A stretch of DNA of 64,000 bases from NCBI RefSeq assembly GCF_947495735.1, contig NZ_CANMAA010000002.1, positions 310,001-374,000 on the forward strand, read 5' to 3'. The notes below the pieces were generated by a model. It was not told the origin of the DNA. It ran no database searches and worked only from the letters and a program-made list of their open reading frames with translations. Shown here one piece after another: positions 1-64,000 of this stretch (position 1 is its first letter; each line of letters starts with the position of its first letter). Position numbers and translations under genes: made by a program. This stretch comes from an uncultured Pseudokineococcus sp. (GTDB lineage Bacteria; Actinomycetota; Actinomycetes; Actinomycetales; Quadrisphaeraceae).

Positions 1-758
1 TAGGCGATGTCGTCGGCGAGGTCCATCACCTGGGCCTCCAGGCACCGCCGCCGGCCGGGCGCCTCGCTGCGCAGCCAGGCGAAGACCTCGTCGTCGCCGT
101 CGGGGCCGGCGTAGACGCCGTACTTGGCCGCGCTCGGCGCCCCCGGGCCACCGGGCGCCTCCCCGGCGTGCCAGGGGTACTTGGTCACCGCGTCGAGGCT
201 CGCCCGCGTGAGGTTCAGCCCGCCGCTGCGCCCCGTCGTCGGGTCGACCACCTTGGGCTCCAGGCGCGTCAGCAGGCGCAGCGTCTGGGCGTTGCCCTCG
301 AAGCCGCCGATGCCCTGCGCCGCCGCGGCCAGCGCCCGCTCGCCGTTGTGGCCGAAGGGCGGGTGGCCGAGGTCGTGGGCGAGGCAGGCGGTGTCGACGA
401 CGTCCGGGTCGCAGCCCAGCGACGAGGCGAGCTCGCGGCCCACCTGCGCCACCTCGAGGCTGTGCGTCAGCCGCGTGCGGGCGAAGTCGTCGGTGCCGGG
501 CCCCACCACCTGCGTCTTCCCGCCGAGCCGGCGCAGCGCCGAGGAGTGCAGCACCCGGGCGCGGTCGCGGGCGAAGTCGCCGCGGGCGGCGCTCTTGGGC
601 GGCTCGGGCAGCCGGCGCTCCCGGTCGGCCGACCCGTAGCCGGGCACCCGGGCGTCGTCCTGGCGCACGACGCCGCCCGGGGCTGTGCTGCCCGGGGCGG
701 TGCTGCCCGAGGAGGGGCCGCCCGAGGAGGATCCGCCCGGCGAGGACAGCGCGCTCAC
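1..758 (-). CDS. dgt: Deoxyguanosinetriphosphate triphosphohydrolase-like protein, 5' part only
   Basis: HD-superfamily dNTP triphosphohydrolase, which hydrolyses dGTP (or other dNTPs) to the nucleoside and triphosphate. About 252 codons are visible and the 3' end lies off the left edge. The metal-binding HD signature is complete as far as it can be seen: a His in LTHSLEV, then [13 protein letters not shown], then the distal Asp in MDLADDIAY near the window edge. The N-terminus is a Ser/Gly-rich low-complexity stretch before the conserved YGSADRERR region. The GTG start at 758 overlaps the stop of the upstream dus gene by 4 nt (GTGA), so the two are probably translationally coupled. dus-dgt adjacency is common in Actinobacteria. 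Substrate preference cannot be read from the sequence. Confidence 0.9.
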
Positions 759-2035
759 CCGCCCGAGACGGACGCCTCGGCGTCCGCGACCATCTGGGCG
801 GCGGCCCCCGTCAGCTCCCGCGACCCCAGCCACCCCTCGGGCAGCGCGACGCGCTTGGTGGCCGCCGTGCGCCCACGGGGGCCCTCGGCGTCGTCGCCCG
901 GCCAGGCGGCGTCCTGGTCGAGCTCGGAGAGCACCTCGCCGAGCTCGACCAGCGTCGACACGAGCGCGAGGCGCTGCCGCAGAGCCGAGCCCACCGGGAA
1001 GCCCTTGAGGTACCAGGCCACGTGCTTGCGGATCTCGCGGCAGGCTCGGTGCTCGTCCGGCTCGTCCCCGCGGCCGAGCTCGGCGGCGAGCAGGACGGCG
1101 TGGCGGTGCAGCATCGCGGCGACGTCCCCGAGCGTCGGGCGCACGCGCTCGCCCCGGCCCTCGAAGGCCGCGGCGAGGTCGGCGAACAGCCAGGGGCGCC
1201 CGAGGCAGCCGCGGCCGACGACGACGCCGTCGCAGCCGGTCTCGGCGACCATGCGGACGGCGTCCTCCCCGGACCAGATGTCGCCGTTGCCCAGGACCGG
1301 CACGCTGGTGACCGCCTCCTTGAGGCGGGCGATGCGGCTCCAGTCCGCGTGCCCGGAGTAGTACTGCTCGGCCGTGCGGGCGTGCAGCGCGACGGCGGCC
1401 GCGCCCTCGCCCTCGGCGGCGCGGCCGGCCTCGAGGTAGGTCTCGTGCTCGGCGTCGATGCCGACGCGCATCTTGACCGTGACGGGGATGCCCGCGGGCT
1501 CGGCCGCGCGCACGGCCTCGCGCACCACCGAGGCGAACAGCGAGCTCTTCCAGGGCAGCGCGGCGCCCCCGCCCTTGCGCGTGACCTTCGCGACGGGGCA
1601 GCCGAAGTTGAGGTCGACGTGGTCGGCGAGGCCGTCCTCGACGAGCACCCGCACGGCGGCCCCCACCGTGCGCGGCTCCACCCCGTACAGCTGGGTGCTG
1701 CGCAGCGGCACGTCGGGGCCGTGGCGCACCAGGCGCATCGACTCCGGCGTCCGCTCCACGAGCGCGCGCGAGGTGACCATCTCGGAGACGAAGACGCCCT
1801 GGCCGCCCGCGCTCTCCATCTGCTCGCGGCACAGCGTCCGGTACGCCTCGCCGGTGATGCCGGCCATGGGCGCCAGGACGACCGGCGTGCGCACCTCGTG
1901 GGGCCCGATCCGCAGCGGCGCGACTGCTGGCCGCGCCCGCTCGGAGGTGCTCGGCGCGGGGCCGGCCGCCCCGGGGCCGGCCGGGGCCGAGGGCGCGGCG
2001 GTCGTGACGGCGTTCACGGCCCCATCGTCCCCCAT
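755..2035 (-). CDS. dus: tRNA-dihydrouridine synthase (DusB-type)
   Basis: FMN enzyme that reduces uridines in the D-loop of tRNA with NADPH. The 426-aa protein carries the family landmarks: [13 protein letters not shown] at the start of the barrel, [17 protein letters not shown] with the catalytic Cys, [23 protein letters not shown] and GRGCLGRPW of the FMN phosphate site. The C-terminal third has the helical tRNA-binding domain ([12 protein letters not shown]). The first 35 residues are Ala/Pro-rich and not conserved. The ATG at 2035 is the only ATG near the conserved region; no strong ribosome binding site precedes it. The stop overlaps the dgt start. The upstream neighbour is a divergent P450, so the promoter must lie in 2036-2113. 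Confidence 0.93.
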
Positions 2036-2113
2036 GGGCGCGCCGGCTCCGCGCCGGTCGCGGGCGGGCGCCCGGCTCGCACGGTCGGCGCCGGGCACCC
2101 ATCCTCGGGGGCG

Positions 2114-3550
2114 ATGGAGACGCCGACGGCCCACCGCCCGACAGACCGCCCGAGCCCCCCGCGCACCCGGCGCCGCCCGGCGTGGCTCGCGCCCCGGGGC
2201 CGCCGCCGCGACGGCGAGGTGCCCACCGCGTCGGCCGCGGACGCCGTCCGCCTCGTGCTCGGCGTCCTCGTCCCGACCGTCGCCCGGGGGGCCATCGCGC
2301 GGCGCCCGCGCGTGGTCGCCGCCGTGGCGCGCCTCGGCCTCGACGCGCGCGCCGTCCGCGAGGTGCGCCGGCTGCGCGAGCGCTACGGCCCGGACCCCGT
2401 CCACGCGCGGGTGCTCGGCCGCTCGCTCGTCCTGCCCGTCGAGCCCGAGGACGTGCGGCGCGTGCTCGACGGAGCGCCGGAGCCGTTCTCGCCGGCCTCC
2501 CGGGAGAAGCGCGGCGCCCTGAGCCACTTCCAGCCGCGCGGCGTGCTGATCTCCTCCCCCGCCGACCGGCGCACCCGCCGGCCCTTCAACGAGTCCGTGC
2601 TGGACGACGGCCAGCCCTTGCACCACCTCGCCGGTCCCTTCGCGGCGGCCGTGGCGCAAGAGGCCGAGCAGCTGGCCTCGACGGCGCGGGCCGACGGCGC
2701 CCTGGCCTGGCCGGACCTGTCCCGGGCGTGGTGGCGCGCGGTGCGGCGCGTCACCCTCGGCGGCGCCGCCCGCGACGACGAGCAGGTCACCGACGACCTC
2801 CTGGCCCTGCGCCGGCGCGCCAACTGGTCCGGCCTCGTGCCGGTGGACCACCGCACCCGCGAGCGCTTCCTCCACCGCGTGCGCGACTACGTCGACGCCG
2901 CCGAGCCGGGCAGCCTGGCCGCGCTCGTCGCCGCGACGCCCGCGCGGCCCGGGCTGGCGCCGCACGAGCAGGTCCCCCAGTGGCTGTTCGCCTTCGACGC
3001 CGCGGCGTGGGCCTCGGCCCGGGCCCTCGAGCTGCTGGCGGCCCACCCCGACGTCGCGCGCCGCGTGCGGGAGGAGGCCCCGGCGCCGTCTCCGGACCCC
3101 GGGGCGCCGGTGCACCGCCGACCCGTGCTGCGCTCGGTCGTCCTGGAGTCGCTGCGCCTGTGGCCCACGACGCCGGCCGTCCTGCGCGACACCACGGCCC
3201 CCACGACGTGGCGCACCGGGACCCTGCCCGCGCGCGCCTCCGTGCTCGTCTTCGCCCCCTTCCTCCACCGCGACGAGACGCGGCTGCCGCAGGCGCACCG
3301 CCTCGCCCCCGAGCTGTGGCTGGACGAGGCGGGCCAGGAGCGCACCGACGGCGCGACCGACTGGCCGCTGGTCCCCTTCAGCGCCGGGCCCGGCATGTGC
3401 CCCGGCCGCGGCGTGGTGCTGCTGACGACGAGCACGCTGCTCGCGGCGCTGGCCCAGCACCCCTGGCGCCCGCAGACCCCGCGGCTGGACGCGAGCGCAC
3501 CGCTCCCCGGCACGCTCGACCCCTTCACCCTGCGCCTGCTGCCCGCCTGA
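2114..3550 (+). CDS. Cytochrome P450
   Basis: Haem-thiolate mono-oxygenase family protein of 478 aa. The haem-ligand loop is [13 protein letters not shown] (Cys about residue 428), and the K-helix ExxR is ESLRLWP. The I-helix reads [13 protein letters not shown], so the usual acid-alcohol pair that delivers protons to oxygen is not evident. The ATG at 2114 precedes a basic Pro/Arg-rich N-terminus; no membrane anchor is visible. There is no ferredoxin, reductase or biosynthetic cluster next to it, so redox partner and substrate are unknown. It stands alone between divergent dus and its own terminator hairpin. The P450 assignment is firm; physiological role is not inferable. Confidence 0.92.
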
Positions 3551-3558
3551 GCCGCCGC

Positions 3559-3584
3559 TCCGGTCCCCGGCGACGGGGACCGGA
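3559..3584 (+). terminator. Hairpin terminator after the P450 gene
   Basis: Perfect 11-bp stem (left arm 3559-3569, right arm 3574-3584) with a 4-nt GCGA loop, 8 nt after the stop codon. No U tract follows, as is usual in this window. Confidence 0.75.
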
Positions 3585-3733
3585 CGCGGCGCGGCGACCC
3601 GGTCGCCCCGGCGCTCGGTCGGCGAAGCGGGGCGCCCGATCCTCGGCGGAGCGCCCCGCGGAGGGCCCCGGTGTGTCACGGTTCGCGGCACACCGGACAT
3701 CCCCGGTGGTCGACGACCGCAGGAGCCTCCCCC

Positions 3734-6427
3734 GTGCACCCTTCTGCCACCTCCCGGCGAGCCGCAGCCCGTGCAGGGGTCGGCGGCGTCGCCGTCGCCG
3801 TCCTGCTCGCCTCCGCCCCCGGCGCCACGGCGGCGCCCGGGGCCCCGAGCGCCCCGCCCGCGGCGGCCGCTCGCGCCCTGGACGCCCCGGCCTCGGCGTC
3901 GGCCCTCGAGGGCAGCGCCCTCGGTCCCGCCGTCGCCGCGCAGCGCCAGCGCGCCGTCGCCCCGGCCGAGGGACCCGCCAGCTACCCCTACCAGCCGGAG
4001 CTGCGGGTCTTCCCCGACGAGCCGGGCGACGCGTCGCTGCTGCGCGGGGCGCTGCCGTACGACGAGATCGCCCCGCGGCTGCAGGCGCTCATGGCCAGCA
4101 GCGACTACGTCTCCACCGAGGTGGTGGGCACCTCCACGCAGGGCCGCGACCTCCTGCTCGTGACGCTGACCGCGCCGGAGACGGCCGAGCAGACGGCGCA
4201 GCAGGCCGCCTGGCGCGACCTCGTCAAGCAGGACCCGGAGGCCGCCGCGGGCGACGAGGCCCTCGCCGCCGGCTACAAGAAGCCGGTGTGGTTCAACAAC
4301 AACATCCACGGGAACGAGTGGGAGGGCACCGACGCCAGCCTGCGCTGGATGGAGGACCTCGTCGCGCGCGCGGAGGCCGGCGAGGCGGGCGCCGTCGCCG
4401 TGCTCGCGGGCAGCCGCCTGTACTTCACGGTGTCGAACAACCCCGACGGGCGCGTCGCGGGCCAGCGCCGCACCGCGCTGGACCTCGACCCCAACCGCGA
4501 CTTCATCACCAACGAGACGCCCGAGACGGTGGCGATCCGCGACCTCGCCGGCCGCCTGCAGCCCCTGTTCTTCAGCGACGTCCACGGGTACACCGAGGTC
4601 CTGCAGGTGGAGCCCTGCGGCCCTCCGCACGGCGAGAACTACGACTACGACCTGTTCCTCCCGCACGCCTACGCCTCGGCGCTGCGGATCGAGCAGGACG
4701 TCGCCGCCGCGGGCATCGAGGGGAACACCTACCTCACCGACGAGGGGGAGGTCACCACCGAGAACACCGGCAAGATCCGGATCCCCTTCCGCGACATCCG
4801 CGCCGGCTGGGACGACTGGCCCCCGGTCTTCACGGCGCAGTACGTGGCCTTCCAGGGGGCCGTCACCTCGACCGTCGAGCTGCCCTGGGGGCGGGTGGAC
4901 ACCTCCACCCCGGAGGGCCTCGCCGAGAGCGCCCGCCGCACCGGCGTCAACGTCGAGGTGGCCGAGCAGGTCCTCACCTCGACGACCGACTACGCGCTGG
5001 AGAACGCCGGCGAGCTGCTCGCCAACCAGATCGAGGTCTTCCGCCGGGGCTCGGCGGGCGAGCCGCTGCGCGAGATCGGCCCCGACCCCGACCCGACGAC
5101 CATCCCGGGCCCGGACCAGTGGGCGGAGGTCTGGGACGAGACCGACGTCTACCGCGCCGAGCTCCCCGACGCCTACGTCATCCCCGCCGGGGACGAGCAG
5201 CGCTCCGCGGCGAGCGCGGCGCGGCTCGTGGACCACCTCGTCAGCCACGGCGTCGAGGTCGGGCGCACGGTGCGGCCCTTCGAGGCCGACGGCACCACCT
5301 ACCCGCGCCAGTCGTACGTGGTGGACATGCGGCAGCCGCTGCGGGGCATGGCCAACGTCCTGCTCGCCGAGGGCAGCGACATCTCCGACCGGGTGCCGAG
5401 CATGTACGACGTCTCCGCCTGGAGCCTGGCCGACCTGTGGGGCGCCGAGGTCGCCGTCGTGGAGGAGCTGCCGTCGACCGGCCGGGGCTCGAGCGTCCTG
5501 GCCCGCCCCGTGACCGGGGCGGCAGCTCCCGGCTCGGTGCCGCGCGGCACCGACCTGCGGCTGGCGCTGACCGGGTCGGCCGAGGTGCGGGCGCTGAACG
5601 CCCTCCTCGCCGCCGGGGTGCCGGTGGGCCTCCTGCCCGACGGCTCCGCCGTCCTCGACCGCCGCCAGCGCGCAGCCGCCGTCGAGGTCGCCGAGTCCGA
5701 GGGCGTCGTCTTCGAGCGCACCGACGACGTCACGCCCGGCTCCGAGGAGGTGCCGCTGCAGCGCCCGCTGCGGGTCGCCTACACGACGTCCTCGGCCGTG
5801 GACGAGGCCGGCGAGGACTACCTGTCGCTCGAGGAGCTGGGGTACGCCGACCCGCTGCGCGTCACGGCGGCCGGCCTCGCGGACGGCACCACGGACCTCG
5901 AGGGCGTCGACGCGCTGTGGGTCGGCGCGGCGCTGAGCCGCGGCGAGCTCCCCGCGGCCGCGCTGGCCGAGCTCCGCGCCTTCGTGGACGCCAGCGGCGA
6001 CCTCGTCGGCACCGGTGCCGCCGCGGCGGCCCTGGCCCAGCAGCTCGGCTACCTCGAGGCGACGGCGGTGCAGGGCAACCGCTACGGCAACGGCGTCGTC
6101 GCGGTGAGCACGCCGGAGGGCTCGCTGCTCGAGGGGTACGCCGACGAGCGCGCCTTCGTCTACGGCGCGGTGCACTTCACCGACCTCGGCGAGGGCGTCG
6201 TGGTGGAGCAGACCTACGCCGAGGACCCCTTCGTGGCGGGCCACTGGCGCGCCCTCGACGACGGCACGGGCGGCCCGTCCGCCGCCGCGGGCCAGCCGTC
6301 GGTCATCTCGGGGACGAGCGCGGCGGGCGGCGACGCCGTCCTGTTCGGCACGTACCCGACCTTCCGGGTGCACCCGCTCGGGATGCTCGACGACGTCGCG
6401 CGGGCCCTGGGCACCGCGACGCGCTGA
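3734..6427 (+). CDS. Secreted M14-family zinc carboxypeptidase
   Basis: Exported metallocarboxypeptidase of 897 aa. An N-terminal export signal has RR, then a hydrophobic stretch (VGGVAVAVLLASAPG) and an AxA-type cleavage site (ATAAPG). The M14 zinc ligands are visible: HGNEWEG (His about 192, Glu about 195) and the third His in SDVHGYTEV (about 283), with NNPDGR and DLDPNRDF of the substrate pocket. The C-terminal half of about 450 residues is not typical of the peptidase core and resembles the extra domain of large actinobacterial M14 proteins. I chose the GTG at 3734 because AGGAG sits 8 nt upstream and it gives a compact signal peptide; an in-frame ATG at 3671 has no such site. It likely trims extracellular peptides or cell-wall peptides. 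Confidence 0.88.
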   Translation: MHPSATSRRAAARAGVGGVAVAVLLASAPGATAAPGAPSAPPAAAARALDAPASASALEGSALGPAVAAQRQRAVAPAEGPASYPYQPELRVFPDEPGDASLLRGALPYDEIAPRLQALMASSDYVSTEVVGTSTQGRDLLLVTLTAPETAEQTAQQAAWRDLVKQDPEAAAGDEALAAGYKKPVWFNNNIHGNEWEGTDASLRWMEDLVARAEAGEAGAVAVLAGSRLYFTVSNNPDGRVAGQRRTALDLDPNRDFITNETPETVAIRDLAGRLQPLFFSDVHGYTEVLQVEPCGPPHGENYDYDLFLPHAYASALRIEQDVAAAGIEGNTYLTDEGEVTTENTGKIRIPFRDIRAGWDDWPPVFTAQYVAFQGAVTSTVELPWGRVDTSTPEGLAESARRTGVNVEVAEQVLTSTTDYALENAGELLANQIEVFRRGSAGEPLREIGPDPDPTTIPGPDQWAEVWDETDVYRAELPDAYVIPAGDEQRSAASAARLVDHLVSHGVEVGRTVRPFEADGTTYPRQSYVVDMRQPLRGMANVLLAEGSDISDRVPSMYDVSAWSLADLWGAEVAVVEELPSTGRGSSVLARPVTGAAAPGSVPRGTDLRLALTGSAEVRALNALLAAGVPVGLLPDGSAVLDRRQRAAAVEVAESEGVVFERTDDVTPGSEEVPLQRPLRVAYTTSSAVDEAGEDYLSLEELGYADPLRVTAAGLADGTTDLEGVDALWVGAALSRGELPAAALAELRAFVDASGDLVGTGAAAAALAQQLGYLEATAVQGNRYGNGVVAVSTPEGSLLEGYADERAFVYGAVHFTDLGEGVVVEQTYAEDPFVAGHWRALDDGTGGPSAAAGQPSVISGTSAAGGDAVLFGTYPTFRVHPLGMLDDVARALGTATR

Positions 6428-6449
6428 GGCGCGGGCCGGCGCCCGCCCC

Positions 6450-6497
6450 GTGAGCGCCAGGGCCCCGGACCAGCCGGTCCGGGGCCCTGGCGCTCAC
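6450..6497. terminator. Bidirectional terminator, 22-bp perfect stem
   Basis: Left arm 6450-6471 and right arm 6476-6497 are exact inverted repeats around a 4-nt loop (AGCC). The hairpin lies between the convergent peptidase gene and the FMN monooxygenase gene, and its right arm contains the monooxygenase stop codon (6494-6496). It can serve both strands. Confidence 0.9.
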
Positions 6498-7813
6498 CGC
6501 CCCCCGGCCACCCCCGGCACGGGCAGGCCGAGGTGCTCGCGCAGGGTCGTCCCGGACGGCCCGCCGGAGGGCACCAGCCCCCGGCGGCGCAGCTCGGGGA
6601 CGACGTGGTCGCAGAAGGCCTCCAGGTCGTCCGGCAGCGACGGCGGCATGAGGTTGAAGCCGTCGGCGGCGCCGGTGCGGTACCAGTGCTCGACCAGGTC
6701 GGCGACCTGCTCCGGCGTCCCGACGACGGTCGCGTGGCCGCCGCCCGCGGCGAGGCGACCGAGCAGCTCCCGCACCGTGGGCCGCTCCTGCTCGACGATG
6801 CGCAGGACGGTGCGGTAGCGGCCCTGCGGACCCGAGAACGCCTCTGCCGGGGGCAGGTCCGGCACCGGGGCGTCCAGGTCCCAGGCCGCGACGTCCTGCC
6901 GCACGAAGCCCTCGAGCTGGGCGAGGGAGTGCTCCAGCGGCAGCAGCGCGTCCAGCTCGGCGCGGTGGCGGCGGGCCTCCTCCTCGGTGGAGCCGACGAA
7001 GGCCACGAGCCCCGGCATGACGGCCAGGGACGCCGGGTCGCGTCCTGCCGCGGTGGCGCGGCGCCGCACGTCGTCGGCGTACGTGCGGGCGGTGTCGGCG
7101 TCGTGGGCGACGGCGTAGATCGCGTCGGCGAACCGCGCCGCCAGGTCGCGCCCCTCCTCGGAGGCGCCGGCCTGGAAGAGGACCGGCCTGCCCTGCGGGC
7201 CGCGCGGCACCGTCAGCGGGCCGTCGGTGCGGACGAAGAGTCCCTCGTGGTGGACGGCGCGGATCCTGCTCGGGTCGGCCCACCGCCCGGTGCGGTCGAC
7301 CTCGACGGCCTCCGTCTCCCACGAGTCCCACAGCGCGAGCACGGCGCGGACGACGTCCTCGGCCCGCGCGTAGCGCTCGGCCGACGGCGGCATGGAGGCG
7401 AGGCCGTGGTTGCGGGCCTCGGCGTCCGTCATCGACGTGACGACGTTCCACCCCACCCGCCCGCCCGAGAGGTGGTCCAGCGAGGCCAGCGCCCGGGCGG
7501 TCGGGAAGGGCTCGGAGAAGGTGGTCGAGACGGTGGCCACCAGTCCCACGGTCGACGTCGCCCGCGCCATCACCGCGAGCGTCATCAGCGGCTCGAGCAC
7601 CCACGTCGGCCCGTGCTGGACGGGTCCGACGGCCTGCCCGTCGGCGAGGAAGACGGCGTCCAGACCGCCGTCCTCCGCGGTGCGCGCCAGCCCCTCCCAG
7701 TACGCGGCGTCGCCGAGGCGCTCCGCCGGCGAGCCGGGTCGCCGCCAGGCGGCGGCGTGGTGGCCGCAGGCGTGCAGGAAGGCGTTGAGCCGCAGGGTCC
7801 CCCCGTCGCTCAC
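6494..7813 (-). CDS. LLM-class flavin-dependent monooxygenase (NtaA/SnaA/DszA type)
   Basis: FMNH2-dependent monooxygenase of 439 aa with the bacterial luciferase-like fold. The start (LRLNAFLHACGHH...AAWRRP), the DAVFLADG strand, the SEPFPTARALASLDHLSGGRVGWNVVTS segment and the FQAGASEEGRDLAA loop are typical of the nitrilotriacetate/dibenzothiophene-sulfone monooxygenase group, which oxidises organosulfur, chelator or related small molecules with a separate flavin reductase. No reductase gene is adjacent. It starts at GTG 7813 inside the stop of the upstream alcohol dehydrogenase (GTGA), so both are made from one mRNA. The pair is probably a small catabolic module; the substrate is unknown. 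Confidence 0.88.
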   Translation of the reverse strand: MSDGGTLRLNAFLHACGHHAAAWRRPGSPAERLGDAAYWEGLARTAEDGGLDAVFLADGQAVGPVQHGPTWVLEPLMTLAVMARATSTVGLVATVSTTFSEPFPTARALASLDHLSGGRVGWNVVTSMTDAEARNHGLASMPPSAERYARAEDVVRAVLALWDSWETEAVEVDRTGRWADPSRIRAVHHEGLFVRTDGPLTVPRGPQGRPVLFQAGASEEGRDLAARFADAIYAVAHDADTARTYADDVRRRATAAGRDPASLAVMPGLVAFVGSTEEEARRHRAELDALLPLEHSLAQLEGFVRQDVAAWDLDAPVPDLPPAEAFSGPQGRYRTVLRIVEQERPTVRELLGRLAAGGGHATVVGTPEQVADLVEHWYRTGAADGFNLMPPSLPDDLEAFCDHVVPELRRRGLVPSGGPSGTTLREHLGLPVPGVAGGR

Positions 7814-8841
7814 GGGACGACGACGGCGCGGCCGACGACCTCGCCGGCGGCGAGCGCGTCGAGCACGTCGGGCAGCTCCTCCAGCGGGACGGTGCGGTCC
7901 ACCAGCACGCGGACCTCGCCGCGGGCGACCAGGTCGAGCCCCAGCTCGAGCTCGGCCATCGTGCAGGAGACCGCCGTCAGCACGCGGTGCTCGCCGACGA
8001 CGAGCGCGAGCGGGGAGACGGTGAGCGACTCCGCGGAGTAGCCGACGTAGAGGACCGCCCCGCCCGGGGCGAGGGCCCGCAACGACTGCTCCCCGGTGCT
8101 CTGGGTGCCGACGAGCTCGACCACGAGGTCGGCCCCGCCGGTCAGCCGCTGCACCTGCTCGCCGACGTCACCGGCCGCCGGGTCCACCGCCCACTCGGCG
8201 CCGAGCCCCAGCGCGGCCTCACGACGGGCCGCCGAGCGGGCGACCGCCACGACCCGGGCGCCCCGGCGCCGCAGCACCTGCACGAGCGCGAGCCCGACGC
8301 CACCGGTGCCGTGGACGACGACCACCTGCTCCGCCCGCACGTCCGCGACGGCCGCGGCGTGCAGGGCCGTGGTGACGCTGCAGGTGACGGGCGCGGCGTC
8401 GACCAGGGCGAGTCCGTCGGGCACCCGCGCCAGGCTGCGGGCCGGGACGACGAGCAGCTCGGCGAACCCGCCGTCCGAGGCGAACGCGAGCATCCCGCGC
8501 GGTGCGGCGCAGAGGTTCTCGCGGCCGGCGCGGCACGGGCGGCAGTCACCGCAGGAGTGCAGGTAGTGGACGGCGACCCGGTCGCCGACCGCCCAGGGGC
8601 GGGCGCTGCCGGCGACGCCCTCGCCCACCGCCTCGACGGTGCCGGCCACCTCGTGGCCGAGGGTCACGGGGAAGCGCGGCGCTGGCAGCAGCCCGTCGAG
8701 GAAGTGCAGCTCGGTCGCGCAGACGCCGGTGGCGCCGACACGGACGAGCACCTCCCCCGGACCGGGGCGCGGGTCGTCGACGTCGACGACCTCCACCACG
8801 TCGCGCGGGGAGCCGGTCGCGGTCAGTCGTGCAGCACGCAT
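7810..8841 (-). CDS. Zinc-dependent medium-chain alcohol dehydrogenase
   Basis: NAD(P)-dependent oxidoreductase of 343 aa. Catalytic-zinc region GHEVAGTVEAVGEGV follows TGVCATELHFLDG. The structural-zinc lobe CGDCRPCRAGRENLC has four cysteines, and the Rossmann motif is VVVHGTGGVGLALVQ. The ATG at 8841 has a GGAGGGAAGGG ribosome binding site upstream. It is the first gene of a two-gene operon with the flavin monooxygenase, so it may oxidise an alcohol or semialdehyde formed in the same pathway. Exact substrate is unknown. Confidence 0.9.
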   Translation of the reverse strand: MRAARLTATGSPRDVVEVVDVDDPRPGPGEVLVRVGATGVCATELHFLDGLLPAPRFPVTLGHEVAGTVEAVGEGVAGSARPWAVGDRVAVHYLHSCGDCRPCRAGRENLCAAPRGMLAFASDGGFAELLVVPARSLARVPDGLALVDAAPVTCSVTTALHAAAVADVRAEQVVVVHGTGGVGLALVQVLRRRGARVVAVARSAARREAALGLGAEWAVDPAAGDVGEQVQRLTGGADLVVELVGTQSTGEQSLRALAPGGAVLYVGYSAESLTVSPLALVVGEHRVLTAVSCTMAELELGLDLVARGEVRVLVDRTVPLEELPDVLDALAAGEVVGRAVVVP

Positions 8842-9038
8842 CGGGGAAGCCCTTCCCTCCGCCGGGGCGCGGCCCGGCCAGGTTCTACCGGTCGACGGCG
8901 GGGTCAGCCGTCCTCTCAGCGCGTTCCCACGTGCTCCCGGAGGTCGGGGCGGACGCTAGCGCGCGCCCCCGTGCCGCGGCCAGCCGTCGGCGGCCGGCCC
9001 GCAGCCCCGTCCCCCCCGGGGCTCCGGGGCGGCGGGCC

Positions 9039-9073
9039 CGGGCCCGCGGCAGCGTCTCCGCGCCGCGGGCCCG
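9039..9073 (-). terminator. Hairpin terminator after glyS
   Basis: 12-bp stem (9039-9050 with 9062-9073) and 11-nt loop, 5 nt beyond the glyS stop codon on the minus strand. Confidence 0.75.
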
Positions 9074-9078
9074 CTGGC

Positions 9079-10461
<1,383 letters not shown>

Positions 10462-10629
10462 GCTGGTTCGCTCCGTGGGTCTCGGGGGCTGGCTGGTGCT
10501 CTGCCGGGCAGGGCCGGCGACCCGGACGGGCGCCCCCGCGAGGCGGCGGTGGCGGCAGCGCCGGGCGCCTGGCCGGTCGAGGGTATCCGCCCGGCGCTCC
10601 CGTGCCCGCCCGCAGGCGCGCCCGCGGCT

Positions 10630-10666
10630 TTGACGCCAGGGGGCCGGCGGGTGAGAATCGTCATCA
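10630..10666 (+). promoter_or_regulatory. Zinc-operon promoter with Zur-like box, leaderless start
   Basis: TTGACG at 10630-10635 is followed after 17 nt by GAGAAT (10653-10658). The predicted transcription start at 10665/10666 coincides with the ATG of the binding-protein gene. The 15-mer TGAGAATCGTCATCA (10652-10666) resembles the Zur consensus TGA-AATCaT--TCA with outer TGA/TCA half-sites and overlaps both the -10 box and the start codon. A zinc-loaded repressor there would block transcription. The match is by eye. Confidence 0.6.
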
Positions 10667-11745
10667 TGCCAACGCCCCGGTCGCGCCGCGCTGCCCTCAT
10701 CGCCCTGCCCACCGCGGGCGCCCTGCTGCTGGCCGGGTGCGGCTCGGCGGACGAGCCGGCGGCCTCGGCGGGCGCGCAGGGCGAGAGCCCCGCCCTCTCG
10801 GTGGCCGCGAGCTTCTACCCCCTGCAGTGGGTGGCGCAGGCCGTGGCGGGCGAGCGCGCCGAGGTGTCCTCCCTCACCGAGCCCGGGGTGGAGCCGCACG
10901 ACCTCGAGCTCTCGCCCCAGCAGGTGGGCACGGCCGTCGACGCCGACGTCCTCGTCACCCTGCAGGGCTTCCAGACCGCGGTCGACGCCGCCGCCGAGGA
11001 GCGCGGGACCGACGGCGTGGTCGACGTCGCCCCGGCCGCTGACCTCGAGGCGACCCCCGGCACCCCCGCCGACGAGGCGGGTGCCGAGCACGAGGACGAG
11101 CACGCGGGTGAGGAGCACGCCCACGAGGACGAGCACGCGGAGGAGGGGCACGCGGAGGACGAGCACGCCGAGGACGAGCACGCGGAGGAGGAGGAGGAGG
11201 AGGACGGCCACGAGCACGGGCTCGAGGAGGACCCCCACTTCTGGCTGGACCCGCAGCGCCTGTCCGCCGTCGCCGAGCTCGTCGCCGAGGGCCTGACGAG
11301 CGCCGACGCCGAGGGCGCCGAGGTCTACGCCGAGAACCTCGCCGCGGTGCAGGACGAGCTGGCCGCCCTGGACTCCGAGTACGCCGACGGCCTGGCCACG
11401 TGCGACAGCCGCGACCTGGTCACCGCCCACCAGGCCTTCGGCTACCTCGCCGAGCGCTACGACCTCGTCCAGCGCGGCGTCAGCGGCATCGGCGGCGAGG
11501 AGGAGCCCACCCCCGCGCGACTCGCCGAGGTCGCGGAGTTCGCCGCGGCCAACGACGTCCGCACGATCTACACCGAGACGCTGCTCAGCCCCGCCGTCGC
11601 CGAGACCGTCGCGGCGGAGACCGGCGCGCAGACGGCCGTCCTCGACACGCTCGAGGGGCTCACCGAGGCATCCCCCGGCGAGGACTACCCGTCGGTCATG
11701 CGGGCCAACCTCGACACGCTGCGCGAGGGCCAGGGCTGCGCGTGA
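10666..11745 (+). CDS. znuA: Zinc ABC transporter substrate-binding lipoprotein (ZnuA-like)
   Basis: Extracytoplasmic metal-binding lipoprotein of 359 aa (cluster A-I). Signal peptide with lipobox LLLAGC (Cys about residue 25). Zinc-ligand contexts are visible as [31 protein letters not shown] and YTETLLSP. Between residues about 145 and 185 it has an unusually long His/Asp/Glu-rich loop with repeated DEHAEE-type units, characteristic of zinc-specific members and thought to gather zinc. It starts the operon; its stop overlaps the ATPase start by 4 nt. Zinc rather than manganese is inferred from the loop, the Zur-like box and the Zur-type repressor gene downstream. Confidence 0.92.
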
Positions 11746-12608
11746 CCGCAGACCCCTCCACGCCGATCCTGCGCCTGCGCCGGGCGAGCTTCGGCTACGG
11801 CGAGAGCGTCGTCGTGCACGACGTCGACCTCGAGATGGCGCGCGGCGAGCGCGTCGCGCTGCTCGGCAGCAACGGCTCGGGCAAGACGACGCTGCTGCGC
11901 GGCCTCCTCGGCCTCGCGGCCCGCACCGGCGGGTCCGTCGAGGTCGACGGCGCACCCGCGCCCTCGCGGAGCAGCCGCCGGCGCACCGGCTACGTGCCGC
12001 AGGCCATGACGGTCGGGGGCGGCGTGCCCTCGACCGTCCGCGAGGTCGTGGCCACCGGGCGGCTGCCGCTGCGCCGGTCCTGGGTGCCCGCCCGCCGGGC
12101 GGACGCCGACGCCGTCACCGAGGCGCTCGAGGCCGTGCACATGGCCGAGCACGCCCACGAGGACGTCAGCGAGCTCTCCGGCGGGCAGCAGCGCCGCGTC
12201 CTCATCGCCCGGGCGCTGGCGGCCGAGCCCGACCTGCTCGTCCTGGACGAGCCCCTGGCCGGGGTCGACGCCGCGAGCGCCCGCGGGCTCGCGCGCACGC
12301 TCGCCGCCCTGGCGAGCCACGACGTGACCCTGCTGGTCGTCACGCACGAGATCGGCCCGCTGGCCGACGTCGTCGACCGCGCCGTCGTGCTGCGCGAGGG
12401 CCGCGTCGTCCACGACGGGCCCCTCGTGCCCGGGCTGCTGGGCGCCTCCGACGAGGCCCTGGCGACCCTGGAGCACGGCCACCTGCGCCACCACCACGTG
12501 CACCACGCCGACGACGACGTGCCCGCCGAGCGCGGCTGGGTGGCCCACCCCGACACCCGCCGCGCCGCCGCGTCCGCCGGCTCGCACCCGGAGACGCACC
12601 GTGCCTGA
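11742..12608 (+). CDS. znuC: Zinc ABC transporter ATP-binding protein (ZnuC-like)
   Basis: Cytoplasmic ATPase of the importer, 288 aa. Walker [11 protein letters not shown]-loop VPQAM, signature LSGGQQRR, Walker [12 protein letters not shown] and the switch His in VVTHEIG are all present. The C-terminal tail is His-rich ([11 protein letters not shown]), which may bind metal. GTG at 11742 overlaps the znuA stop; the 3' end overlaps the permease start by 8 nt. Confidence 0.93.
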
Positions 12609-13527
12609 GGTCCTGCAGTACGGCTTCATGGTCCGGGCGCTCGTCGCCGCCCTCCTCGTCGGGCTCGCGGCCCCCTCGGTGGGCGTCTTCCTGGTGCAGC
12701 GCCGCCTGTCCCTCATCGGCGACGGCATGGGCCACGTCGCGCTGACCGGCGTGGCCCTGGGGCTGCTCACCGGGACGGCGCCCGTGGCCGTGGCGCTCGT
12801 CGTCACGGTGCTGGCCGCCGTCGCGGTCGAGCTGCTGCGCCGCTACGGCCGCACCGGCGGCGACGTCGTGCTCGCCGTGCTCTTCTACGGCGGCATCGCC
12901 GGCGGCGTGGTCCTCGTGGCGCGCGCCGGCGGCTCGGCGGCGACGCTGAACACCTACCTGTTCGGCGCCATCACCACGACCACGACCGAGGACCTGCGCG
13001 TCTTCGGGGTCCTCGCCGCGGTCGTGCTGCTCGCCACCCTGGGGCTCGGCCGGAGGCTGGCCGCCGTCAGCAGCGACGAGGAGCACGCCCGGGCCTCCGG
13101 GCTGCCGGTCACCGGGCTCAACCTGCTGCTGGCCGTGCTGACCGCCGTCACCGTCGTGCTGTCGATGCGGGTGGTCGGGCTGCTGCTCATCAGCGCGCTG
13201 ATGATCGTGCCCGTGGCCGTCGCCCAGCAGGTGTGCCGCAGCTTCCGGGCGACGACCGCGACGGCGATGGTCGTCGGGGTCGTCACCGCCGTGGTCGGCG
13301 TCGTGACCTCGTACTACGCGGACACGCCCTCGGGCGGGACGATCGTGCTCTACCTCATCGCCCTGTTCGTCGTCGCGGCGACCGGGTCGGCGCTGCTGCG
13401 CGCCGGGCGCCACCGGGGCCACCGCCGACGGCACCGCCTCGCGACCGTCGACCCCGAGCAGGCATCATCGGCACCCGTGGGGACCGACCGGTCCGCACCC
13501 GTGACCGGGACAGCGAGAGGAGCGTGA
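12601..13527 (+). CDS. znuB: Zinc ABC transporter permease (ZnuB-like)
   Basis: ABC-3 family integral membrane subunit of 308 aa with about eight hydrophobic segments. The conserved IGDGMGHVALTGVALG region and the MRVVGLLLISALMIVP segment identify the family. The C-terminus is a hydrophilic Arg/His-rich tail. GTG at 12601 lies inside the end of the ATPase gene, and the stop overlaps the region just upstream of the repressor gene, so all four genes are probably one transcript. Confidence 0.92.
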   Translation: MPEVLQYGFMVRALVAALLVGLAAPSVGVFLVQRRLSLIGDGMGHVALTGVALGLLTGTAPVAVALVVTVLAAVAVELLRRYGRTGGDVVLAVLFYGGIAGGVVLVARAGGSAATLNTYLFGAITTTTTEDLRVFGVLAAVVLLATLGLGRRLAAVSSDEEHARASGLPVTGLNLLLAVLTAVTVVLSMRVVGLLLISALMIVPVAVAQQVCRSFRATTATAMVVGVVTAVVGVVTSYYADTPSGGTIVLYLIALFVVAATGSALLRAGRHRGHRRRHRLATVDPEQASSAPVGTDRSAPVTGTARGA

Positions 13528-13529
13528 TC

Positions 13530-13949
13530 GTGGTGCCGCAGCCGCAGCGCGTCCGGCGCTCCAGCCGCCAGCGCGACGCCGTGCAGGAGTCGCTGGCGGG
13601 GACCGACGCCTTCGTCAGCGCTCAGGACCTCTACGCCTCGATGCGCGAGCAGGGCAACCCCATCGGCCTGGCCACCGTCTACCGCGCCCTGCAGAACATG
13701 GTCGAGGACGACGAGGTCGACGTCCTGCGCACCGACGACGGCGAGGCCGTCTACCGCCGCTGCAGCCCGAGCCACCACCACCACCTGGTGTGCCGGCGCT
13801 GCGGGCGCACCGTGGAGGTCGAGGGCCCCGACGTCGAGAGCTGGGCGTCCACGGTGGCCGCGGCCCACGGCTTCACCGCTCCCGACCACGTCGTCGAGGT
13901 CTTCGGCACCTGCGCGGACTGCACCCGGGCCGAGGCCGCGCAGCCCTAG
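13530..13949 (+). CDS. zur: Fur-family zinc uptake regulator (Zur)
   Basis: Dimeric metal-dependent repressor of about 139 aa. N-terminal winged helix (RQRDAVQESLA...NPIGLATVYRALQNM), then the regulatory domain with SHHHHLVCRRCGRTVEVEGP and a C-terminal CADC pair, giving the structural Cys4 zinc site. I chose GTG 13530 because GAGAGGAG (13515-13522) lies 7 nt before it; GTG 13524, which overlaps the znuB stop, is too close to that site. As the last gene of the zinc operon it probably shuts off its own operon through the box at 10652-10666. Confidence 0.9.
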   Translation: MVPQPQRVRRSSRQRDAVQESLAGTDAFVSAQDLYASMREQGNPIGLATVYRALQNMVEDDEVDVLRTDDGEAVYRRCSPSHHHHLVCRRCGRTVEVEGPDVESWASTVAAAHGFTAPDHVVEVFGTCADCTRAEAAQP

Positions 13950-13973
13950 GACCTCGGCGCGCCGCCGCTCGAC

Positions 13974-14002
13974 GCGCCCCTCCTGCGCGCAGGAGGGGGG
14001 CG
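13974..14002. terminator. Terminator between zur and the GH114 gene
   Basis: 9-bp stem of CCCTCCTG/CAGGAGGG type (13977-13985 with 13990-13998) with CGCG loop; further outer pairing needs a bulge. It sits between convergent genes and can serve both. Confidence 0.7.
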
Positions 14003-14033
14003 TCGTCACGAGGTCGAGGCGGGGACCCGCGGC

Positions 14034-14924
14034 TCACCCCTCGCGCGGGCAGGTGTGCCGGTAGGCGCTCAGCTCGAGGTCCTTGAGCATCGAGGAGAAG
14101 CCCTGCAGGCCGGCCTCCCGGCGGCAGAACTCCTCCTCGGACAGGGCGTACTCGACGTGCAGGACGGGCTTGCCCGCCTCCACGAAGGGCTCGAGCAGAG
14201 CGCACTCGTCGTGCTGCAGGCACTCCTCGTCGACGGCGAAGTCGACGTCGTCGACGAACTCGGCGACCTGGTCGAGGTCGTTCTTCAGACCGACGGCCAT
14301 GCCCCGCCGGTGCGCCTGGTCCGCCACCCACCGGTTGAAGACGAGCTGGTCGTCCGCCGTGAGGGGGAAGCCCGTGCGGTTGACGTAGCCGTCGACGTTG
14401 TCGGGCTCCACGGCGTCGAAGCCCGTGTCGCGGCAGACGTCCAGCCGGTGCCCCAGCGGCCCCTCGAGGAGGTCGAGCCGGCGCACGTCCAGCCAGCGCT
14501 CGTCGGGCCAGCCCTCGAGCGGCTCGCCCAGCACCTCCTCGGGGAAGGCGGCGGCGTCCGACCGGTGGGCCTCCCACGACCCGACGCTGACGTAGCAGAC
14601 GGCCCGCCGGCCCCGCCCGTGCAGCTCCTCCACGACCGAGGGCGCCACCTGCCAGTCGACGTCGTAGACCGGCACGTCGACGGACAGGTCCAGCTCACCG
14701 GAGAGCTGCCACTGCCAGGCGACCCCCGCCGGCGGCGTCCACCACTGCGCCGCACCCGCTCCCGCCGCGTCCCCGCCCGCCTGCTGCACCGCTGCCGTCG
14801 CCCGGGGGGCGCCCTCGTCCGGCACCCGCTCGCCACCAGCGACCGCCGAGCAGGACGAGGCCCCCAGCGCGAGGGCGCCCACCAGCACCAGCAGGCGCCG
14901 GTCGACCGAGCGCCCCCGGCTCAC
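14034..14924 (-). CDS. Glycoside hydrolase family 114-like lipoprotein
   Basis: Predicted exported glycosidase of 296 aa. The N-terminus has RR, a hydrophobic run and ASSC, a possible lipobox. The body matches the GH114/DUF297 TIM barrel: [54 protein letters not shown] and VGLKNDLDQ, ending with EEFCRREAG. Characterised members are endo-alpha-1,4-polygalactosaminidases, such as the hydrolase part of PelA. The GTG start at 14924 overlaps the uppS stop by 4 nt, tying its expression to a lipid-carrier enzyme. It probably acts on an amino-sugar exopolysaccharide or wall polymer; that is inference. Confidence 0.82.
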
Positions 14925-15733
14925 GCCGTGCCCGAGCGGTCCACGGCCCCGCCGTAGCGGCGCTCTCGGCCGGAGTAGAGCAGGACGGCGTCCCAGAGGG
15001 TGCGGCGGTCGACGTCCGGCCACAGGACGTCCATGAAGACCATCTCGGCGTAGGCCGACTGCCAGAGCAGGAAGTTGGACGTGCGCTGCTCGCCGGAGGT
15101 GCGCAGGAAGAGGTCGACGTCGGGCAGGTCGGGCTCGTCGAGGTGGCGCGCGAGCACCTCCTCGTCGACCTTCTCCGGGTCCAGGCGACCGGCGGCCACC
15201 TCCCGCGCGACGGCGCGGGCGGCGTCGGCGATCTCGGCGCGGCCGCCGTAGTTGACGCACATCGTCAGCTGCAGGCGGTCGCAGGCGGCGGTGACCCGCT
15301 CTGCCTCCTCCAGCTCGCTGACCACCGTGCGCCACAGCCGGGGGCGGCGGCCCGCCCAGCGCACCCGCACGCCCCATGAGGCCATCTGGTCGCGCCGGCG
15401 GCGCAGCACGTCGCGGTTGAAACCCATGAGGAAGCGGACCTCCTCCGGCGAGCGCTTCCAGTTCTCGGTGGAGAACGCGTAGACCGAGACGTACTGCACG
15501 CCGATCTGCAGGGCGCCCGCGACGACGTCCAGCAGGGCCGCCTCGCCGGCCTCGTGGCCGGCCGTCCGCGGCAGCCCCCGCTGGTTGGCCCACCGGCCGT
15601 TGCCGTCCATGACGACGGCGACGTGGCGCGGCACCGCCTCGGGCGGCAGGTCCGGCGGGAGCGCCCCGCTGGGGTGCGGCGGCGGGTCCACGGGGACGAG
15701 CGGCGCCACCTCGGCGCCGCGACGGCGCCTCAC
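14921..15733 (-). CDS. uppS: Isoprenyl transferase (undecaprenyl/decaprenyl diphosphate synthase)
   Basis: Cis-prenyltransferase of 270 aa making the polyprenyl diphosphate carrier for peptidoglycan and other wall polymers. Hallmarks: [19 protein letters not shown] with the catalytic Asp, [20 protein letters not shown], and [19 protein letters not shown] near the C-terminus. It starts at GTG 15733 inside the recO stop and ends inside the GH114 start, forming a three-gene coupled chain recO-uppS-GH114. recO-uppS adjacency is standard in Actinobacteria. Confidence 0.95.
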
Positions 15734-16680
15734 GCCCGGGCCCCCGCGGCCACGGCCTGCGCGGAGCGGACCCGCTCCGCGGTCCGCGCGGGCGGCTCGG
15801 GGGCCAGCTGCTCCAGCACCTCGGCGTCCAGCAGAGCCTCCTCCGGTGCGGGCTCGCCCGCGTCGTCCGGACGCGGACCTCCGGTCCGGTGGTCCGGCAC
15901 GTCGGTGTCCGGCACGTCGGCGACCGGAGCCTCCGGCGTCCGGTCCACGAACGGCAGCGAGCGCACGCCGCGCTCGAGGTGCCACTGCAGGTGGGCCGCG
16001 GCGAGGCCGCTGGCCTCCCGGCGGTCGCGCTCGGTGCTGGCCAGCGCGACGTCCCAGTCGCCGGCCAGCAGGGCGCCCAGCAGCTGCAGCGTCGCCGGCG
16101 ACGGCGCCGACGCCCCGGGCGGGCGGCAGGAGGAGCACACCGATCCCCCGGCGGCGACGGCGAAGGCGCGGTGGGGCCCGGGGGCGCCGCAGCGCGCGCA
16201 GGCGTCGAAGCTCGCGCCCCAGCCGGCGACGGCCGTCGAGCGCAGGATGAAGGCGTCCAGCACCAGCCCGGCCGGGCGCCGGACGGGCGCGTGCGGGGGG
16301 CCGACGAGCGCGCGCAGCCCGCCCACGAGCAGGAGGAACTGCTGGGTGGCGGGCTCGCGCTCCTCCGGGGTGAGCCGCTCGGCCGTCTCCAGCATCGCCG
16401 CGGCCGCGGTGTACCGCGGGTAGTCGTCGGCGACGGCGCGGGCGTACGGGGCGAGCGTGACGACCTGGGTCACGACGTCCAGGCTGCGGCCCCGGTGCAG
16501 CTGCACGTCGGCGAGCATGCACGGCTCGAGCCGGCCGCCGAAGCGGCTGCTGGTGCGGCGCACGCCCTTGGCGACCGCGCGCACGCGCCCGTTGGTCCGG
16601 GTCAGCAGCGTGATGACCCGGTCGGCCTCGCCGATCTTCTGGGTGCGCAGGACGACCGCCTCGTCGCGGTACAGCTTCAT
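15730..16680 (-). CDS. recO: DNA repair protein RecO
   Basis: Recombination mediator that helps load RecA on SSB-coated single-stranded DNA in the RecFOR pathway. 316 aa; the usual core is about 240-250 aa. The OB-fold start ([19 protein letters not shown]) is typical. A zinc knuckle is visible as CARCG and CSSC. The extra C-terminal 60-70 residues, starting near [13 protein letters not shown], are acidic/proline-rich and look disordered. ATG at 16680. The GGDEF gene ends 40 nt upstream, so cotranscription is possible. Confidence 0.93.
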
Positions 16681-16720
16681 GCGCCCGTCCTCACGCTCGT
16701 CATGCTGCCCGGTCGGTGCG

Positions 16721-18379
16721 TCACCGGTCGGACCGGGGGGCCGTCTCCGGGGCCGCCGTCGGCACCGGCAGCCGCACCCCGCGCGGCCCGGGCACCTCGC
16801 CGGCGCCGCGGGCGGGCCCGGCGGCGCCCTCCGGCGCCCCGACGACGATGCGGTCTCGGCCGGCGCGCTTGGCCGCGTAGAGCGCCGCGTCCGCGCTGGC
16901 GAGCGCGGACGCCACCGGCGCGCCCCGCTCCACGCCGACCGAGACGGTCACCGCCAGACCGGGCGCGACCTGCTGCCAGTCGTGCTGCCGGACGGCGTCC
17001 ACGACGCGGCGGGCGATGATCTCGGCCGCCGACGGGTCGTCGACCACGAGCACGACGAACTCGTCCCCGCCGTAGCGCACGACGAGCTCGGAGGAGCGGC
17101 AGGCGGTGGAGAGGATCTCCGCCACGCGGACGAGGACGCGGTCCCCGGCGTCGTGCGAGAAGCGGTCGTTGACGTCCTTGAAGTGGTCGACGTCGACGAA
17201 GACGGCCCCGAGCGCGTCGGGCGCGGTCTCGAGCACGTCCAGCAGCGCCCGCCGGTTGCCCAGCCCGGTGAGGGGGTCGGTCAGGGCGGCCCGGTGGACG
17301 CCCTCGCGCTCGTCCTCGAGCTGGCGCACCCGGCGCCGCGAGGCCAGCTCGGCGGCGCGGCCGGTGCTGTCGCGCCGCAGGCGGCGCAGCAGGGCCCGCA
17401 CGTGCTCGCGGTGGCGGCGCACCGCGGGGTGGTCGCCGTGCTCGGCGACGTCGACGTCGACGAGCGCCTCCACGGCCGTCCACCGCCACACGTCGCGCCG
17501 GCTGGCCCGGCCGATGCGCTCGGCCTCCTCCAGGCTGCTCCGGGCCGCGGCGGCGTCCCCCCGCACCAGCAGGGCGCGGCCGCGCACGACGAGCGCCACG
17601 AGCCGGTCGGTGCCCGCGGGGCTCAGGACCTCGAGCACCCCCGGGTCCCCCACGAGCGCCCAGGCGGCGTCGTCGTCCCCGAGCTCCTGCAGCGCCAGGG
17701 CCAGGTACACCTCGCTGCGGACGACGGCGTGCGCGTCCCCCGCGCCCACGGCCGAGCGGCGCATCGCCAGGGCCCGCTCGGCCACGGCCAGGTGGTGGCG
17801 TCCGGCCTCGGCGCGCTCGCCGAGCAGGGCGGCGTTGGCGGCCCACGCCGCCCTCAGCGTGCAGGCCTCCTCCAGGACGACGTCGCGGTGGGGCTCCCGC
17901 ACGTCCAGCAGGTCGGCGAAGACCTCCTCGGCCGGCTCGTGGAGGCTCAGCGCCTCGAGCGTGATGGCGAGGGCCATCCGCGCGGACAGCCGGTTGTACC
18001 CGCCGGGACCCGCGTCCACGAGGTCGAGCCCCTCCGCCACGTGGTCCAGGGCGGTCGAGGTGCGACCCAGCACGGCGCTCGCCTCGGCGAGCAGGGCCAG
18101 GGCCTTGGCGCGCCACAGGGGGTCGTCCCCCGCCAGCACCAGCAGCTCCTGCGACTGGGCCACGACCTCGGAGTAGAGGCCGAGCTCGCGCAGGCTGACG
18201 CCGCGGGAGTAGCAGAGGAAGCGCTCCGTGCGGAGGTCGCCCGCCGCGCGCACGAGCGGCAGCGCCTGGTCGCAGGCGCGGACGGCACCAGCCGGGTCGC
18301 CGTCGACGTACAGCTGGTGGGCCCGGTCGGCGACGAGGTCGAACGGCCCGAAGACGTCCGCCACCACCAGCTCGCCCAC
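16721..18379 (-). CDS. TPR-containing diguanylate cyclase
   Basis: Cytoplasmic protein of 552 aa. Residues about 1-370 form a helical, tetratricopeptide-like array ([35 protein letters not shown] and similar). The C-terminal GGDEF domain has [22 protein letters not shown] and an intact YGGDEF active site, so cyclic di-GMP synthesis is expected. No EAL domain or membrane segment is present. GTG at 18379 follows GGAGGAGG closely. The TPR part probably senses a protein partner. An inhibitory RxxD site is not obvious. A possible -10 box (TAGTGT, complement of 18480-18485) lies about 100 nt upstream. Confidence 0.88.
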
Positions 18380-18538
18380 CGCCACCTCCTCCGCGCCGCT
18401 GCGACGCCGTCCGCCCGGTGCGCCGGCACCGGCGCGGCGGCCGAGCCGACCGCACACGCCTCTGCTTCGGCGCGCGGCAACACTAGGTGAGCGGTCCGAC
18501 GGCGGCGCGCGGGCGTCGTCACCCGTCGTGGTCAGCGG

Positions 18539-18569
18539 GGCGTCCCCGCCGGGCGGGCGCGGGGACGCC
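18539..18569 (-). terminator. Hairpin terminator after leuA
   Basis: 10-bp perfect stem (18539-18548 with 18560-18569) with 11-nt loop, about 22 nt beyond the leuA stop. Confidence 0.75.
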
Positions 18570-18591
18570 GCCCGGCGGGGTGCGCGGGGCC

Positions 18592-20424
<1,833 letters not shown>

Positions 20425-20472
20425 CTACTTCTGGCCCTCGCCGCGGCAGCTCAGCAGGAGGCTCGCGCGCAC
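20425..20472 (-). CDS. leu operon leader peptide (15 aa)
   Basis: A 16-codon ORF from GTG 20472 to TAG 20425 encodes MRASLLLSCRGEGQK. Three consecutive Leu codons (CTC CTG CTG) in so short a peptide placed 108 nt before leuA fit a ribosome-stalling leucine sensor. A -10-like TACGGT (minus strand, 20484-20479) ends 6 nt before the GTG, so the transcript would begin at the start codon and no Shine-Dalgarno is needed. Leader-peptide control of leuA has been proposed for Actinobacteria. The specific fold that controls leuA here is not resolved. Confidence 0.65.
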   Translation of the reverse strand: MRASLLLSCRGEGQK

Positions 20473-20478
20473 GGGGAG

Positions 20479-20484
20479 ACCGTA
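20479..20484 (-). promoter_or_regulatory. Candidate -10 box of leader-leuA transcript
   Basis: TACGGT read on the minus strand. Its spacing puts transcription start on the G of the leader-peptide GTG at 20472. The -35 region is weak (around 20502-20508). Confidence 0.5.
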
Positions 20485-20815
20485 GCGCGCCCGGGGAGCG
20501 ACCACCTCACGCGACGCCGGGCCGCGCGCGGTCAAGGCTTCCCCCGCGGCGGGTAGTACCCGTGGCCGAGCGCCGGCTGGTGTCCTCGACGCCTCGCGGG
20601 AGCCCGTGGTCGAGTACTTCCGCGCCGTACGGATCGGCCCTTGCTCAGGGTTGCGGGGGCCACCGCCGCCACGGCCGCCAGCCCCCCGATCGGCGGCGAC
20701 GAACCGGAGGAGCAGGCCCGCGAAGCGCTCCGACGCATCGCCGCAGCCCTGGAGCAGGTGGGCGCGGGACCGGAGCACGCGATGAGCACCCGCCTCTACG
20801 TCACCGACATCAGCC

Positions 20816-20821
20816 GCTAGA
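20816..20821. repeat. Target-site duplication, left copy (GCTAGA)
   Basis: Identical to 21939-21944. Contains the palindrome CTAG and supplies the transposase stop codon. Confidence 0.9.
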
Positions 20822-21809
20822 TGTACTGCCCAGACAGGTTGGTCAACCTGGTGATGGGTGGGACCTTGCCGATAGCGGAGTGGGGTCGGTGATGGTTGTA
20901 CCGGTGCAGGAAGGCCGGTAGGGCGTTCCTGCGGTCGGCTTCGCGGTTGTAGTGGCGGGCGAAGGCCCACTCGGCGGCCATGGTCCGGTGGAAGCGTTCG
21001 ACCTTGCCGTTGGTCTGGGGCCGGTAGGGGCGGGTCTTCTTCACCGCGATGCCGAGGTCGGCGCAGGTGGCCGCCCACAGCTTCGACTTGTACGCCGACC
21101 CGTTGTCGGACAGGACCCGCTCGACCTTGACGCCGCGGGTGGCGAACCAGAAGGTCGCCCGGGCCAGGACGCCGGTGGCGGTGAGCGCGGTCTCGTCGGG
21201 GTGGATCTCGGCGTAGGCGACCCGGGAGTGGTCGTCGATGACGGTGTGGACGAACGCGGTTCCCATCACCGGCCCGCCGTGCTTGTTGCGGGCCTTGCCC
21301 GGGGTCGCGGCCCTGTTCCGCTCGCCCTGGGCGCGGCCGGTGAAGCGCCACCCGCCACCGTCGGGGATGTTGCCGAGCTTCTTGACGTCGACGTGGATCA
21401 GCGCCCCGGGGGTGTCGTGCTCGTAGCGGCGGATCGGCTCGCCGGTGCGGATGTCGACGTGGGAGAGCCGGTTCAGCCGGCACCGGACCAGCACCGCGTG
21501 GACCGTCGAGGCCGGGGTGTCGGTCCTGGCGCTGATCGCGATCGGGGACAGGCGCTGCTTCCACCGCAAATGCACGATCCGGCGCACCACGTGCTGCGGG
21601 GTCCGGGTCGGGCTGCGGTGCGGGCGGCTGGAGCGGTCGCCCATGCCTTCGAGGCCCATCTCGGCGTACCGGCGGGCCCACCTCTTCGCGGTCGGCCACG
21701 AGACGTGGAAGTACTCCGCTGCCCGGGCGATCGGCCACCCGTCTTCGACGACGAGACGCCCGAGCTTGGCCCGGGCTTTCGGGGTCAGCGCAGCATTAGC
21801 GTGGGACAC
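20817..21809 (-). CDS. IS481-family transposase
   Basis: DDE transposase of 330 aa. N-terminal helix-turn-helix (ALTPKARAKLGRLVVEDGWPIARAAEYFHVS), then the integrase core with HVDVKKLG, VIDDHSRVAYAEIH, LSDNGSAYKS and KVERFHRT supplying the catalytic Asp, Asp and Glu, and a C-terminal YNHHRPHSAIG. The GTG at 21809 follows a strong AGGAGGT site. The last codons run out of the element: the TAG stop at 20819-20817 lies wholly in the 6-bp target duplication. The frame is intact, so the copy may be active. Confidence 0.93.
   Translation of the reverse strand: MSHANAALTPKARAKLGRLVVEDGWPIARAAEYFHVSWPTAKRWARRYAEMGLEGMGDRSSRPHRSPTRTPQHVVRRIVHLRWKQRLSPIAISARTDTPASTVHAVLVRCRLNRLSHVDIRTGEPIRRYEHDTPGALIHVDVKKLGNIPDGGGWRFTGRAQGERNRAATPGKARNKHGGPVMGTAFVHTVIDDHSRVAYAEIHPDETALTATGVLARATFWFATRGVKVERVLSDNGSAYKSKLWAATCADLGIAVKKTRPYRPQTNGKVERFHRTMAAEWAFARHYNREADRRNALPAFLHRYNHHRPHSAIGKVPPITRLTNLSGQYI
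20822..20843. repeat. IS left terminal inverted repeat
   Basis: 22 bp, starts TGTACTGCCCAG, pairs with 21917-21938 with three mismatches. Confidence 0.92.
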
Positions 21810-21916
21810 GAGGACCTCCTGGTCGTGGTGCGGAACCTTCAGCAGTCCCACTCCACACCGGGAGGTCCTCACCCTTCGGTCACGACGCGCTCACACGCTC
21901 ACGTCGCACTCACCCG

Positions 21917-21938
21917 ACCAACGTCCCTGGGCAGTACA
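21917..21938. repeat. IS right terminal inverted repeat
   Basis: 22 bp ending CTGGGCAGTACA, complementary to 20822-20843 apart from three positions. Confidence 0.92.
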
Positions 21939-21944
21939 GCTAGA
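21939..21944. repeat. Target-site duplication, right copy (GCTAGA)
   Basis: Identical to 20816-20821 on the other side of the element. Confidence 0.9.
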
Positions 21945-22090
21945 AGGTGTCGGGCGCACCCACGGCGAGGTCATCGCCGACGTCCGCCCGGCCGGCACCG
22001 TGGTCGCGGTCGCAGCTTGATCGACCCGGCGCTGCTGGTGGGGTCGAGGCCGACGACGTGGTCGCGCAACGCGAGCGGGGCGCGGCGGCC

Positions 22091-22788
22091 GCGTGCGGCG
22101 CCCGGAGCAGCACGCAGCAGGCGCTCGGACGCGGGCAGGAGGTCAGTCGCCGGCAGCGGGCCTGCGCCACACGAGCAGGTGGCAGCACAGCAGGCGGCGC
22201 ACCCGCGCTCCGGGGAGCACCGCGGCACCCTGCTGCCGCACCAGACGGTGGTCAGCTGCGGGTCGCAGACGAGCACGGCCGCGCCTTCGGCGCCGACCAC
22301 CGCCGCGCGCCACGGGTGCCGGGTCGCGACCAGGAGAGCACCGAGCAGGTGGCGAGAGGCCACGGCGGCCAGCCCGAGCGGCGCCTCGCGGAGGAGGTGG
22401 ACGCTTGGGAGGGCGACCGGCGCGAGCGCCGTGTGCGCCACGGTGACCGCAGTCGGCGCCGTCGGCCGTGCGGTGTGCGGTGCCCGCGGACGAACGGCGC
22501 AGGCCCCAGCGTCCCTGGCCACGCCGGCGATGAGATCAGCTCCCCCGGTCGCCCGCACACGCCGACTGCTGGCGACGGCCCTGCCGCGGCCCTGCGCTGG
22601 CTGGACGAGGACCGGTGCACGAAGGCCCTGGACCGGTGGGTCCAGGGCCATCGTCGCGAAGCACCCGCGGAGCGCAGGCTCTGCTGCGGCAGTGCTGGCG
22701 CCTCTCCAGACGCGCGGGATCGCCGCACTATGACGTCCGCCGTCGTCGCCGGACCCCTTCTCCGACGACCGACAGCGCTCTTCCGCGA
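22091..22788. other. About 0.7 kb without a recognisable gene
   Basis: Open frames exist on both strands, as expected by chance at this GC content, but none has a recognisable motif, convincing start site or family resemblance. The segment follows the ridA remnant and an IS, so it is best read as eroded DNA. It contains one strong hairpin (22624-22649). Confidence 0.5.
22624..22649. terminator. Orphan hairpin
   Basis: Perfect 11-bp stem GGCCCTGGACC with loop GGTG, of the same design as the terminators elsewhere in the window, but with no intact gene ending at it on either strand. It may be the relic of a lost gene. Confidence 0.55.
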
Positions 22789-22819
22789 GCGCCTGCCTCA
22801 GAAGCCTGTGAGCAGGCGC
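22789..22819 (-). terminator. Hairpin after the DUF4352-type gene
   Basis: 8-bp stem GCGCCTGC/GCAGGCGC with a 15-nt loop, 14 nt beyond the stop on the minus strand. Confidence 0.6.
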
Positions 22820-22832
22820 CGCGCCCCGCCAC

Positions 22833-23708
<876 letters not shown>

Positions 23709-24101
23709 GAGATGGCCTTTCGTAGGAGTGACATCCGAAGGTCACCCGAACGCCGGTGACACGGGCACACATCTGAGCACTCGAGGGCTCTCGGCGACGG
23801 ACGATCACGACCAGACCCCCACCCATCACCTGATCGGGCTATCGCCATGAGTCCTTTCGCCGTCGCGTTCGCGATCCCGTCGGTGAGTCAGCGTCACGTG
23901 TCCCACCGCGTGTGCTCGGGGCTGCGGGCATGTTCGTGTTCGTCGCCTCGAGCTCCGACGCGTGGATGCAACTCGCGCGGTGGATGCCGACCGACCAGCC
24001 TGCCGACCAGCTCGGGCCGGCGCAGACCCCTCAGTCCACTCCGGGCCACGACGGGCCACGACGGGTCGAGGACACCCGGGACGCGGCGCGAGGGAGCGGG
24101 C
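23709..24101. other. 393-bp intergenic region between divergent genes
   Basis: Lies between the DUF4352-type gene and the VOC gene and must hold both promoters. A 6-bp inverted repeat GTCACC-N8-GGTGAC is at 23741-23760, a possible operator for the minus-strand gene. A 10-nt direct repeat GGGCCACGAC occurs twice near 24043-24062. No convincing gene is seen; an ATG frame from 23847 merges with the VOC gene but lacks coding character. Confidence 0.5.
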
Positions 24102-24488
24102 GTGGAGCGGGTGACGGGCATCGGCGGGTTCTCCTCCGGTGCGGCGGACCCCGGCGCCCTGGGGCGGTGGTGCTCCGGGCACCTCGGCGTCGACCCGGCG
24201 CCGGAGACCTACGACGTCTCGTCGTGGTGGCAGGAGGCGGGGGCGACGGTCTTCTCGGCGGTGCCGGCCGGCGCGACGCACCTCGGCGGAACCGGCCGGT
24301 CGTGGTCGGTCACCTTCCGCGTGGCAGACCTCGACGCCATGGCGGCCCCGCTGCGGGAGGCGGGGGTCGAGGTGGTGGTGGACGGGACCGCCTGCCCGAA
24401 CGGCCGGTTCGCCGAGCTGCACGACCCGGAGGGGGACGCCGTCCAGCTGTGGCAGCCCGCGGGCGCGGACCTGCACCGCCGGACCTGA
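24102..24488 (+). CDS. VOC-family (glyoxalase/bleomycin-resistance fold) protein
   Basis: 128-aa protein of the vicinal oxygen chelate superfamily. It has the paired beta-alpha-beta repeat: VTGIGGFSSGAADPGALGRWCSGHLGVD, then SWSVTFRVADLDAMAAPLREAGVEV, ending FAELHDPEGDAVQLWQP with the C-terminal Glu-type metal ligand region. The canonical N-terminal metal His of true glyoxalases is not obvious, so activity is open. GTG 24102 has AGGGAG 5 nt upstream. It converges on the ABC exporter gene, 9 nt away. Confidence 0.8.
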   Translation: MERVTGIGGFSSGAADPGALGRWCSGHLGVDPAPETYDVSSWWQEAGATVFSAVPAGATHLGGTGRSWSVTFRVADLDAMAAPLREAGVEVVVDGTACPNGRFAELHDPEGDAVQLWQPAGADLHRRT

Positions 24489-24497
24489 CGCGCCCGC

Positions 24498-26260
<1,763 letters not shown>

Positions 26261-26264
<4 letters not shown>

Positions 26265-26491
26265 CGGTCGCACCAGCGGCTCAGCCGGAAGCGCTGGTGC
26301 ACGGCCTGGCGGCTGACGCCGAGGGCCGTCGCGATCGAGGCCCAGCTCGCCGAGGCGACCCGCGCCCGGCGCACCTGGACCTCCTCCAGCCGCTCGAGCT
26401 CCCGCCGCGCCGCGGCGAGGGCCTCCAGCGCGGCCAGCGGGTCGTCCCCACCGGCCTGTCCCACCAGCGTCTGCAACCGGCCCACCTCCAT
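26261..26491 (-). CDS. Small helix-turn-helix regulator of the exporter operon
   Basis: 76-aa protein. The N-terminal half is a charged helix (ALAAARRELERLEEVQVRRAR) suited to a dimerising coiled coil, and the C-terminal half is a helix-turn-helix, SWASIATALGVSRQAVHQRF, of a type common in tiny actinobacterial regulators. It lacks an evident ligand-binding domain. The ATG at 26491 has no Shine-Dalgarno, but a TTGACG-17-TACCTT promoter puts transcription start on its first base. Two GTCAA-type palindromes cover this promoter. Autoregulation and control of the coupled exporter gene is the natural inference. An alternative GTG at 26513 would lie inside the promoter. Confidence 0.8.
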
Positions 26492-26494
26492 CCC

Positions 26495-26537
26495 GTCAAG
26501 GTAGATTGACACCTCGGAGTCGTCAAGCGCCCTTGAC
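26495..26537 (-). promoter_or_regulatory. Leaderless promoter overlain by two palindromic operators
   Basis: On the minus strand, -35 TTGACG (26526-26521), 17-nt spacer, -10 TACCTT (26503-26498), and the A of the HTH ATG (26491) at the expected start. Operator 1, GTCAAG-N4-CTTGAC (26522-26537), is a perfect palindrome across the -35. Operator 2, GTCAA-N6-TTGAC (26495-26510), covers the -10. Their centres are 27 bp apart. Confidence 0.75.
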
Positions 26538-26620
26538 GCCCCCGTCGCCGTCGGCCGCGGTCGACCGGCCGTCGACTGGCGAGGCCGCCGCACCGGGCCA
26601 GGACCGGGCCGCCCACCGGG

Positions 26621-26633
26621 CTTACGCCGTAAG
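26621..26633. promoter_or_regulatory. Short palindrome upstream of the SpoIIE-phosphatase gene
   Basis: CTTACG-C-CGTAAG is symmetrical about one base and overlaps TAAGAT (26630-26635), a possible -10 box for the plus-strand gene at 26699. Candidate operator only. Confidence 0.35.
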
Positions 26634-26698
26634 ATCCGGGCGCGCGCCGGTCGAGACCGCGGCCGAGGAGCGCGCCGAGACGAGGTGGGGCGAGAGGC

Positions 26699-28606
26699 AT
26701 GCGGGCTCTGCCCGAGCCGGACTTCCGGCAGGTCTTCGACGAGACCCCGACGCCGCTGCTGCTGCTGACGCCGGACCTCGTGATCGTGCGGGCCAACCGC
26801 GCCCGCCTGGAGGCCACGGCGACGACGCTGGAGGGCACCGTCGGCCGCGGCCTCTTCGAGGTCTTCCCGCTGAACCCCGACGACCCCGCCGCCGACGGCC
26901 TGGTCAACCTCCGGGACTCCCTCGCCCAGGCCCGTGACACGCGCCGCCCGCACACGATGGCGATCCAGAGGTACGACATCCGGATGCCCGACGGCACCTA
27001 CGTCGAGCGCTTCTGGAGCCCGCGCAACGTCCCGGTCCTCGACGAGCGCGGCGAGGTGGTCCTGCTGCTGCACCGCTCCGACGACATCACCGAGTACGTC
27101 CGGGGCCGGGAGGCCGTCCGCCTGTCCGCCGAGGCGACCGACCGCCTGCGCGAGCGCGCCGAGCAGGTGGAGGCCGACCTGTTCTCCCGCACCCGCGAGC
27201 TCGAGCAGCTGGTCGCCGACCTGGGACGGGCGACCGCGCGCGCCGAGCTGCTGGCGCGCGTGACGAGCGAGCTGGCCGCCACCGAGGACGCCGAGGACGC
27301 CGTCACGCGGCTGTCCCGGCTCGTGGTGCCCGTCCTCGCCGACTGGTGCGTGGTCAGCCTCGTCGCCGACGACCGGCGCCAGCGCACCGCCCGGTCCCTG
27401 CGCGTCGTCACCGGGTGGCACGCGGACCCCACCGCGCGCGACCTCGTGGCCGAGTACGCCGCCCTCCGGCAGGCGGCGCTCCGCGCCGACCCGCTCCTGG
27501 AGGGCGCGCTCACGAGCGACCGCCCGCAGGTCCGGGGCGAGCGGGCGCTGGAGCACCTGGTGTCCGTGCTGGCCCCCGGGCGGGCGCGAGACCTGGTCAC
27601 CGAGCTGGACCCGGAGTCCCTGGTCGTGCTGCCCCTGCGCGCGCGGGGCCGGACGCTGGGGGTCCTGTCGCTGGTCAGCGGCGCCGCCCGGGCTCCCGTC
27701 AGCCCCGAGGAGCTCGAGACCGCGACCGACATCGCCGGCCGGGTGGGGCTGGCCCTCGACAACGCCCGGCTGAGCCGCCAGCAGCGCGAGCTCGCCGAGG
27801 CGCTGCAGCGCTCCCTGCTCAGCGCGCCCGCCCAGCCCGACCACACCCAGGTCGTCGTGCGCTACACGCCGGCCGCGGAGTCCGCCCAGGTCGGCGGGGA
27901 CTGGTACGACGCCTTCCTGCAGGCGAGCGGCGCGATGATCCTCACCATCGGCGACGTGCTGGGCCACAACACCGAGGCGGCGGCGTCCATGGGCCAGGTC
28001 CGCTCGCTGCTGCGCGGCATCGCCGTCGCCACCGGTGCCGGGCCCGCGGAGATCCTCGCCGGCGTCGACCAGGCCATGGTGACCCTGCAGGTGGGCACGA
28101 CGGCCACCGCCGTCGTCGCCCGGCTCGAGCAGACCCCCGACGAGTCCCGGCGCGCGGTCACCCGGCTGCGCTGGTCCAACGCCGGGCACCCGCCGCCCGT
28201 GCTCCTCTCCCCCGACGGGTCGGTCCGCCCCCTTTCCGCCGAGCACTCCGAGCTGCTCCTCGGCGTCGTGCCCAGCAGCGCCCGCAGGGACCACGAGGTC
28301 GTGCTCGAGGAGGGCTCGACCGTCCTCCTCTACACCGACGGCCTGGTGGAGCGGCGCGGGGAGTCGCTCCAGCGCGGGCTCGACCGCCTGGAGAGCGCGC
28401 TGCGCGACGTGGCGAGGCTCTCGCCGGACCTCGACGACCTCTGCGACGGGGTGCTCGAGCGCATGCTGCTCGAGCGCCCCGAGGACGACGTCGCGCTGGT
28501 CGCGGTGCGGCTGCACCGCCAGGACCGGCTGCGCCCGGCCGAGGCCGGGCCGACGCGGGTGCCCGACGACGTCCCGGGCGCCCCGGCGGTCGTCGAGCGC
28601 GGGTAG
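26699..28606 (+). CDS. PAS-GAF-SpoIIE (PP2C) serine phosphatase
   Basis: Cytoplasmic 635-aa signalling phosphatase. Residues about 8-135 are a PAS-like sensor (FRQVFDETPTPLLLLTPDLVIVRAN). A short coiled coil follows, then a GAF-like domain (about 190-370). The C-terminal SpoIIE/RsbU domain (about 385-615) has RYTPAAESAQVGGDWYDA, LTIGDVLGHN, WSNAGHPPPVLL, LLYTDGLVERR and EDDVALVAVR with the metal-binding Asp/Gly motifs intact. Such proteins dephosphorylate anti-sigma-factor antagonists. No partner kinase or antagonist gene is adjacent. ATG at 26699 has GAGAGG close upstream. Confidence 0.88.
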   Translation: MRALPEPDFRQVFDETPTPLLLLTPDLVIVRANRARLEATATTLEGTVGRGLFEVFPLNPDDPAADGLVNLRDSLAQARDTRRPHTMAIQRYDIRMPDGTYVERFWSPRNVPVLDERGEVVLLLHRSDDITEYVRGREAVRLSAEATDRLRERAEQVEADLFSRTRELEQLVADLGRATARAELLARVTSELAATEDAEDAVTRLSRLVVPVLADWCVVSLVADDRRQRTARSLRVVTGWHADPTARDLVAEYAALRQAALRADPLLEGALTSDRPQVRGERALEHLVSVLAPGRARDLVTELDPESLVVLPLRARGRTLGVLSLVSGAARAPVSPEELETATDIAGRVGLALDNARLSRQQRELAEALQRSLLSAPAQPDHTQVVVRYTPAAESAQVGGDWYDAFLQASGAMILTIGDVLGHNTEAAASMGQVRSLLRGIAVATGAGPAEILAGVDQAMVTLQVGTTATAVVARLEQTPDESRRAVTRLRWSNAGHPPPVLLSPDGSVRPLSAEHSELLLGVVPSSARRDHEVVLEEGSTVLLYTDGLVERRGESLQRGLDRLESALRDVARLSPDLDDLCDGVLERMLLERPEDDVALVAVRLHRQDRLRPAEAGPTRVPDDVPGAPAVVERG

Positions 28607-28719
28607 TCCGGACCACGGCGCGGCACCGGAGCTCGCGCCGGGGCTGCGGGGTGGAGCCGCGGCGCGGCGGGCCGACGCCCCTGGTAGACATCGCGGACCA
28701 CGTCAGCGAGGAGCGCAGC

Positions 28720-30009
28720 ATGCCGCCGGCAGGCGTCGACCCGCCCGCTCGGGGAGGCCCGCGGACGGCCTCCCCCTCCGGCGCCCCGGCGACCTGGTCG
28801 CCGTGGCGCGCCGTGGTCGCCTTCGGCGTCGTCAGCCTCGCCGCCGACATGGTCTACGAGGGCGCCCGCTCCGTCACCGGGCCCTTCCTGGGGACCCTCG
28901 GGGCCTCCGCGCTGGTCGTGGGCGTCGTCAGCGGCGCCGGGGAGGCGATGGCGCTCCTGCTGCGACTGGCCTCCGGACCGCTCGCCGACCGCACCGGCCG
29001 GTACTGGCTGCTCACGCTGACCGGGTACGCCCTCACCGCGGTGTGCGTCCCGCTCCTGGCCGTCATACCCCTCCTGGGTGGCGCCGGTCTCGTCGTGGCC
29101 TGCGCGCTCGTCCTGGCCGAGCGAGCCGGGAAGGCGGTGCGCAGCCCCGCCAAGTCCGCGCTGCTCGCCCGGGCCGCCGACGGCGTCGGCCTCGGCCGGG
29201 GCTTCGCCGTCCACAAGGCCCTGGACCAGGTCGGCGCCTTCTCCGGCCCCCTGCTCGTGGCCGCCCTGGTCGCGGCGACCGGCCTCGTGGAGCCGGCGCT
29301 CGCCGTCCTCGCCGTGCCCGGCGCCGTGGCGGTCGTCCTCCTCCTGCGCCTGCGCCGCCGGATGCCCGACCCGGCCCCCGAGCGCGCCGCGGTCTCCCGG
29401 CCAGCGGCCGAGGCCCCGCGGCTGCCGGCGCGCTCGCGGTCCGGGGCCTGGTTCGGCACCGACCTGCCCCGGCGCTTCTTCCTCTTCGCCGCCGCGGCCG
29501 GGGCGGCGACCGCCGGGCTCGTGACCTTCGGGATCATCTCCTTCCACGCCACGGAGACGGGGCTCCTCCCCCTGGCCGGCGCCCCGCTGCTCTACGCGGG
29601 GGCGATGGCCAGCGGCGCCGTGGCCGCCCTGGTGAGCGGCTACCTCTACGACCGGTGGACGGGGCGGGTCTTGCTCGCCCTGCCCCTCCTGGCCGCCGCC
29701 GTGCCGGGGCTCGCGCTGTCCCGCTCGCTGGCCGCCGTGGTGGTCGGCGCCCTCCTGTGGGGCGCGGCGGTCGGCGTCCAGGACTCCACCGTCAAGGCGC
29801 TCGTCGCCGACCTGGTCCCGCAGGCGCGCCGGGCGACGGCCTACGGCGTCTTCGCGGCCGTCCAGGGAGCCGCCGCCCTCGCCGGTGGCGTGCTGGTCGG
29901 GCTCCTCTACGAGGGCTCGCTCAGCACCCTGCTGGTCGTCCTCGGCGGGACGCAGGTGCTCGCCCTGGTGCTCCTCGTCGCCAGCCTGCGGGACCGCTCG
30001 GCGGCCTGA
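28720..30009 (+). CDS. MFS transporter
   Basis: 429-aa integral membrane protein with 11-12 hydrophobic segments and a basic loop (PLADRTGRYW) after the second or third helix, the usual MFS motif A position. The central linker (LRRRMPDPAPERAAV) is hydrophilic. The sequence GARSVTGPFLGTLGASALVVG resembles a group of uncharacterised actinobacterial MFS proteins. Substrate unknown. ATG at 28720 has GAGGAG 6 nt upstream. Monocistronic or trailing the phosphatase gene by 113 nt. Confidence 0.85.
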   Translation: MPPAGVDPPARGGPRTASPSGAPATWSPWRAVVAFGVVSLAADMVYEGARSVTGPFLGTLGASALVVGVVSGAGEAMALLLRLASGPLADRTGRYWLLTLTGYALTAVCVPLLAVIPLLGGAGLVVACALVLAERAGKAVRSPAKSALLARAADGVGLGRGFAVHKALDQVGAFSGPLLVAALVAATGLVEPALAVLAVPGAVAVVLLLRLRRRMPDPAPERAAVSRPAAEAPRLPARSRSGAWFGTDLPRRFFLFAAAAGAATAGLVTFGIISFHATETGLLPLAGAPLLYAGAMASGAVAALVSGYLYDRWTGRVLLALPLLAAAVPGLALSRSLAAVVVGALLWGAAVGVQDSTVKALVADLVPQARRATAYGVFAAVQGAAALAGGVLVGLLYEGSLSTLLVVLGGTQVLALVLLVASLRDRSAA

Positions 30010-30022
30010 GCGCCCGGCGGGC

Positions 30023-31642
30023 TCAGGCGCGGGGCAGGGCGAAGGAGGAGACCAGCTGGTCCAGCTGCGCGGCCGCGGCGGAGACCTCACCGGCGGTGGC
30101 CGCCGCCTGGTCGGCGCTCGTGGTCGTGCGGTGGGTCGCGGCGGCGATGCCGGAGATGCTGCGGGAGATGTCCTGGCTCCCGGTCGAGACCTCGGTGACG
30201 TTGCGGACCATCTCCGCGGTCGTCGCCGACTGCTCCTCGACCGCCGCGGCGATGGTCGACTGCAGGGCGTCGATGTGGGCGATGACCTCGGAGATCTGGG
30301 CGATCGCGCCGGTGGCGGCGTCCACGTCGGACTGCGTGGCGTCGACCTTGGTGACGATCTCCTCGGTCGCGCGGGCGGTCTGCTGGGCCAGCTCCTTGAC
30401 CTCGCCGGCCACGACGGCGAAGCCCTTGCCCATCTCCCCGGCGCGGGCGGCCTCGATCGTGGCGTTGAGGGCGAGCAGGTTCGTCTGCTCGGCGATGGAG
30501 TTGATGAGCCCGACGACGTCGCCGATCTCGCGGCTCGAGGCCGACAGGCGCTCCAGGGTCCGCCCGGCGCTGGACGCGGCCTCGACGGCGGAGGCGGCGA
30601 CCCCGGACGCCGCGGCGGTGGACGTGGCGATCTCCCGGATCGCGGAGGTCATCTGCTCCCCGGCCGCCGCGACGGTGGTGATGCTGGTGGAGATCTGCTC
30701 GGTGGCCGCGGACACGACCCGCGTCTGCGAGGCGGACTGCTCAGAGCCGGTGGACAGGTCGCCGGCCACGGCGGAGAGGTCCCCGCTGGAGGCGGCCAGG
30801 GCGGTGGAGGCACCGGTGACCTGGAGCATCACCCCGCTGAGGGAGCGCACGGCCTGCTGGAGGGCTCCGGCCATCTCGGCGACCTCGTCGCGGCCGTGCA
30901 CGGCCACCTCGGTGGCGAGGTCGCTGTCGGCGAGCCGCACCAGGCGGTCGCGGACCTGCGCGACCGGGCCGGTGACCGAGCGCGTCACCACCGCGGCCAG
31001 GACCACCGACGCGAGGACGCCGGCGATCCCCAGCGCCCACATCAGCAGCGCCCCGCGCTCCTTGGCCGCCACCGCGTCCTCGTAGGCCACATCGAAGGCG
31101 GTGGCGGCGTCGCCGACGACCTCGTCCAGCAGCACGGCCATGGCGGCGTAGAGCTCGACCCCCTCGCCCAGGACGCGCTCGGTCGCCGCCGCGGCGGCCG
31201 CGGCGTCACCACTGCGGTAGGCGGCGGCGACCTCGTCGTCCACGGCGCTGAAGCGGCGGTAGAGGTCGCGGACCTGGGCCACGTCGTCGTCGGTCTCCGC
31301 CACCGTGCTGCGCGCGGAGAGCTCCTCGAGGGTCCGCTCGAAGCGCTCGGCCGAGGCGAGGTACTCAGCCCGGGAGCCGCTCCCGTCGTCCGCGGCACCC
31401 GCCGCACCGCGCACGGCGTCGAGGGCGTAGGCGGTCTGCCAGCCGTTGAGGTCGGCTGCGGCGTGCTTCGCGACGGCCGCGGCGATGCCGAACCGCTCCT
31501 GCGTCGCCAGCTCCTCTGTCGCGGCGTCCTGGGCGGCGCTGGCGCTCAGACCGGCGGCCATGACGGCCAGCAGGAGCAGGACGACGACGGAGAACGCCGC
31601 GGTGAGGCGGTGGCCGAGGCGCAGGCGGCGCAGCATGGACAT
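30023..31642 (-). CDS. Methyl-accepting chemotaxis protein
   Basis: Membrane chemoreceptor of 539 aa. N-terminal helix ([15 protein letters not shown]), periplasmic helical sensor of about 150 residues rich in Ala/Glu, second helix ([22 protein letters not shown]), HAMP domain, then a long signalling coiled coil with the conserved tip [22 protein letters not shown]. No C-terminal NWETF-like methylase tether is present. There are no che or flagellar genes in the window. The start is ATG 31642, or ATG 31636 six bases downstream; neither has a good ribosome site. Confidence 0.93.
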
Positions 31643-31785
31643 GCGAGTCTGATCGGCCGAGGACCTGCCGTCCTGAAGCGCGCCTCGGGCCGCTCCCACC
31701 GCAGCACCGCTCGCTCGCGAGGGCTCTGCGCGGCGGCGGCATCCGCCGCGGACGTCGGGCGGCGACCCGACCGGCCGCTCTTGCC

Positions 31786-32796
31786 TCAGAACCCCAGGCG
31801 CTGGAGCTTGCGGGGGTCGCGCTGCCAGTCCTTGGCGACCTTGACCCGCAGGTCGAGGAACACCGGGACGCCGAGGAGCGCCTCGATGCCGGCGCGCGCC
31901 TGCGTGCCGACCTCGCGCAGCCGGGAGCCGCCCTTGCCGATGACGATGCCCTTCTGGGAGTCGCGCTCGACGTAGAGCAGCACGTGGACGTCGAGCATGC
32001 CGTCCTGGCGCTCGCCGCCGTCCGGGGCGGGCCGCGGGCCCATCTCGTCGACGACGACCGCGAGGCTGTGCGGCAGCTCGTCGCGCACGCCCTCCAGGGC
32101 CGCCTCGCGCACGAGCTCGGCGACCATGACGGCCTCGGGCTCGTCGGTGAGCTCGCCGTCGGGGTACATGGGCGGGCCCTCGGGCAGGTGCCCCAGCAGC
32201 ACCTCCTCCACCACGTCGACCTGCTGGTCGGCGGTCGCCGAGACGGGCACGACGTCGGCCCACGGGCCGAGCTCGGAGACCTCGACCAGGTGCTTCGCCA
32301 GCCGGTCGCGCGCCACGAGGTCGGTCTTGGTGACCACCGCGACGACGGGCTTGCCGCGGCGCGCCTCGACGAGGGGCGCGAGCTGGGCGGCGATCCAGCG
32401 GTCGCCGGGGCCGACCGCCTGGTCGGCCGGCAGGCAGAAGCCGACGACGTCGACCTCGGCGAGGGTGGCCAGCACGAGGTCGTTGAGGCGCTGGCCCAGC
32501 AGGGTCCGCGGGCGGTGCAGGCCCGGGGTGTCCACGAGGACGAGCTGGGCCTGCGGCCGGTGCAGGATGCCGCGGACGGTGTGCCGCGTCGTCTGGGGGC
32601 GGCTGGAGGTGATGGCCACCTTCTGGCCGACCAGCGCGTTCGTCAGCGTGGACTTGCCGGCGTTCGGGCGGCCGACGAAGCACGCGAAGCCGCTGCGGTA
32701 GCCCTCCGGGACGGCGGGCAGCCCCAGCGCCGAGGCGGGCACGCCGGCCGGGGGCCGGTCGTCGTCGCGGTCGTCGTCGCGGGCGCCGGGGCTCAT
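31786..32796 (-). CDS. era: GTPase Era
   Basis: Essential GTPase that binds 16S rRNA during 30S assembly. 336 aa. G1 [10 protein letters not shown]3 DTPGLH, G4 TKTDL, then the KH RNA-binding domain ([20 protein letters not shown]). The acidic N-terminal 35 residues are extra. ATG at 32796 overlaps the ybeY stop (ATGA). Forms the tail of phoH-ybeY-era. Confidence 0.95.
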
Positions 32797-33248
32797 CGGC
32801 GCTCCCCCAGGAACTCCAGGAGCAGCTGGCGCTGCAGGGCGAACATGGCGCGCTCCTCCTCCGGCTCGTGGTGGTCGTACCCGAGCAGGTGCAGGACCCC
32901 GTGGGTCGTCAGCAGCAGCAGCTCGTCGGCCGTGGAGTGACCGGCGGCACGGGCCTGGCGGGCCGCGACCTCCGGGCACAGCACGACGTCGCCCAGCAGG
33001 CCCGGGGGGCTCGGCTCGCCGTCGCTGCCGGGGCGCAGCTCGTCCATGGGGAAGGACAGGACGTCGGTCGGGCCCTCCTCCCCCATGTGCTGCACGTGCA
33101 GCGCGGCCATCGCCTCCTCGTCGACGACGAGGACCGACAGCTCCGCCTGGGGGTGCACGTGCAGCGCGTCGAGCACGTGGCGGGCGAGGTCGGCCAGCTC
33201 CCGCTCGTCGACGCGGTGCGCCGTCTCGTTGGCGACCTCGACGCTCAC
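32793..33248 (-). CDS. ybeY: Endoribonuclease YbeY
   Basis: Metal-dependent RNase for rRNA processing and quality control, 151 aa. The zinc motif [17 protein letters not shown] carries the three His ligands. [12 protein letters not shown] is also typical. GTG at 33248 overlaps the phoH stop and its own stop overlaps era, so phoH, ybeY and era are tightly coupled. Confidence 0.95.
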
Positions 33249-34381
33249 GAGCCGGTGCCCTCGGCGCTGTCGTCCACCGGCGCAGCGGCCGGCGTCGGCG
33301 AGGGCGGGCCGTCGGCGCGGCGAGGGCCGCGGACGTCGCGGCGCTGGCCGTCGGGCGCGGTGCGCCCTCGCAGGGCGTCCCAGCGGCCGTAGGCCTCGAC
33401 GATGTCGCTGACCAGCTTGTGCCGGACGACGTCCGCGGCCTCCAGGCGGGAGAAGGCCACGCCGTCGACGCCGTCGAGGACGTCCTGCACCACCCGCAGG
33501 CCCGACTCGGTGCCGCTCGGCAGGTCCACCTGGGTGACGTCGCCCGTGACGACCATCTTGGAGCCGAAGCCCAGGCGGGTGAGGAACATCTTCATCTGCT
33601 CGGCCGAGGTGTTCTGCGCCTCGTCCAGGATGATGAAGGCGTCGTTGAGCGTGCGCCCGCGCATGTAGGCCAGCGGCGCGACCTCGATGGTGCCGGCGGC
33701 CAGCAGCCGCGGGACCTGCTCCGGATCGAGCATGTCGCCCAGGGCGTCGTAGAGCGGCCGCAGGTAGGGGTCGATCTTCTCGGTGAGCGTGCCCGGCAGG
33801 AAGCCCAGCCGTTCCCCGGCCTCGACGGCCGGCCGCGTCAGCACGATGCGCGCGACCTGCTTGGCCTGCAGCGCCTGCACCGCCTTGGCCATGGCGAGGT
33901 AGGTCTTCCCGGTGCCCGCGGGCCCGATGCCGAAGACGATGGTCTCGGCCTCGATGGCCTCCACGTAGCGCTTCTGCCCCAGCGTCTTCGGGCGGATGGT
34001 CCGCCCGCGCGAGGACAGGACGTCGAGCGTGAGGACGTCGGCCGGCCGCTCGCTCGTGGCGCGGCGCAGCATCCCCACCGAGCGCTCGACGGCGTCCGGG
34101 CTGAGCACCTGGCCCGAGGAGATGACGGCGGACAGCTCGTCCACCAGGCGCTCGAGCAGGGCGACCTCGGCGGCGGGGCCGGTCGCGGTGATCTCGTCTC
34201 CCCGGACGTGCACGTCGAGCTCGGGGAAGGACCGCTCGACCACGCGCAGGAGCTCGTCCCCGCTGCCGAGGAGGGAGATCATCGGCACCTCGGGGGGCAC
34301 GACGACGGTGTGTCGGGTGCGGCCGGCACCCGTGCGCGGCCCACCGGTGCGGCGGGGGGCGGTCTCGTGGGGCTGCGTCAT
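33245..34381 (-). CDS. phoH: PhoH-family ATPase
   Basis: Cytoplasmic P-loop protein of 378 aa, linked to RNA metabolism by its conserved place next to ybeY. Walker [13 protein letters not shown], then [16 protein letters not shown], Walker [10 protein letters not shown] and the sensor [12 protein letters not shown]. The N-terminal 90 residues have a KH-like fold region ([20 protein letters not shown]). The C-terminal 40 residues are charged and disordered. ATG at 34381; weak ribosome site. First gene of phoH-ybeY-era. Confidence 0.95.
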
Positions 34382-34472
34382 GGTGGGGCCGGGGGCCCGA
34401 GCTCCTCGCGCGCGTGCACCACCCGTCCGGGCGCACTGGTGCGCCCAGCGTAGCCCGCCGGGCGCGGGCGGC

Positions 34473-34907
34473 TCAGAGGTCGCCGCCCACCGAACCGCCG
34501 GGCGCCGCGAGCACGTGCCCGTGCGCGTGGAAGACGCTCTGCCCGGCCGACTCCCCGGTGTTGAACACGAGGCGGTGCTCGCCGTCCTGGGCGCCCCCGT
34601 CGGCCGCCACCCGCGCGCCCGTGGCCACGAGGTCCGCCAGCACCTGGGGCGCCGCGGCCGCCAGGGACACGACGTCCGCGTGGTGCTCGCGGGGGACGAC
34701 CAGCACGTGCAGCGGGGCCTTCGGCGCGAGGTCGCGGAAGGCCACGACCGAGTCGGTGCTCGCCACGAGCTCGGCCGGGACGTCGCCCGCGACGATGCGG
34801 CAGAACACGCAGTCCTCCTGCCGCCGGACGGGCGCCCGCTGCTCGGCGGCCGCGGCACCGGTCTCGTGGGGGCCGCCTGGGGGCTCGGTCTGCTCCGTCC
34901 GGGTCAT
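34473..34907 (-). CDS. HIT-family nucleotide-binding hydrolase
   Basis: 144-aa protein with the histidine triad HAHGHVLA near the C-terminus, plus CVFCRIVAGDVPAELV and LHVLVVPREHH, typical of HINT-type phosphoramidases. The N-terminal 30 residues are a variable extension. It lies 91 nt upstream of phoH, the usual place in Actinobacteria. Confidence 0.92.
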   Translation of the reverse strand: MTRTEQTEPPGGPHETGAAAAEQRAPVRRQEDCVFCRIVAGDVPAELVASTDSVVAFRDLAPKAPLHVLVVPREHHADVVSLAAAAPQVLADLVATGARVAADGGAQDGEHRLVFNTGESAGQSVFHAHGHVLAAPGGSVGGDL

Positions 34908-34966
34908 GGCGCGAACTGTAGGCCCGGGCGGGTGGACGACCGGGCCGCTCGTGCCGATGCCCCGGC

Positions 34967-35857
34967 ATGACCAGCAGCACCGAGGCCACCCCCGCCCCCT
35001 CGTCGCCGCGCACCCCCGGCCGCCGGCTCCGCGGCGCGGCGCCCGTGGGCGCTGCGCTGCTCGCGCTGCTCGTCGCCGCGAGCGCCTCGGCCGCCGAGGG
35101 ACCCGCCGCGGACGGCACCGACGCGGTCGCCGCGGCCCCCAGCAGCGGCGACGTCCCGGCCCCCGAGGTCGGGGACGGCGCCGCCCTGCTGACCGCCGAG
35201 GCCGCCGCCGCCCCGGAGGCGTCGCCCGCCGCTGTCGTCGAGGCCCCCCTCGGGGCGCCGAGCGAGGCGGCAGCCGTCGCCGCGACCGCCCTGGAGCCCG
35301 CCCCGTCGCCCTCGGCGCTCGACACGGCGACCGCGCCGCGGACCGGTGCGGTCGTCGAGGCCGGCACCGCCTCGGGGACCGGGACGTCCGCCCCCTCGGC
35401 GCCCGTCGTCCCCGTCGCCGCCTCCGCGGTCCCCGCCGGCACCTCCACCGCCCCCGACAGCACCCCCGCGGCGCCCGCGCCGGGCGACGGAGCCGGGACG
35501 ACCGCGCCGGCCGCCGCGGCCGTCGTCGTCACCGGCCTCGAGGTCACCGTCTCCTCGCCGGCCGCCGGGGCGGTGCTGCCCATCGGCTGCACCGTGCGCC
35601 TCGCCGGCCGCGCGACCAGCGCCGCCGAGGGCACCGTCGTCTGGACCGTCCTCCAGGGGACCGCCGTCGTCCTGCGGGGCTCGGCCGACGTCACGAAGGA
35701 CGACGGCACGCCCGCCGAGATGGGCGAGCTGGGCTCCTGGGAGGCGCTCGTGGACCTGCCCGCGGGCAGCTACCGCGTGGTCGTCGAGATCCCGGACGAC
35801 TCCGACGGCGAGGGCACCCCGCCGCCCTCGGCCGCCCGGTCCTTCAGCCTCACCTGA
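34967..35857 (+). CDS. Secreted protein with a Gmad2-type immunoglobulin-like domain
   Basis: 296 aa. A basic start (RRLRG), a hydrophobic stretch (VGAALLALLVAASASA) and AxA cleavage region suggest Sec export. Residues about 45-185 are an Ala/Pro/Thr/Ser-rich, low-complexity spacer. The last 100 residues match a Gmad2 bacterial spore-germination-type domain: LEVTVSSPAAGAVL, VRLAGRATSAAEGTVVW, GSWEALVDLPAGSYRVVVE. Probably a surface-exposed or secreted protein of unknown role. ATG at 34967, divergent from the HIT gene with only 59 nt between. Confidence 0.78.
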   Translation: MTSSTEATPAPSSPRTPGRRLRGAAPVGAALLALLVAASASAAEGPAADGTDAVAAAPSSGDVPAPEVGDGAALLTAEAAAAPEASPAAVVEAPLGAPSEAAAVAATALEPAPSPSALDTATAPRTGAVVEAGTASGTGTSAPSAPVVPVAASAVPAGTSTAPDSTPAAPAPGDGAGTTAPAAAAVVVTGLEVTVSSPAAGAVLPIGCTVRLAGRATSAAEGTVVWTVLQGTAVVLRGSADVTKDDGTPAEMGELGSWEALVDLPAGSYRVVVEIPDDSDGEGTPPPSAARSFSLT

Positions 35858-35913
35858 GACCCGCGGGCGCCCGCCGCGCCACCGAGTGCAGCGGGCGTCC
35901 GCGCCACCACCAC

Positions 35914-35940
35914 CACCGGCGCCGCCGTGCGGCGCCGGTG
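35914..35940. terminator. Terminator between Gmad2 gene and dnaJ
   Basis: 12-bp perfect stem CACCGGCGCCGC with a 3-nt loop, between convergent genes. Confidence 0.85.
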
Positions 35941-35945
35941 ACGGG

Positions 35946-37067
35946 TCAGCGTCCGGAGATGTAGTCGCGCAGCCGCCCGAAGACGCCGCTGCCGGCGCTG
36001 GTCAGCCGGCCCTCGGAGGCCTCCTCGCCGCGCAGCTCGGCGAGCTGGCGCAGGAGCTCCTCCTGGCGGTCGTCGAGCCGCGTCGGCGTCTGCACGTCGA
36101 CGTGGACGAGCAGGTCGCCCCGGCCTCCCCCGCGCAGGTGCCCCACGCCGAGACCCCGCAGCGTGTGGACCTCGCCGGACTGCGTGCCGGCGCGCACGTC
36201 GACGCCCTCGGTCCCGTCGAGGGTCTCCACGGAGAGCGTCGTGCCGAGGGCCGCCGCCGTCATGGGGACGGCGACGGTGCAGTGCAGGTCGTCCCCGCGG
36301 CGGGTGAAGGTCTCGTGCTCCTTCTCCACGACCTCGACGAACAGGTCTCCGGGCGGACCGCCGCCGAAGCCGACCTCGCTCTGGCCGGCCAGCTGGATCC
36401 GCGTGCCCGTGCTGACGCCCGCGGGGATGCGGACGGTGAGCGTGCGGCGCTCCTGGACGCGCCCCTCGCCGGCGCACTCGGGGCAGGGCGAGGGGATCGT
36501 CGTGCCGAAGCCGCCGCAGTTGGGGCACGGCGCCGTCGTCATCACCTGGCCGAGGAAGCTGCGGACCTGGCGCTGCACCTGGCCGCGCCCCCCGCACACC
36601 TCGCACGTGCGGGGCGAGGTGCCCGGCTGGCAGCAGCTGCCGTGGCAGGTCGAGCAGACGACGGCCGTGTCCACCGCGAGCTCGCGATCGGCGCCGAAGA
36701 CGGCGTCGCGCAGGTCGACCTCGACGCGCACGAGCGCGTCCTGGCCCCGTCGGGCGCGGGACGCCGGGCCGCGCGCACCGCCGGCGCCCGCCGCCCCGCC
36801 GAAGAAGGTCTCGAAGATGTCGCTGAAGCCGAAGCCGCCGGCGCCGCCCTGGCCGCCGAACCCGCCGAGGGTCTCCCCGCGGTCATAAGCGCGTCGCTTC
36901 TCCGGGTTCGAGAGCGTGTCGTAGGCCGCCGAGACGTCCTTGAAGCGGTCCGCCTCGCCGGGGTTGACGTCCGGGTGCAGCTTGCGCGCCAGCCGCCGGT
37001 AGGCCTTCTTGATGTCCTCCGGGGAGGCGTCGCGGGAGACGCCGAGGGCTTCGTAGTGGTCGCTCAC
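35946..37067 (-). CDS. dnaJ: Chaperone protein DnaJ
   Basis: Hsp40 co-chaperone of 373 aa. J-domain with HPD ([11 protein letters not shown]), a Gly/Phe-rich linker, then four zinc-binding CxxC repeats ([30 protein letters not shown]) and the C-terminal substrate domain. It follows hrcA by about 114 nt, the arrangement of actinobacterial dnaJ2, and should share its heat-shock control. GTG at 37067. Confidence 0.95.
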
Positions 37068-37181
37068 CAGAGGTGCTCGCTCCTGTCGTGGTCGTCGTGC
37101 TCGTGTCGTCGTGCGTGCCGTCGGGCCGGGGCGTGGGGACGGCCGTCGAGCTGGTCCGGGGCCGGGCCGTCGGGCCGGGCG

Positions 37182-38213
37182 TCAGCTCCCGATGATGCGG
37201 GAGACGTAGCGGGCGACGGCGCGGACCGCCGCCATGGTGGTCGGGTAGTCCATGCGGGTCGGCCCCAGGACGCCGAGGTGGGCCACCACCTGGCCGCCCG
37301 AGCCGTACCCGCTCGTGACGACCGAGGCCTCCAGCAGCCGGTCGTGCTCCAGCTCGCGGCCGATGCGGACGGAGACGCCGCCCGCGCCGGCCTGCGCGTC
37401 CTCGGCCATCTCGCCCAGCAGGCGCAGCAGCACCACCTGCTCCTCGATCGCCTCGAGCACCGGCGAGATCGACTGCGGGAAGTCCGTGCCGGCGCGGGCG
37501 AGGTTCGCGGTGCCGGCCAGGACGACGCGCTCCTCGCGCTCGGCGGACAGCGAGTCCTCCAGGGCCCGCAGGACGGCGCGCACCACGCCCTGGTCCTCGG
37601 GGCGGAACTGGTCGGGCAGCGCGGGCAGCCGGGCGACGACGTCGGCCAGGCGCGCCCCCGAGGAGGCGGCGCCCAGGCGCGTGCGCATCTCGGCGACGAG
37701 GGCCTCGGGCACCTCCTCGGCCACCTCGACCATGCGCTGCTCCACGCGACCGGAGTCGGTGATGAGGACGAGCAGCAGGCGGGGGCCGCCGAGGGCGACG
37801 AGCTCCACGTGGCGGACCGTGGCGCGGCTGAGAGACGGGTACTGCACGACGGCGACCTGCCGCGTCAGCTGCGCGAGGGCGCGGACGGTGCGGGTCAGGA
37901 CGTCGTCGAGGTCGGTGGCGTCGTCCAGGAGCGTGGAGATGGCGCGCCGCTCGGCGACCGACAGCGGCTTGACGGTGGACAGCCGGTCCACGAAGGCCCG
38001 GTAGCCCTTGTCGGTGGGCACGCGGCCGGCGCTCGTGTGCGGCTGGGCGATGTAGCCCTCCTCCTCGAGGACGGCCATGTCGTTGCGGATGGTCGCCGGC
38101 GAGACCCCGAGGCTGTGGCGCTCGACGAGGATCTTCGACCCGACGGGCTCCCGGGTGGCGACGTAGTCCTCGACGATGGCCCGCAGGACCGCCAGCCGCC
38201 GCTCGTCGCTCAT
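37182..38213 (-). CDS. hrcA: Heat-inducible transcription repressor HrcA
   Basis: Repressor of class I heat-shock genes, 343 aa. N-terminal winged helix ([21 protein letters not shown] and [19 protein letters not shown]) and a GAF-like core. ATG at 38213 has GGAGGT 6 nt upstream. A CIRCE operator lies on its own promoter, so it represses itself together with dnaJ. Confidence 0.96.
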
Positions 38214-38285
38214 CGCGCACCTCCGCCCTCGTCCGCCCCGTCGCGGCGAGCGCCGCAGGGGCCGCCGGTGCGTCGTCCCGCGCAC

Positions 38286-38317
38286 CTGGCACTCCGTCGT
38301 CGTGAGTGCCAAGGGTA
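38286..38317 (-). promoter_or_regulatory. CIRCE operator and promoter of hrcA-dnaJ
   Basis: CTGGCACTC-N9-GAGTGCCAA (38286-38312) closely matches the CIRCE consensus TTAGCACTC-N9-GAGTGCTAA. On the minus strand a -10-like TACCCT (38317-38312) abuts it, so HrcA bound there would cover the transcription start. Confidence 0.9.
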
Positions 38318-38353
38318 CGCCCGCGCGCGGCGCGGGCCCGACGCGCGGACCCC

Positions 38354-38387
38354 GGCCCTGCGCCCCGGTCGCCCGGGGCGCAGGGCC
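38354..38387 (-). terminator. Terminator after the F420 oxidoreductase gene
   Basis: 15-bp perfect stem (38354-38368 with 38373-38387), 4-nt loop TCGC, about 11 nt past the stop. Confidence 0.88.
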
Positions 38388-38398
38388 CGCCGCGCGCC

Positions 38399-39421
38399 TC
38401 AGCCGCGGACCGCGCCGAGGACCTTGTCGGCCAGCCCCGGGCCCTGGGCGTCGCTGCTGGGCGTGAGCGCGCGCAGCGGCGCCGCCAGCTCGCGCTGGAA
38501 GAAGTCCATGAAGCCGTCCGGGTCGGGACCGGCGTTCATCGTCACGACGTGGTCGAAGCCGGCGTCGACGAACTGCTGCGCCACCTCGAGGTGGCGGGCG
38601 ACGTCCGGCCCGCAGGCGAACTGCTGCTGGATCTGGTCGAGGGTCACGCTCTGCGTCGCGGCGTCGAAGTTGACGGGGTTGGGCAGCTCGGACATGACCT
38701 TCCAGCCCGTCAGCGCCCAGCGGCTCTTCTCCCAGACGGCCTGCGCGGCGGTCTCGGCGTCGGGCGCCCACGCCAGCGGCACCTCGGCGTAGGCCGGGCC
38801 GCTGCCGCCGAGGCGCTTCCAGGTGGCGACCATGTCGCCCTTGGGCTCGGTGGCGAACAGGCCGCCGCCCAGCTCGGCCGCGATGCGCGCCGAGGCGGGC
38901 CCGCTCGCGGCGACCGCGACGGCCGGCAGCTCCTCGGGGAGGTCGAAGACGCGGGCGTCCTCGAGCTGCAGGTGCTTGCCCTCGTAGGAGCGGTAGCCGC
39001 CCTGCCAGAGCAGGTTGATGATCTCCAGCGCCTCGCGGAAGAGCTCGTGCCGCTGGCGGATGCCGGGGAAGCGCGGGGTGCCGACGACGTGCTCGTTGAG
39101 GCGCTCCCCGGCGCCGACGCCGAGGGTGAAGCGGCCGTCGGAGAGGATCTGCATCGTCGCCGCCGCCTGGGCGATGACCGCCGGGTGGTAGCGCACGGTC
39201 GGGCACGTCACGCCGGTGGCGAGCTCGAGCGTCGTGGTCTTGGCGGCGATGGTCGCGAGCATCGACCAGGTGAAGCCGCTGTGGCCCTGGACGTCGAGCC
39301 AGGGGTGGAAGTGGTCGCTCATCTCGACGAAGTCGAAGCCCGCGCGCTCGGCCTCGACGGCCTGGCGGACGACCTCCTTCGGGTCGAAGGACTCGGTGGC
39401 GAGCTTGTAGCCGATCTTCAT
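38399..39421 (-). CDS. F420-dependent G6PD-family oxidoreductase (LLM class)
   Basis: 340-aa luciferase-fold enzyme of the coenzyme-F420 branch. Landmarks: [65 protein letters not shown] and [18 protein letters not shown]420-dependent glucose-6-phosphate dehydrogenase and relatives show this pattern. Whether glucose-6-phosphate is the substrate cannot be decided. ATG 39421 has GGGAGGA 8 nt upstream. Implies the host makes F420. Confidence 0.88.
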
Positions 39422-39618
39422 CGGTGCGTCCTCCCGTGCGGGGTGGTGGGGCGGCCGGCTGCCGGGGCGCCGGTCGGCGCCGGCGCGTCCTCCCCCGGGG
39501 CTTCCCGACGCCCGCGCTGGTCCACCGGGCGTCGAGCGCTCTCACGCTAGGAGCGGGCACCCCCTCCCGCGACCCGGCTCCCGGGGCGCGCCGCCGGAGG
39601 ACGGCGGCGCGCGCGGGC

Positions 39619-39624
39619 TAGCGT
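39619..39624 (+). promoter_or_regulatory. Candidate -10 box of DUF3097 gene
   Basis: TAGCGT ends 8 nt before the ATG at 39633, so the mRNA would be leaderless or carry a 2-nt leader. No Shine-Dalgarno is present. Confidence 0.45.
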
Positions 39625-39632
39625 CCCCGCGC

Positions 39633-40532
39633 ATGAGCAGCACCTCGCGCGACCGCTACGGCACCGACGTCCTGTCCGGGGACTGGCGCGCCCCGAAGCG
39701 GGGGCGCAGCACCGAGCTCGCCGCCGCGCGGGGGGTCGTCGTCGAGGACGTCGAGACGGGCTGGACCGGCGCCGTCGTGCGGGTGGAGAAGGCCGGCGGC
39801 ACGCACGTCGTCCACCTCGAGGACCGCCGCGGCCGCACCCGCGGCTTCCCGATGGGCCCGGGCTTCCTCGTCGACGGGCGCCCCGTGGTGCTGGTGCCCC
39901 CGCGCCCCGCGACGCAGAGCGGGGCCGGGCGGGCGGGCGCGGCGGGGACGCGGCCCGGGCGCACGGCCAGCGGGTCGGTCGCGGTGGCCGGCCAGCGGGC
40001 GCGCGTCGCCCGCGGCAGCCGCATCTGGGTCGAGGGCCGCCACGACGCCGAGCTCGTCGAGAAGGTGTGGGGCGACGACCTGCGGGTCGAGGGGGTCGTC
40101 GTCGAGCCCCTCGACGGCATCGACGACCTCACCGGCGCCCTGGTCGAGTTCGACCCCGGGCCCGGCCGCCGCGTGGGCGTGCTGGTGGACCACCTCGTCG
40201 CCGGCACCAAGGAGACGCGCCTGGTCGAGGCCGCGCTCGCCGACCCCCGCTGGCGCGGGCTGGTGCACGTCGTCGGCCACCCCTACGTGGACGTGTGGGC
40301 GGCGGTGCGGCCCCGCGCCGTGGGCCTCACCGCGTGGCCGCAGGTCCCCCGCGGGCAGTCGTGGAAGCACGGCGTGCTCGCCGCCCTCGGCTGGCCGCAC
40401 GCGGACCAGCGCGACGTCGCCCACGGCTGGAAGCGCATCCTCGGCTCGGTGACCACCATCGCCGACCTCGAGCCGTCCCTGTCGGGTCGCGTCGAGGAGC
40501 TGATCGACTTCGTCACCGCCCCGGAGGGCTGA
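39633..40532 (+). CDS. DUF3097 family protein
   Basis: 299-aa cytoplasmic protein conserved in Actinobacteria with no established function. Typical segments are YGTDVLSGDWRAPKRG, IWVEGRHDAELVEKVWGDDLR, VLVDHLVAGTKETRLVEA and HGWKRILGSV. The WVEGRHDAELVEKVWG segment resembles a Toprim-like strand with a conserved Glu, so nucleic-acid work is possible but unproven. A low-complexity insert (about residues 85-115) separates the N-terminal beta domain. Confidence 0.85.
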   Translation: MSSTSRDRYGTDVLSGDWRAPKRGRSTELAAARGVVVEDVETGWTGAVVRVEKAGGTHVVHLEDRRGRTRGFPMGPGFLVDGRPVVLVPPRPATQSGAGRAGAAGTRPGRTASGSVAVAGQRARVARGSRIWVEGRHDAELVEKVWGDDLRVEGVVVEPLDGIDDLTGALVEFDPGPGRRVGVLVDHLVAGTKETRLVEAALADPRWRGLVHVVGHPYVDVWAAVRPRAVGLTAWPQVPRGQSWKHGVLAALGWPHADQRDVAHGWKRILGSVTTIADLEPSLSGRVEELIDFVTAPEG

Positions 40533-40582
40533 CCCGGCGCCCCCGCGCCCCCGCGCCCCCGACGCCGCCCGGGCCCGGTCGG

Positions 40583-40588
40583 TAGCCT
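40583..40588 (+). promoter_or_regulatory. Candidate -10 box of DUF4870 gene
   Basis: GGTAGCCT context, TAGCCT at 40583-40588, 48 nt before the GTG start; AGGGAGGAG lies between them at 40621-40629. Confidence 0.4.
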
Positions 40589-40636
40589 GGGACCTCGGGC
40601 GCAGCGATCCGCGCCGCCCGAGGGAGGAGCCCACCG

Positions 40637-41089
40637 GTGTCCGAGCAGCAGCCCCCGAGCTACCAGCCCCCGCAGCAGCCGCACGGAGACCAGCGCTACG
40701 GCGGCGCACCGCAGGGCCGCCCCGTCGGCGACGGCGCTCGCCCGACGGCCACGGACGACCTCTCCCCCGCCGACCAGCGGCTGTGGTCGACCCTGACCCA
40801 CCTCGCCGGGATCTTCCTCTACGTCGTCGCCCCGCTCGTCGCCTACCTCGTGCTGCGCGACCGCGGCCTCTTCGTGCAGGACCAGACGCGCGAGGCCCTC
40901 AACTTCCAGATCACCTCCGTGATCCTCTGGGCGGTCGTCGGCTTCCTGTCCCTCATCAGCTTCGGGCTGCTCTCCTTCCTGCTGCTGCTGGTGCCGCTCT
41001 ACGTGGCCGTCTTCTCGATCGTCGCGGCGGTCAAGGCCAACAACGGCGAGCGCTACCGCTACCCGCTGACGCTGCGCCTGGTGCGCTGA
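40637..41089 (+). CDS. DUF4870-type small membrane protein
   Basis: 150 aa. A Pro/Gln/Gly-rich cytosolic N-terminus of about 45 residues precedes three hydrophobic segments (LAGIFLYVVAPLVAYLVL, FQITSVILWAVVGFLSLI, LLLLVPLYVAVFSIVAAV). The motif RDRGLFVQDQTREALNFQ is the family signature. Function unknown. GTG start with strong ribosome site. Confidence 0.85.
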   Translation: MSEQQPPSYQPPQQPHGDQRYGGAPQGRPVGDGARPTATDDLSPADQRLWSTLTHLAGIFLYVVAPLVAYLVLRDRGLFVQDQTREALNFQITSVILWAVVGFLSLISFGLLSFLLLLVPLYVAVFSIVAAVKANNGERYRYPLTLRLVR

Positions 41090-41124
41090 CGCCCCCTCCG
41101 GCCGCTCCGCACCGAGCGCCCGGA

Positions 41125-41176
41125 CGGACGCACGAGGGCCCGCTCGCCACCCGGCGAGCGGGTCCTCGTGCGTCCG
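41125..41176 (+). terminator. Long hairpin terminator after DUF4870 gene
   Basis: 24-bp stem (41125-41148 with 41153-41176) with one G-U wobble in RNA and a 4-nt loop, about 35 nt after the stop. Confidence 0.88.
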
Positions 41177-41357
41177 GGGGCGGACGCGGCGCCGGCGGCG
41201 CGCCTGCGACCCGGGGCCGCCCGCCTCCTCCGGAGGGAGGAGACGAGGTGCCTCCCCGCGCGGGACGCCCGGGAGCGCGCCGCTGGCGAGGCTCGTCCCG
41301 ACCGCACGAGGAGCGTCGCCGGGCTGCACCCGGCTCGCGCCAGGACGAGGAGGGCGC

Positions 41358-43418
41358 ATGCCCCGGGACACCACCACGACCACCCACCCCCGCCGCCCGC
41401 GGCTGGGCGCCGCCGTCGCCGCCGCAGCGCTGGCCGCGCTGCTCGCCGGCTGCGGCGCGGCCCCGGCGGCGACGCCGCCACCCCCGCAGCCCGCGCCCGA
41501 GTCGCCGGCGGGGCTGACGACCCGCGACGTCGACGCGTGGCTGGACGGCGTCCTGCCGGCGGCCCTGGAGCGCGAGGGCGTCGCGGGGGCGACCGTGGCG
41601 GTCGTCGCCGACGGCGAGGTCGTCACCACGCGCGGGTACGGCTGGGCCGACACCGGGCGGGCGGGCGGGGAGGACACCGGGCGGGCGGGCGGGGAGGACA
41701 CCGGGCGGGCGGGCGGGGACGGCACCGGCGCGCCGGTGCCCGTGGACCCCGAGGAGTCGCTGTTCCGGGTCGGGTCGGTGTCCAAGCTCTTCACCGCGGT
41801 GGCGGTGGCGCAGCTCGTCGACGAGGGGCGCCTCGACCTGGACGTCGACGTCGCGCGGTACCTGGACTTCGAGGTGCCGCGCCGCTTCCCCCAGGACCTC
41901 ACGCTGCGGCACCTGCTGACGCACACCGGGGGCTTCGAGGAGCGCTTCGCGGGCACCATCACCTTCGACGAGCCCGTCGAGCTGCGCGAGGTCCTCGCGA
42001 CCGACCCGCCGGAGCAGGTCTTCGCCCCGGGCACGACGCCGGCCTACTCCAACTACGGCAACGCGCTGGCCGGCTACGTCGTCGAGCGCGTGACCGGCAC
42101 CCCCTTCGCCGAGCACGTGGAGGACGCCGTCCTGGCGCCCCTCGGCATGACGAGCTCCACCTTCGCCCAGCCGCTGCCCGCCGAGCTCGAGGGCCGGCTC
42201 TCGCAGTCCTACGCCGACGCGTCCGGCGCGCCGCAGCCGTTCGACGTCGTCGGCCCGTCCCCGGCCGGGTCGCTGACGGCGTCGGGGCCCGACATGGCGA
42301 GGTTCATGCTCGCGCTCCTCGGCGACCTGCCCGGGGGCGAGGCCGTCATCGGCGAGGCGGAGCGCGAGCTCCTCCTCTCCCCCGCCCTCGACGAGAGCAG
42401 CCTCGGCGACCTCGCCGCGGGGGCCCGCATGGGCCTGGGCGCCTTCGACGAGAGCCGCGGCGGCCACCGCGCCTACGGGCACGGCGGCGACACCACCCAC
42501 TTCCACTCCCAGCTGCACGTGCTGCCCGACGACGGCGCGGGGATCTTCGTCTCCTTCAACAGCTCCGGCAGCGACGGCCTGGCGACGGCGGCGCTGCGCC
42601 GCGACCTCGTCGAGGCCTTCGACGACCGCTACGTCGTCGGCGGCGGTGCGCAGACGACCCCCGTCGCGGCGCGGACGGCCCCGGACGGCGCCGCCGGGCG
42701 CGCCGACGCCGTCGCGGGCCGCTACGTCGACACGCGCGGGTCGGCCACCACCTTCCTCGCGGCGCTGGGCGCCCTCGGGGGCACCACCGTCGAGGTGCTG
42801 CCCGACGGCCGCCTGCTGGCCACCCCCGGCCCCGGGTCCGTCGCACCGGCCGTCTACGAGGAGGTGGAGCCCTGGCTGTGGCGCGAGGTCGGCAGCGACC
42901 GCACGCTCCCGGTGCGGGTCGAGGACGGCGCCGTGACGGGCGTCGGGTACGAGGGCGCCTTCACGCTGCGCCCGGCCACCGCGGCCGAGCAGGTCGGCCT
43001 GCCCGTGGTCGCCGCCGCCGCGCTGGTGATGCTCGTCGCGCTCGTCGCCCTGCCCGTCGGGGCCGTGGTGCGCCGTCGCCGCGGTCGACCGGCGCCCCCG
43101 CGGGCGCTGCGGCTGCTCCGGGCCGCGTCGTGGGCCGCCGCCCTGTCGGGCCTGCTGGCCCTCGCCGGCTGGGCCGGGGCGATCACCGCCATCACGTCCT
43201 TCGCCGTCGTGCCCGGCGCGGCCGTCCGCGCGCTGCAGGGCCTGCAGCTGCTCGCCGCCCTCGGCCTCGTGCCCGCTGCGGCCCGCGTGGTCGCCGAGAT
43301 CCGCGGCCGCACCGGCTGGGCGCGGGCCGCCGGCGCGCTCGTGCTGCTCCTGGCCCTGGGCGCGACGGCGTGGGCCGCGCTCTCGCTGGGGCTGCTGTCC
43401 CCCAGCGCCACGTACTGA
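41358..43418 (+). CDS. Membrane-anchored serine beta-lactamase/PBP4*-like hydrolase
   Basis: 686-aa lipoprotein-type exported enzyme. Signal peptide ends LLAGC. The class C beta-lactamase fold shows SVSK (nucleophile Ser about 138), YSNYGN and HGGDT motifs in correct order. After the catalytic domain comes a beta-rich region (about 440-540) and four hydrophobic helices at the C-terminus, so the protein is also membrane-embedded. Related proteins are D-aminopeptidases or esterases rather than antibiotic resistance enzymes. An in-frame 24-nt repeat adds three DTGRAGGE units near residue 100. The histidine-kinase gene begins 62 nt downstream, so co-transcription is plausible. Confidence 0.88.
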   Translation: MPRDTTTTTHPRRPRLGAAVAAAALAALLAGCGAAPAATPPPPQPAPESPAGLTTRDVDAWLDGVLPAALEREGVAGATVAVVADGEVVTTRGYGWADTGRAGGEDTGRAGGEDTGRAGGDGTGAPVPVDPEESLFRVGSVSKLFTAVAVAQLVDEGRLDLDVDVARYLDFEVPRRFPQDLTLRHLLTHTGGFEERFAGTITFDEPVELREVLATDPPEQVFAPGTTPAYSNYGNALAGYVVERVTGTPFAEHVEDAVLAPLGMTSSTFAQPLPAELEGRLSQSYADASGAPQPFDVVGPSPAGSLTASGPDMARFMLALLGDLPGGEAVIGEAERELLLSPALDESSLGDLAAGARMGLGAFDESRGGHRAYGHGGDTTHFHSQLHVLPDDGAGIFVSFNSSGSDGLATAALRRDLVEAFDDRYVVGGGAQTTPVAARTAPDGAAGRADAVAGRYVDTRGSATTFLAALGALGGTTVEVLPDGRLLATPGPGSVAPAVYEEVEPWLWREVGSDRTLPVRVEDGAVTGVGYEGAFTLRPATAAEQVGLPVVAAAALVMLVALVALPVGAVVRRRRGRPAPPRALRLLRAASWAAALSGLLALAGWAGAITAITSFAVVPGAAVRALQGLQLLAALGLVPAAARVVAEIRGRTGWARAAGALVLLLALGATAWAALSLGLLSPSATY
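41649..41720. repeat. Three 24-nt tandem repeats inside the hydrolase gene
   Basis: Units at 41649, 41673 and 41697 begin GACACCGGGCGGGC and encode DTGRAGG(E/D). They form a surface loop before the SVSK motif. Expandable without frame loss. Confidence 0.92.
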
Positions 43419-43479
43419 CGTGGGGGGTGACGTGCACCGGGTCCCCGCGGGGGCGGGCGGGAGCGGGGAGGATGCGCGC

Positions 43480-44862
43480 GTGACGGGACAGCGCGCCGGT
43501 GCCGCGCCCACCCCCGACGTCTCGCGCGGGCGCCTCGACGACCGGCTGGAGCGCCGCGGGATCGGCACCGTGCTGGGCCGGGACGCGCTGCTGGCCGCCC
43601 TCGTGGCGGTCGGGACCGCCGTCGTCACGCTGCTCCTGCCGGTGCTCGTGCCCCCGGACCTGCTCGACGCGGAGGCGGCGGCGCGCCTCGGCGAGCGGAC
43701 GTGGTGGCTCGCGCTGGTCGCCGCGGCGCAGGCGGCCGCGCTCTGCCTGCGCCGCGTGGCGCTGGGGTGGTGCCTGGTGCTGGTCGTCGCCGGCCAGGTG
43801 CTGCTCGTCGCCGCGGCGCCGGACGAGACCCTGCGCGGCGTCGCCCCGGCCGTGGCCTGGTACACGGCCGGGGTGCTGCTGCCCGCCCGGCGGGCGGGCG
43901 CGCTCCTGCTCGCGGCGCTGGCCGCCGAGACGGCGGCGGCCGCCGCCGCGGCGGCCGCCGCCGGTGGCGGGGTGCTGGTCACCGCCCTGCTGACGGCGCT
44001 CGGGGGCGCTGCCAGCGGTGCGCCCGCCATCGCGGTCGGCCTGCACGTCGCCACCCGCCGGCGCTACCTGGCGCTCCTGCGGGCGGAGGCCGCGGCCCTG
44101 GCGGACCAGCAGCAGGAGCGGGTGCGGACCGCGGTGGCGGCCGAGCGCTCCCGGCTCGCGCGCGAGCTGCACGACGTCGCCGCGCACCACCTGTCCGGCA
44201 TGGTCGTGCAGGCCGCCGCCGTCGAGCGGCTCGTCGACCGCGACCCCGCGGCCGCCCGGCAGGGGGCGGCCTGGCTGCGGAGCCAGGGCAAGGAGACGCT
44301 GGAGAACCTGCGCCAGGCGGTGGGCCTGCTGCGGGGGTCGGCCGAGGACCTCCCGGACGCCGGCGCGGCGGCGCGAGCCCCGCTGCCCGGCCTGGCGTCC
44401 CTCGACGACCTCCTCGCGCAGGCGCGCGAGGCCGGTGACGAGGTGCGGGTGGAGCGGCCGGAGCACCTGCCCGAGCTCCCGCCGCTGGCGGACGCCTCGG
44501 TGTACCGCGTCGCCCAGCAGGCGCTGACGAACGCGCGCCAGCACGCCCCCGGCGCTCCCGTGCTGCTGCGGCTCGAGGTGGAGGGGGCCGCGCTCCTCCT
44601 CGAGGTCGTCAACGGGGCCGTGCCCGCGCCGGCGTCCGCCGGCGGCCGGGGGGCCCTCGCGCCCTCCCCGCCGGGCGGCGGCGGCACCGGGCTCGCGGTG
44701 ATGCGCGAGCGCGCGGCGCTCGTCGGCGGGCAGCTGCACGCGGGGCGGACCGACGAGGGCGGGTGGCGGGTGGTGCTGCGGGTGCGGGTGCCGTCCGGGC
44801 CCGCGGACGAGCTGCGGGACCCTGGACGACCGGCGGACGGCGGCGGAGGGGGTGCGGCGTGA
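43480..44862 (+). CDS. NarL-family sensor histidine kinase
   Basis: 460 aa. Five or six hydrophobic segments in the first 190 residues form the membrane sensor. The HisKA_3 phosphorylation helix is RSRLARELHDVAAHHLSG with the His. The ATPase domain has QALTNARQHA and GGTGLAVMRERAALVGG. I chose GTG 43480 because GGGGAGG is 9 nt upstream; an upstream GTG/ATG frame at 43420 is less likely. Its stop overlaps the response-regulator start (GTGA). Confidence 0.9.
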   Translation: MTGQRAGAAPTPDVSRGRLDDRLERRGIGTVLGRDALLAALVAVGTAVVTLLLPVLVPPDLLDAEAAARLGERTWWLALVAAAQAAALCLRRVALGWCLVLVVAGQVLLVAAAPDETLRGVAPAVAWYTAGVLLPARRAGALLLAALAAETAAAAAAAAAAGGGVLVTALLTALGGAASGAPAIAVGLHVATRRRYLALLRAEAAALADQQQERVRTAVAAERSRLARELHDVAAHHLSGMVVQAAAVERLVDRDPAAARQGAAWLRSQGKETLENLRQAVGLLRGSAEDLPDAGAAARAPLPGLASLDDLLAQAREAGDEVRVERPEHLPELPPLADASVYRVAQQALTNARQHAPGAPVLLRLEVEGAALLLEVVNGAVPAPASAGGRGALAPSPPGGGGTGLAVMRERAALVGGQLHAGRTDEGGWRVVLRVRVPSGPADELRDPGRPADGGGGGAA

Positions 44863-45584
44863 TCAGGGTGCTGCTCGTGGACGACCAGGCGGTCGTGCGC
44901 GCCGGCTTCAGGGTGCTGCTCGAGGAGGCGGGGGACGTCGAGGTCGTCGCCGAGGCGTCCTCCGGGGCCCAGGCCGTGGCTGCGGCGCGGGCCACGCGCC
45001 CCGACGTCGTCTGCATGGACGTCCGGATGCCGGGCGGCGACGGGCTCACGGCGACGCGCCGCATCGTGGGCGAGCCGGTCCCGAGCGGCGACCGGAGCCC
45101 GGGGGACGACGGGGACCGGGGCCACGACGAGGGCTCGGACGGCGCCGCGCACCGGCCGGCCGTGCTCGTGGTGACGACCTTCGACCTCGACGAGTACGTC
45201 TTCGGCGCCCTCGAGGCGGGGGCCAGCGGGTTCCTGCTCAAGGACTGCGAGCCGGAGGAGCTGGTGGGCGCCGTCCGGCGGCTGGCGGCCGGGGACGGCC
45301 TGGTCGACTCCGCGGTCACCCGCCGCGTCATCCGCGAGTTCGCCCGGCGCACGCCGTCGCCGGCTCCCGCTGCGGCGCAGGCCCAGCTGCTCACCGCCCG
45401 CGAGCGCGACGTCGTCGAGCTGCTGGCCCGCGGGCTGACGAACGCCGAGATCGCGGCGGAGCTGGTCGTCGAGGTGAGCACCGTGAAGTCCCACCTCGGG
45501 CGGGCGATGACCAAGCTCGGGACGCAGGACCGGCTGCAGACGGTCGTGTGGGCCTTCCGGAGCGGGCTCGCGCGCCCGTCCTGA
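44859..45584 (+). CDS. NarL/LuxR-family response regulator
   Basis: 241 aa. Receiver domain with LLVDDQAVVRAGF and the phospho-acceptor Asp in VVCMDVRMPGG. C-terminal LuxR helix-turn-helix LTARERDVVELLARGLTNAE, then VSTVKSHLGRAMTKLG. Between receiver strands 3 and 4, about 25 extra Gly/Asp/Ser-rich residues (after RRIVGEPVP) are inserted, which is unusual. Cognate partner of the overlapping kinase. The target genes are not identifiable; the neighbouring hydrolase is a candidate. Confidence 0.92.
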   Translation: MIRVLLVDDQAVVRAGFRVLLEEAGDVEVVAEASSGAQAVAAARATRPDVVCMDVRMPGGDGLTATRRIVGEPVPSGDRSPGDDGDRGHDEGSDGAAHRPAVLVVTTFDLDEYVFGALEAGASGFLLKDCEPEELVGAVRRLAAGDGLVDSAVTRRVIREFARRTPSPAPAAAQAQLLTARERDVVELLARGLTNAEIAAELVVEVSTVKSHLGRAMTKLGTQDRLQTVVWAFRSGLARPS

Positions 45585-45596
45585 CGGGCGAGGGCG

Positions 45597-46841
45597 CTAC
45601 CAGCCGAGCAGCCGGCGCACGACGCCGTCGGCGAGCAGGCGCCCCCGGTCGGTGAGGACGACCCGCTCCGGGGCGCACCCCGCGGGCCCCGGCTCCACGA
45701 GCCCGTCGGCGACCACGCCGACGAGCTCGGCCCGCCCCTCGGCCGGCAGGGCCCCCACGGGGAGCCCCTCGCGCAGCCGCACGCCGAGCAGGACCCGCTC
45801 GACGAGGCGCGCCTCGTCGTCGAGCACCTCGCGCCCGTGCGCCGGTGAGGCGCCCCGCTCCAGCCGGGCGCTGTAGGCGCCCGGGTGCTTGACGTTCCAC
45901 CAGCGCACGCCGCCCACGTGGCTGTGCGCGCCCGGGCCGACGCCCCACCAGTCGTCGGCGCGCCAGTACGACAGGTTGTGCCGGCAGCGCGCGTCCGGAC
46001 GGGCGGCCCAGTTGCTCACCTCGTACCACTCCATGCCCGCGGCGGAGAGGGCCGCGCCGGCGTCCTCGTACTTGGCGGCGAGGTCGTCGGAGTCCGGCAG
46101 CGCGAGCTCGCCGCGGCGCACCTGGCCGGCCATCCGCGTGCCCGCCTCGACGACGAGGGCGTAGGCGGAGACGTGGTCGGGGGCGCACGCGAGCGCGGCG
46201 TCCAGGCTGGCCCGCCAGTCGTCGCGGGACTCCCCCGGCGTGCCGTAGATGAGGTCGAGGCTGACCTGCAGGCCCGCCTCGCGCGCCCACCGGACGACGT
46301 CGGGCACGCGCGCGGGGTCGTGCGTGCGGTCCAGGGTGGCGAGCACGTGCGGCACGGCCGACTGCATGCCGAAGGACACGCGGGTGACGCCGCCGGCGGC
46401 CAGCTCGGCGAGCGAGGCCGGCGTCACGGAGTCGGGGTTGGCCTCGGTGGTCACCTCGGCGCCGGGCGCGAGGCCGTGGACGTCGCGCACGGCGTCGACC
46501 AGCCGCAGCAGGTCGCCGCTGGGCAGCAGCGTCGGCGTGCCGCCCCCGATGAAGACGGTCGACACCTGCCGCGCAGGCGCGCCCGCCCCGGCCAGGACCT
46601 CGGCCGACATCCGCACCTCGCGCTCGGCCACGGCGGCGTACCCGGCCCGCGAGGACCCGCTGCCCGCGCCGCCGAGCTCCTCGGCGGTGTAGGTGGTGAA
46701 GTCGCAGTAGCCGCAGCGCACCCGGCAGAACGGCACGTGCAGGTAGAACGCCAGGGCGCGCTCGTGCGCGCCCACCGCCGCCGAGGCGGGCAGGGCGCCG
46801 TCCTCGGGCGCCGGGTCGCCGACGGGCAGGGCGGGGCTCAC
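45597..46841 (-). CDS. hemW: Radical SAM heme chaperone HemW
   Basis: 414 aa, coproporphyrinogen III oxidase-like; HemW inserts heme into target proteins. Radical SAM cluster motif is CRVRCGYC near FYLHVPFC, with FIGGGTPTLL, TTEANPD and SFGMQS. The C-terminal HemN-like domain includes EVSNWA and the WWGVGPGAHSH segment. GTG 46841 is favoured because GGGGGAG lies about 9 nt upstream; the exact start is not certain. It converges on the response regulator with only 12 nt between. Confidence 0.9.
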   Translation of the reverse strand: MSPALPVGDPAPEDGALPASAAVGAHERALAFYLHVPFCRVRCGYCDFTTYTAEELGGAGSGSSRAGYAAVAEREVRMSAEVLAGAGAPARQVSTVFIGGGTPTLLPSGDLLRLVDAVRDVHGLAPGAEVTTEANPDSVTPASLAELAAGGVTRVSFGMQSAVPHVLATLDRTHDPARVPDVVRWAREAGLQVSLDLIYGTPGESRDDWRASLDAALACAPDHVSAYALVVEAGTRMAGQVRRGELALPDSDDLAAKYEDAGAALSAAGMEWYEVSNWAARPDARCRHNLSYWRADDWWGVGPGAHSHVGGVRWWNVKHPGAYSARLERGASPAHGREVLDDEARLVERVLLGVRLREGLPVGALPAEGRAELVGVVADGLVEPGPAGCAPERVVLTDRGRLLADGVVRRLLGW

Positions 46842-46960
46842 CCCTCCATGCTCCCCCGGCGCGGGCCGTGCCCCCGACCACGGCAGACGACCACGGCGGA
46901 CGACCACGGTCCCCAGCCGCGCGGGAGCGGGCGGCTGGGGACGCCCCGGACCGCGCGGCC

Positions 46961-47023
46961 GGACGGGCTGGGCGGGCTGGGCGGCTGGGCGGCTGGGCGG
47001 GTCGGGCGGGCTGGGCGGGAGGA
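46961..47023. repeat. G-rich array between hemW and GNAT genes
   Basis: About 63 nt of irregular GGGCTGGGCGG repeats on the plus strand, with many runs of three G separated by 1-4 nt, which matches the G-quadruplex pattern. It lies in the divergent intergenic region that must hold the hemW and GNAT promoters. Confidence 0.7.
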
Positions 47024-47087
47024 AGGACAGGGCCGGGCGCGGTGGGCAGGAGGAGAGCCCGGACCGGGCGGGCACGAGGATGGGCGG

Positions 47088-47687
47088 GTGGACGACGTGG
47101 ACCCCTCGGCCGGACCCAGCCCGGAGGCCGGCGAGCCGCCCGTGCGGCTGCACCCGCTCACCGCGGGCGACGTGGACCTGCGCGCGGCCGTGGTGGCCCT
47201 GGAGCCCGCGCCGCACCAGCTGGCCGACTCGGCCTCGGCGCGCCAGACGCTGCCGGCCGCGGACGCCGACCCGCGGCGGGCGCCGTTCGCCGTCCTCGTC
47301 GGGCAGGAGGCCGTCGGGTTCGGCGTCCTCGACCGCGGCGACCTCCTGGCCGCCGTCGTGGACGAGCCCGAGCGCGCGGTGCTGCTGCGCGGCTTCTACC
47401 TCGCGGGCGCCGCGCAGGGCCGCGGGTGGGGCCGGCGAGCGGCCGCGGCCGTCCCGGCCCTGGCGCGGCAGCTGTGGGGACCGGTGACCGCCGGCGGGCC
47501 GGCGCTCGTCGTGCTCACGGTCGGCACCGCGAACACCGCGGCCCTGCGGGCGTACGCGGGCGCCGGCTTCGTCTCCACGGGGGTGCAGCAGCTCAGCGAC
47601 GGGCACGGCCCCCAGCACGTGCTCGTCGCAGCCGTGCCGCAGGACCCGCCGCGGACGTCCCGGGGCGCGCCGCGACGACGCCGCTGA
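47088..47687 (+). CDS. GNAT-family N-acetyltransferase
   Basis: 199 aa. The acetyl-CoA loop is LLRGFYLAGAAQGRGWGRRAA, followed by LTVGTANTAALRAYAGAGFV, the typical C-terminal GNAT strand-helix. The motif order and length fit. Substrate unknown. GTG 47088 has GAGGA 7 nt upstream. The tail is Arg/Pro-rich. Confidence 0.85.
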   Translation: MDDVDPSAGPSPEAGEPPVRLHPLTAGDVDLRAAVVALEPAPHQLADSASARQTLPAADADPRRAPFAVLVGQEAVGFGVLDRGDLLAAVVDEPERAVLLRGFYLAGAAQGRGWGRRAAAAVPALARQLWGPVTAGGPALVVLTVGTANTAALRAYAGAGFVSTGVQQLSDGHGPQHVLVAAVPQDPPRTSRGAPRRRR

Positions 47688-47909
47688 CCGGTGCGCGGCG
47701 TCGTGGCGGACCGGTCACGCCGCCTCCGCGACGCCGTCGGGGGCTGGCCGGCGCGGCGGACGCGTCCGGACCGGGGAGCACCCGGCTCGCCGGACGCCCG
47801 ATCGGGGTGCGTCGCCGGAGCAGCGCGCTCCCCGGACGACGGCCCTGCGAGCCGGGCGCTCCCCGGACGCGTCAGGTCCGGTGCGCGCCAGGCGTCGGAG
47901 GCGGGGCAG

Positions 47910-48000
47910 GGCTCACGCGCAGGGACAGGGCTCAGGCGCGGGACAGGGCTCAGGCGCGGGACAGGGCTCAGACGCGGGACAGGGCTCAGGCGCGGGACAG
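47910..48000. repeat. 18-nt tandem repeats over the MOSC gene 3' end
   Basis: Four units of GGCTCAGGCGCGGGACAG (47929-48000; one has an internal A for G) plus a degenerate 19-nt unit at 47910-47928. On the minus strand each unit reads CTGTCCCGCGCCTGAGCC, containing the LSRA codons and TGA stop of the MOSC gene, so the stop region is multiplied. Confidence 0.92.
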
Positions 48001-48654
48001 GGCTCGGTCGACGTAGACCAGCAGGTCGTCGGCGAGCGCCAGCGCGCCGTCGTCGTGCGCGCGCCTCAGCACCCGGGCCTGCTCCGCGGACTGCTGGGCG
48101 AAGAAGGCCGACGCCGCGACGCCGTGCCCGGGGCGCGAGAGCACCGCGACGGGGTCGCCGGCGCGGACGGAACCGGGCGCGACCACCCGCAGGTAGACAC
48201 CGGGCCGACCGCGCTCGGTGAAGCGGCGCACCCAGCGCTGCTCCCCCAGGTGGCGCGCGAAGGTCTGGCACGGCGTGCGCGCCATGGTGACCTCCAGCTC
48301 GAGCCGGTCCCCCACGCGCCAGCGCTCGCCGACCTCGGCCCCGTCGACGTCGACGCCGGCCGTGCGCAGGTTCTCCCCGAAGAGCCCCGGCACGACGTCC
48401 CGCTGCAGGACCTCCGCCCAGTGGTCGGCCTCGTCCTGCGTGTAGACGTAGACGGCCTTGTCCGGCCCGCCGTGGTCCTCGCGGTCGGCCTGGACGTCGC
48501 CGCGCAGCCCCATCGGCCCCACGTCGACCGCGTCCGGGAGCGGGCGCTTGTCGATGCCGGTGACGTCGCCGCGGTCCCCGTCGGGCTGCAGCTGGTGGAC
48601 GCGGCAGACGGCGAGGACGCGACCGGGCGCGGCCGGGGAGGGCTCAAGCGGCAT
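47986..48654 (-). CDS. MOSC-domain protein
   Basis: 222-aa protein of the molybdenum-cofactor-sulfurase C-terminal family (YiiM-type). Landmarks: GIDKRPLPDAV, GLRGDVQADREDHGGPDKAVYVY, GLFGENLRTAGVD, VTMARTPCQTFA with a conserved Cys, and GRPGVYLRVVAPG. Members such as YiiM detoxify N-hydroxylated compounds via molybdenum cofactor. The last residues and stop fall in an 18-nt tandem array. ATG 48654. Confidence 0.9.
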   Translation of the reverse strand: MPLEPSPAAPGRVLAVCRVHQLQPDGDRGDVTGIDKRPLPDAVDVGPMGLRGDVQADREDHGGPDKAVYVYTQDEADHWAEVLQRDVVPGLFGENLRTAGVDVDGAEVGERWRVGDRLELEVTMARTPCQTFARHLGEQRWVRRFTERGRPGVYLRVVAPGSVRAGDPVAVLSRPGHGVAASAFFAQQSAEQARVLRRAHDDGALALADDLLVYVDRALSRA

Positions 48655-48750
48655 GCGGCGCAGTAGAGCAGGTCACCCGGTCGCCCGGGCTCGCCGCCGA
48701 CCGTGCGCTCCGCGGCTCAAGGCAGGGGGGCGGCGCGCCGATGCCAGATC

Positions 48751-48912
48751 GTGACCACGACCAGCCCAGCCCCGGCAGCACCGCCGAGCGAGCGCAGCAC
48801 CCACGACACCGCTCTCCCCCGCGAGGAGCTCGCCCAGCTCCAGGACACCGCCGCGGCCCGCTCGTGGGCCGGCGTCGACCGGCGCCGCGACCCGCGGCGC
48901 CGCCACCGCTGA
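48751..48912 (+). CDS. Possible 53-aa protein
   Basis: A GTG frame encodes VTTTSPAPAAPPSERSTH... ending RRDPRRRHR. The segment LPREELAQLQDTAAARSWAG has modest helix character. No ribosome site is visible and no family is recognised. It may be chance in high-GC DNA. Confidence 0.2.
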   Translation: MTTTSPAPAAPPSERSTHDTALPREELAQLQDTAAARSWAGVDRRRDPRRRHR

Positions 48913-48933
48913 CGCGCTCGCGCCGGACGCCCC

Positions 48934-49443
48934 TCAGCCGGCGCGGCGCGCCCCGCCGGGCGTGCGCCGCAGCACCCCGCGCTTGACCCGCAGCCGCAGG
49001 CGCGTGATCCGCGAGGCGCGCAGCTGCGCGAGCCTGGCGCTGATCCGCTCGCCCATCTGCTCGAGCACGTCGGCGTCGAGCTTGGCGTCGACCTCGGTGA
49101 ACATCTCGGTCTCCTCGTGGCCGGCGTGGTGCTCCACGGCCTCGTGCAGGACGCGCACCTCCTCGTCGAAGCCCGCCCTCCCCGGCCCGGTGCGCAGGAC
49201 GACGGCCACCTGGTCCTCGAGGTAGCGGTGCTCGGCGTGGGCGATCGCCACCATGGGGCTGGCCGCCGTCACGGCCGGGTAGAAGATCTCGTCCTCGAGC
49301 TGCTCGTGCATGCTCAGCTCGTCGACGAGGCGGTCGAGCACCTCCTGGCGCTCGTCCACGCGGTCGCCGGGCAGCTCCGCGAGCCGGGTCAGCATCGACC
49401 GGAGCTCGTCGTGGTGGGCGGACAGGACCTCAGTGGCGCGCAT
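48934..49443 (-). CDS. Hemerythrin-like HHE-domain protein
   Basis: 169-aa four-helix bundle with the diiron ligands spaced as in HHE proteins: HHDELRSML, MHEQLEDEIFYP, HAEHRYLEDQV and EAVEHHAGHEETEMF. Such proteins bind O2 or sense redox/NO. The C-terminal 30 residues are basic. ATG 49443 has a strong AGGAGG site inside the end of the Rieske gene and overlaps it by 14 nt, so the two are coupled. Confidence 0.88.
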   Translation of the reverse strand: MRATEVLSAHHDELRSMLTRLAELPGDRVDERQEVLDRLVDELSMHEQLEDEIFYPAVTAASPMVAIAHAEHRYLEDQVAVVLRTGPGRAGFDEEVRVLHEAVEHHAGHEETEMFTEVDAKLDADVLEQMGERISARLAQLRASRITRLRLRVKRGVLRRTPGGARRAG

Positions 49444-50419
49444 CGGGGACCTCCTGCTCGTCCTCGCGCTGCTGCTCGAGGGCTGTGACGCTGCCCGGGG
49501 ACGCCCCGGGCACGGGCGGGACCCGGCGGACCTGGACCCGGCCGGCGCGGACCCGCGTCTCGAAGCGCGCCAGGGGGGCCGTGGCCGGCCCGTGCACCAC
49601 CGCGCCGTCCTCGACCGAGAAGCACGACCCGTGCCACGGGCACACCAGCCCCTCGCGGGTGATCCAGCCCTGCGAGAGCGGGCCGTCCAGGTGCGGGCAC
49701 TGCTCCCCGAAGGCGCGGACCTCGCCGCCCCCGGTGCGCAGGAGGACGACGCGGACACCGTCGACGTCGGCCCGCGTCGGGCGGCCCTCCGGGACGTCGG
49801 CGAGCGCCAGGGCGTCGGTGAAGGTGCGCGGCGCCAGCGAGCGGTCGGCGTGGTCGCCGCCGATCCCGTGGCGGTAGGTGAGCGCGCCCCCCAGGGCCGC
49901 GCTGGCCGAGACGACCGCCCAGCCCGCGAGCCCGAGGACCCGGCCGCGCGCGGTGCGCCCCCGGCGCCGCTCGACCCACGACGCCAGCTGCAGCCCCGTC
50001 GCCGCCGTGCTCATCAGCCCGTGCACGACGCCCACCCGGCGCGCGCCCTCGTGGGTGTGCTGCCAGTCGGCCAGACCGGTGACGACGGCCCCCGCGGCGC
50101 CCAGCAGCCCGAGCCCGGTGCACGTGCGCGACGCCGCTGCCAGCCCCGGCGTCCGGCGCCCGCCCCCGACGAGGTCGACGGCGTCGAGCGCGAGGGCCGC
50201 CGTCCACGAGCCGATCGGGACGTCGGTGAGGGCGGGGTGCAGCGGGTGGCCGAGCCACGTGCCGTGCAGGACGTCGACGACGGGCCCGCGAGCGCGCCCG
50301 AGGGCGTTGAAGGTGACGCCGAGGACGTGCTCGGCGCGGTAGGAGGGCCGGTCGAGCTGGTCCCAGGCCTCGGGGGCCGTGGTGGCGCGCTCGATCAGGT
50401 CGCGGACGGAGGAGGGCAC
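49430..50419 (-). CDS. DUF2231-Rieske fusion protein
   Basis: 329 aa. The N-terminal half (about 40-185) is a DUF2231 membrane domain with four hydrophobic helices and conserved His ([39 protein letters not shown]). The C-terminal half is a Rieske domain with CPHLDGPL and [10 protein letters not shown] providing the Cys/His ligands of a 2Fe-2S cluster. This fusion is seen in Actinobacteria, probably as a small membrane redox module, possibly with heme. Start GTG 50419; an ATG nearby is in another frame. Operon partner is the hemerythrin-like protein. Confidence 0.88.
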
Positions 50420-50534
50420 CCGGCCATTCCGGAGGACGGCGGCGCCGACCGCAACCCGGGGTCGCCGCCGGGCTCCCCGTGCCCGGGCCCCTGCGCCCGA
50501 AGTGCGCCGAGCGCCGGAGGTGCCCGGCGCGGCG

Positions 50535-52427
<1,893 letters not shown>

Positions 52428-52799
52428 GGGCTCGGGCCACCTCCGTCGGGGTCGGTGCTGGGGCGCGGTGCAGGACGGCCATGGTCGCACGGCGCCGCCG
52501 GCCGACCGGGCGCCAGCGCCGGGACCCGCGAGGAGCCGTCGCACCCCGCCGGGACGTCGTCGCGGCGCTCCTCCACCGCGTCCACCGCTCGCCCGGGCGC
52601 GCCCGCTGGAGCCCCTCGGCGCGGGAGGGGGCCCGGGAGCGCGCTGGTAGCCTTCACCGGTCGCGCCCGCGCCGCGTCCCGGTCACCCGGGGCAGCCGGG
52701 CGCTCTGGCACCGCCACCGCCGGGCTCACCGCCCGGGTCGTGGCCGCCTCGCACACCTTCGAGAACGAGCCCGACCCGACCGACCTGGAGCTGTCACCC
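52428..52799. other. 372-bp region between lepA and rpsT
   Basis: Divergent regulatory region. A candidate -10 box for rpsT is TAGCCT at 52648-52653 (GGTAGCCT context shared with 40581-40588), giving a leader of about 140 nt. The open plus frame upstream of rpsT runs without stop but has no coding character. No gene is called. Confidence 0.5.
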
Positions 52800-53060
52800 G
52801 TGGCCAACATCAAGAGCCAGAAGAAGCGCATCCTCACCAACGAGAAGGCGCGCCTGCGCAACAAGGCCGTCAAGTCCGAGCTGAAGTCGGCCGTCCGCTC
52901 GGTCCGCGAGGCTGCGGCCTCCGGCGACCGCGGCGCCGCCGAGACCGCTCTCGCGCGCGCCTCGCGCCGCCTCGACAAGGCCGTGAGCAAGGGCGTCATC
53001 CACAAGAACCAGGCGGCGAACCGCAAGCAGTCGCTCGCCAAGCGCGTCGCCTCGGTCTGA
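52800..53060 (+). CDS. rpsT: 30S ribosomal protein S20
   Basis: 86-aa basic helical protein of the small subunit. [20 protein letters not shown], the central charged helices and [19 protein letters not shown] are diagnostic. GTG 52800 has GGAG 8 nt upstream. Followed by a 21-bp terminator. Confidence 0.97.
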
Positions 53061-53090
53061 GGCACCGACCGCCGCGGCGGTCCCCCGCAC

Positions 53091-53136
53091 GACGCCGAAG
53101 GGCGCGTCCCGTCTCCGGGACGCGCCCTTCGGCGTC
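53091..53136 (+). terminator. 21-bp perfect terminator after rpsT
   Basis: Left arm 53091-53111, loop TCTC, right arm 53116-53136, no mismatch. Between rpsT and the convergent YCII gene. Confidence 0.92.
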
Positions 53137-53196
53137 TGGTGGCTCGGCGCCTGGTGGCTCGGGGCCTGCTGGCGGAGCGTCGGGTGGCGGCGGTGC

Positions 53197-53469
53197 TCAG
53201 CCGCCGAGCACGACCGTCCACTCGCGCACCGAGCGCACCTCGACGACGCCGTCGCGGCGGAACGGGTCGGCCTCGAGCATCTCGCGGACCGCTGCCTCGT
53301 CGTCGGCCCGGTAGACCAGGCAGGCGCCCGTGCCGTCGGCCCAGGGCCCCGACATCACGAGCGACCCCCGCTCGAGGAGCGCGGCCAGGTGCTCGCGGTG
53401 CGCGGGGCGGGAGGCCGCCACGGCCTCGGGCGCGGCGGTGTAGACGATCTCGGCGACGTAGTGGCTCAC
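53197..53469 (-). CDS. YCII-related protein
   Basis: 90-aa dimeric alpha+beta (YciI/DGPF-like) protein: HYVAEIVYTAAPEAV, RPAHREHLAALLERGSLVMSG, ADPFRRDGVVEVRSV. The conserved His in REHL and Asp in ADPF suggest the usual active-site pocket. Biochemical role unknown. GTG 53469 has GGGAG 5 nt upstream. Confidence 0.85.
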   Translation of the reverse strand: MSHYVAEIVYTAAPEAVAASRPAHREHLAALLERGSLVMSGPWADGTGACLVYRADDEAAVREMLEADPFRRDGVVEVRSVREWTVVLGG

Positions 53470-53557
53470 GAGGTCTCCCAGGGGTGGTGGTCGGGTCGGT
53501 CGGGGCGGGCGTCGCGCGCCCCCCGCCGGGCGGGGGCGCCGCAGGGACGGGAGCGTG

Positions 53558-54628
53558 TCACCGCTCGTGGGCGTCGCAGAGGGCGAGGACGGCGCGCTCG
53601 AGGGCGTAGACCGGGTCGCGGCCGCCGCCCTTGACCGCCGCGTCGGTCTCGGCCAGCAGGACGATGCCGGCGCCGAGCGCCTGCGGGGTCCAGCCGCGCA
53701 GCTCCCGGCGGGTGCGGTCGACCATCCACGGGGCCATGCCGAGGGCCTTGGCGACCTCGTCCCCACGGCCCCGCGAGCCGCCGACGAGCACCATCTGCCG
53801 CAGCCGGATCGCGAGGACGGCCACGATGGGCACCGGGTCGAGCCCGGTGGCCACGGCCTGGCGCAGCAGGGCCAGCGCCTCGGCCCGGTGCCCGGCCACG
53901 ACGGCGTCGGCCACCCGGAAGCCGGTGGCCTCGACGCGTCCGCCGTAGTAGCGCTGGACGTCCTCGACCTCGACCGTGCCGGAGGTGTCCGAGACCAGCT
54001 GGGCGCAGGAGGCCGCGAGCTCGCGCAGGTCCGACCCCACCGCGTCCACGAGCGCGCGCGCGCCCGTGGCCGAGATGCGCCGCCGCGAGGCCTCGAACTC
54101 CAGGCCGACGAACTCCAGCTTCTCCGCGTCCTTCTTCAGCGGGGGGCAGTCGACGACGACGGCCCCGGGGTGCTGGCGCGCGGCGTCGAGCACCTTGCGC
54201 GCCCGCGCCCCACCGGCGTGCCGCAGCACCAGCACGACGTCGTCCGCGGGAGCGGCCAGGTAGGCCAGCACGTCGTCCTCGAAGCCCTCCCCCGGCGCCT
54301 CGACGCCCGTGACGACGGCGAGCCGCGGCTCCCCGAAGAGCGAGGGGCTGGCCGCGGCCTCGAGCTGCCCCCGCTCGTAGCCGGCGGCGTCGAGGGCCAC
54401 CACCTCCAGCTCGGGGTGCTCGGCGCGGTGCAGCGCCGTGACGCGGGCGACGGCGCGCTCGGCCAGGACCTGCTCGGAGCCCGTCACCAGCACCACCGGC
54501 GCGGGTGCGGCCTCGCGCCAGCCCCTCCCGGAGGGGGCGCGCGAGGAGCGGCTCGACGACGCCCTGCCGGTCGACGGCCGCTGCTGCCGGGTGCCCTGCG
54601 CCACGGCGGGCAGCCTGCCACGGGCCAC
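53558..54628 (-). CDS. holA: DNA polymerase III subunit delta
   Basis: Clamp-loader subunit that opens the sliding clamp, 356 aa. Core landmarks: PVVLVTGSEQVLAERAV, VVDCPPLKKDAEKLEFV, GSDLRELAASCAQL, and the C-terminal AVATGLDPVPIVAVLAIRLRQM and ALGMAPWMVDRTRREL. The first 40 residues are an Arg/Ser-rich extension, so a start nearer 54520 cannot be excluded. Lies downstream of comEC, the common actinobacterial order. Confidence 0.92.
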   Translation of the reverse strand: MARGRLPAVAQGTRQQRPSTGRASSSRSSRAPSGRGWREAAPAPVVLVTGSEQVLAERAVARVTALHRAEHPELEVVALDAAGYERGQLEAAASPSLFGEPRLAVVTGVEAPGEGFEDDVLAYLAAPADDVVLVLRHAGGARARKVLDAARQHPGAVVVDCPPLKKDAEKLEFVGLEFEASRRRISATGARALVDAVGSDLRELAASCAQLVSDTSGTVEVEDVQRYYGGRVEATGFRVADAVVAGHRAEALALLRQAVATGLDPVPIVAVLAIRLRQMVLVGGSRGRGDEVAKALGMAPWMVDRTRRELRGWTPQALGAGIVLLAETDAAVKGGGRDPVYALERAVLALCDAHER

Positions 54629-54702
54629 CGACGGAGCTCCTCCCCTCGCGTGCGGACGCCTGCCCGCCGAGGCTGCCGGAGCGGCCTGGTGACCCGGTGA
54701 AG

Positions 54703-54787
54703 GGCTCAGCGGCCGACGGCTCGGCGGCTCAGCGGTCGGCGGCTCAGCGGTCGGCGGCTCAGCGGCTCAGCGGCTCAGCGGCTCAGC
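54703..54787. repeat. Tandem GGCTCAGC repeats after comEC
   Basis: Seven copies of GGCTCAGC, at 54703, 54726, 54741, 54756, 54764, 54772 and 54780. The last holds the comEC stop (54783-54785). On the minus strand each gives GCTGAGCC, so TGA triplets recur past the real stop. Some copies are spaced by GGTCGGC. Confidence 0.88.
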
Positions 54788-57650
54788 AGGTCTGCCCACC
54801 GGAGCCGGTCCGCCGGGGCGTGAGGACCAGCGCGTCCGGCGGCCCCGAGACGGCGACCTCCCCGGACACCGAGGTGCAGGCGACCAGGGCGCCCCCGGCG
54901 CCGACGAGCTCCAGCGCGCGGTCCGTGGGGTGCCCGTAGGTGTTCTCGCCCACGCCGACGAGCGCGGCTCGCGGAGCGGCCAGCTGCGCCAGCCCGGGGT
55001 CCTGGTCGGAGGAGCCGTGGTGGGCCACCCCGAGGACGTCCACCGGCCAGACGGAGGGGTCGGCGGCAGTGGCCCGCCGCAGCGCGGCCTGCGCCTGCGC
55101 CCCGAGGTCGCCGAGCACGACGAGCCGCACCTGCGAGGCCTCGAGCGCGACGACGACGCTCGCGTCGTTGGCGCCGTCGTCCTCGCCGCTGCCCGTGGCC
55201 GCCGCCGGCGCGCCCGCCGCACCTGCGGGCGCGGGGGCGAGCACCCGCCAGGCGACGTCGCCCGCCCCACCGGCCGCACCAGCGGCGCCCACGGCGACCG
55301 GCACGCCCGCCTCGGCGAGCTGCTGCCCGACGCGCTCGGACGCCGGAGCCGGGACGGGCAGGGGGCTGACGAGCGCCCGGACGACGTCCCGGGCGTCCAG
55401 CACGCCCTCGAGCCCGTCCACGTGGTCGGCGTGGAAGTGGCTGAGCACGAGCAGGTCGACCCGGGCGACGCCGAGCCGGTCGAGGCACCCCCGCACGGCG
55501 CCGGGGTCGGGCCCGGCGTCCACGACGACGGCCGCGTCCGGCCCGCTGCGGACCGCGAGCGCCGAGCCCTGGCCGACGTCGCACTGCACGGCGACCCAGT
55601 CGGCGGGCGGCCACGCGCCTCCGCCCAGGCGGGAGCGGGTGGGGGGCCACAGCGCGGCGGCGACCACGAGGCAGGCGACCGCCGCCGCCGCGACCAGCGC
55701 CCGCCGCCGGCCCGCGGAGGACCGTCCCGAGCGCGACCGTCCCGAGCGCGACCGGCCCGGCGAGGAGCGACCCGAGGAGGACCCACCCCGCGCGGAGCGG
55801 CCCGGGGAGGACCGGTGCGACGGCGACGTCCGCGCGGGGAGGCCACCCACCCGCGGGACGGCCCGGGGGCGGGAGCGCTCGCCGTCGCGGTGCGCGGTCC
55901 CGTCGGCGGCGGCGTCCCCGTGCGCGCGCACGGTCGTCCTGGCGACGGCGAGCGCAGCGGGCAGCAGGACGAGGGCGCCCAGCAGGGCCGCGGCGAGCAG
56001 GGCCGCTCCCGGCCACCCCCCGGGCCAGGGGGCGGTGGCCCCCGGCAGCGCGGCCGCCGCGCGGGCCACGAGGGCGACCCACCCGGCCGCCCACCCGGCG
56101 GGCACGGCCAGGAGCTGCGCCAGCGCCGGGGACGCCGGCGCCGCCGCGAGCGCCACCACGCCCAGCACCGTCGCCGGGGCGACCGCCGGGGCGGCCAGGA
56201 GGTTGGCGGGGACCGCGACCACCGACACCCGCGGGTCGAGCAGCAGCAGCACCGGCGCGCACACCGCCTGCGCGGCCAGCGGCACGGCCACCACGACCGC
56301 CGCCCGCGGCGGCAGGACGCGCGCCAGCGCGTCCGCCCAGGGCCGCGCGAGGACGAGCAGGGCGCCCGTCCCGAGGACCGACAGCGCGAAGCCGACCGAC
56401 CTCGAGGCCCAGGGGTCGAGCACGACGAGCACGACGACCGCCGCGGCCAGGGGCGGCACGCCCCGGCCGGGCCGCGCGGCGAGCATCCCGACCAGCGCGG
56501 TGGCCGCCATCACCCCCGCGCGCAGCACGCTCGGGTCCGGGCCGGCGACCGCGACGAAGGCGGCCAGCGCCAGCGCCGCCAGCGCGGCCCGCAGGCCGCG
56601 GCGCGCTCCCAGCAGCGCCGCCGCTCCCAGCACCGCGCCGACGAGCACCGCGGTGTTGCCGCCGCTGACCGCGGTCAGGTGGGCCAGTCCCGCCGCGCGC
56701 ATCGCCTCCTCGAGGTCCGGGGGCAGCGCGGAGGTGTCCCCGACCACGAGCCCCGGGAGCAGCCCGCGCGCGTCGCGCGGCAGGGGCTCGACGGCCTCGC
56801 GCAGCCCGGCGCGCAGGTCCGCGGCCCTCCCGCGCCACCCGTCGGGGGCCGCCCGCGCGCGCACCGGGCCCTGCACCCGCAGGACGGCGACCACGTCGTC
56901 CCCGGCCTCCGTCGGCTGCAGCCGGCCGACGACCTCGACCCGCTCGTCCCGGCGGAGCCCCGCCACCGCCGGTCCTCCGACCAGCAGCAGCCGCCCGCGC
57001 GCCTCGGCGACCGCGCCCCGCCCGAGGACCTGCAGCGCGGCGACGCGCACCACCCACCGCTCCGGAGAGCTCCCGCCTGCCGCCTCGTCGTCCCCCGTGC
57101 CGTCGGCGGCCCCCGGGTCGGATCCGTGCCCGACCGCGGGGGCGCGGACGGGGGACGGGTCGGCGGCCACCCGCACGAGGACCTGGGCGACGGCCCGGCG
57201 CTCGACGAGGTCGGTCAGCAGACCGGCGGAGGCCTCAGCGGTGCGCAGCCCCGCCGAGGTGACCGCGCCGGCGGTGACGACCGCCACCAGCGCGAGCGCA
57301 CCCGCGCGCGGGTGGACCGCGGCACGTCCCCGGGCAGCCCCCGCGGGGCCCCTCGCCCCGCCCTCGCCCGGGCACCCCCTGCACCGCAGCAGCACGACGG
57401 CCAGCACCACGAGGGCCAGCACCACGAGGGCCAGGGCCCCCAGGAGCGAGAGCCGGGCCGGCGCGCCCACGGCGACGGCCGCCCCGCCCCAGGCCCCCGC
57501 TGCCGCCGGCACCAGGCGCAGGTCGTCGCGGTGCACCGCGGGCTCGGGCACCTGCGGCGCCCCGGCCCCGTCGACGCGTCCGCGGGGACCCGCCCCCGGG
57601 CGCCGGTCCTCGGCCCGCGGCCGGAGCACCGCCGCGCCAGCGCCCTCCAC
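54783..57650 (-). CDS. comEC: Competence/DNA-uptake channel protein ComEC/Rec2
   Basis: 955-aa inner-membrane protein that passes single-stranded DNA into the cytoplasm. The hydrophobic N-terminal helices precede a DUF4131-type OB region, the competence core (HLTAVSGGNTAVLVGAVLG), about 10 more hydrophobic segments, then an Arg/Ser/Gly-rich linker of about 40 residues and a C-terminal metallo-beta-lactamase domain (CDVGQGSALAV, LSHFHADHVDGLEGV, LGVAHHGSSDQD). GTG 57650 starts 1 nt after the comEA stop. Upstream in the comEA-comEC-holA group. Confidence 0.93.
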   Translation of the reverse strand: MEGAGAAVLRPRAEDRRPGAGPRGRVDGAGAPQVPEPAVHRDDLRLVPAAAGAWGGAAVAVGAPARLSLLGALALVVLALVVLAVVLLRCRGCPGEGGARGPAGAARGRAAVHPRAGALALVAVVTAGAVTSAGLRTAEASAGLLTDLVERRAVAQVLVRVAADPSPVRAPAVGHGSDPGAADGTGDDEAAGGSSPERWVVRVAALQVLGRGAVAEARGRLLLVGGPAVAGLRRDERVEVVGRLQPTEAGDDVVAVLRVQGPVRARAAPDGWRGRAADLRAGLREAVEPLPRDARGLLPGLVVGDTSALPPDLEEAMRAAGLAHLTAVSGGNTAVLVGAVLGAAALLGARRGLRAALAALALAAFVAVAGPDPSVLRAGVMAATALVGMLAARPGRGVPPLAAAVVVLVVLDPWASRSVGFALSVLGTGALLVLARPWADALARVLPPRAAVVVAVPLAAQAVCAPVLLLLDPRVSVVAVPANLLAAPAVAPATVLGVVALAAAPASPALAQLLAVPAGWAAGWVALVARAAAALPGATAPWPGGWPGAALLAAALLGALVLLPAALAVARTTVRAHGDAAADGTAHRDGERSRPRAVPRVGGLPARTSPSHRSSPGRSARGGSSSGRSSPGRSRSGRSRSGRSSAGRRRALVAAAAVACLVVAAALWPPTRSRLGGGAWPPADWVAVQCDVGQGSALAVRSGPDAAVVVDAGPDPGAVRGCLDRLGVARVDLLVLSHFHADHVDGLEGVLDARDVVRALVSPLPVPAPASERVGQQLAEAGVPVAVGAAGAAGGAGDVAWRVLAPAPAGAAGAPAAATGSGEDDGANDASVVVALEASQVRLVVLGDLGAQAQAALRRATAADPSVWPVDVLGVAHHGSSDQDPGLAQLAAPRAALVGVGENTYGHPTDRALELVGAGGALVACTSVSGEVAVSGPPDALVLTPRRTGSGGQTC

Positions 57651-57651
57651 G

Positions 57652-58911
57652 TCAGACCGCCACGAGCTCGCGCAGGTCGGCCAGCCGGGCCTCGCCGATG
57701 CCGCTGACCTCGCCGAGCTCCTCCACGCTCGTGAAGGAGCCCAGCTCCGCCCGGGTGTCGAGGATGCGCTGCGCCAGCACCGGTCCGATGCCCGGCAGCG
57801 CGTCGAGGTCGGCGGCCGTGGCCGTGTTGAGGTCCAGCACCGCGCCCGCCGCACCAGCCGCTGCTGCCGGCCCCGCGGCAGCGCCGTCGCCGGCCCCCGC
57901 CCCCGGGGGCGTGGCGGGGGTGACCGGTGCGGGCACCACCTCCTCGCCGGGGGCGGGCACGAGGACCTGCTCGCCGTCGACCACCGGGCGCGCGAGGTTG
58001 ACCCGCGCGAGGTCGGCCTCGGGCGTCGCGCCCCCGGCGGCCTCGAGCGCGTCGACCACGCGGGCGCCCGGGGGCAGCCGGACGACGCCGGGCGCGGCCA
58101 CGCGCCCGGCGACGTGCACCACCAGCTCCGCCGGAGGCGGCGGCGCGCTCCCCGCGGCCGGGTCGGCCGGGTCGGCCGGGTCGGCCGGGTCGGGTGGGGC
58201 GGGTGGCGTCACCGGGGCGACCGGCGCAGCTCCCGGTGGGGGCGGCGCCGCGGTCTCTGCCGCCGTGCCCGTCCCCGCCGCGACGGGCGCAGCAGGAGCC
58301 GAGGACGCCGCTGCGGTCGAGCGCACGGGCACCGGCAGCCCGGGCGCGGTGGCCGAGGAGCGCACGGCGAGCGCCACGACGACGACCGCGGCCACGAGGA
58401 TGGCGGCCGTGACCGCCGGCAGCGGGACGGCCCAGCGGCCCCGGCGCACCGAGACCGGGACCCGGTCGGCGAGCGCGTCCCGCAGCGAGGGCCACACCCC
58501 CAGCCCCTCGGCGAGGTCCGGGTCCGCCAGCGGTCGCGAGGAGCCCCGCCGCGCCCCGCGGCCGTGCCGACCGCGGCCACCGCCGTGGGGACCCACCTCC
58601 CCGCGCCCGCCCTCGTCCAGGTCGTCCGCGTCCAGGTCGTCCGCGTCCAGGTCGCCGTCGTCCAGGTCGCCGTCGTCCAGGTCCTCCGCCTCGAGCCCGC
58701 GCCGGACGGCGGCCTCCCCACCGGGCGGACGGGAGCGCCCGAGCACGGCGTCGAGGCGCTCGCGCACGAGCGCGGCGTCGGTGCCCCTGCCTCCTGCCAC
58801 GCCTCCTGCCACGTCCGGGACCCTGCCCCCGTGGCCGCGGGCCCCCTCCGCCGACCGCCCGACCTGTTGACGCCGGGCCCGCCCGCCCGCCTGTGCGCGC
58901 CCCGCGGACAC
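57652..58911 (-). CDS. comEA: ComEA-type DNA-binding protein
   Basis: About 419 aa with long low-complexity parts. A single membrane helix (VTAAILVAAVVVVALAV, about 175-190) is followed by a Pro/Ala-rich spacer, an SLBB-type domain (VVHVAGRVAAPGVVRLPPG), and a C-terminal helix-hairpin-helix pair (DLNTATAADLDALPGIGPVLAQRI and SVEELGEVSGIGEARLADL) that binds double-stranded DNA. The cytosolic N-terminus is very acidic (LDDGDLDADD), encoded by 15-nt repeats. The start is unsettled: GTG 58911 has no ribosome site, and in-frame GTGs further in, including one after AGGAGG, are possible. Confidence 0.85.
   Translation of the reverse strand: MSAGRAQAGGRARRQQVGRSAEGARGHGGRVPDVAGGVAGGRGTDAALVRERLDAVLGRSRPPGGEAAVRRGLEAEDLDDGDLDDGDLDADDLDADDLDEGGRGEVGPHGGGRGRHGRGARRGSSRPLADPDLAEGLGVWPSLRDALADRVPVSVRRGRWAVPLPAVTAAILVAAVVVVALAVRSSATAPGLPVPVRSTAAASSAPAAPVAAGTGTAAETAAPPPPGAAPVAPVTPPAPPDPADPADPADPAAGSAPPPPAELVVHVAGRVAAPGVVRLPPGARVVDALEAAGGATPEADLARVNLARPVVDGEQVLVPAPGEEVVPAPVTPATPPGAGAGDGAAAGPAAAAGAAGAVLDLNTATAADLDALPGIGPVLAQRILDTRAELGSFTSVEELGEVSGIGEARLADLRELVAV
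58157..58192. repeat. Four 9-nt repeats in comEA spacer
   Basis: GCCGGGTCG x4; encodes repeated Ala-Asp-Pro in the Pro-rich spacer. Confidence 0.9.
58621..58680. repeat. Four 15-nt repeats in the comEA N-terminus
   Basis: Two copies of GTCGTCCGCGTCCAG and two of GTCGCCGTCGTCCAG. They encode an acidic LDADD/LDDGD tract on the cytosolic side. Confidence 0.9.
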
Positions 58912-59060
58912 CGCCGCCGTCCCTTCCGCCGCGGGCGCCGGGCCCCTACGGTCTGCTCCGCCCCACCGACCGCTCGTGCCCGCACCGACGCCGCACCGCC
59001 GCGGCGGAGCCTCGCCCGCCCCGGGGGCGCACGAGGCCAGCCCCCGAGGAGGAACCCGCC

Positions 59061-60422
59061 GTGGACGCCGCCACCTCCCCCGAGCACCACCCCGATCGGC
59101 CGACCGGGCGGGGGGCCGCGGACGGCCCCGCCGCGCCCGGGGGACGCACCGAGCCGCCCGACGCCGGCCCCGGTGCGGACGTGCCCCAGCGGCGCCCGGG
59201 GCTGCGGCGGGTGGGCCCGGGCATCGTCGTCGCCGCGACCGGGGTGGGCGCCGGGGACCTCGTGGCCACCCTCATCGCCGGCGCCGAGCTGGGGTACGTC
59301 CTGCTGTGGGCGGCCGTCGTCGGCTGCGTCGTGAAGATCTCCCTCGCCGAGGCGGTGGGGCGCTTCCACCTGGCCACGGGGACGACGGTCATCCAGGGCT
59401 GGCGCTCGCTGACCCGCTGGGCCACGGGCTACTTCGGCGCCTACATCGTCCTGTGGGGCTTCGTCTACGGCGCCACGGCGATGACGGCGAGCGCCCTCCC
59501 GCTCGCCGCCCTCTTCCCCGGCCTCCTGCCCCTGCCGGCCTGGGGCGCGCTGTGCGGCGTCCTCGGCCTCGTCCTGGCCCTGACGAGCCGCTACGCCGTC
59601 TTCGAGAAGATCATGACCGCCCTCATCGGCGTCATGTTCGTCGTCGTCGTCGGGCTCGCCGTCCTCGTCGCCCCGGACGTGCCCGCGATGCTCGCCGGGC
59701 TGGTCCCCCGCCTCCCCGACGGCTCGGTGATCTACACGCTCGGCCTCGTCGGCGGGGTGGGCGGCACCATCACCATGGCCGCCTACGGGTACTGGGTGAA
59801 CGCCAAGGGCTGGCGCGACGCCGGGTGGGTGCGGGTCATGCGCTGGGACAACCGGATCGCCTACGTCACCACGGGCGTCTTCGTCGTGGCGATGCTCGTC
59901 GTGGGCACCGAGCTGCTCAACGCCGCGCAGATCAGCCTGGAGGGCGGGGACCGCGGGCTCCTCGACCTCGGCGAGGTCCTCGAGGACCGCTTCGGCCCCG
60001 TCGTGGCGACGACGTTCCTCGTGGGCTTCTTCGCCGCGGCCTTCAGCTCGCTCCTGGGGGTCTGGAACGGCGTCAGCCTGCTGTTCGCCGACTTCGTGGC
60101 CACGGTCCGCGGGGGGAGCGGCTCGCCGGCTCGCGCGGACCGACCGGAGCGCACCGCGCCGTTCCGCGCGTACGTCCTGTGGCTGACCTTCCCGCCGATG
60201 CTCCTGCTGCTGGTCGACCAGCCCTTCCAGCTCGTGCTCGCCTACGGGGTGCTGGGCGCGCTCTTCATGCCCTTCCTGGCCGGCACGCTGCTGTGGCTGC
60301 TCAACACCTCGCGCGTGCCGCGGGCCTGGCGCAACGGCTGGCTGAGCAACGTGCTGCTCACCGTCGCGGGCCTGCTCTTCGTCGTCCTGTGCGTCGAGCA
60401 GCTGCGCAGCTACCTCGCCTGA
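59061..60422 (+). CDS. Nramp-like membrane transporter, atypical
   Basis: 453 aa, about 11 hydrophobic segments with the Nramp repeat plan. The first-helix region reads [20 protein letters not shown], where canonical Nramp has a DPGN metal motif; here GAGD occupies that place. The sixth-helix region reads [14 protein letters not shown] rather than the MPH motif. Such variants are widespread but the substrate is unsettled, so classic Mn/Fe transport should not be assumed. GTG 59061 follows GAGGAGGA by 7 nt. Monocistronic. Confidence 0.85.
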
Positions 60423-60478
60423 CCGCCCTCGACGGACGCGACCCGGCTGCGGCGTCCGGCGCCGTCGGCGGGCCGCAC

Positions 60479-60484
60479 TACCCT
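60479..60484 (+). promoter_or_regulatory. Candidate -10 box of leuS
   Basis: TACCCT, with predicted start near 60491, two bases before the GTG at 60493. No Shine-Dalgarno is seen, which fits near-leaderless translation. Confidence 0.5.
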
Positions 60485-60492
60485 GCGGACCC

Positions 60493-63414
60493 GTGGCTCC
60501 CGACTCCTCCGCCCCCGCCGAGACCGGCTCCTCCGCAGCGGCCGACGCGCCCGCCAGCCGCTACGACGCCGCCCTCGCGGCGCGCGTGGAGGCGCGGTGG
60601 CAGCAGCGGTGGCTCGACGACGACGTGTACGCGGCGCGCGAGCCGCAGCCCGGCTCGAGCACGGCCTTCGTCATGGACATGTTCCCCTACCCCTCGGGAG
60701 CGGGCCTGCACGTCGGGCACCCGCTGGGCTACATCGCGACCGACGTCTACAGCCGCTACCTGCGGATGTCCGGCCGCGAGGTGCTCCACACCCTCGGCTA
60801 CGACGCGTTCGGCCTGCCGGCCGAGCAGTACGCCGTCCAGACCGGCACGCACCCGCGCACCTCCACGCTGGCCAACATCGCGACGATGCGCGAGCAGCTG
60901 CGCCGCCTCGGGCTGGGCCACGACCCGCACCGCTCGGTCTCCACGATCGACCCCGGGTACTACCGGTGGACGCAGTGGATCTTCCTGCAGGTCTTCGGCT
61001 CCTGGTACGACGACGAGCAGCAGCGCGCCCGGCCGATCACCGAGCTCGTGGCCGCGTTCGCCGACGGCTCGCGCCCCACGCCCGACGGCCGCCCGTGGGC
61101 CGACCTGACGCCGGTCGAGCGCGACGAGGTGCTCTCGCGCCACCGCCTGGCCTACGTCGACGAGGCGCCGGTCAACTGGTGCCCGGGTCTCGGCACGGTG
61201 CTGGCCAACGAGGAGGTCACGGCCGACAACCGCTCCGAGCGCGGCAACTTCCCCGTCTTCACCGCCTCCCTGCGCCAGTGGAAGATGCGGATCACGGCCT
61301 ACGCCGACCGCCTGGTCGACGACCTCGAGCCGCTGGACTGGCCCGAGGCCATCAAGATCCAGCAGCGGCACTGGATCGGGCGCAGCGCCGGGGCCCACGT
61401 GCGCTTCGCCGTCGAGGGCGGGGAGGGCGCCGGGGACGGCGTCGTCGAGGTCTTCACGACGCGCCCCGACACGCTCTTCGGCGCCACCTACCTGGTCCTC
61501 GCGCCCGAGCACCCGCTCGTGGACACCGTGCTGCCGGCGTCGTGGCCGGCGCGGACGCCGGCCGGGGACCCGCTGCCTCACAGCTGGACCGGGGGCGCCG
61601 CGACGCCGCGCGAGGCGGTGCACGCCTACGCCCGCCGCGCCGCCGCGCGCACGGAGGTCGAGCGCCAGGAGGAGGGGAAGGTCAAGACCGGGGTCTTCAC
61701 CGGCGCCACGGCGACCCACCCGGCGACGGGCGAGCAGGTGCCCGTCTTCGTCGCCGACTACGTGCTCATGGGCTACGGCACCGGCGCGATCATGGCGGTG
61801 CCCGCGCACGACCAGCGCGACTTCGACTTCGCGCGCGCCCTCGAGCTGCCGCTGCGCTGCGTCGTGGTGCCCACCGACGACCGCGGCCAGGACGCCTCGA
61901 CGTGGGCCACCGCGTGGACGGCCAAGGACGGCGTCGTCACGGGCTCGGACGCCCGCGGGCGCCTGGGCGCCGAGGGCGTGGTCCTCGACGGGCTCGCCGT
62001 CCCCGACGCCGTCGAGCGCATGTCCTCCTGGCTCGCCGAGCGCGGCCAGGGCCGCCCGACGACGACCTACCGCCTGCGCGACTGGCTCTTCAGCCGGCAG
62101 CGCTACTGGGGCGAGCCCTTCCCCGTCGTCTACGACGCCGACGGCGTCGCGCACGCGCTGCCGGACTCGATGCTGCCGGTCGAGCTGCCCGAGGTCGACG
62201 ACTACTCGCCGCGCACCTTCGACCCCGACGACGCCGACACCTCCCCCGAGACGCCGCTGTCGCGGCGCCAGGACTGGGTGGAGGTCACCCTCGACCTCGG
62301 GAACGGGCCGCAGACCTACCGGCGCGAGACCAACACCATGCCCAACTGGGCCGGGTCGTGCTGGTACGAGCTGCGCTACCTCGACCCGACGAACAGCGAG
62401 CGCCTCGTCGACCCCGAGCTCGAGCGCGCCTGGATGGGCCCCCGCGAGGACAAGCCGCTGGGCGGCGTCGACCTGTACGTGGGCGGTGCCGAGCACGCCG
62501 TCCTGCACCTGCTCTACGCGCGGTTCTGGCACAAGGTGCTGCACGACCTCGGCCACGTCAGCTCCTCGGAGCCCTTCCACCGCCTGTTCAACCAGGGGAT
62601 GATCCAGGCGTACGTCTTCCGCGACGCCCGCGGCATCGCCGTCCCGGCGGCGGAGGTCGAGGAGGCCGAGGGGCCCTCGGGCACCTCGTACTCCTGGCAG
62701 GAACAGCCCGTCACCCGCGAGCTGGGCAAGATGGGCAAGTCGCTGAAGAACGCCGTGGCGCCCGACGAGATCGCCGCCGAGTACGGCGCCGACACCCTGC
62801 GCCTGTACGAGATGGGCATGGGGCCCCTCGACGCCGCCCGGCCGTGGGAGACCCGCGCCGTCGTCGGCTCCTACCGCTTCCTGCAGCGCCTGTGGCGCAA
62901 CGTGGTCGACGAGGAGACCGGTGACCTGCGCGTCACCGACGAGCCCGTCGACGACGCCACGGCGCGCGCGCTGGCGCGCACGGTCGACGGCGTCCGCCGC
63001 GACTACGAGGGCCTGCGCTTCAACACCGCCCTCGCCAAGGTCATCGAGCTGAACAACCACCTCGTCAAGCGCGGGTCGACCCCGCGGGAGGTGGCCGAGC
63101 AGCTGGTCCTGCTCATCGCCCCGCTCGCCCCGCACGTCGCGGAGGAGCTCTGGGAGCGGCTCGGGCACACCGGCTCGCTGGTCCGCGAGCCGTTCCCGAC
63201 GGCGGACGAGGCGCTGCTGGTCGAGGTCGAGGTCACCGCCGTCGTCCAGGTCAGGGGCAAGGTCCGCGCCCGCCTGCAGGTGCCCGCCGACATCGGCGAG
63301 GACGAGCTGCGCGAGCGCGCCCTCGCCGACCCCGGCGTCCAGCGCGTCGTCGGGGACTCCCCCGTCCGCAAGGTCGTCGTCCGCGCGCCCTCGCTGGTCA
63401 ACGTCGTCGTCTGA
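60493..63414 (+). CDS. leuS: Leucyl-tRNA synthetase
   Basis: Charges tRNA-Leu, 973 aa. Class I signature [11 protein letters not shown] (HIGH) and KMGKS (KMSKS) are present. The editing domain ([33 protein letters not shown]) is complete, so mischarged products can be hydrolysed. The anticodon-binding and C-terminal domains follow. GTG at 60493 agrees with the promoter position. A long opposite-strand ORF across the gene is a shadow of GC-rich codon use. Confidence 0.97.
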
Positions 63415-63422
63415 CCGCGGGA

Positions 63423-63450
63423 CCGCGCCCCTCCCGCAGGAGGGGCGCGG
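63423..63450. terminator. Terminator between leuS and WYL gene
   Basis: 12-bp perfect stem CCGCGCCCCTCC with CGCA loop, 8 nt after leuS stop; convergent genes. Confidence 0.88.
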
Positions 63451-63474
63451 CCCGCAGCCCCGGGCCGCGCGCCC

Positions 63475-64000
63475 TCATCGCTGGACCGCCCGGCCGAACC
63501 GCTCCGACCACTCCCCCAGGAGCGCCACGAGCTCCGGCGGGTGCACGTCGCGGATCTCGCACCCCGCTCGCCCGAGCGCGGAGGCGACCCAGTCCAGGGC
63601 GTCGGGCTTAGGGACACCCGGCAGCGACCGCCGGGCAGGTCCTCGACGGGCGCCCAGGCGCCCAGCCGGTCCCTGGCGCGGTCGGCGGGGCAGTCCAGGA
63701 CGGCGCGCACCTCGTGCCCGAGGGGCGCGGTGTCGAGGCGGTGCCGGACCCACGCGGCGACGTCGGCGTCGGGCAGGTCGCGACGGCGGAAGCGCGCACC
63801 GCACCCCTCGGCCGAGGCGATGCGGTCGACGCGGAAGACCCGCCAGTCCGCGCGGTCGAGGTCGTGGGCCAGCAGGTACCAGTTCCGCCAGAGCGGGACG
63901 AGGTGGTGGGGCTCGACGCTGCGCGTGCTCGCCCTCCCGTCGGCCCCGGTGTAGGCGAGGACGAGGCGCTCCCCGGCCTGCGCGGCCTGGGCCACCGCCA
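63475..64000 (-). pseudogene. WYL-domain transcriptional regulator, 3' part, frameshifted
   Basis: The visible segment carries the ligand-binding WYL region (LVLAYTGADGRASTRSVEPH, LWRNWYLLAHDLDRADWRVFRVDRI) and WVRHRLDTAPLGHEV in one frame, ending GGRCRVSL; the frame then shifts and PDALDWVASALGRAGCEIRD...WSERFGRAV continues to a TGA at 63475. One base seems missing near 63610 (CCCTAAG). Either the gene is a recent pseudogene or the sequence has an error. The N-terminal helix-turn-helix lies off the right edge. Confidence 0.75.

Follow-up and report, generated by a model that had tools for sequence, protein, structure and literature searches.

A small helix-turn-helix protein of the ClpC2/RelI family and a conserved, promoter-embedded operator pair upstream of an ABC exporter gene in an uncultured Pseudokineococcus sp.

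The stretch of 64,000 nucleotides analysed here (the window), which originates from an uncultured Pseudokineococcus sp., harbours a gene for a helix-turn-helix (HTH) protein of only 76 amino acids, immediately followed by the gene of an ABC half-exporter and preceded by two palindromes. Such a layout raises the question of how, and in response to what, this compact unit might be controlled. In a preliminary description two palindromes, the first of them called perfect, were said to cover the -35 and -10 elements of a leaderless promoter, and both of them are indeed exact at these positions (Table 1). Read along the minus strand, the order is GTCAAGGGCGCTTGAC, 11 nt, GTCAATCTACCTTGAC, GGG and ATG, the start-to-start distance between the operators being 27 bp. 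The predicted -35 and -10 elements are separated by a spacer of 17 nt and, since the ATG lies 7 nt past the -10 element, a leaderless transcript is plausible, although a stricter consensus scan reported no promoter at this locus. The GTG start of the exporter gene at 26264 shares 4 nt (GTGA) with the stop of the HTH gene. On the other side, the HTH gene is flanked by a large divergent PAS-GAF-SpoIIE gene, which also adjoins the closest relative locus (L031); tblastn did not flag it at the other 99 loci, though the upstream flank is short at some of these.

Table 1. Features of the HTH-exporter locus, with positions counted from the first letter of the window
Feature	Position	Strand	Remarks
Operator 1 (upstream), GTCAAG-N4-CTTGAC	26522..26537	-	exact palindrome, GTCAAGGGCGCTTGAC; the predicted -35 element is its right arm
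Operator 2 (gene-proximal), GTCAA-N6-TTGAC	26495..26510	-	exact palindrome, GTCAATCTACCTTGAC; predicted -10 element within core
Predicted -35 element, TTGACG	26521..26526	-	from sequence; right arm of operator 1
Predicted -10 element, TACCTT	26498..26503	-	from sequence; within operator 2
76-aa HTH protein (P0001), putative autorepressor	26261..26491	-	ATG at 26491 is the predicted transcription start
Predicted recognition helix, residues 61-69	26285..26311	-	AlphaFold2 model and covariation with operator
ABC half-exporter, 588 aa, GTG start, BmrA/ABCB type	24498..26264	-	Pfam and comparison with solved chains
PAS-GAF-SpoIIE gene, divergent from the HTH gene	26699-28606	+	

The occurrence of the operator pair at the HTH gene is far beyond chance. 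With up to one mismatch allowed, the window contains two matches to the palindrome versus a mean of 0.18 in shuffled sequences, and two were reached in one of 100 shuffles. Throughout the organism's own 4.2-Mb genome GTCAA-N6-TTGAC is found four times and the backwards control pattern not once; two of the exact sites are those of the window locus and one each lies upstream of two paralogous HTH genes, i.e. all four precede genes of the HTH family. A looser pair pattern added one place to this list, before a third HTH paralogue. Among 59 relatives, 30 of the 66 exact sites are followed by an HTH match at a distance of 2-102 nt (about 0.006 expected) and 36 are not, and each of the 11 site pairs lying 25-31 bp apart precedes such a match. 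Counted from the gene side, an exact site accompanies 19 of 52 HTH matches (E up to 0.001).

A protein-pattern search yielded 379 relatives, the best 80 of which were kept as named homologue loci. The region upstream of homologues had been pointed out earlier as the place to look for the palindrome pair, and among these best 80 of 379 relatives 79 loci have kept a pair of sites in which no fewer than 8 of the 10 arm letters match, the exception (L075) having one; at least one exact site is present in all 80 and two exact sites in 73. The search was also started from the DNA side, where exact operator pairs were detected in 124 of 394 genomes and the backwards control in none. The follow-up covered 51 pairs in 50 loci (30 given by the tool and 20 picked by hand from the list), and 45 of these pairs directly precede an HTH-family gene. 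As judged from sequence comparison, the regulatory architecture is real and strongly conserved.

The six exceptions comprise two alpha/beta-hydrolase genes (L174, L185) and four loci (L159, L163, L175, L176) where GTCAAG-N4-CTTGAC pairs stand at or near small Xre-like genes, their type having been judged by eye. At the latter four, a similar palindrome is apparently used by another type of regulator, and one might suppose that GTCAAG-N4-CTTGAC belongs to an Xre-type regulator in the window too, its match with the HTH gene being partly coincidental. This explanation is very improbable, as no Xre gene adjoins the window site and, in the related loci L003-L005, a pair with different inner letters precedes the same gene, a point limited by the closest relative (L002/L031), in which the gene-proximal site alone is exact. 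At L174 and L185 the hydrolase gene begins 3-4 nt behind the pair and has no HTH gene of the family next to it; it is possible that these genes are trans targets of a family HTH protein. The reading frame of the L174 hydrolase soon breaks off.

The position of the operators relative to promoter elements was surveyed at 138 HTH loci, 37 of which had been selected by the pair pattern itself. According to the rule used, the operator pair is present at 126 loci and missing at 12, including the closest relative L031. The start-to-start distance is 27-29 bp in 120 of the 126 paired loci and 26-30 bp in 121, and in 94 of these 121 the best -10 candidate is TANNNT. This hexamer follows the TTGACN of operator 1 by 17 or 18 nt in 92 of the 121 loci, and it lies wholly within operator 2 in 96 and within operator 1 in 12. 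Operator 2 and the start codon are 0-6 nt apart in 99 loci, the other 22 having longer leaders with a Shine-Dalgarno-like motif in 17 cases. Three consecutive operators were observed ahead of the HTH gene at four loci, spaced by steps of 27-28 bp in L063, L073 and L188, the third operator of L157 following at ~21 bp.

To which family the 76-aa protein belongs is answered by sequence comparison, which places it in the ClpC2/RelI HTH family. The window protein stays below the cut-off of every Pfam and NCBIfam model and PADLOC returned nothing for it at E 0.01; a scan of 40 family members at E 0.01 did pick up generic HTH models, among them HTH_23 in 29 proteins. The best solved relative is RelI (PDB 9SDC), with an E value of 2.5e-10 and of 7.9e-9 in a second search. 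The truncated ClpC2 crystal fragment 8ADA matches with an E value of only 0.0064, all 20 full ClpC2-type proteins give a best domain of 35-38 bits against the family profile, and profile-profile comparison of the ClpC2 N-terminus with the family reached a probability of 98.0. A mobile-element origin was rejected, since neither the plasmid nor the phage collection contains a match to the window protein at E 0.001.

The AlphaFold2 model of the protein (mean pLDDT 88.1) consists of helices 2-13, 18-45, 50-57 and 61-69. When the model was compared with the PDB by Foldseek, the best match (E 1.5, Fis-like) was not significant, nor was the best fold-search Z of 5.8, again to Fis (rmsd 5.2, 72 aligned residues); both 8ADA and 9SDC are absent among the fold-search matches listed. 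The assignment of the recognition helix was compared with the operators in a covariation set of 161 HTH genes, in which the four helix letters from Q62 were read against the operator and in which relatedness inflates agreement. The letters QTVH go with GTCAG arms in 4/4 genes, QAVH or QAAH with GTCAA-N6 in 130 of 133 (on inspection, the other three have a GCAAC-type left arm) and QAAQ with GTCAA-N7 in 17 of 20 (N6 in two, none found in one), four further genes having other or unread helix letters. In this set, operator letters and spacing follow the letters of the recognition helix, a correspondence for part of which relatedness can account.

RelI (Rv2664) is, like the window protein, a small stand-alone HTH protein, and its rank as best solved relative would be expected if the locus were a toxin-antitoxin-like module, with the HTH protein a relative of RelI-type antitoxins and the exporter a mere neighbour. 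According to the accessible text of Han et al. (2026, PMC13284704), RelI dimerises via its second helix and neutralises a toxin, after which it is encoded as the second gene of the pair; no upstream inverted repeats are reported by the authors, no strong evidence of DNA binding by RelI was found, and an exporter is not mentioned in that text, which does note a partial HTH similarity between RelI and ClpC2. In the window, however, no small toxin gene was called between the exporter and the divergent gene, these two being the immediate neighbours of the HTH gene, and an exporter follows the HTH gene in 61 of the best 80 of 379 relatives. Together with the gene order and the missing repeats of the RelI pair, this makes a toxin-antitoxin-like module barely credible.

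The second named member of the family, ClpC2 (Rv2667 type), offers the closer parallel in promoter layout. In the part of Taylor et al. (2023, PMC10030653) that was accessible, mycobacterial ClpC2 is described as an autorepressor that binds, as a dimer, CGTCAAC-n5-GTTGACG sites over the -35 and -10 elements of a leaderless promoter, and its autorepression is relieved by cyclomarin A, the response to the ligand being mediated by an attached domain. Both systems share an HTH of the same family, N-terminal in ClpC2, and two palindromes with GTCAA/TTGAC arms over the -35 and -10 elements, as well as a leaderless start, which is published for ClpC2 and predicted for the window. On the other hand, the ClpC2 operators (GTCAAC-N5-GTTGAC) have one central base more than the N6 sites of the window, and the effector is the antibiotic-absorbing sponge itself in ClpC2 whereas the effector gene of the window encodes an exporter. 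ClpC2 also contains a fused, drug-binding Clp_N domain; Pfam revealed neither a Clp_N nor any other ligand domain in the 76 residues, in keeping with the first impression of the locus, and the window protein is therefore not a ClpC2 orthologue.

Twenty ClpC2-type genes (L192-L211) were fetched and 17 of their upstream regions read. All 17 regions contain one or more N7-type sites and 13 of them contain two, the gene starts 2-4 nt after the position of the second site, and a Clp_N domain lies behind the HTH in both of the two proteins tested. In the accessible text, Taylor et al. assign the DNA contact of ClpC2 to the C-terminal Clp_N domain, a double arginine mutant of which bound DNA more weakly (PMC10030653). 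The published crystal fragment 8ADA comprises residues 4-72 (PMC10030653), and its end point directly precedes the recognition helix in the ClpC2-type genes. The family relationship suggests that the N-terminal HTH of ClpC2 may have the main DNA-binding role, which, if right, would be a direct reason to re-examine where ClpC2 contacts DNA.

The window exporter combines ABC_membrane and ABC_tran domains in one chain, both above the Pfam cut-off. Among the 60 best solved chains listed, BmrA is the best bacterial one, aligned over exporter residues 39-589 with E 1.9e-99, a relationship that connects the protein with BmrA-type multidrug ABC half-exporters; a substrate of this kind is putative here. 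In the best 80 of 379 relatives, the next gene on the same strand encodes an exporter in 61 (including L065, where the match spans 51 residues only), a Clp_N protein in 12 and another product in seven, three of which (L088, L093, L107) are beta-lactamase-fold proteins. At the 44 HTH-adjacent loci found from the DNA side, the partner is a Clp_N gene in 24, an exporter in 12, a beta-lactamase-fold gene in four (L177-L180) and none or unclear in four. The HTH gene overlaps the beta-lactamase-fold gene by 4 nt at all seven of these loci, and a match to PF00144 was obtained for 7/7 partners tested.

The coupling of HTH and exporter genes, proposed in the preliminary description and marked in the window by the 4-nt overlap, thus finds strong support in its conservation, but the term compact export-control module does not reach far enough, as Clp_N and beta-lactamase-fold genes are found behind this cassette as well and close relatives of the exporter occur without it. 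Of 11 upstream regions of close exporters, nine carry neither an HTH gene nor an exact operator; they belong to the same-genus genomes G003 (exporter 86% identical) and G002 (71%) and to seven further genomes, and one of them (L218) has a 9/10-letter site with a 5-base centre. The HTH gene was seen only in G468, and an exact operator without it only in G464. The census is incomplete, since the best 11 candidates per genome were scored. An obligate coupling was rejected on account of these nine regions; the coupling is optional, and the exporter does not need the regulator.

How the unit might work can now be proposed. While sites, geometry, conservation, family and gene order are established at the level of sequence, repression of the window operon, its inducer and the substrate of the exporter are what we infer, by analogy with clpC2, the only case for which autorepression, dimer binding and relief by a drug have been published. 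In our view it is probable that a dimer of the HTH protein represses its own leaderless HTH-exporter operon via both palindromes, and that stress or a natural product relieves this repression. A dimer would bind each palindrome and the filled pair, with the -35 element in operator 1 and the -10 element in operator 2, would exclude RNA polymerase; since the polymerase should be blocked wherever the operators are occupied, autorepression is the most likely mode of control of the operon. The leaderless transcript would encode the HTH protein and the BmrA-like exporter via their 4-nt overlap, the repressor's own level would set basal expression and, once occupancy is lost, repressor and exporter would rise together. 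Relief would probably be brought about by a toxic natural product or by stress that lowers the amount of active repressor, the candidate routes being recognition of the signal by the HTH protein itself, its recognition by a partner protein, and plain loss of repressor. The autoregulation through two operators put forward in the preliminary description is strongly supported by their conservation, though the conserved operators might serve the control of the HTH gene alone. Counting against the proposed mechanism are the optional coupling, the 12 loci without a pair, the assignment of DNA contact in ClpC2 to a domain missing from the window protein, the report that RelI gave no strong evidence of DNA binding, and the non-significant fold search.

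It is possible, if rather doubtful, that the circuit is purely homeostatic, i.e. that negative feedback holds the level of HTH protein and exporter while sensing nothing, and that less synthesis or more turnover relieves it. The lack of a visible ligand domain would fit such a circuit, as would the restriction of exact sites in the own genome to HTH-family genes and the short distance of 0-6 nt between operator 2 and the start codon at 99 of 121 loci. One must bear in mind, however, that in the relative ClpC2 an attached domain mediates the response to a ligand, as stated in the accessible text of PMC10030653, and that an inducible role is suggested by several partner genes, which are of the defence type.

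Besides autorepression relieved at the HTH protein itself, a split version of ClpC2 can be envisaged, in which the drug would be captured by a Clp_N-domain protein or by the exporter, and HTH occupancy would change as a result. HTH and Clp_N are fused in ClpC2 and occur as adjacent genes in many genomes, 46 of the 143 HTH rows of a tree being labelled Clp_N, and in the own genome two HTH genes stand beside Clp_N genes, the Clp_N match at L139 being barely above the cut-off. Moreover, in G464 the exporter gene (L219/L224) is preceded by a single GTCAACATATGTTGAC, and an HTH gene with an operator pair and a Clp_N gene are found on another contig (L223), a layout which hints, as one case, that one regulon can comprise both exporter and sponge. 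We nevertheless find a split ClpC2 unlikely: the window has no adjacent Clp_N gene, the exporter site of G464 is absent in its relatives G515 (exporter 87% identical) and G535, and the operators of two paralogues have other letters, L139 showing GTCAG arms and L142 a GCAAC-type left arm. These differences argue against cross-talk and look as if the paralogues were mutually insulated.

The own-genome paralogues L137, L138, L139 and L142 have partners of the DUF3024 or Clp_N type, two of the HTH genes standing beside DUF3024-type genes (Pfam was run on one, L137). In the tree of 143 HTH rows, which is based on few columns, the Clp_N-linked rows form one group and exporter linkage needs eight changes, three of them forced by supported branches; L044 is counted there as Clp_N-linked by its sequence, with which Pfam agrees, and had been labelled "other" in the earlier assignment of partners.

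With respect to novelty, the suggestion that the module is possibly undescribed stands in part. The double-operator architecture is already known, because it has been published for clpC2 of the same HTH family (PMC10030653, accessible text), and no description of a stand-alone, exporter-coupled HTH form was found in the one open-access library searched; this form is what looks new. More broadly, and with somewhat less than an even chance of being right, the HTH gene and its promoter-embedded operator pair could be an interchangeable antibiotic-defence cassette across Actinomycetes. Its targets would include the Clp_N sponge (fused or adjacent), the multidrug exporter, the beta-lactamase-fold hydrolase, DUF3024 proteins and, in trans, alpha/beta hydrolases, and it would follow that ClpC2 recognises DNA by its N-terminal HTH and not mainly by the C-terminal domain. 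If so, one recognisable DNA signature would mark a class of inducible actinomycete defence genes, and the window exporter would be a candidate for protecting the cell from natural products like those to which ClpC2 responds.

A further arrangement of sites was observed away from any family HTH match, at G013:C1:1184044-1184269, where GTCAAGCCCGCTTGAC is repeated six times at 42-bp steps.
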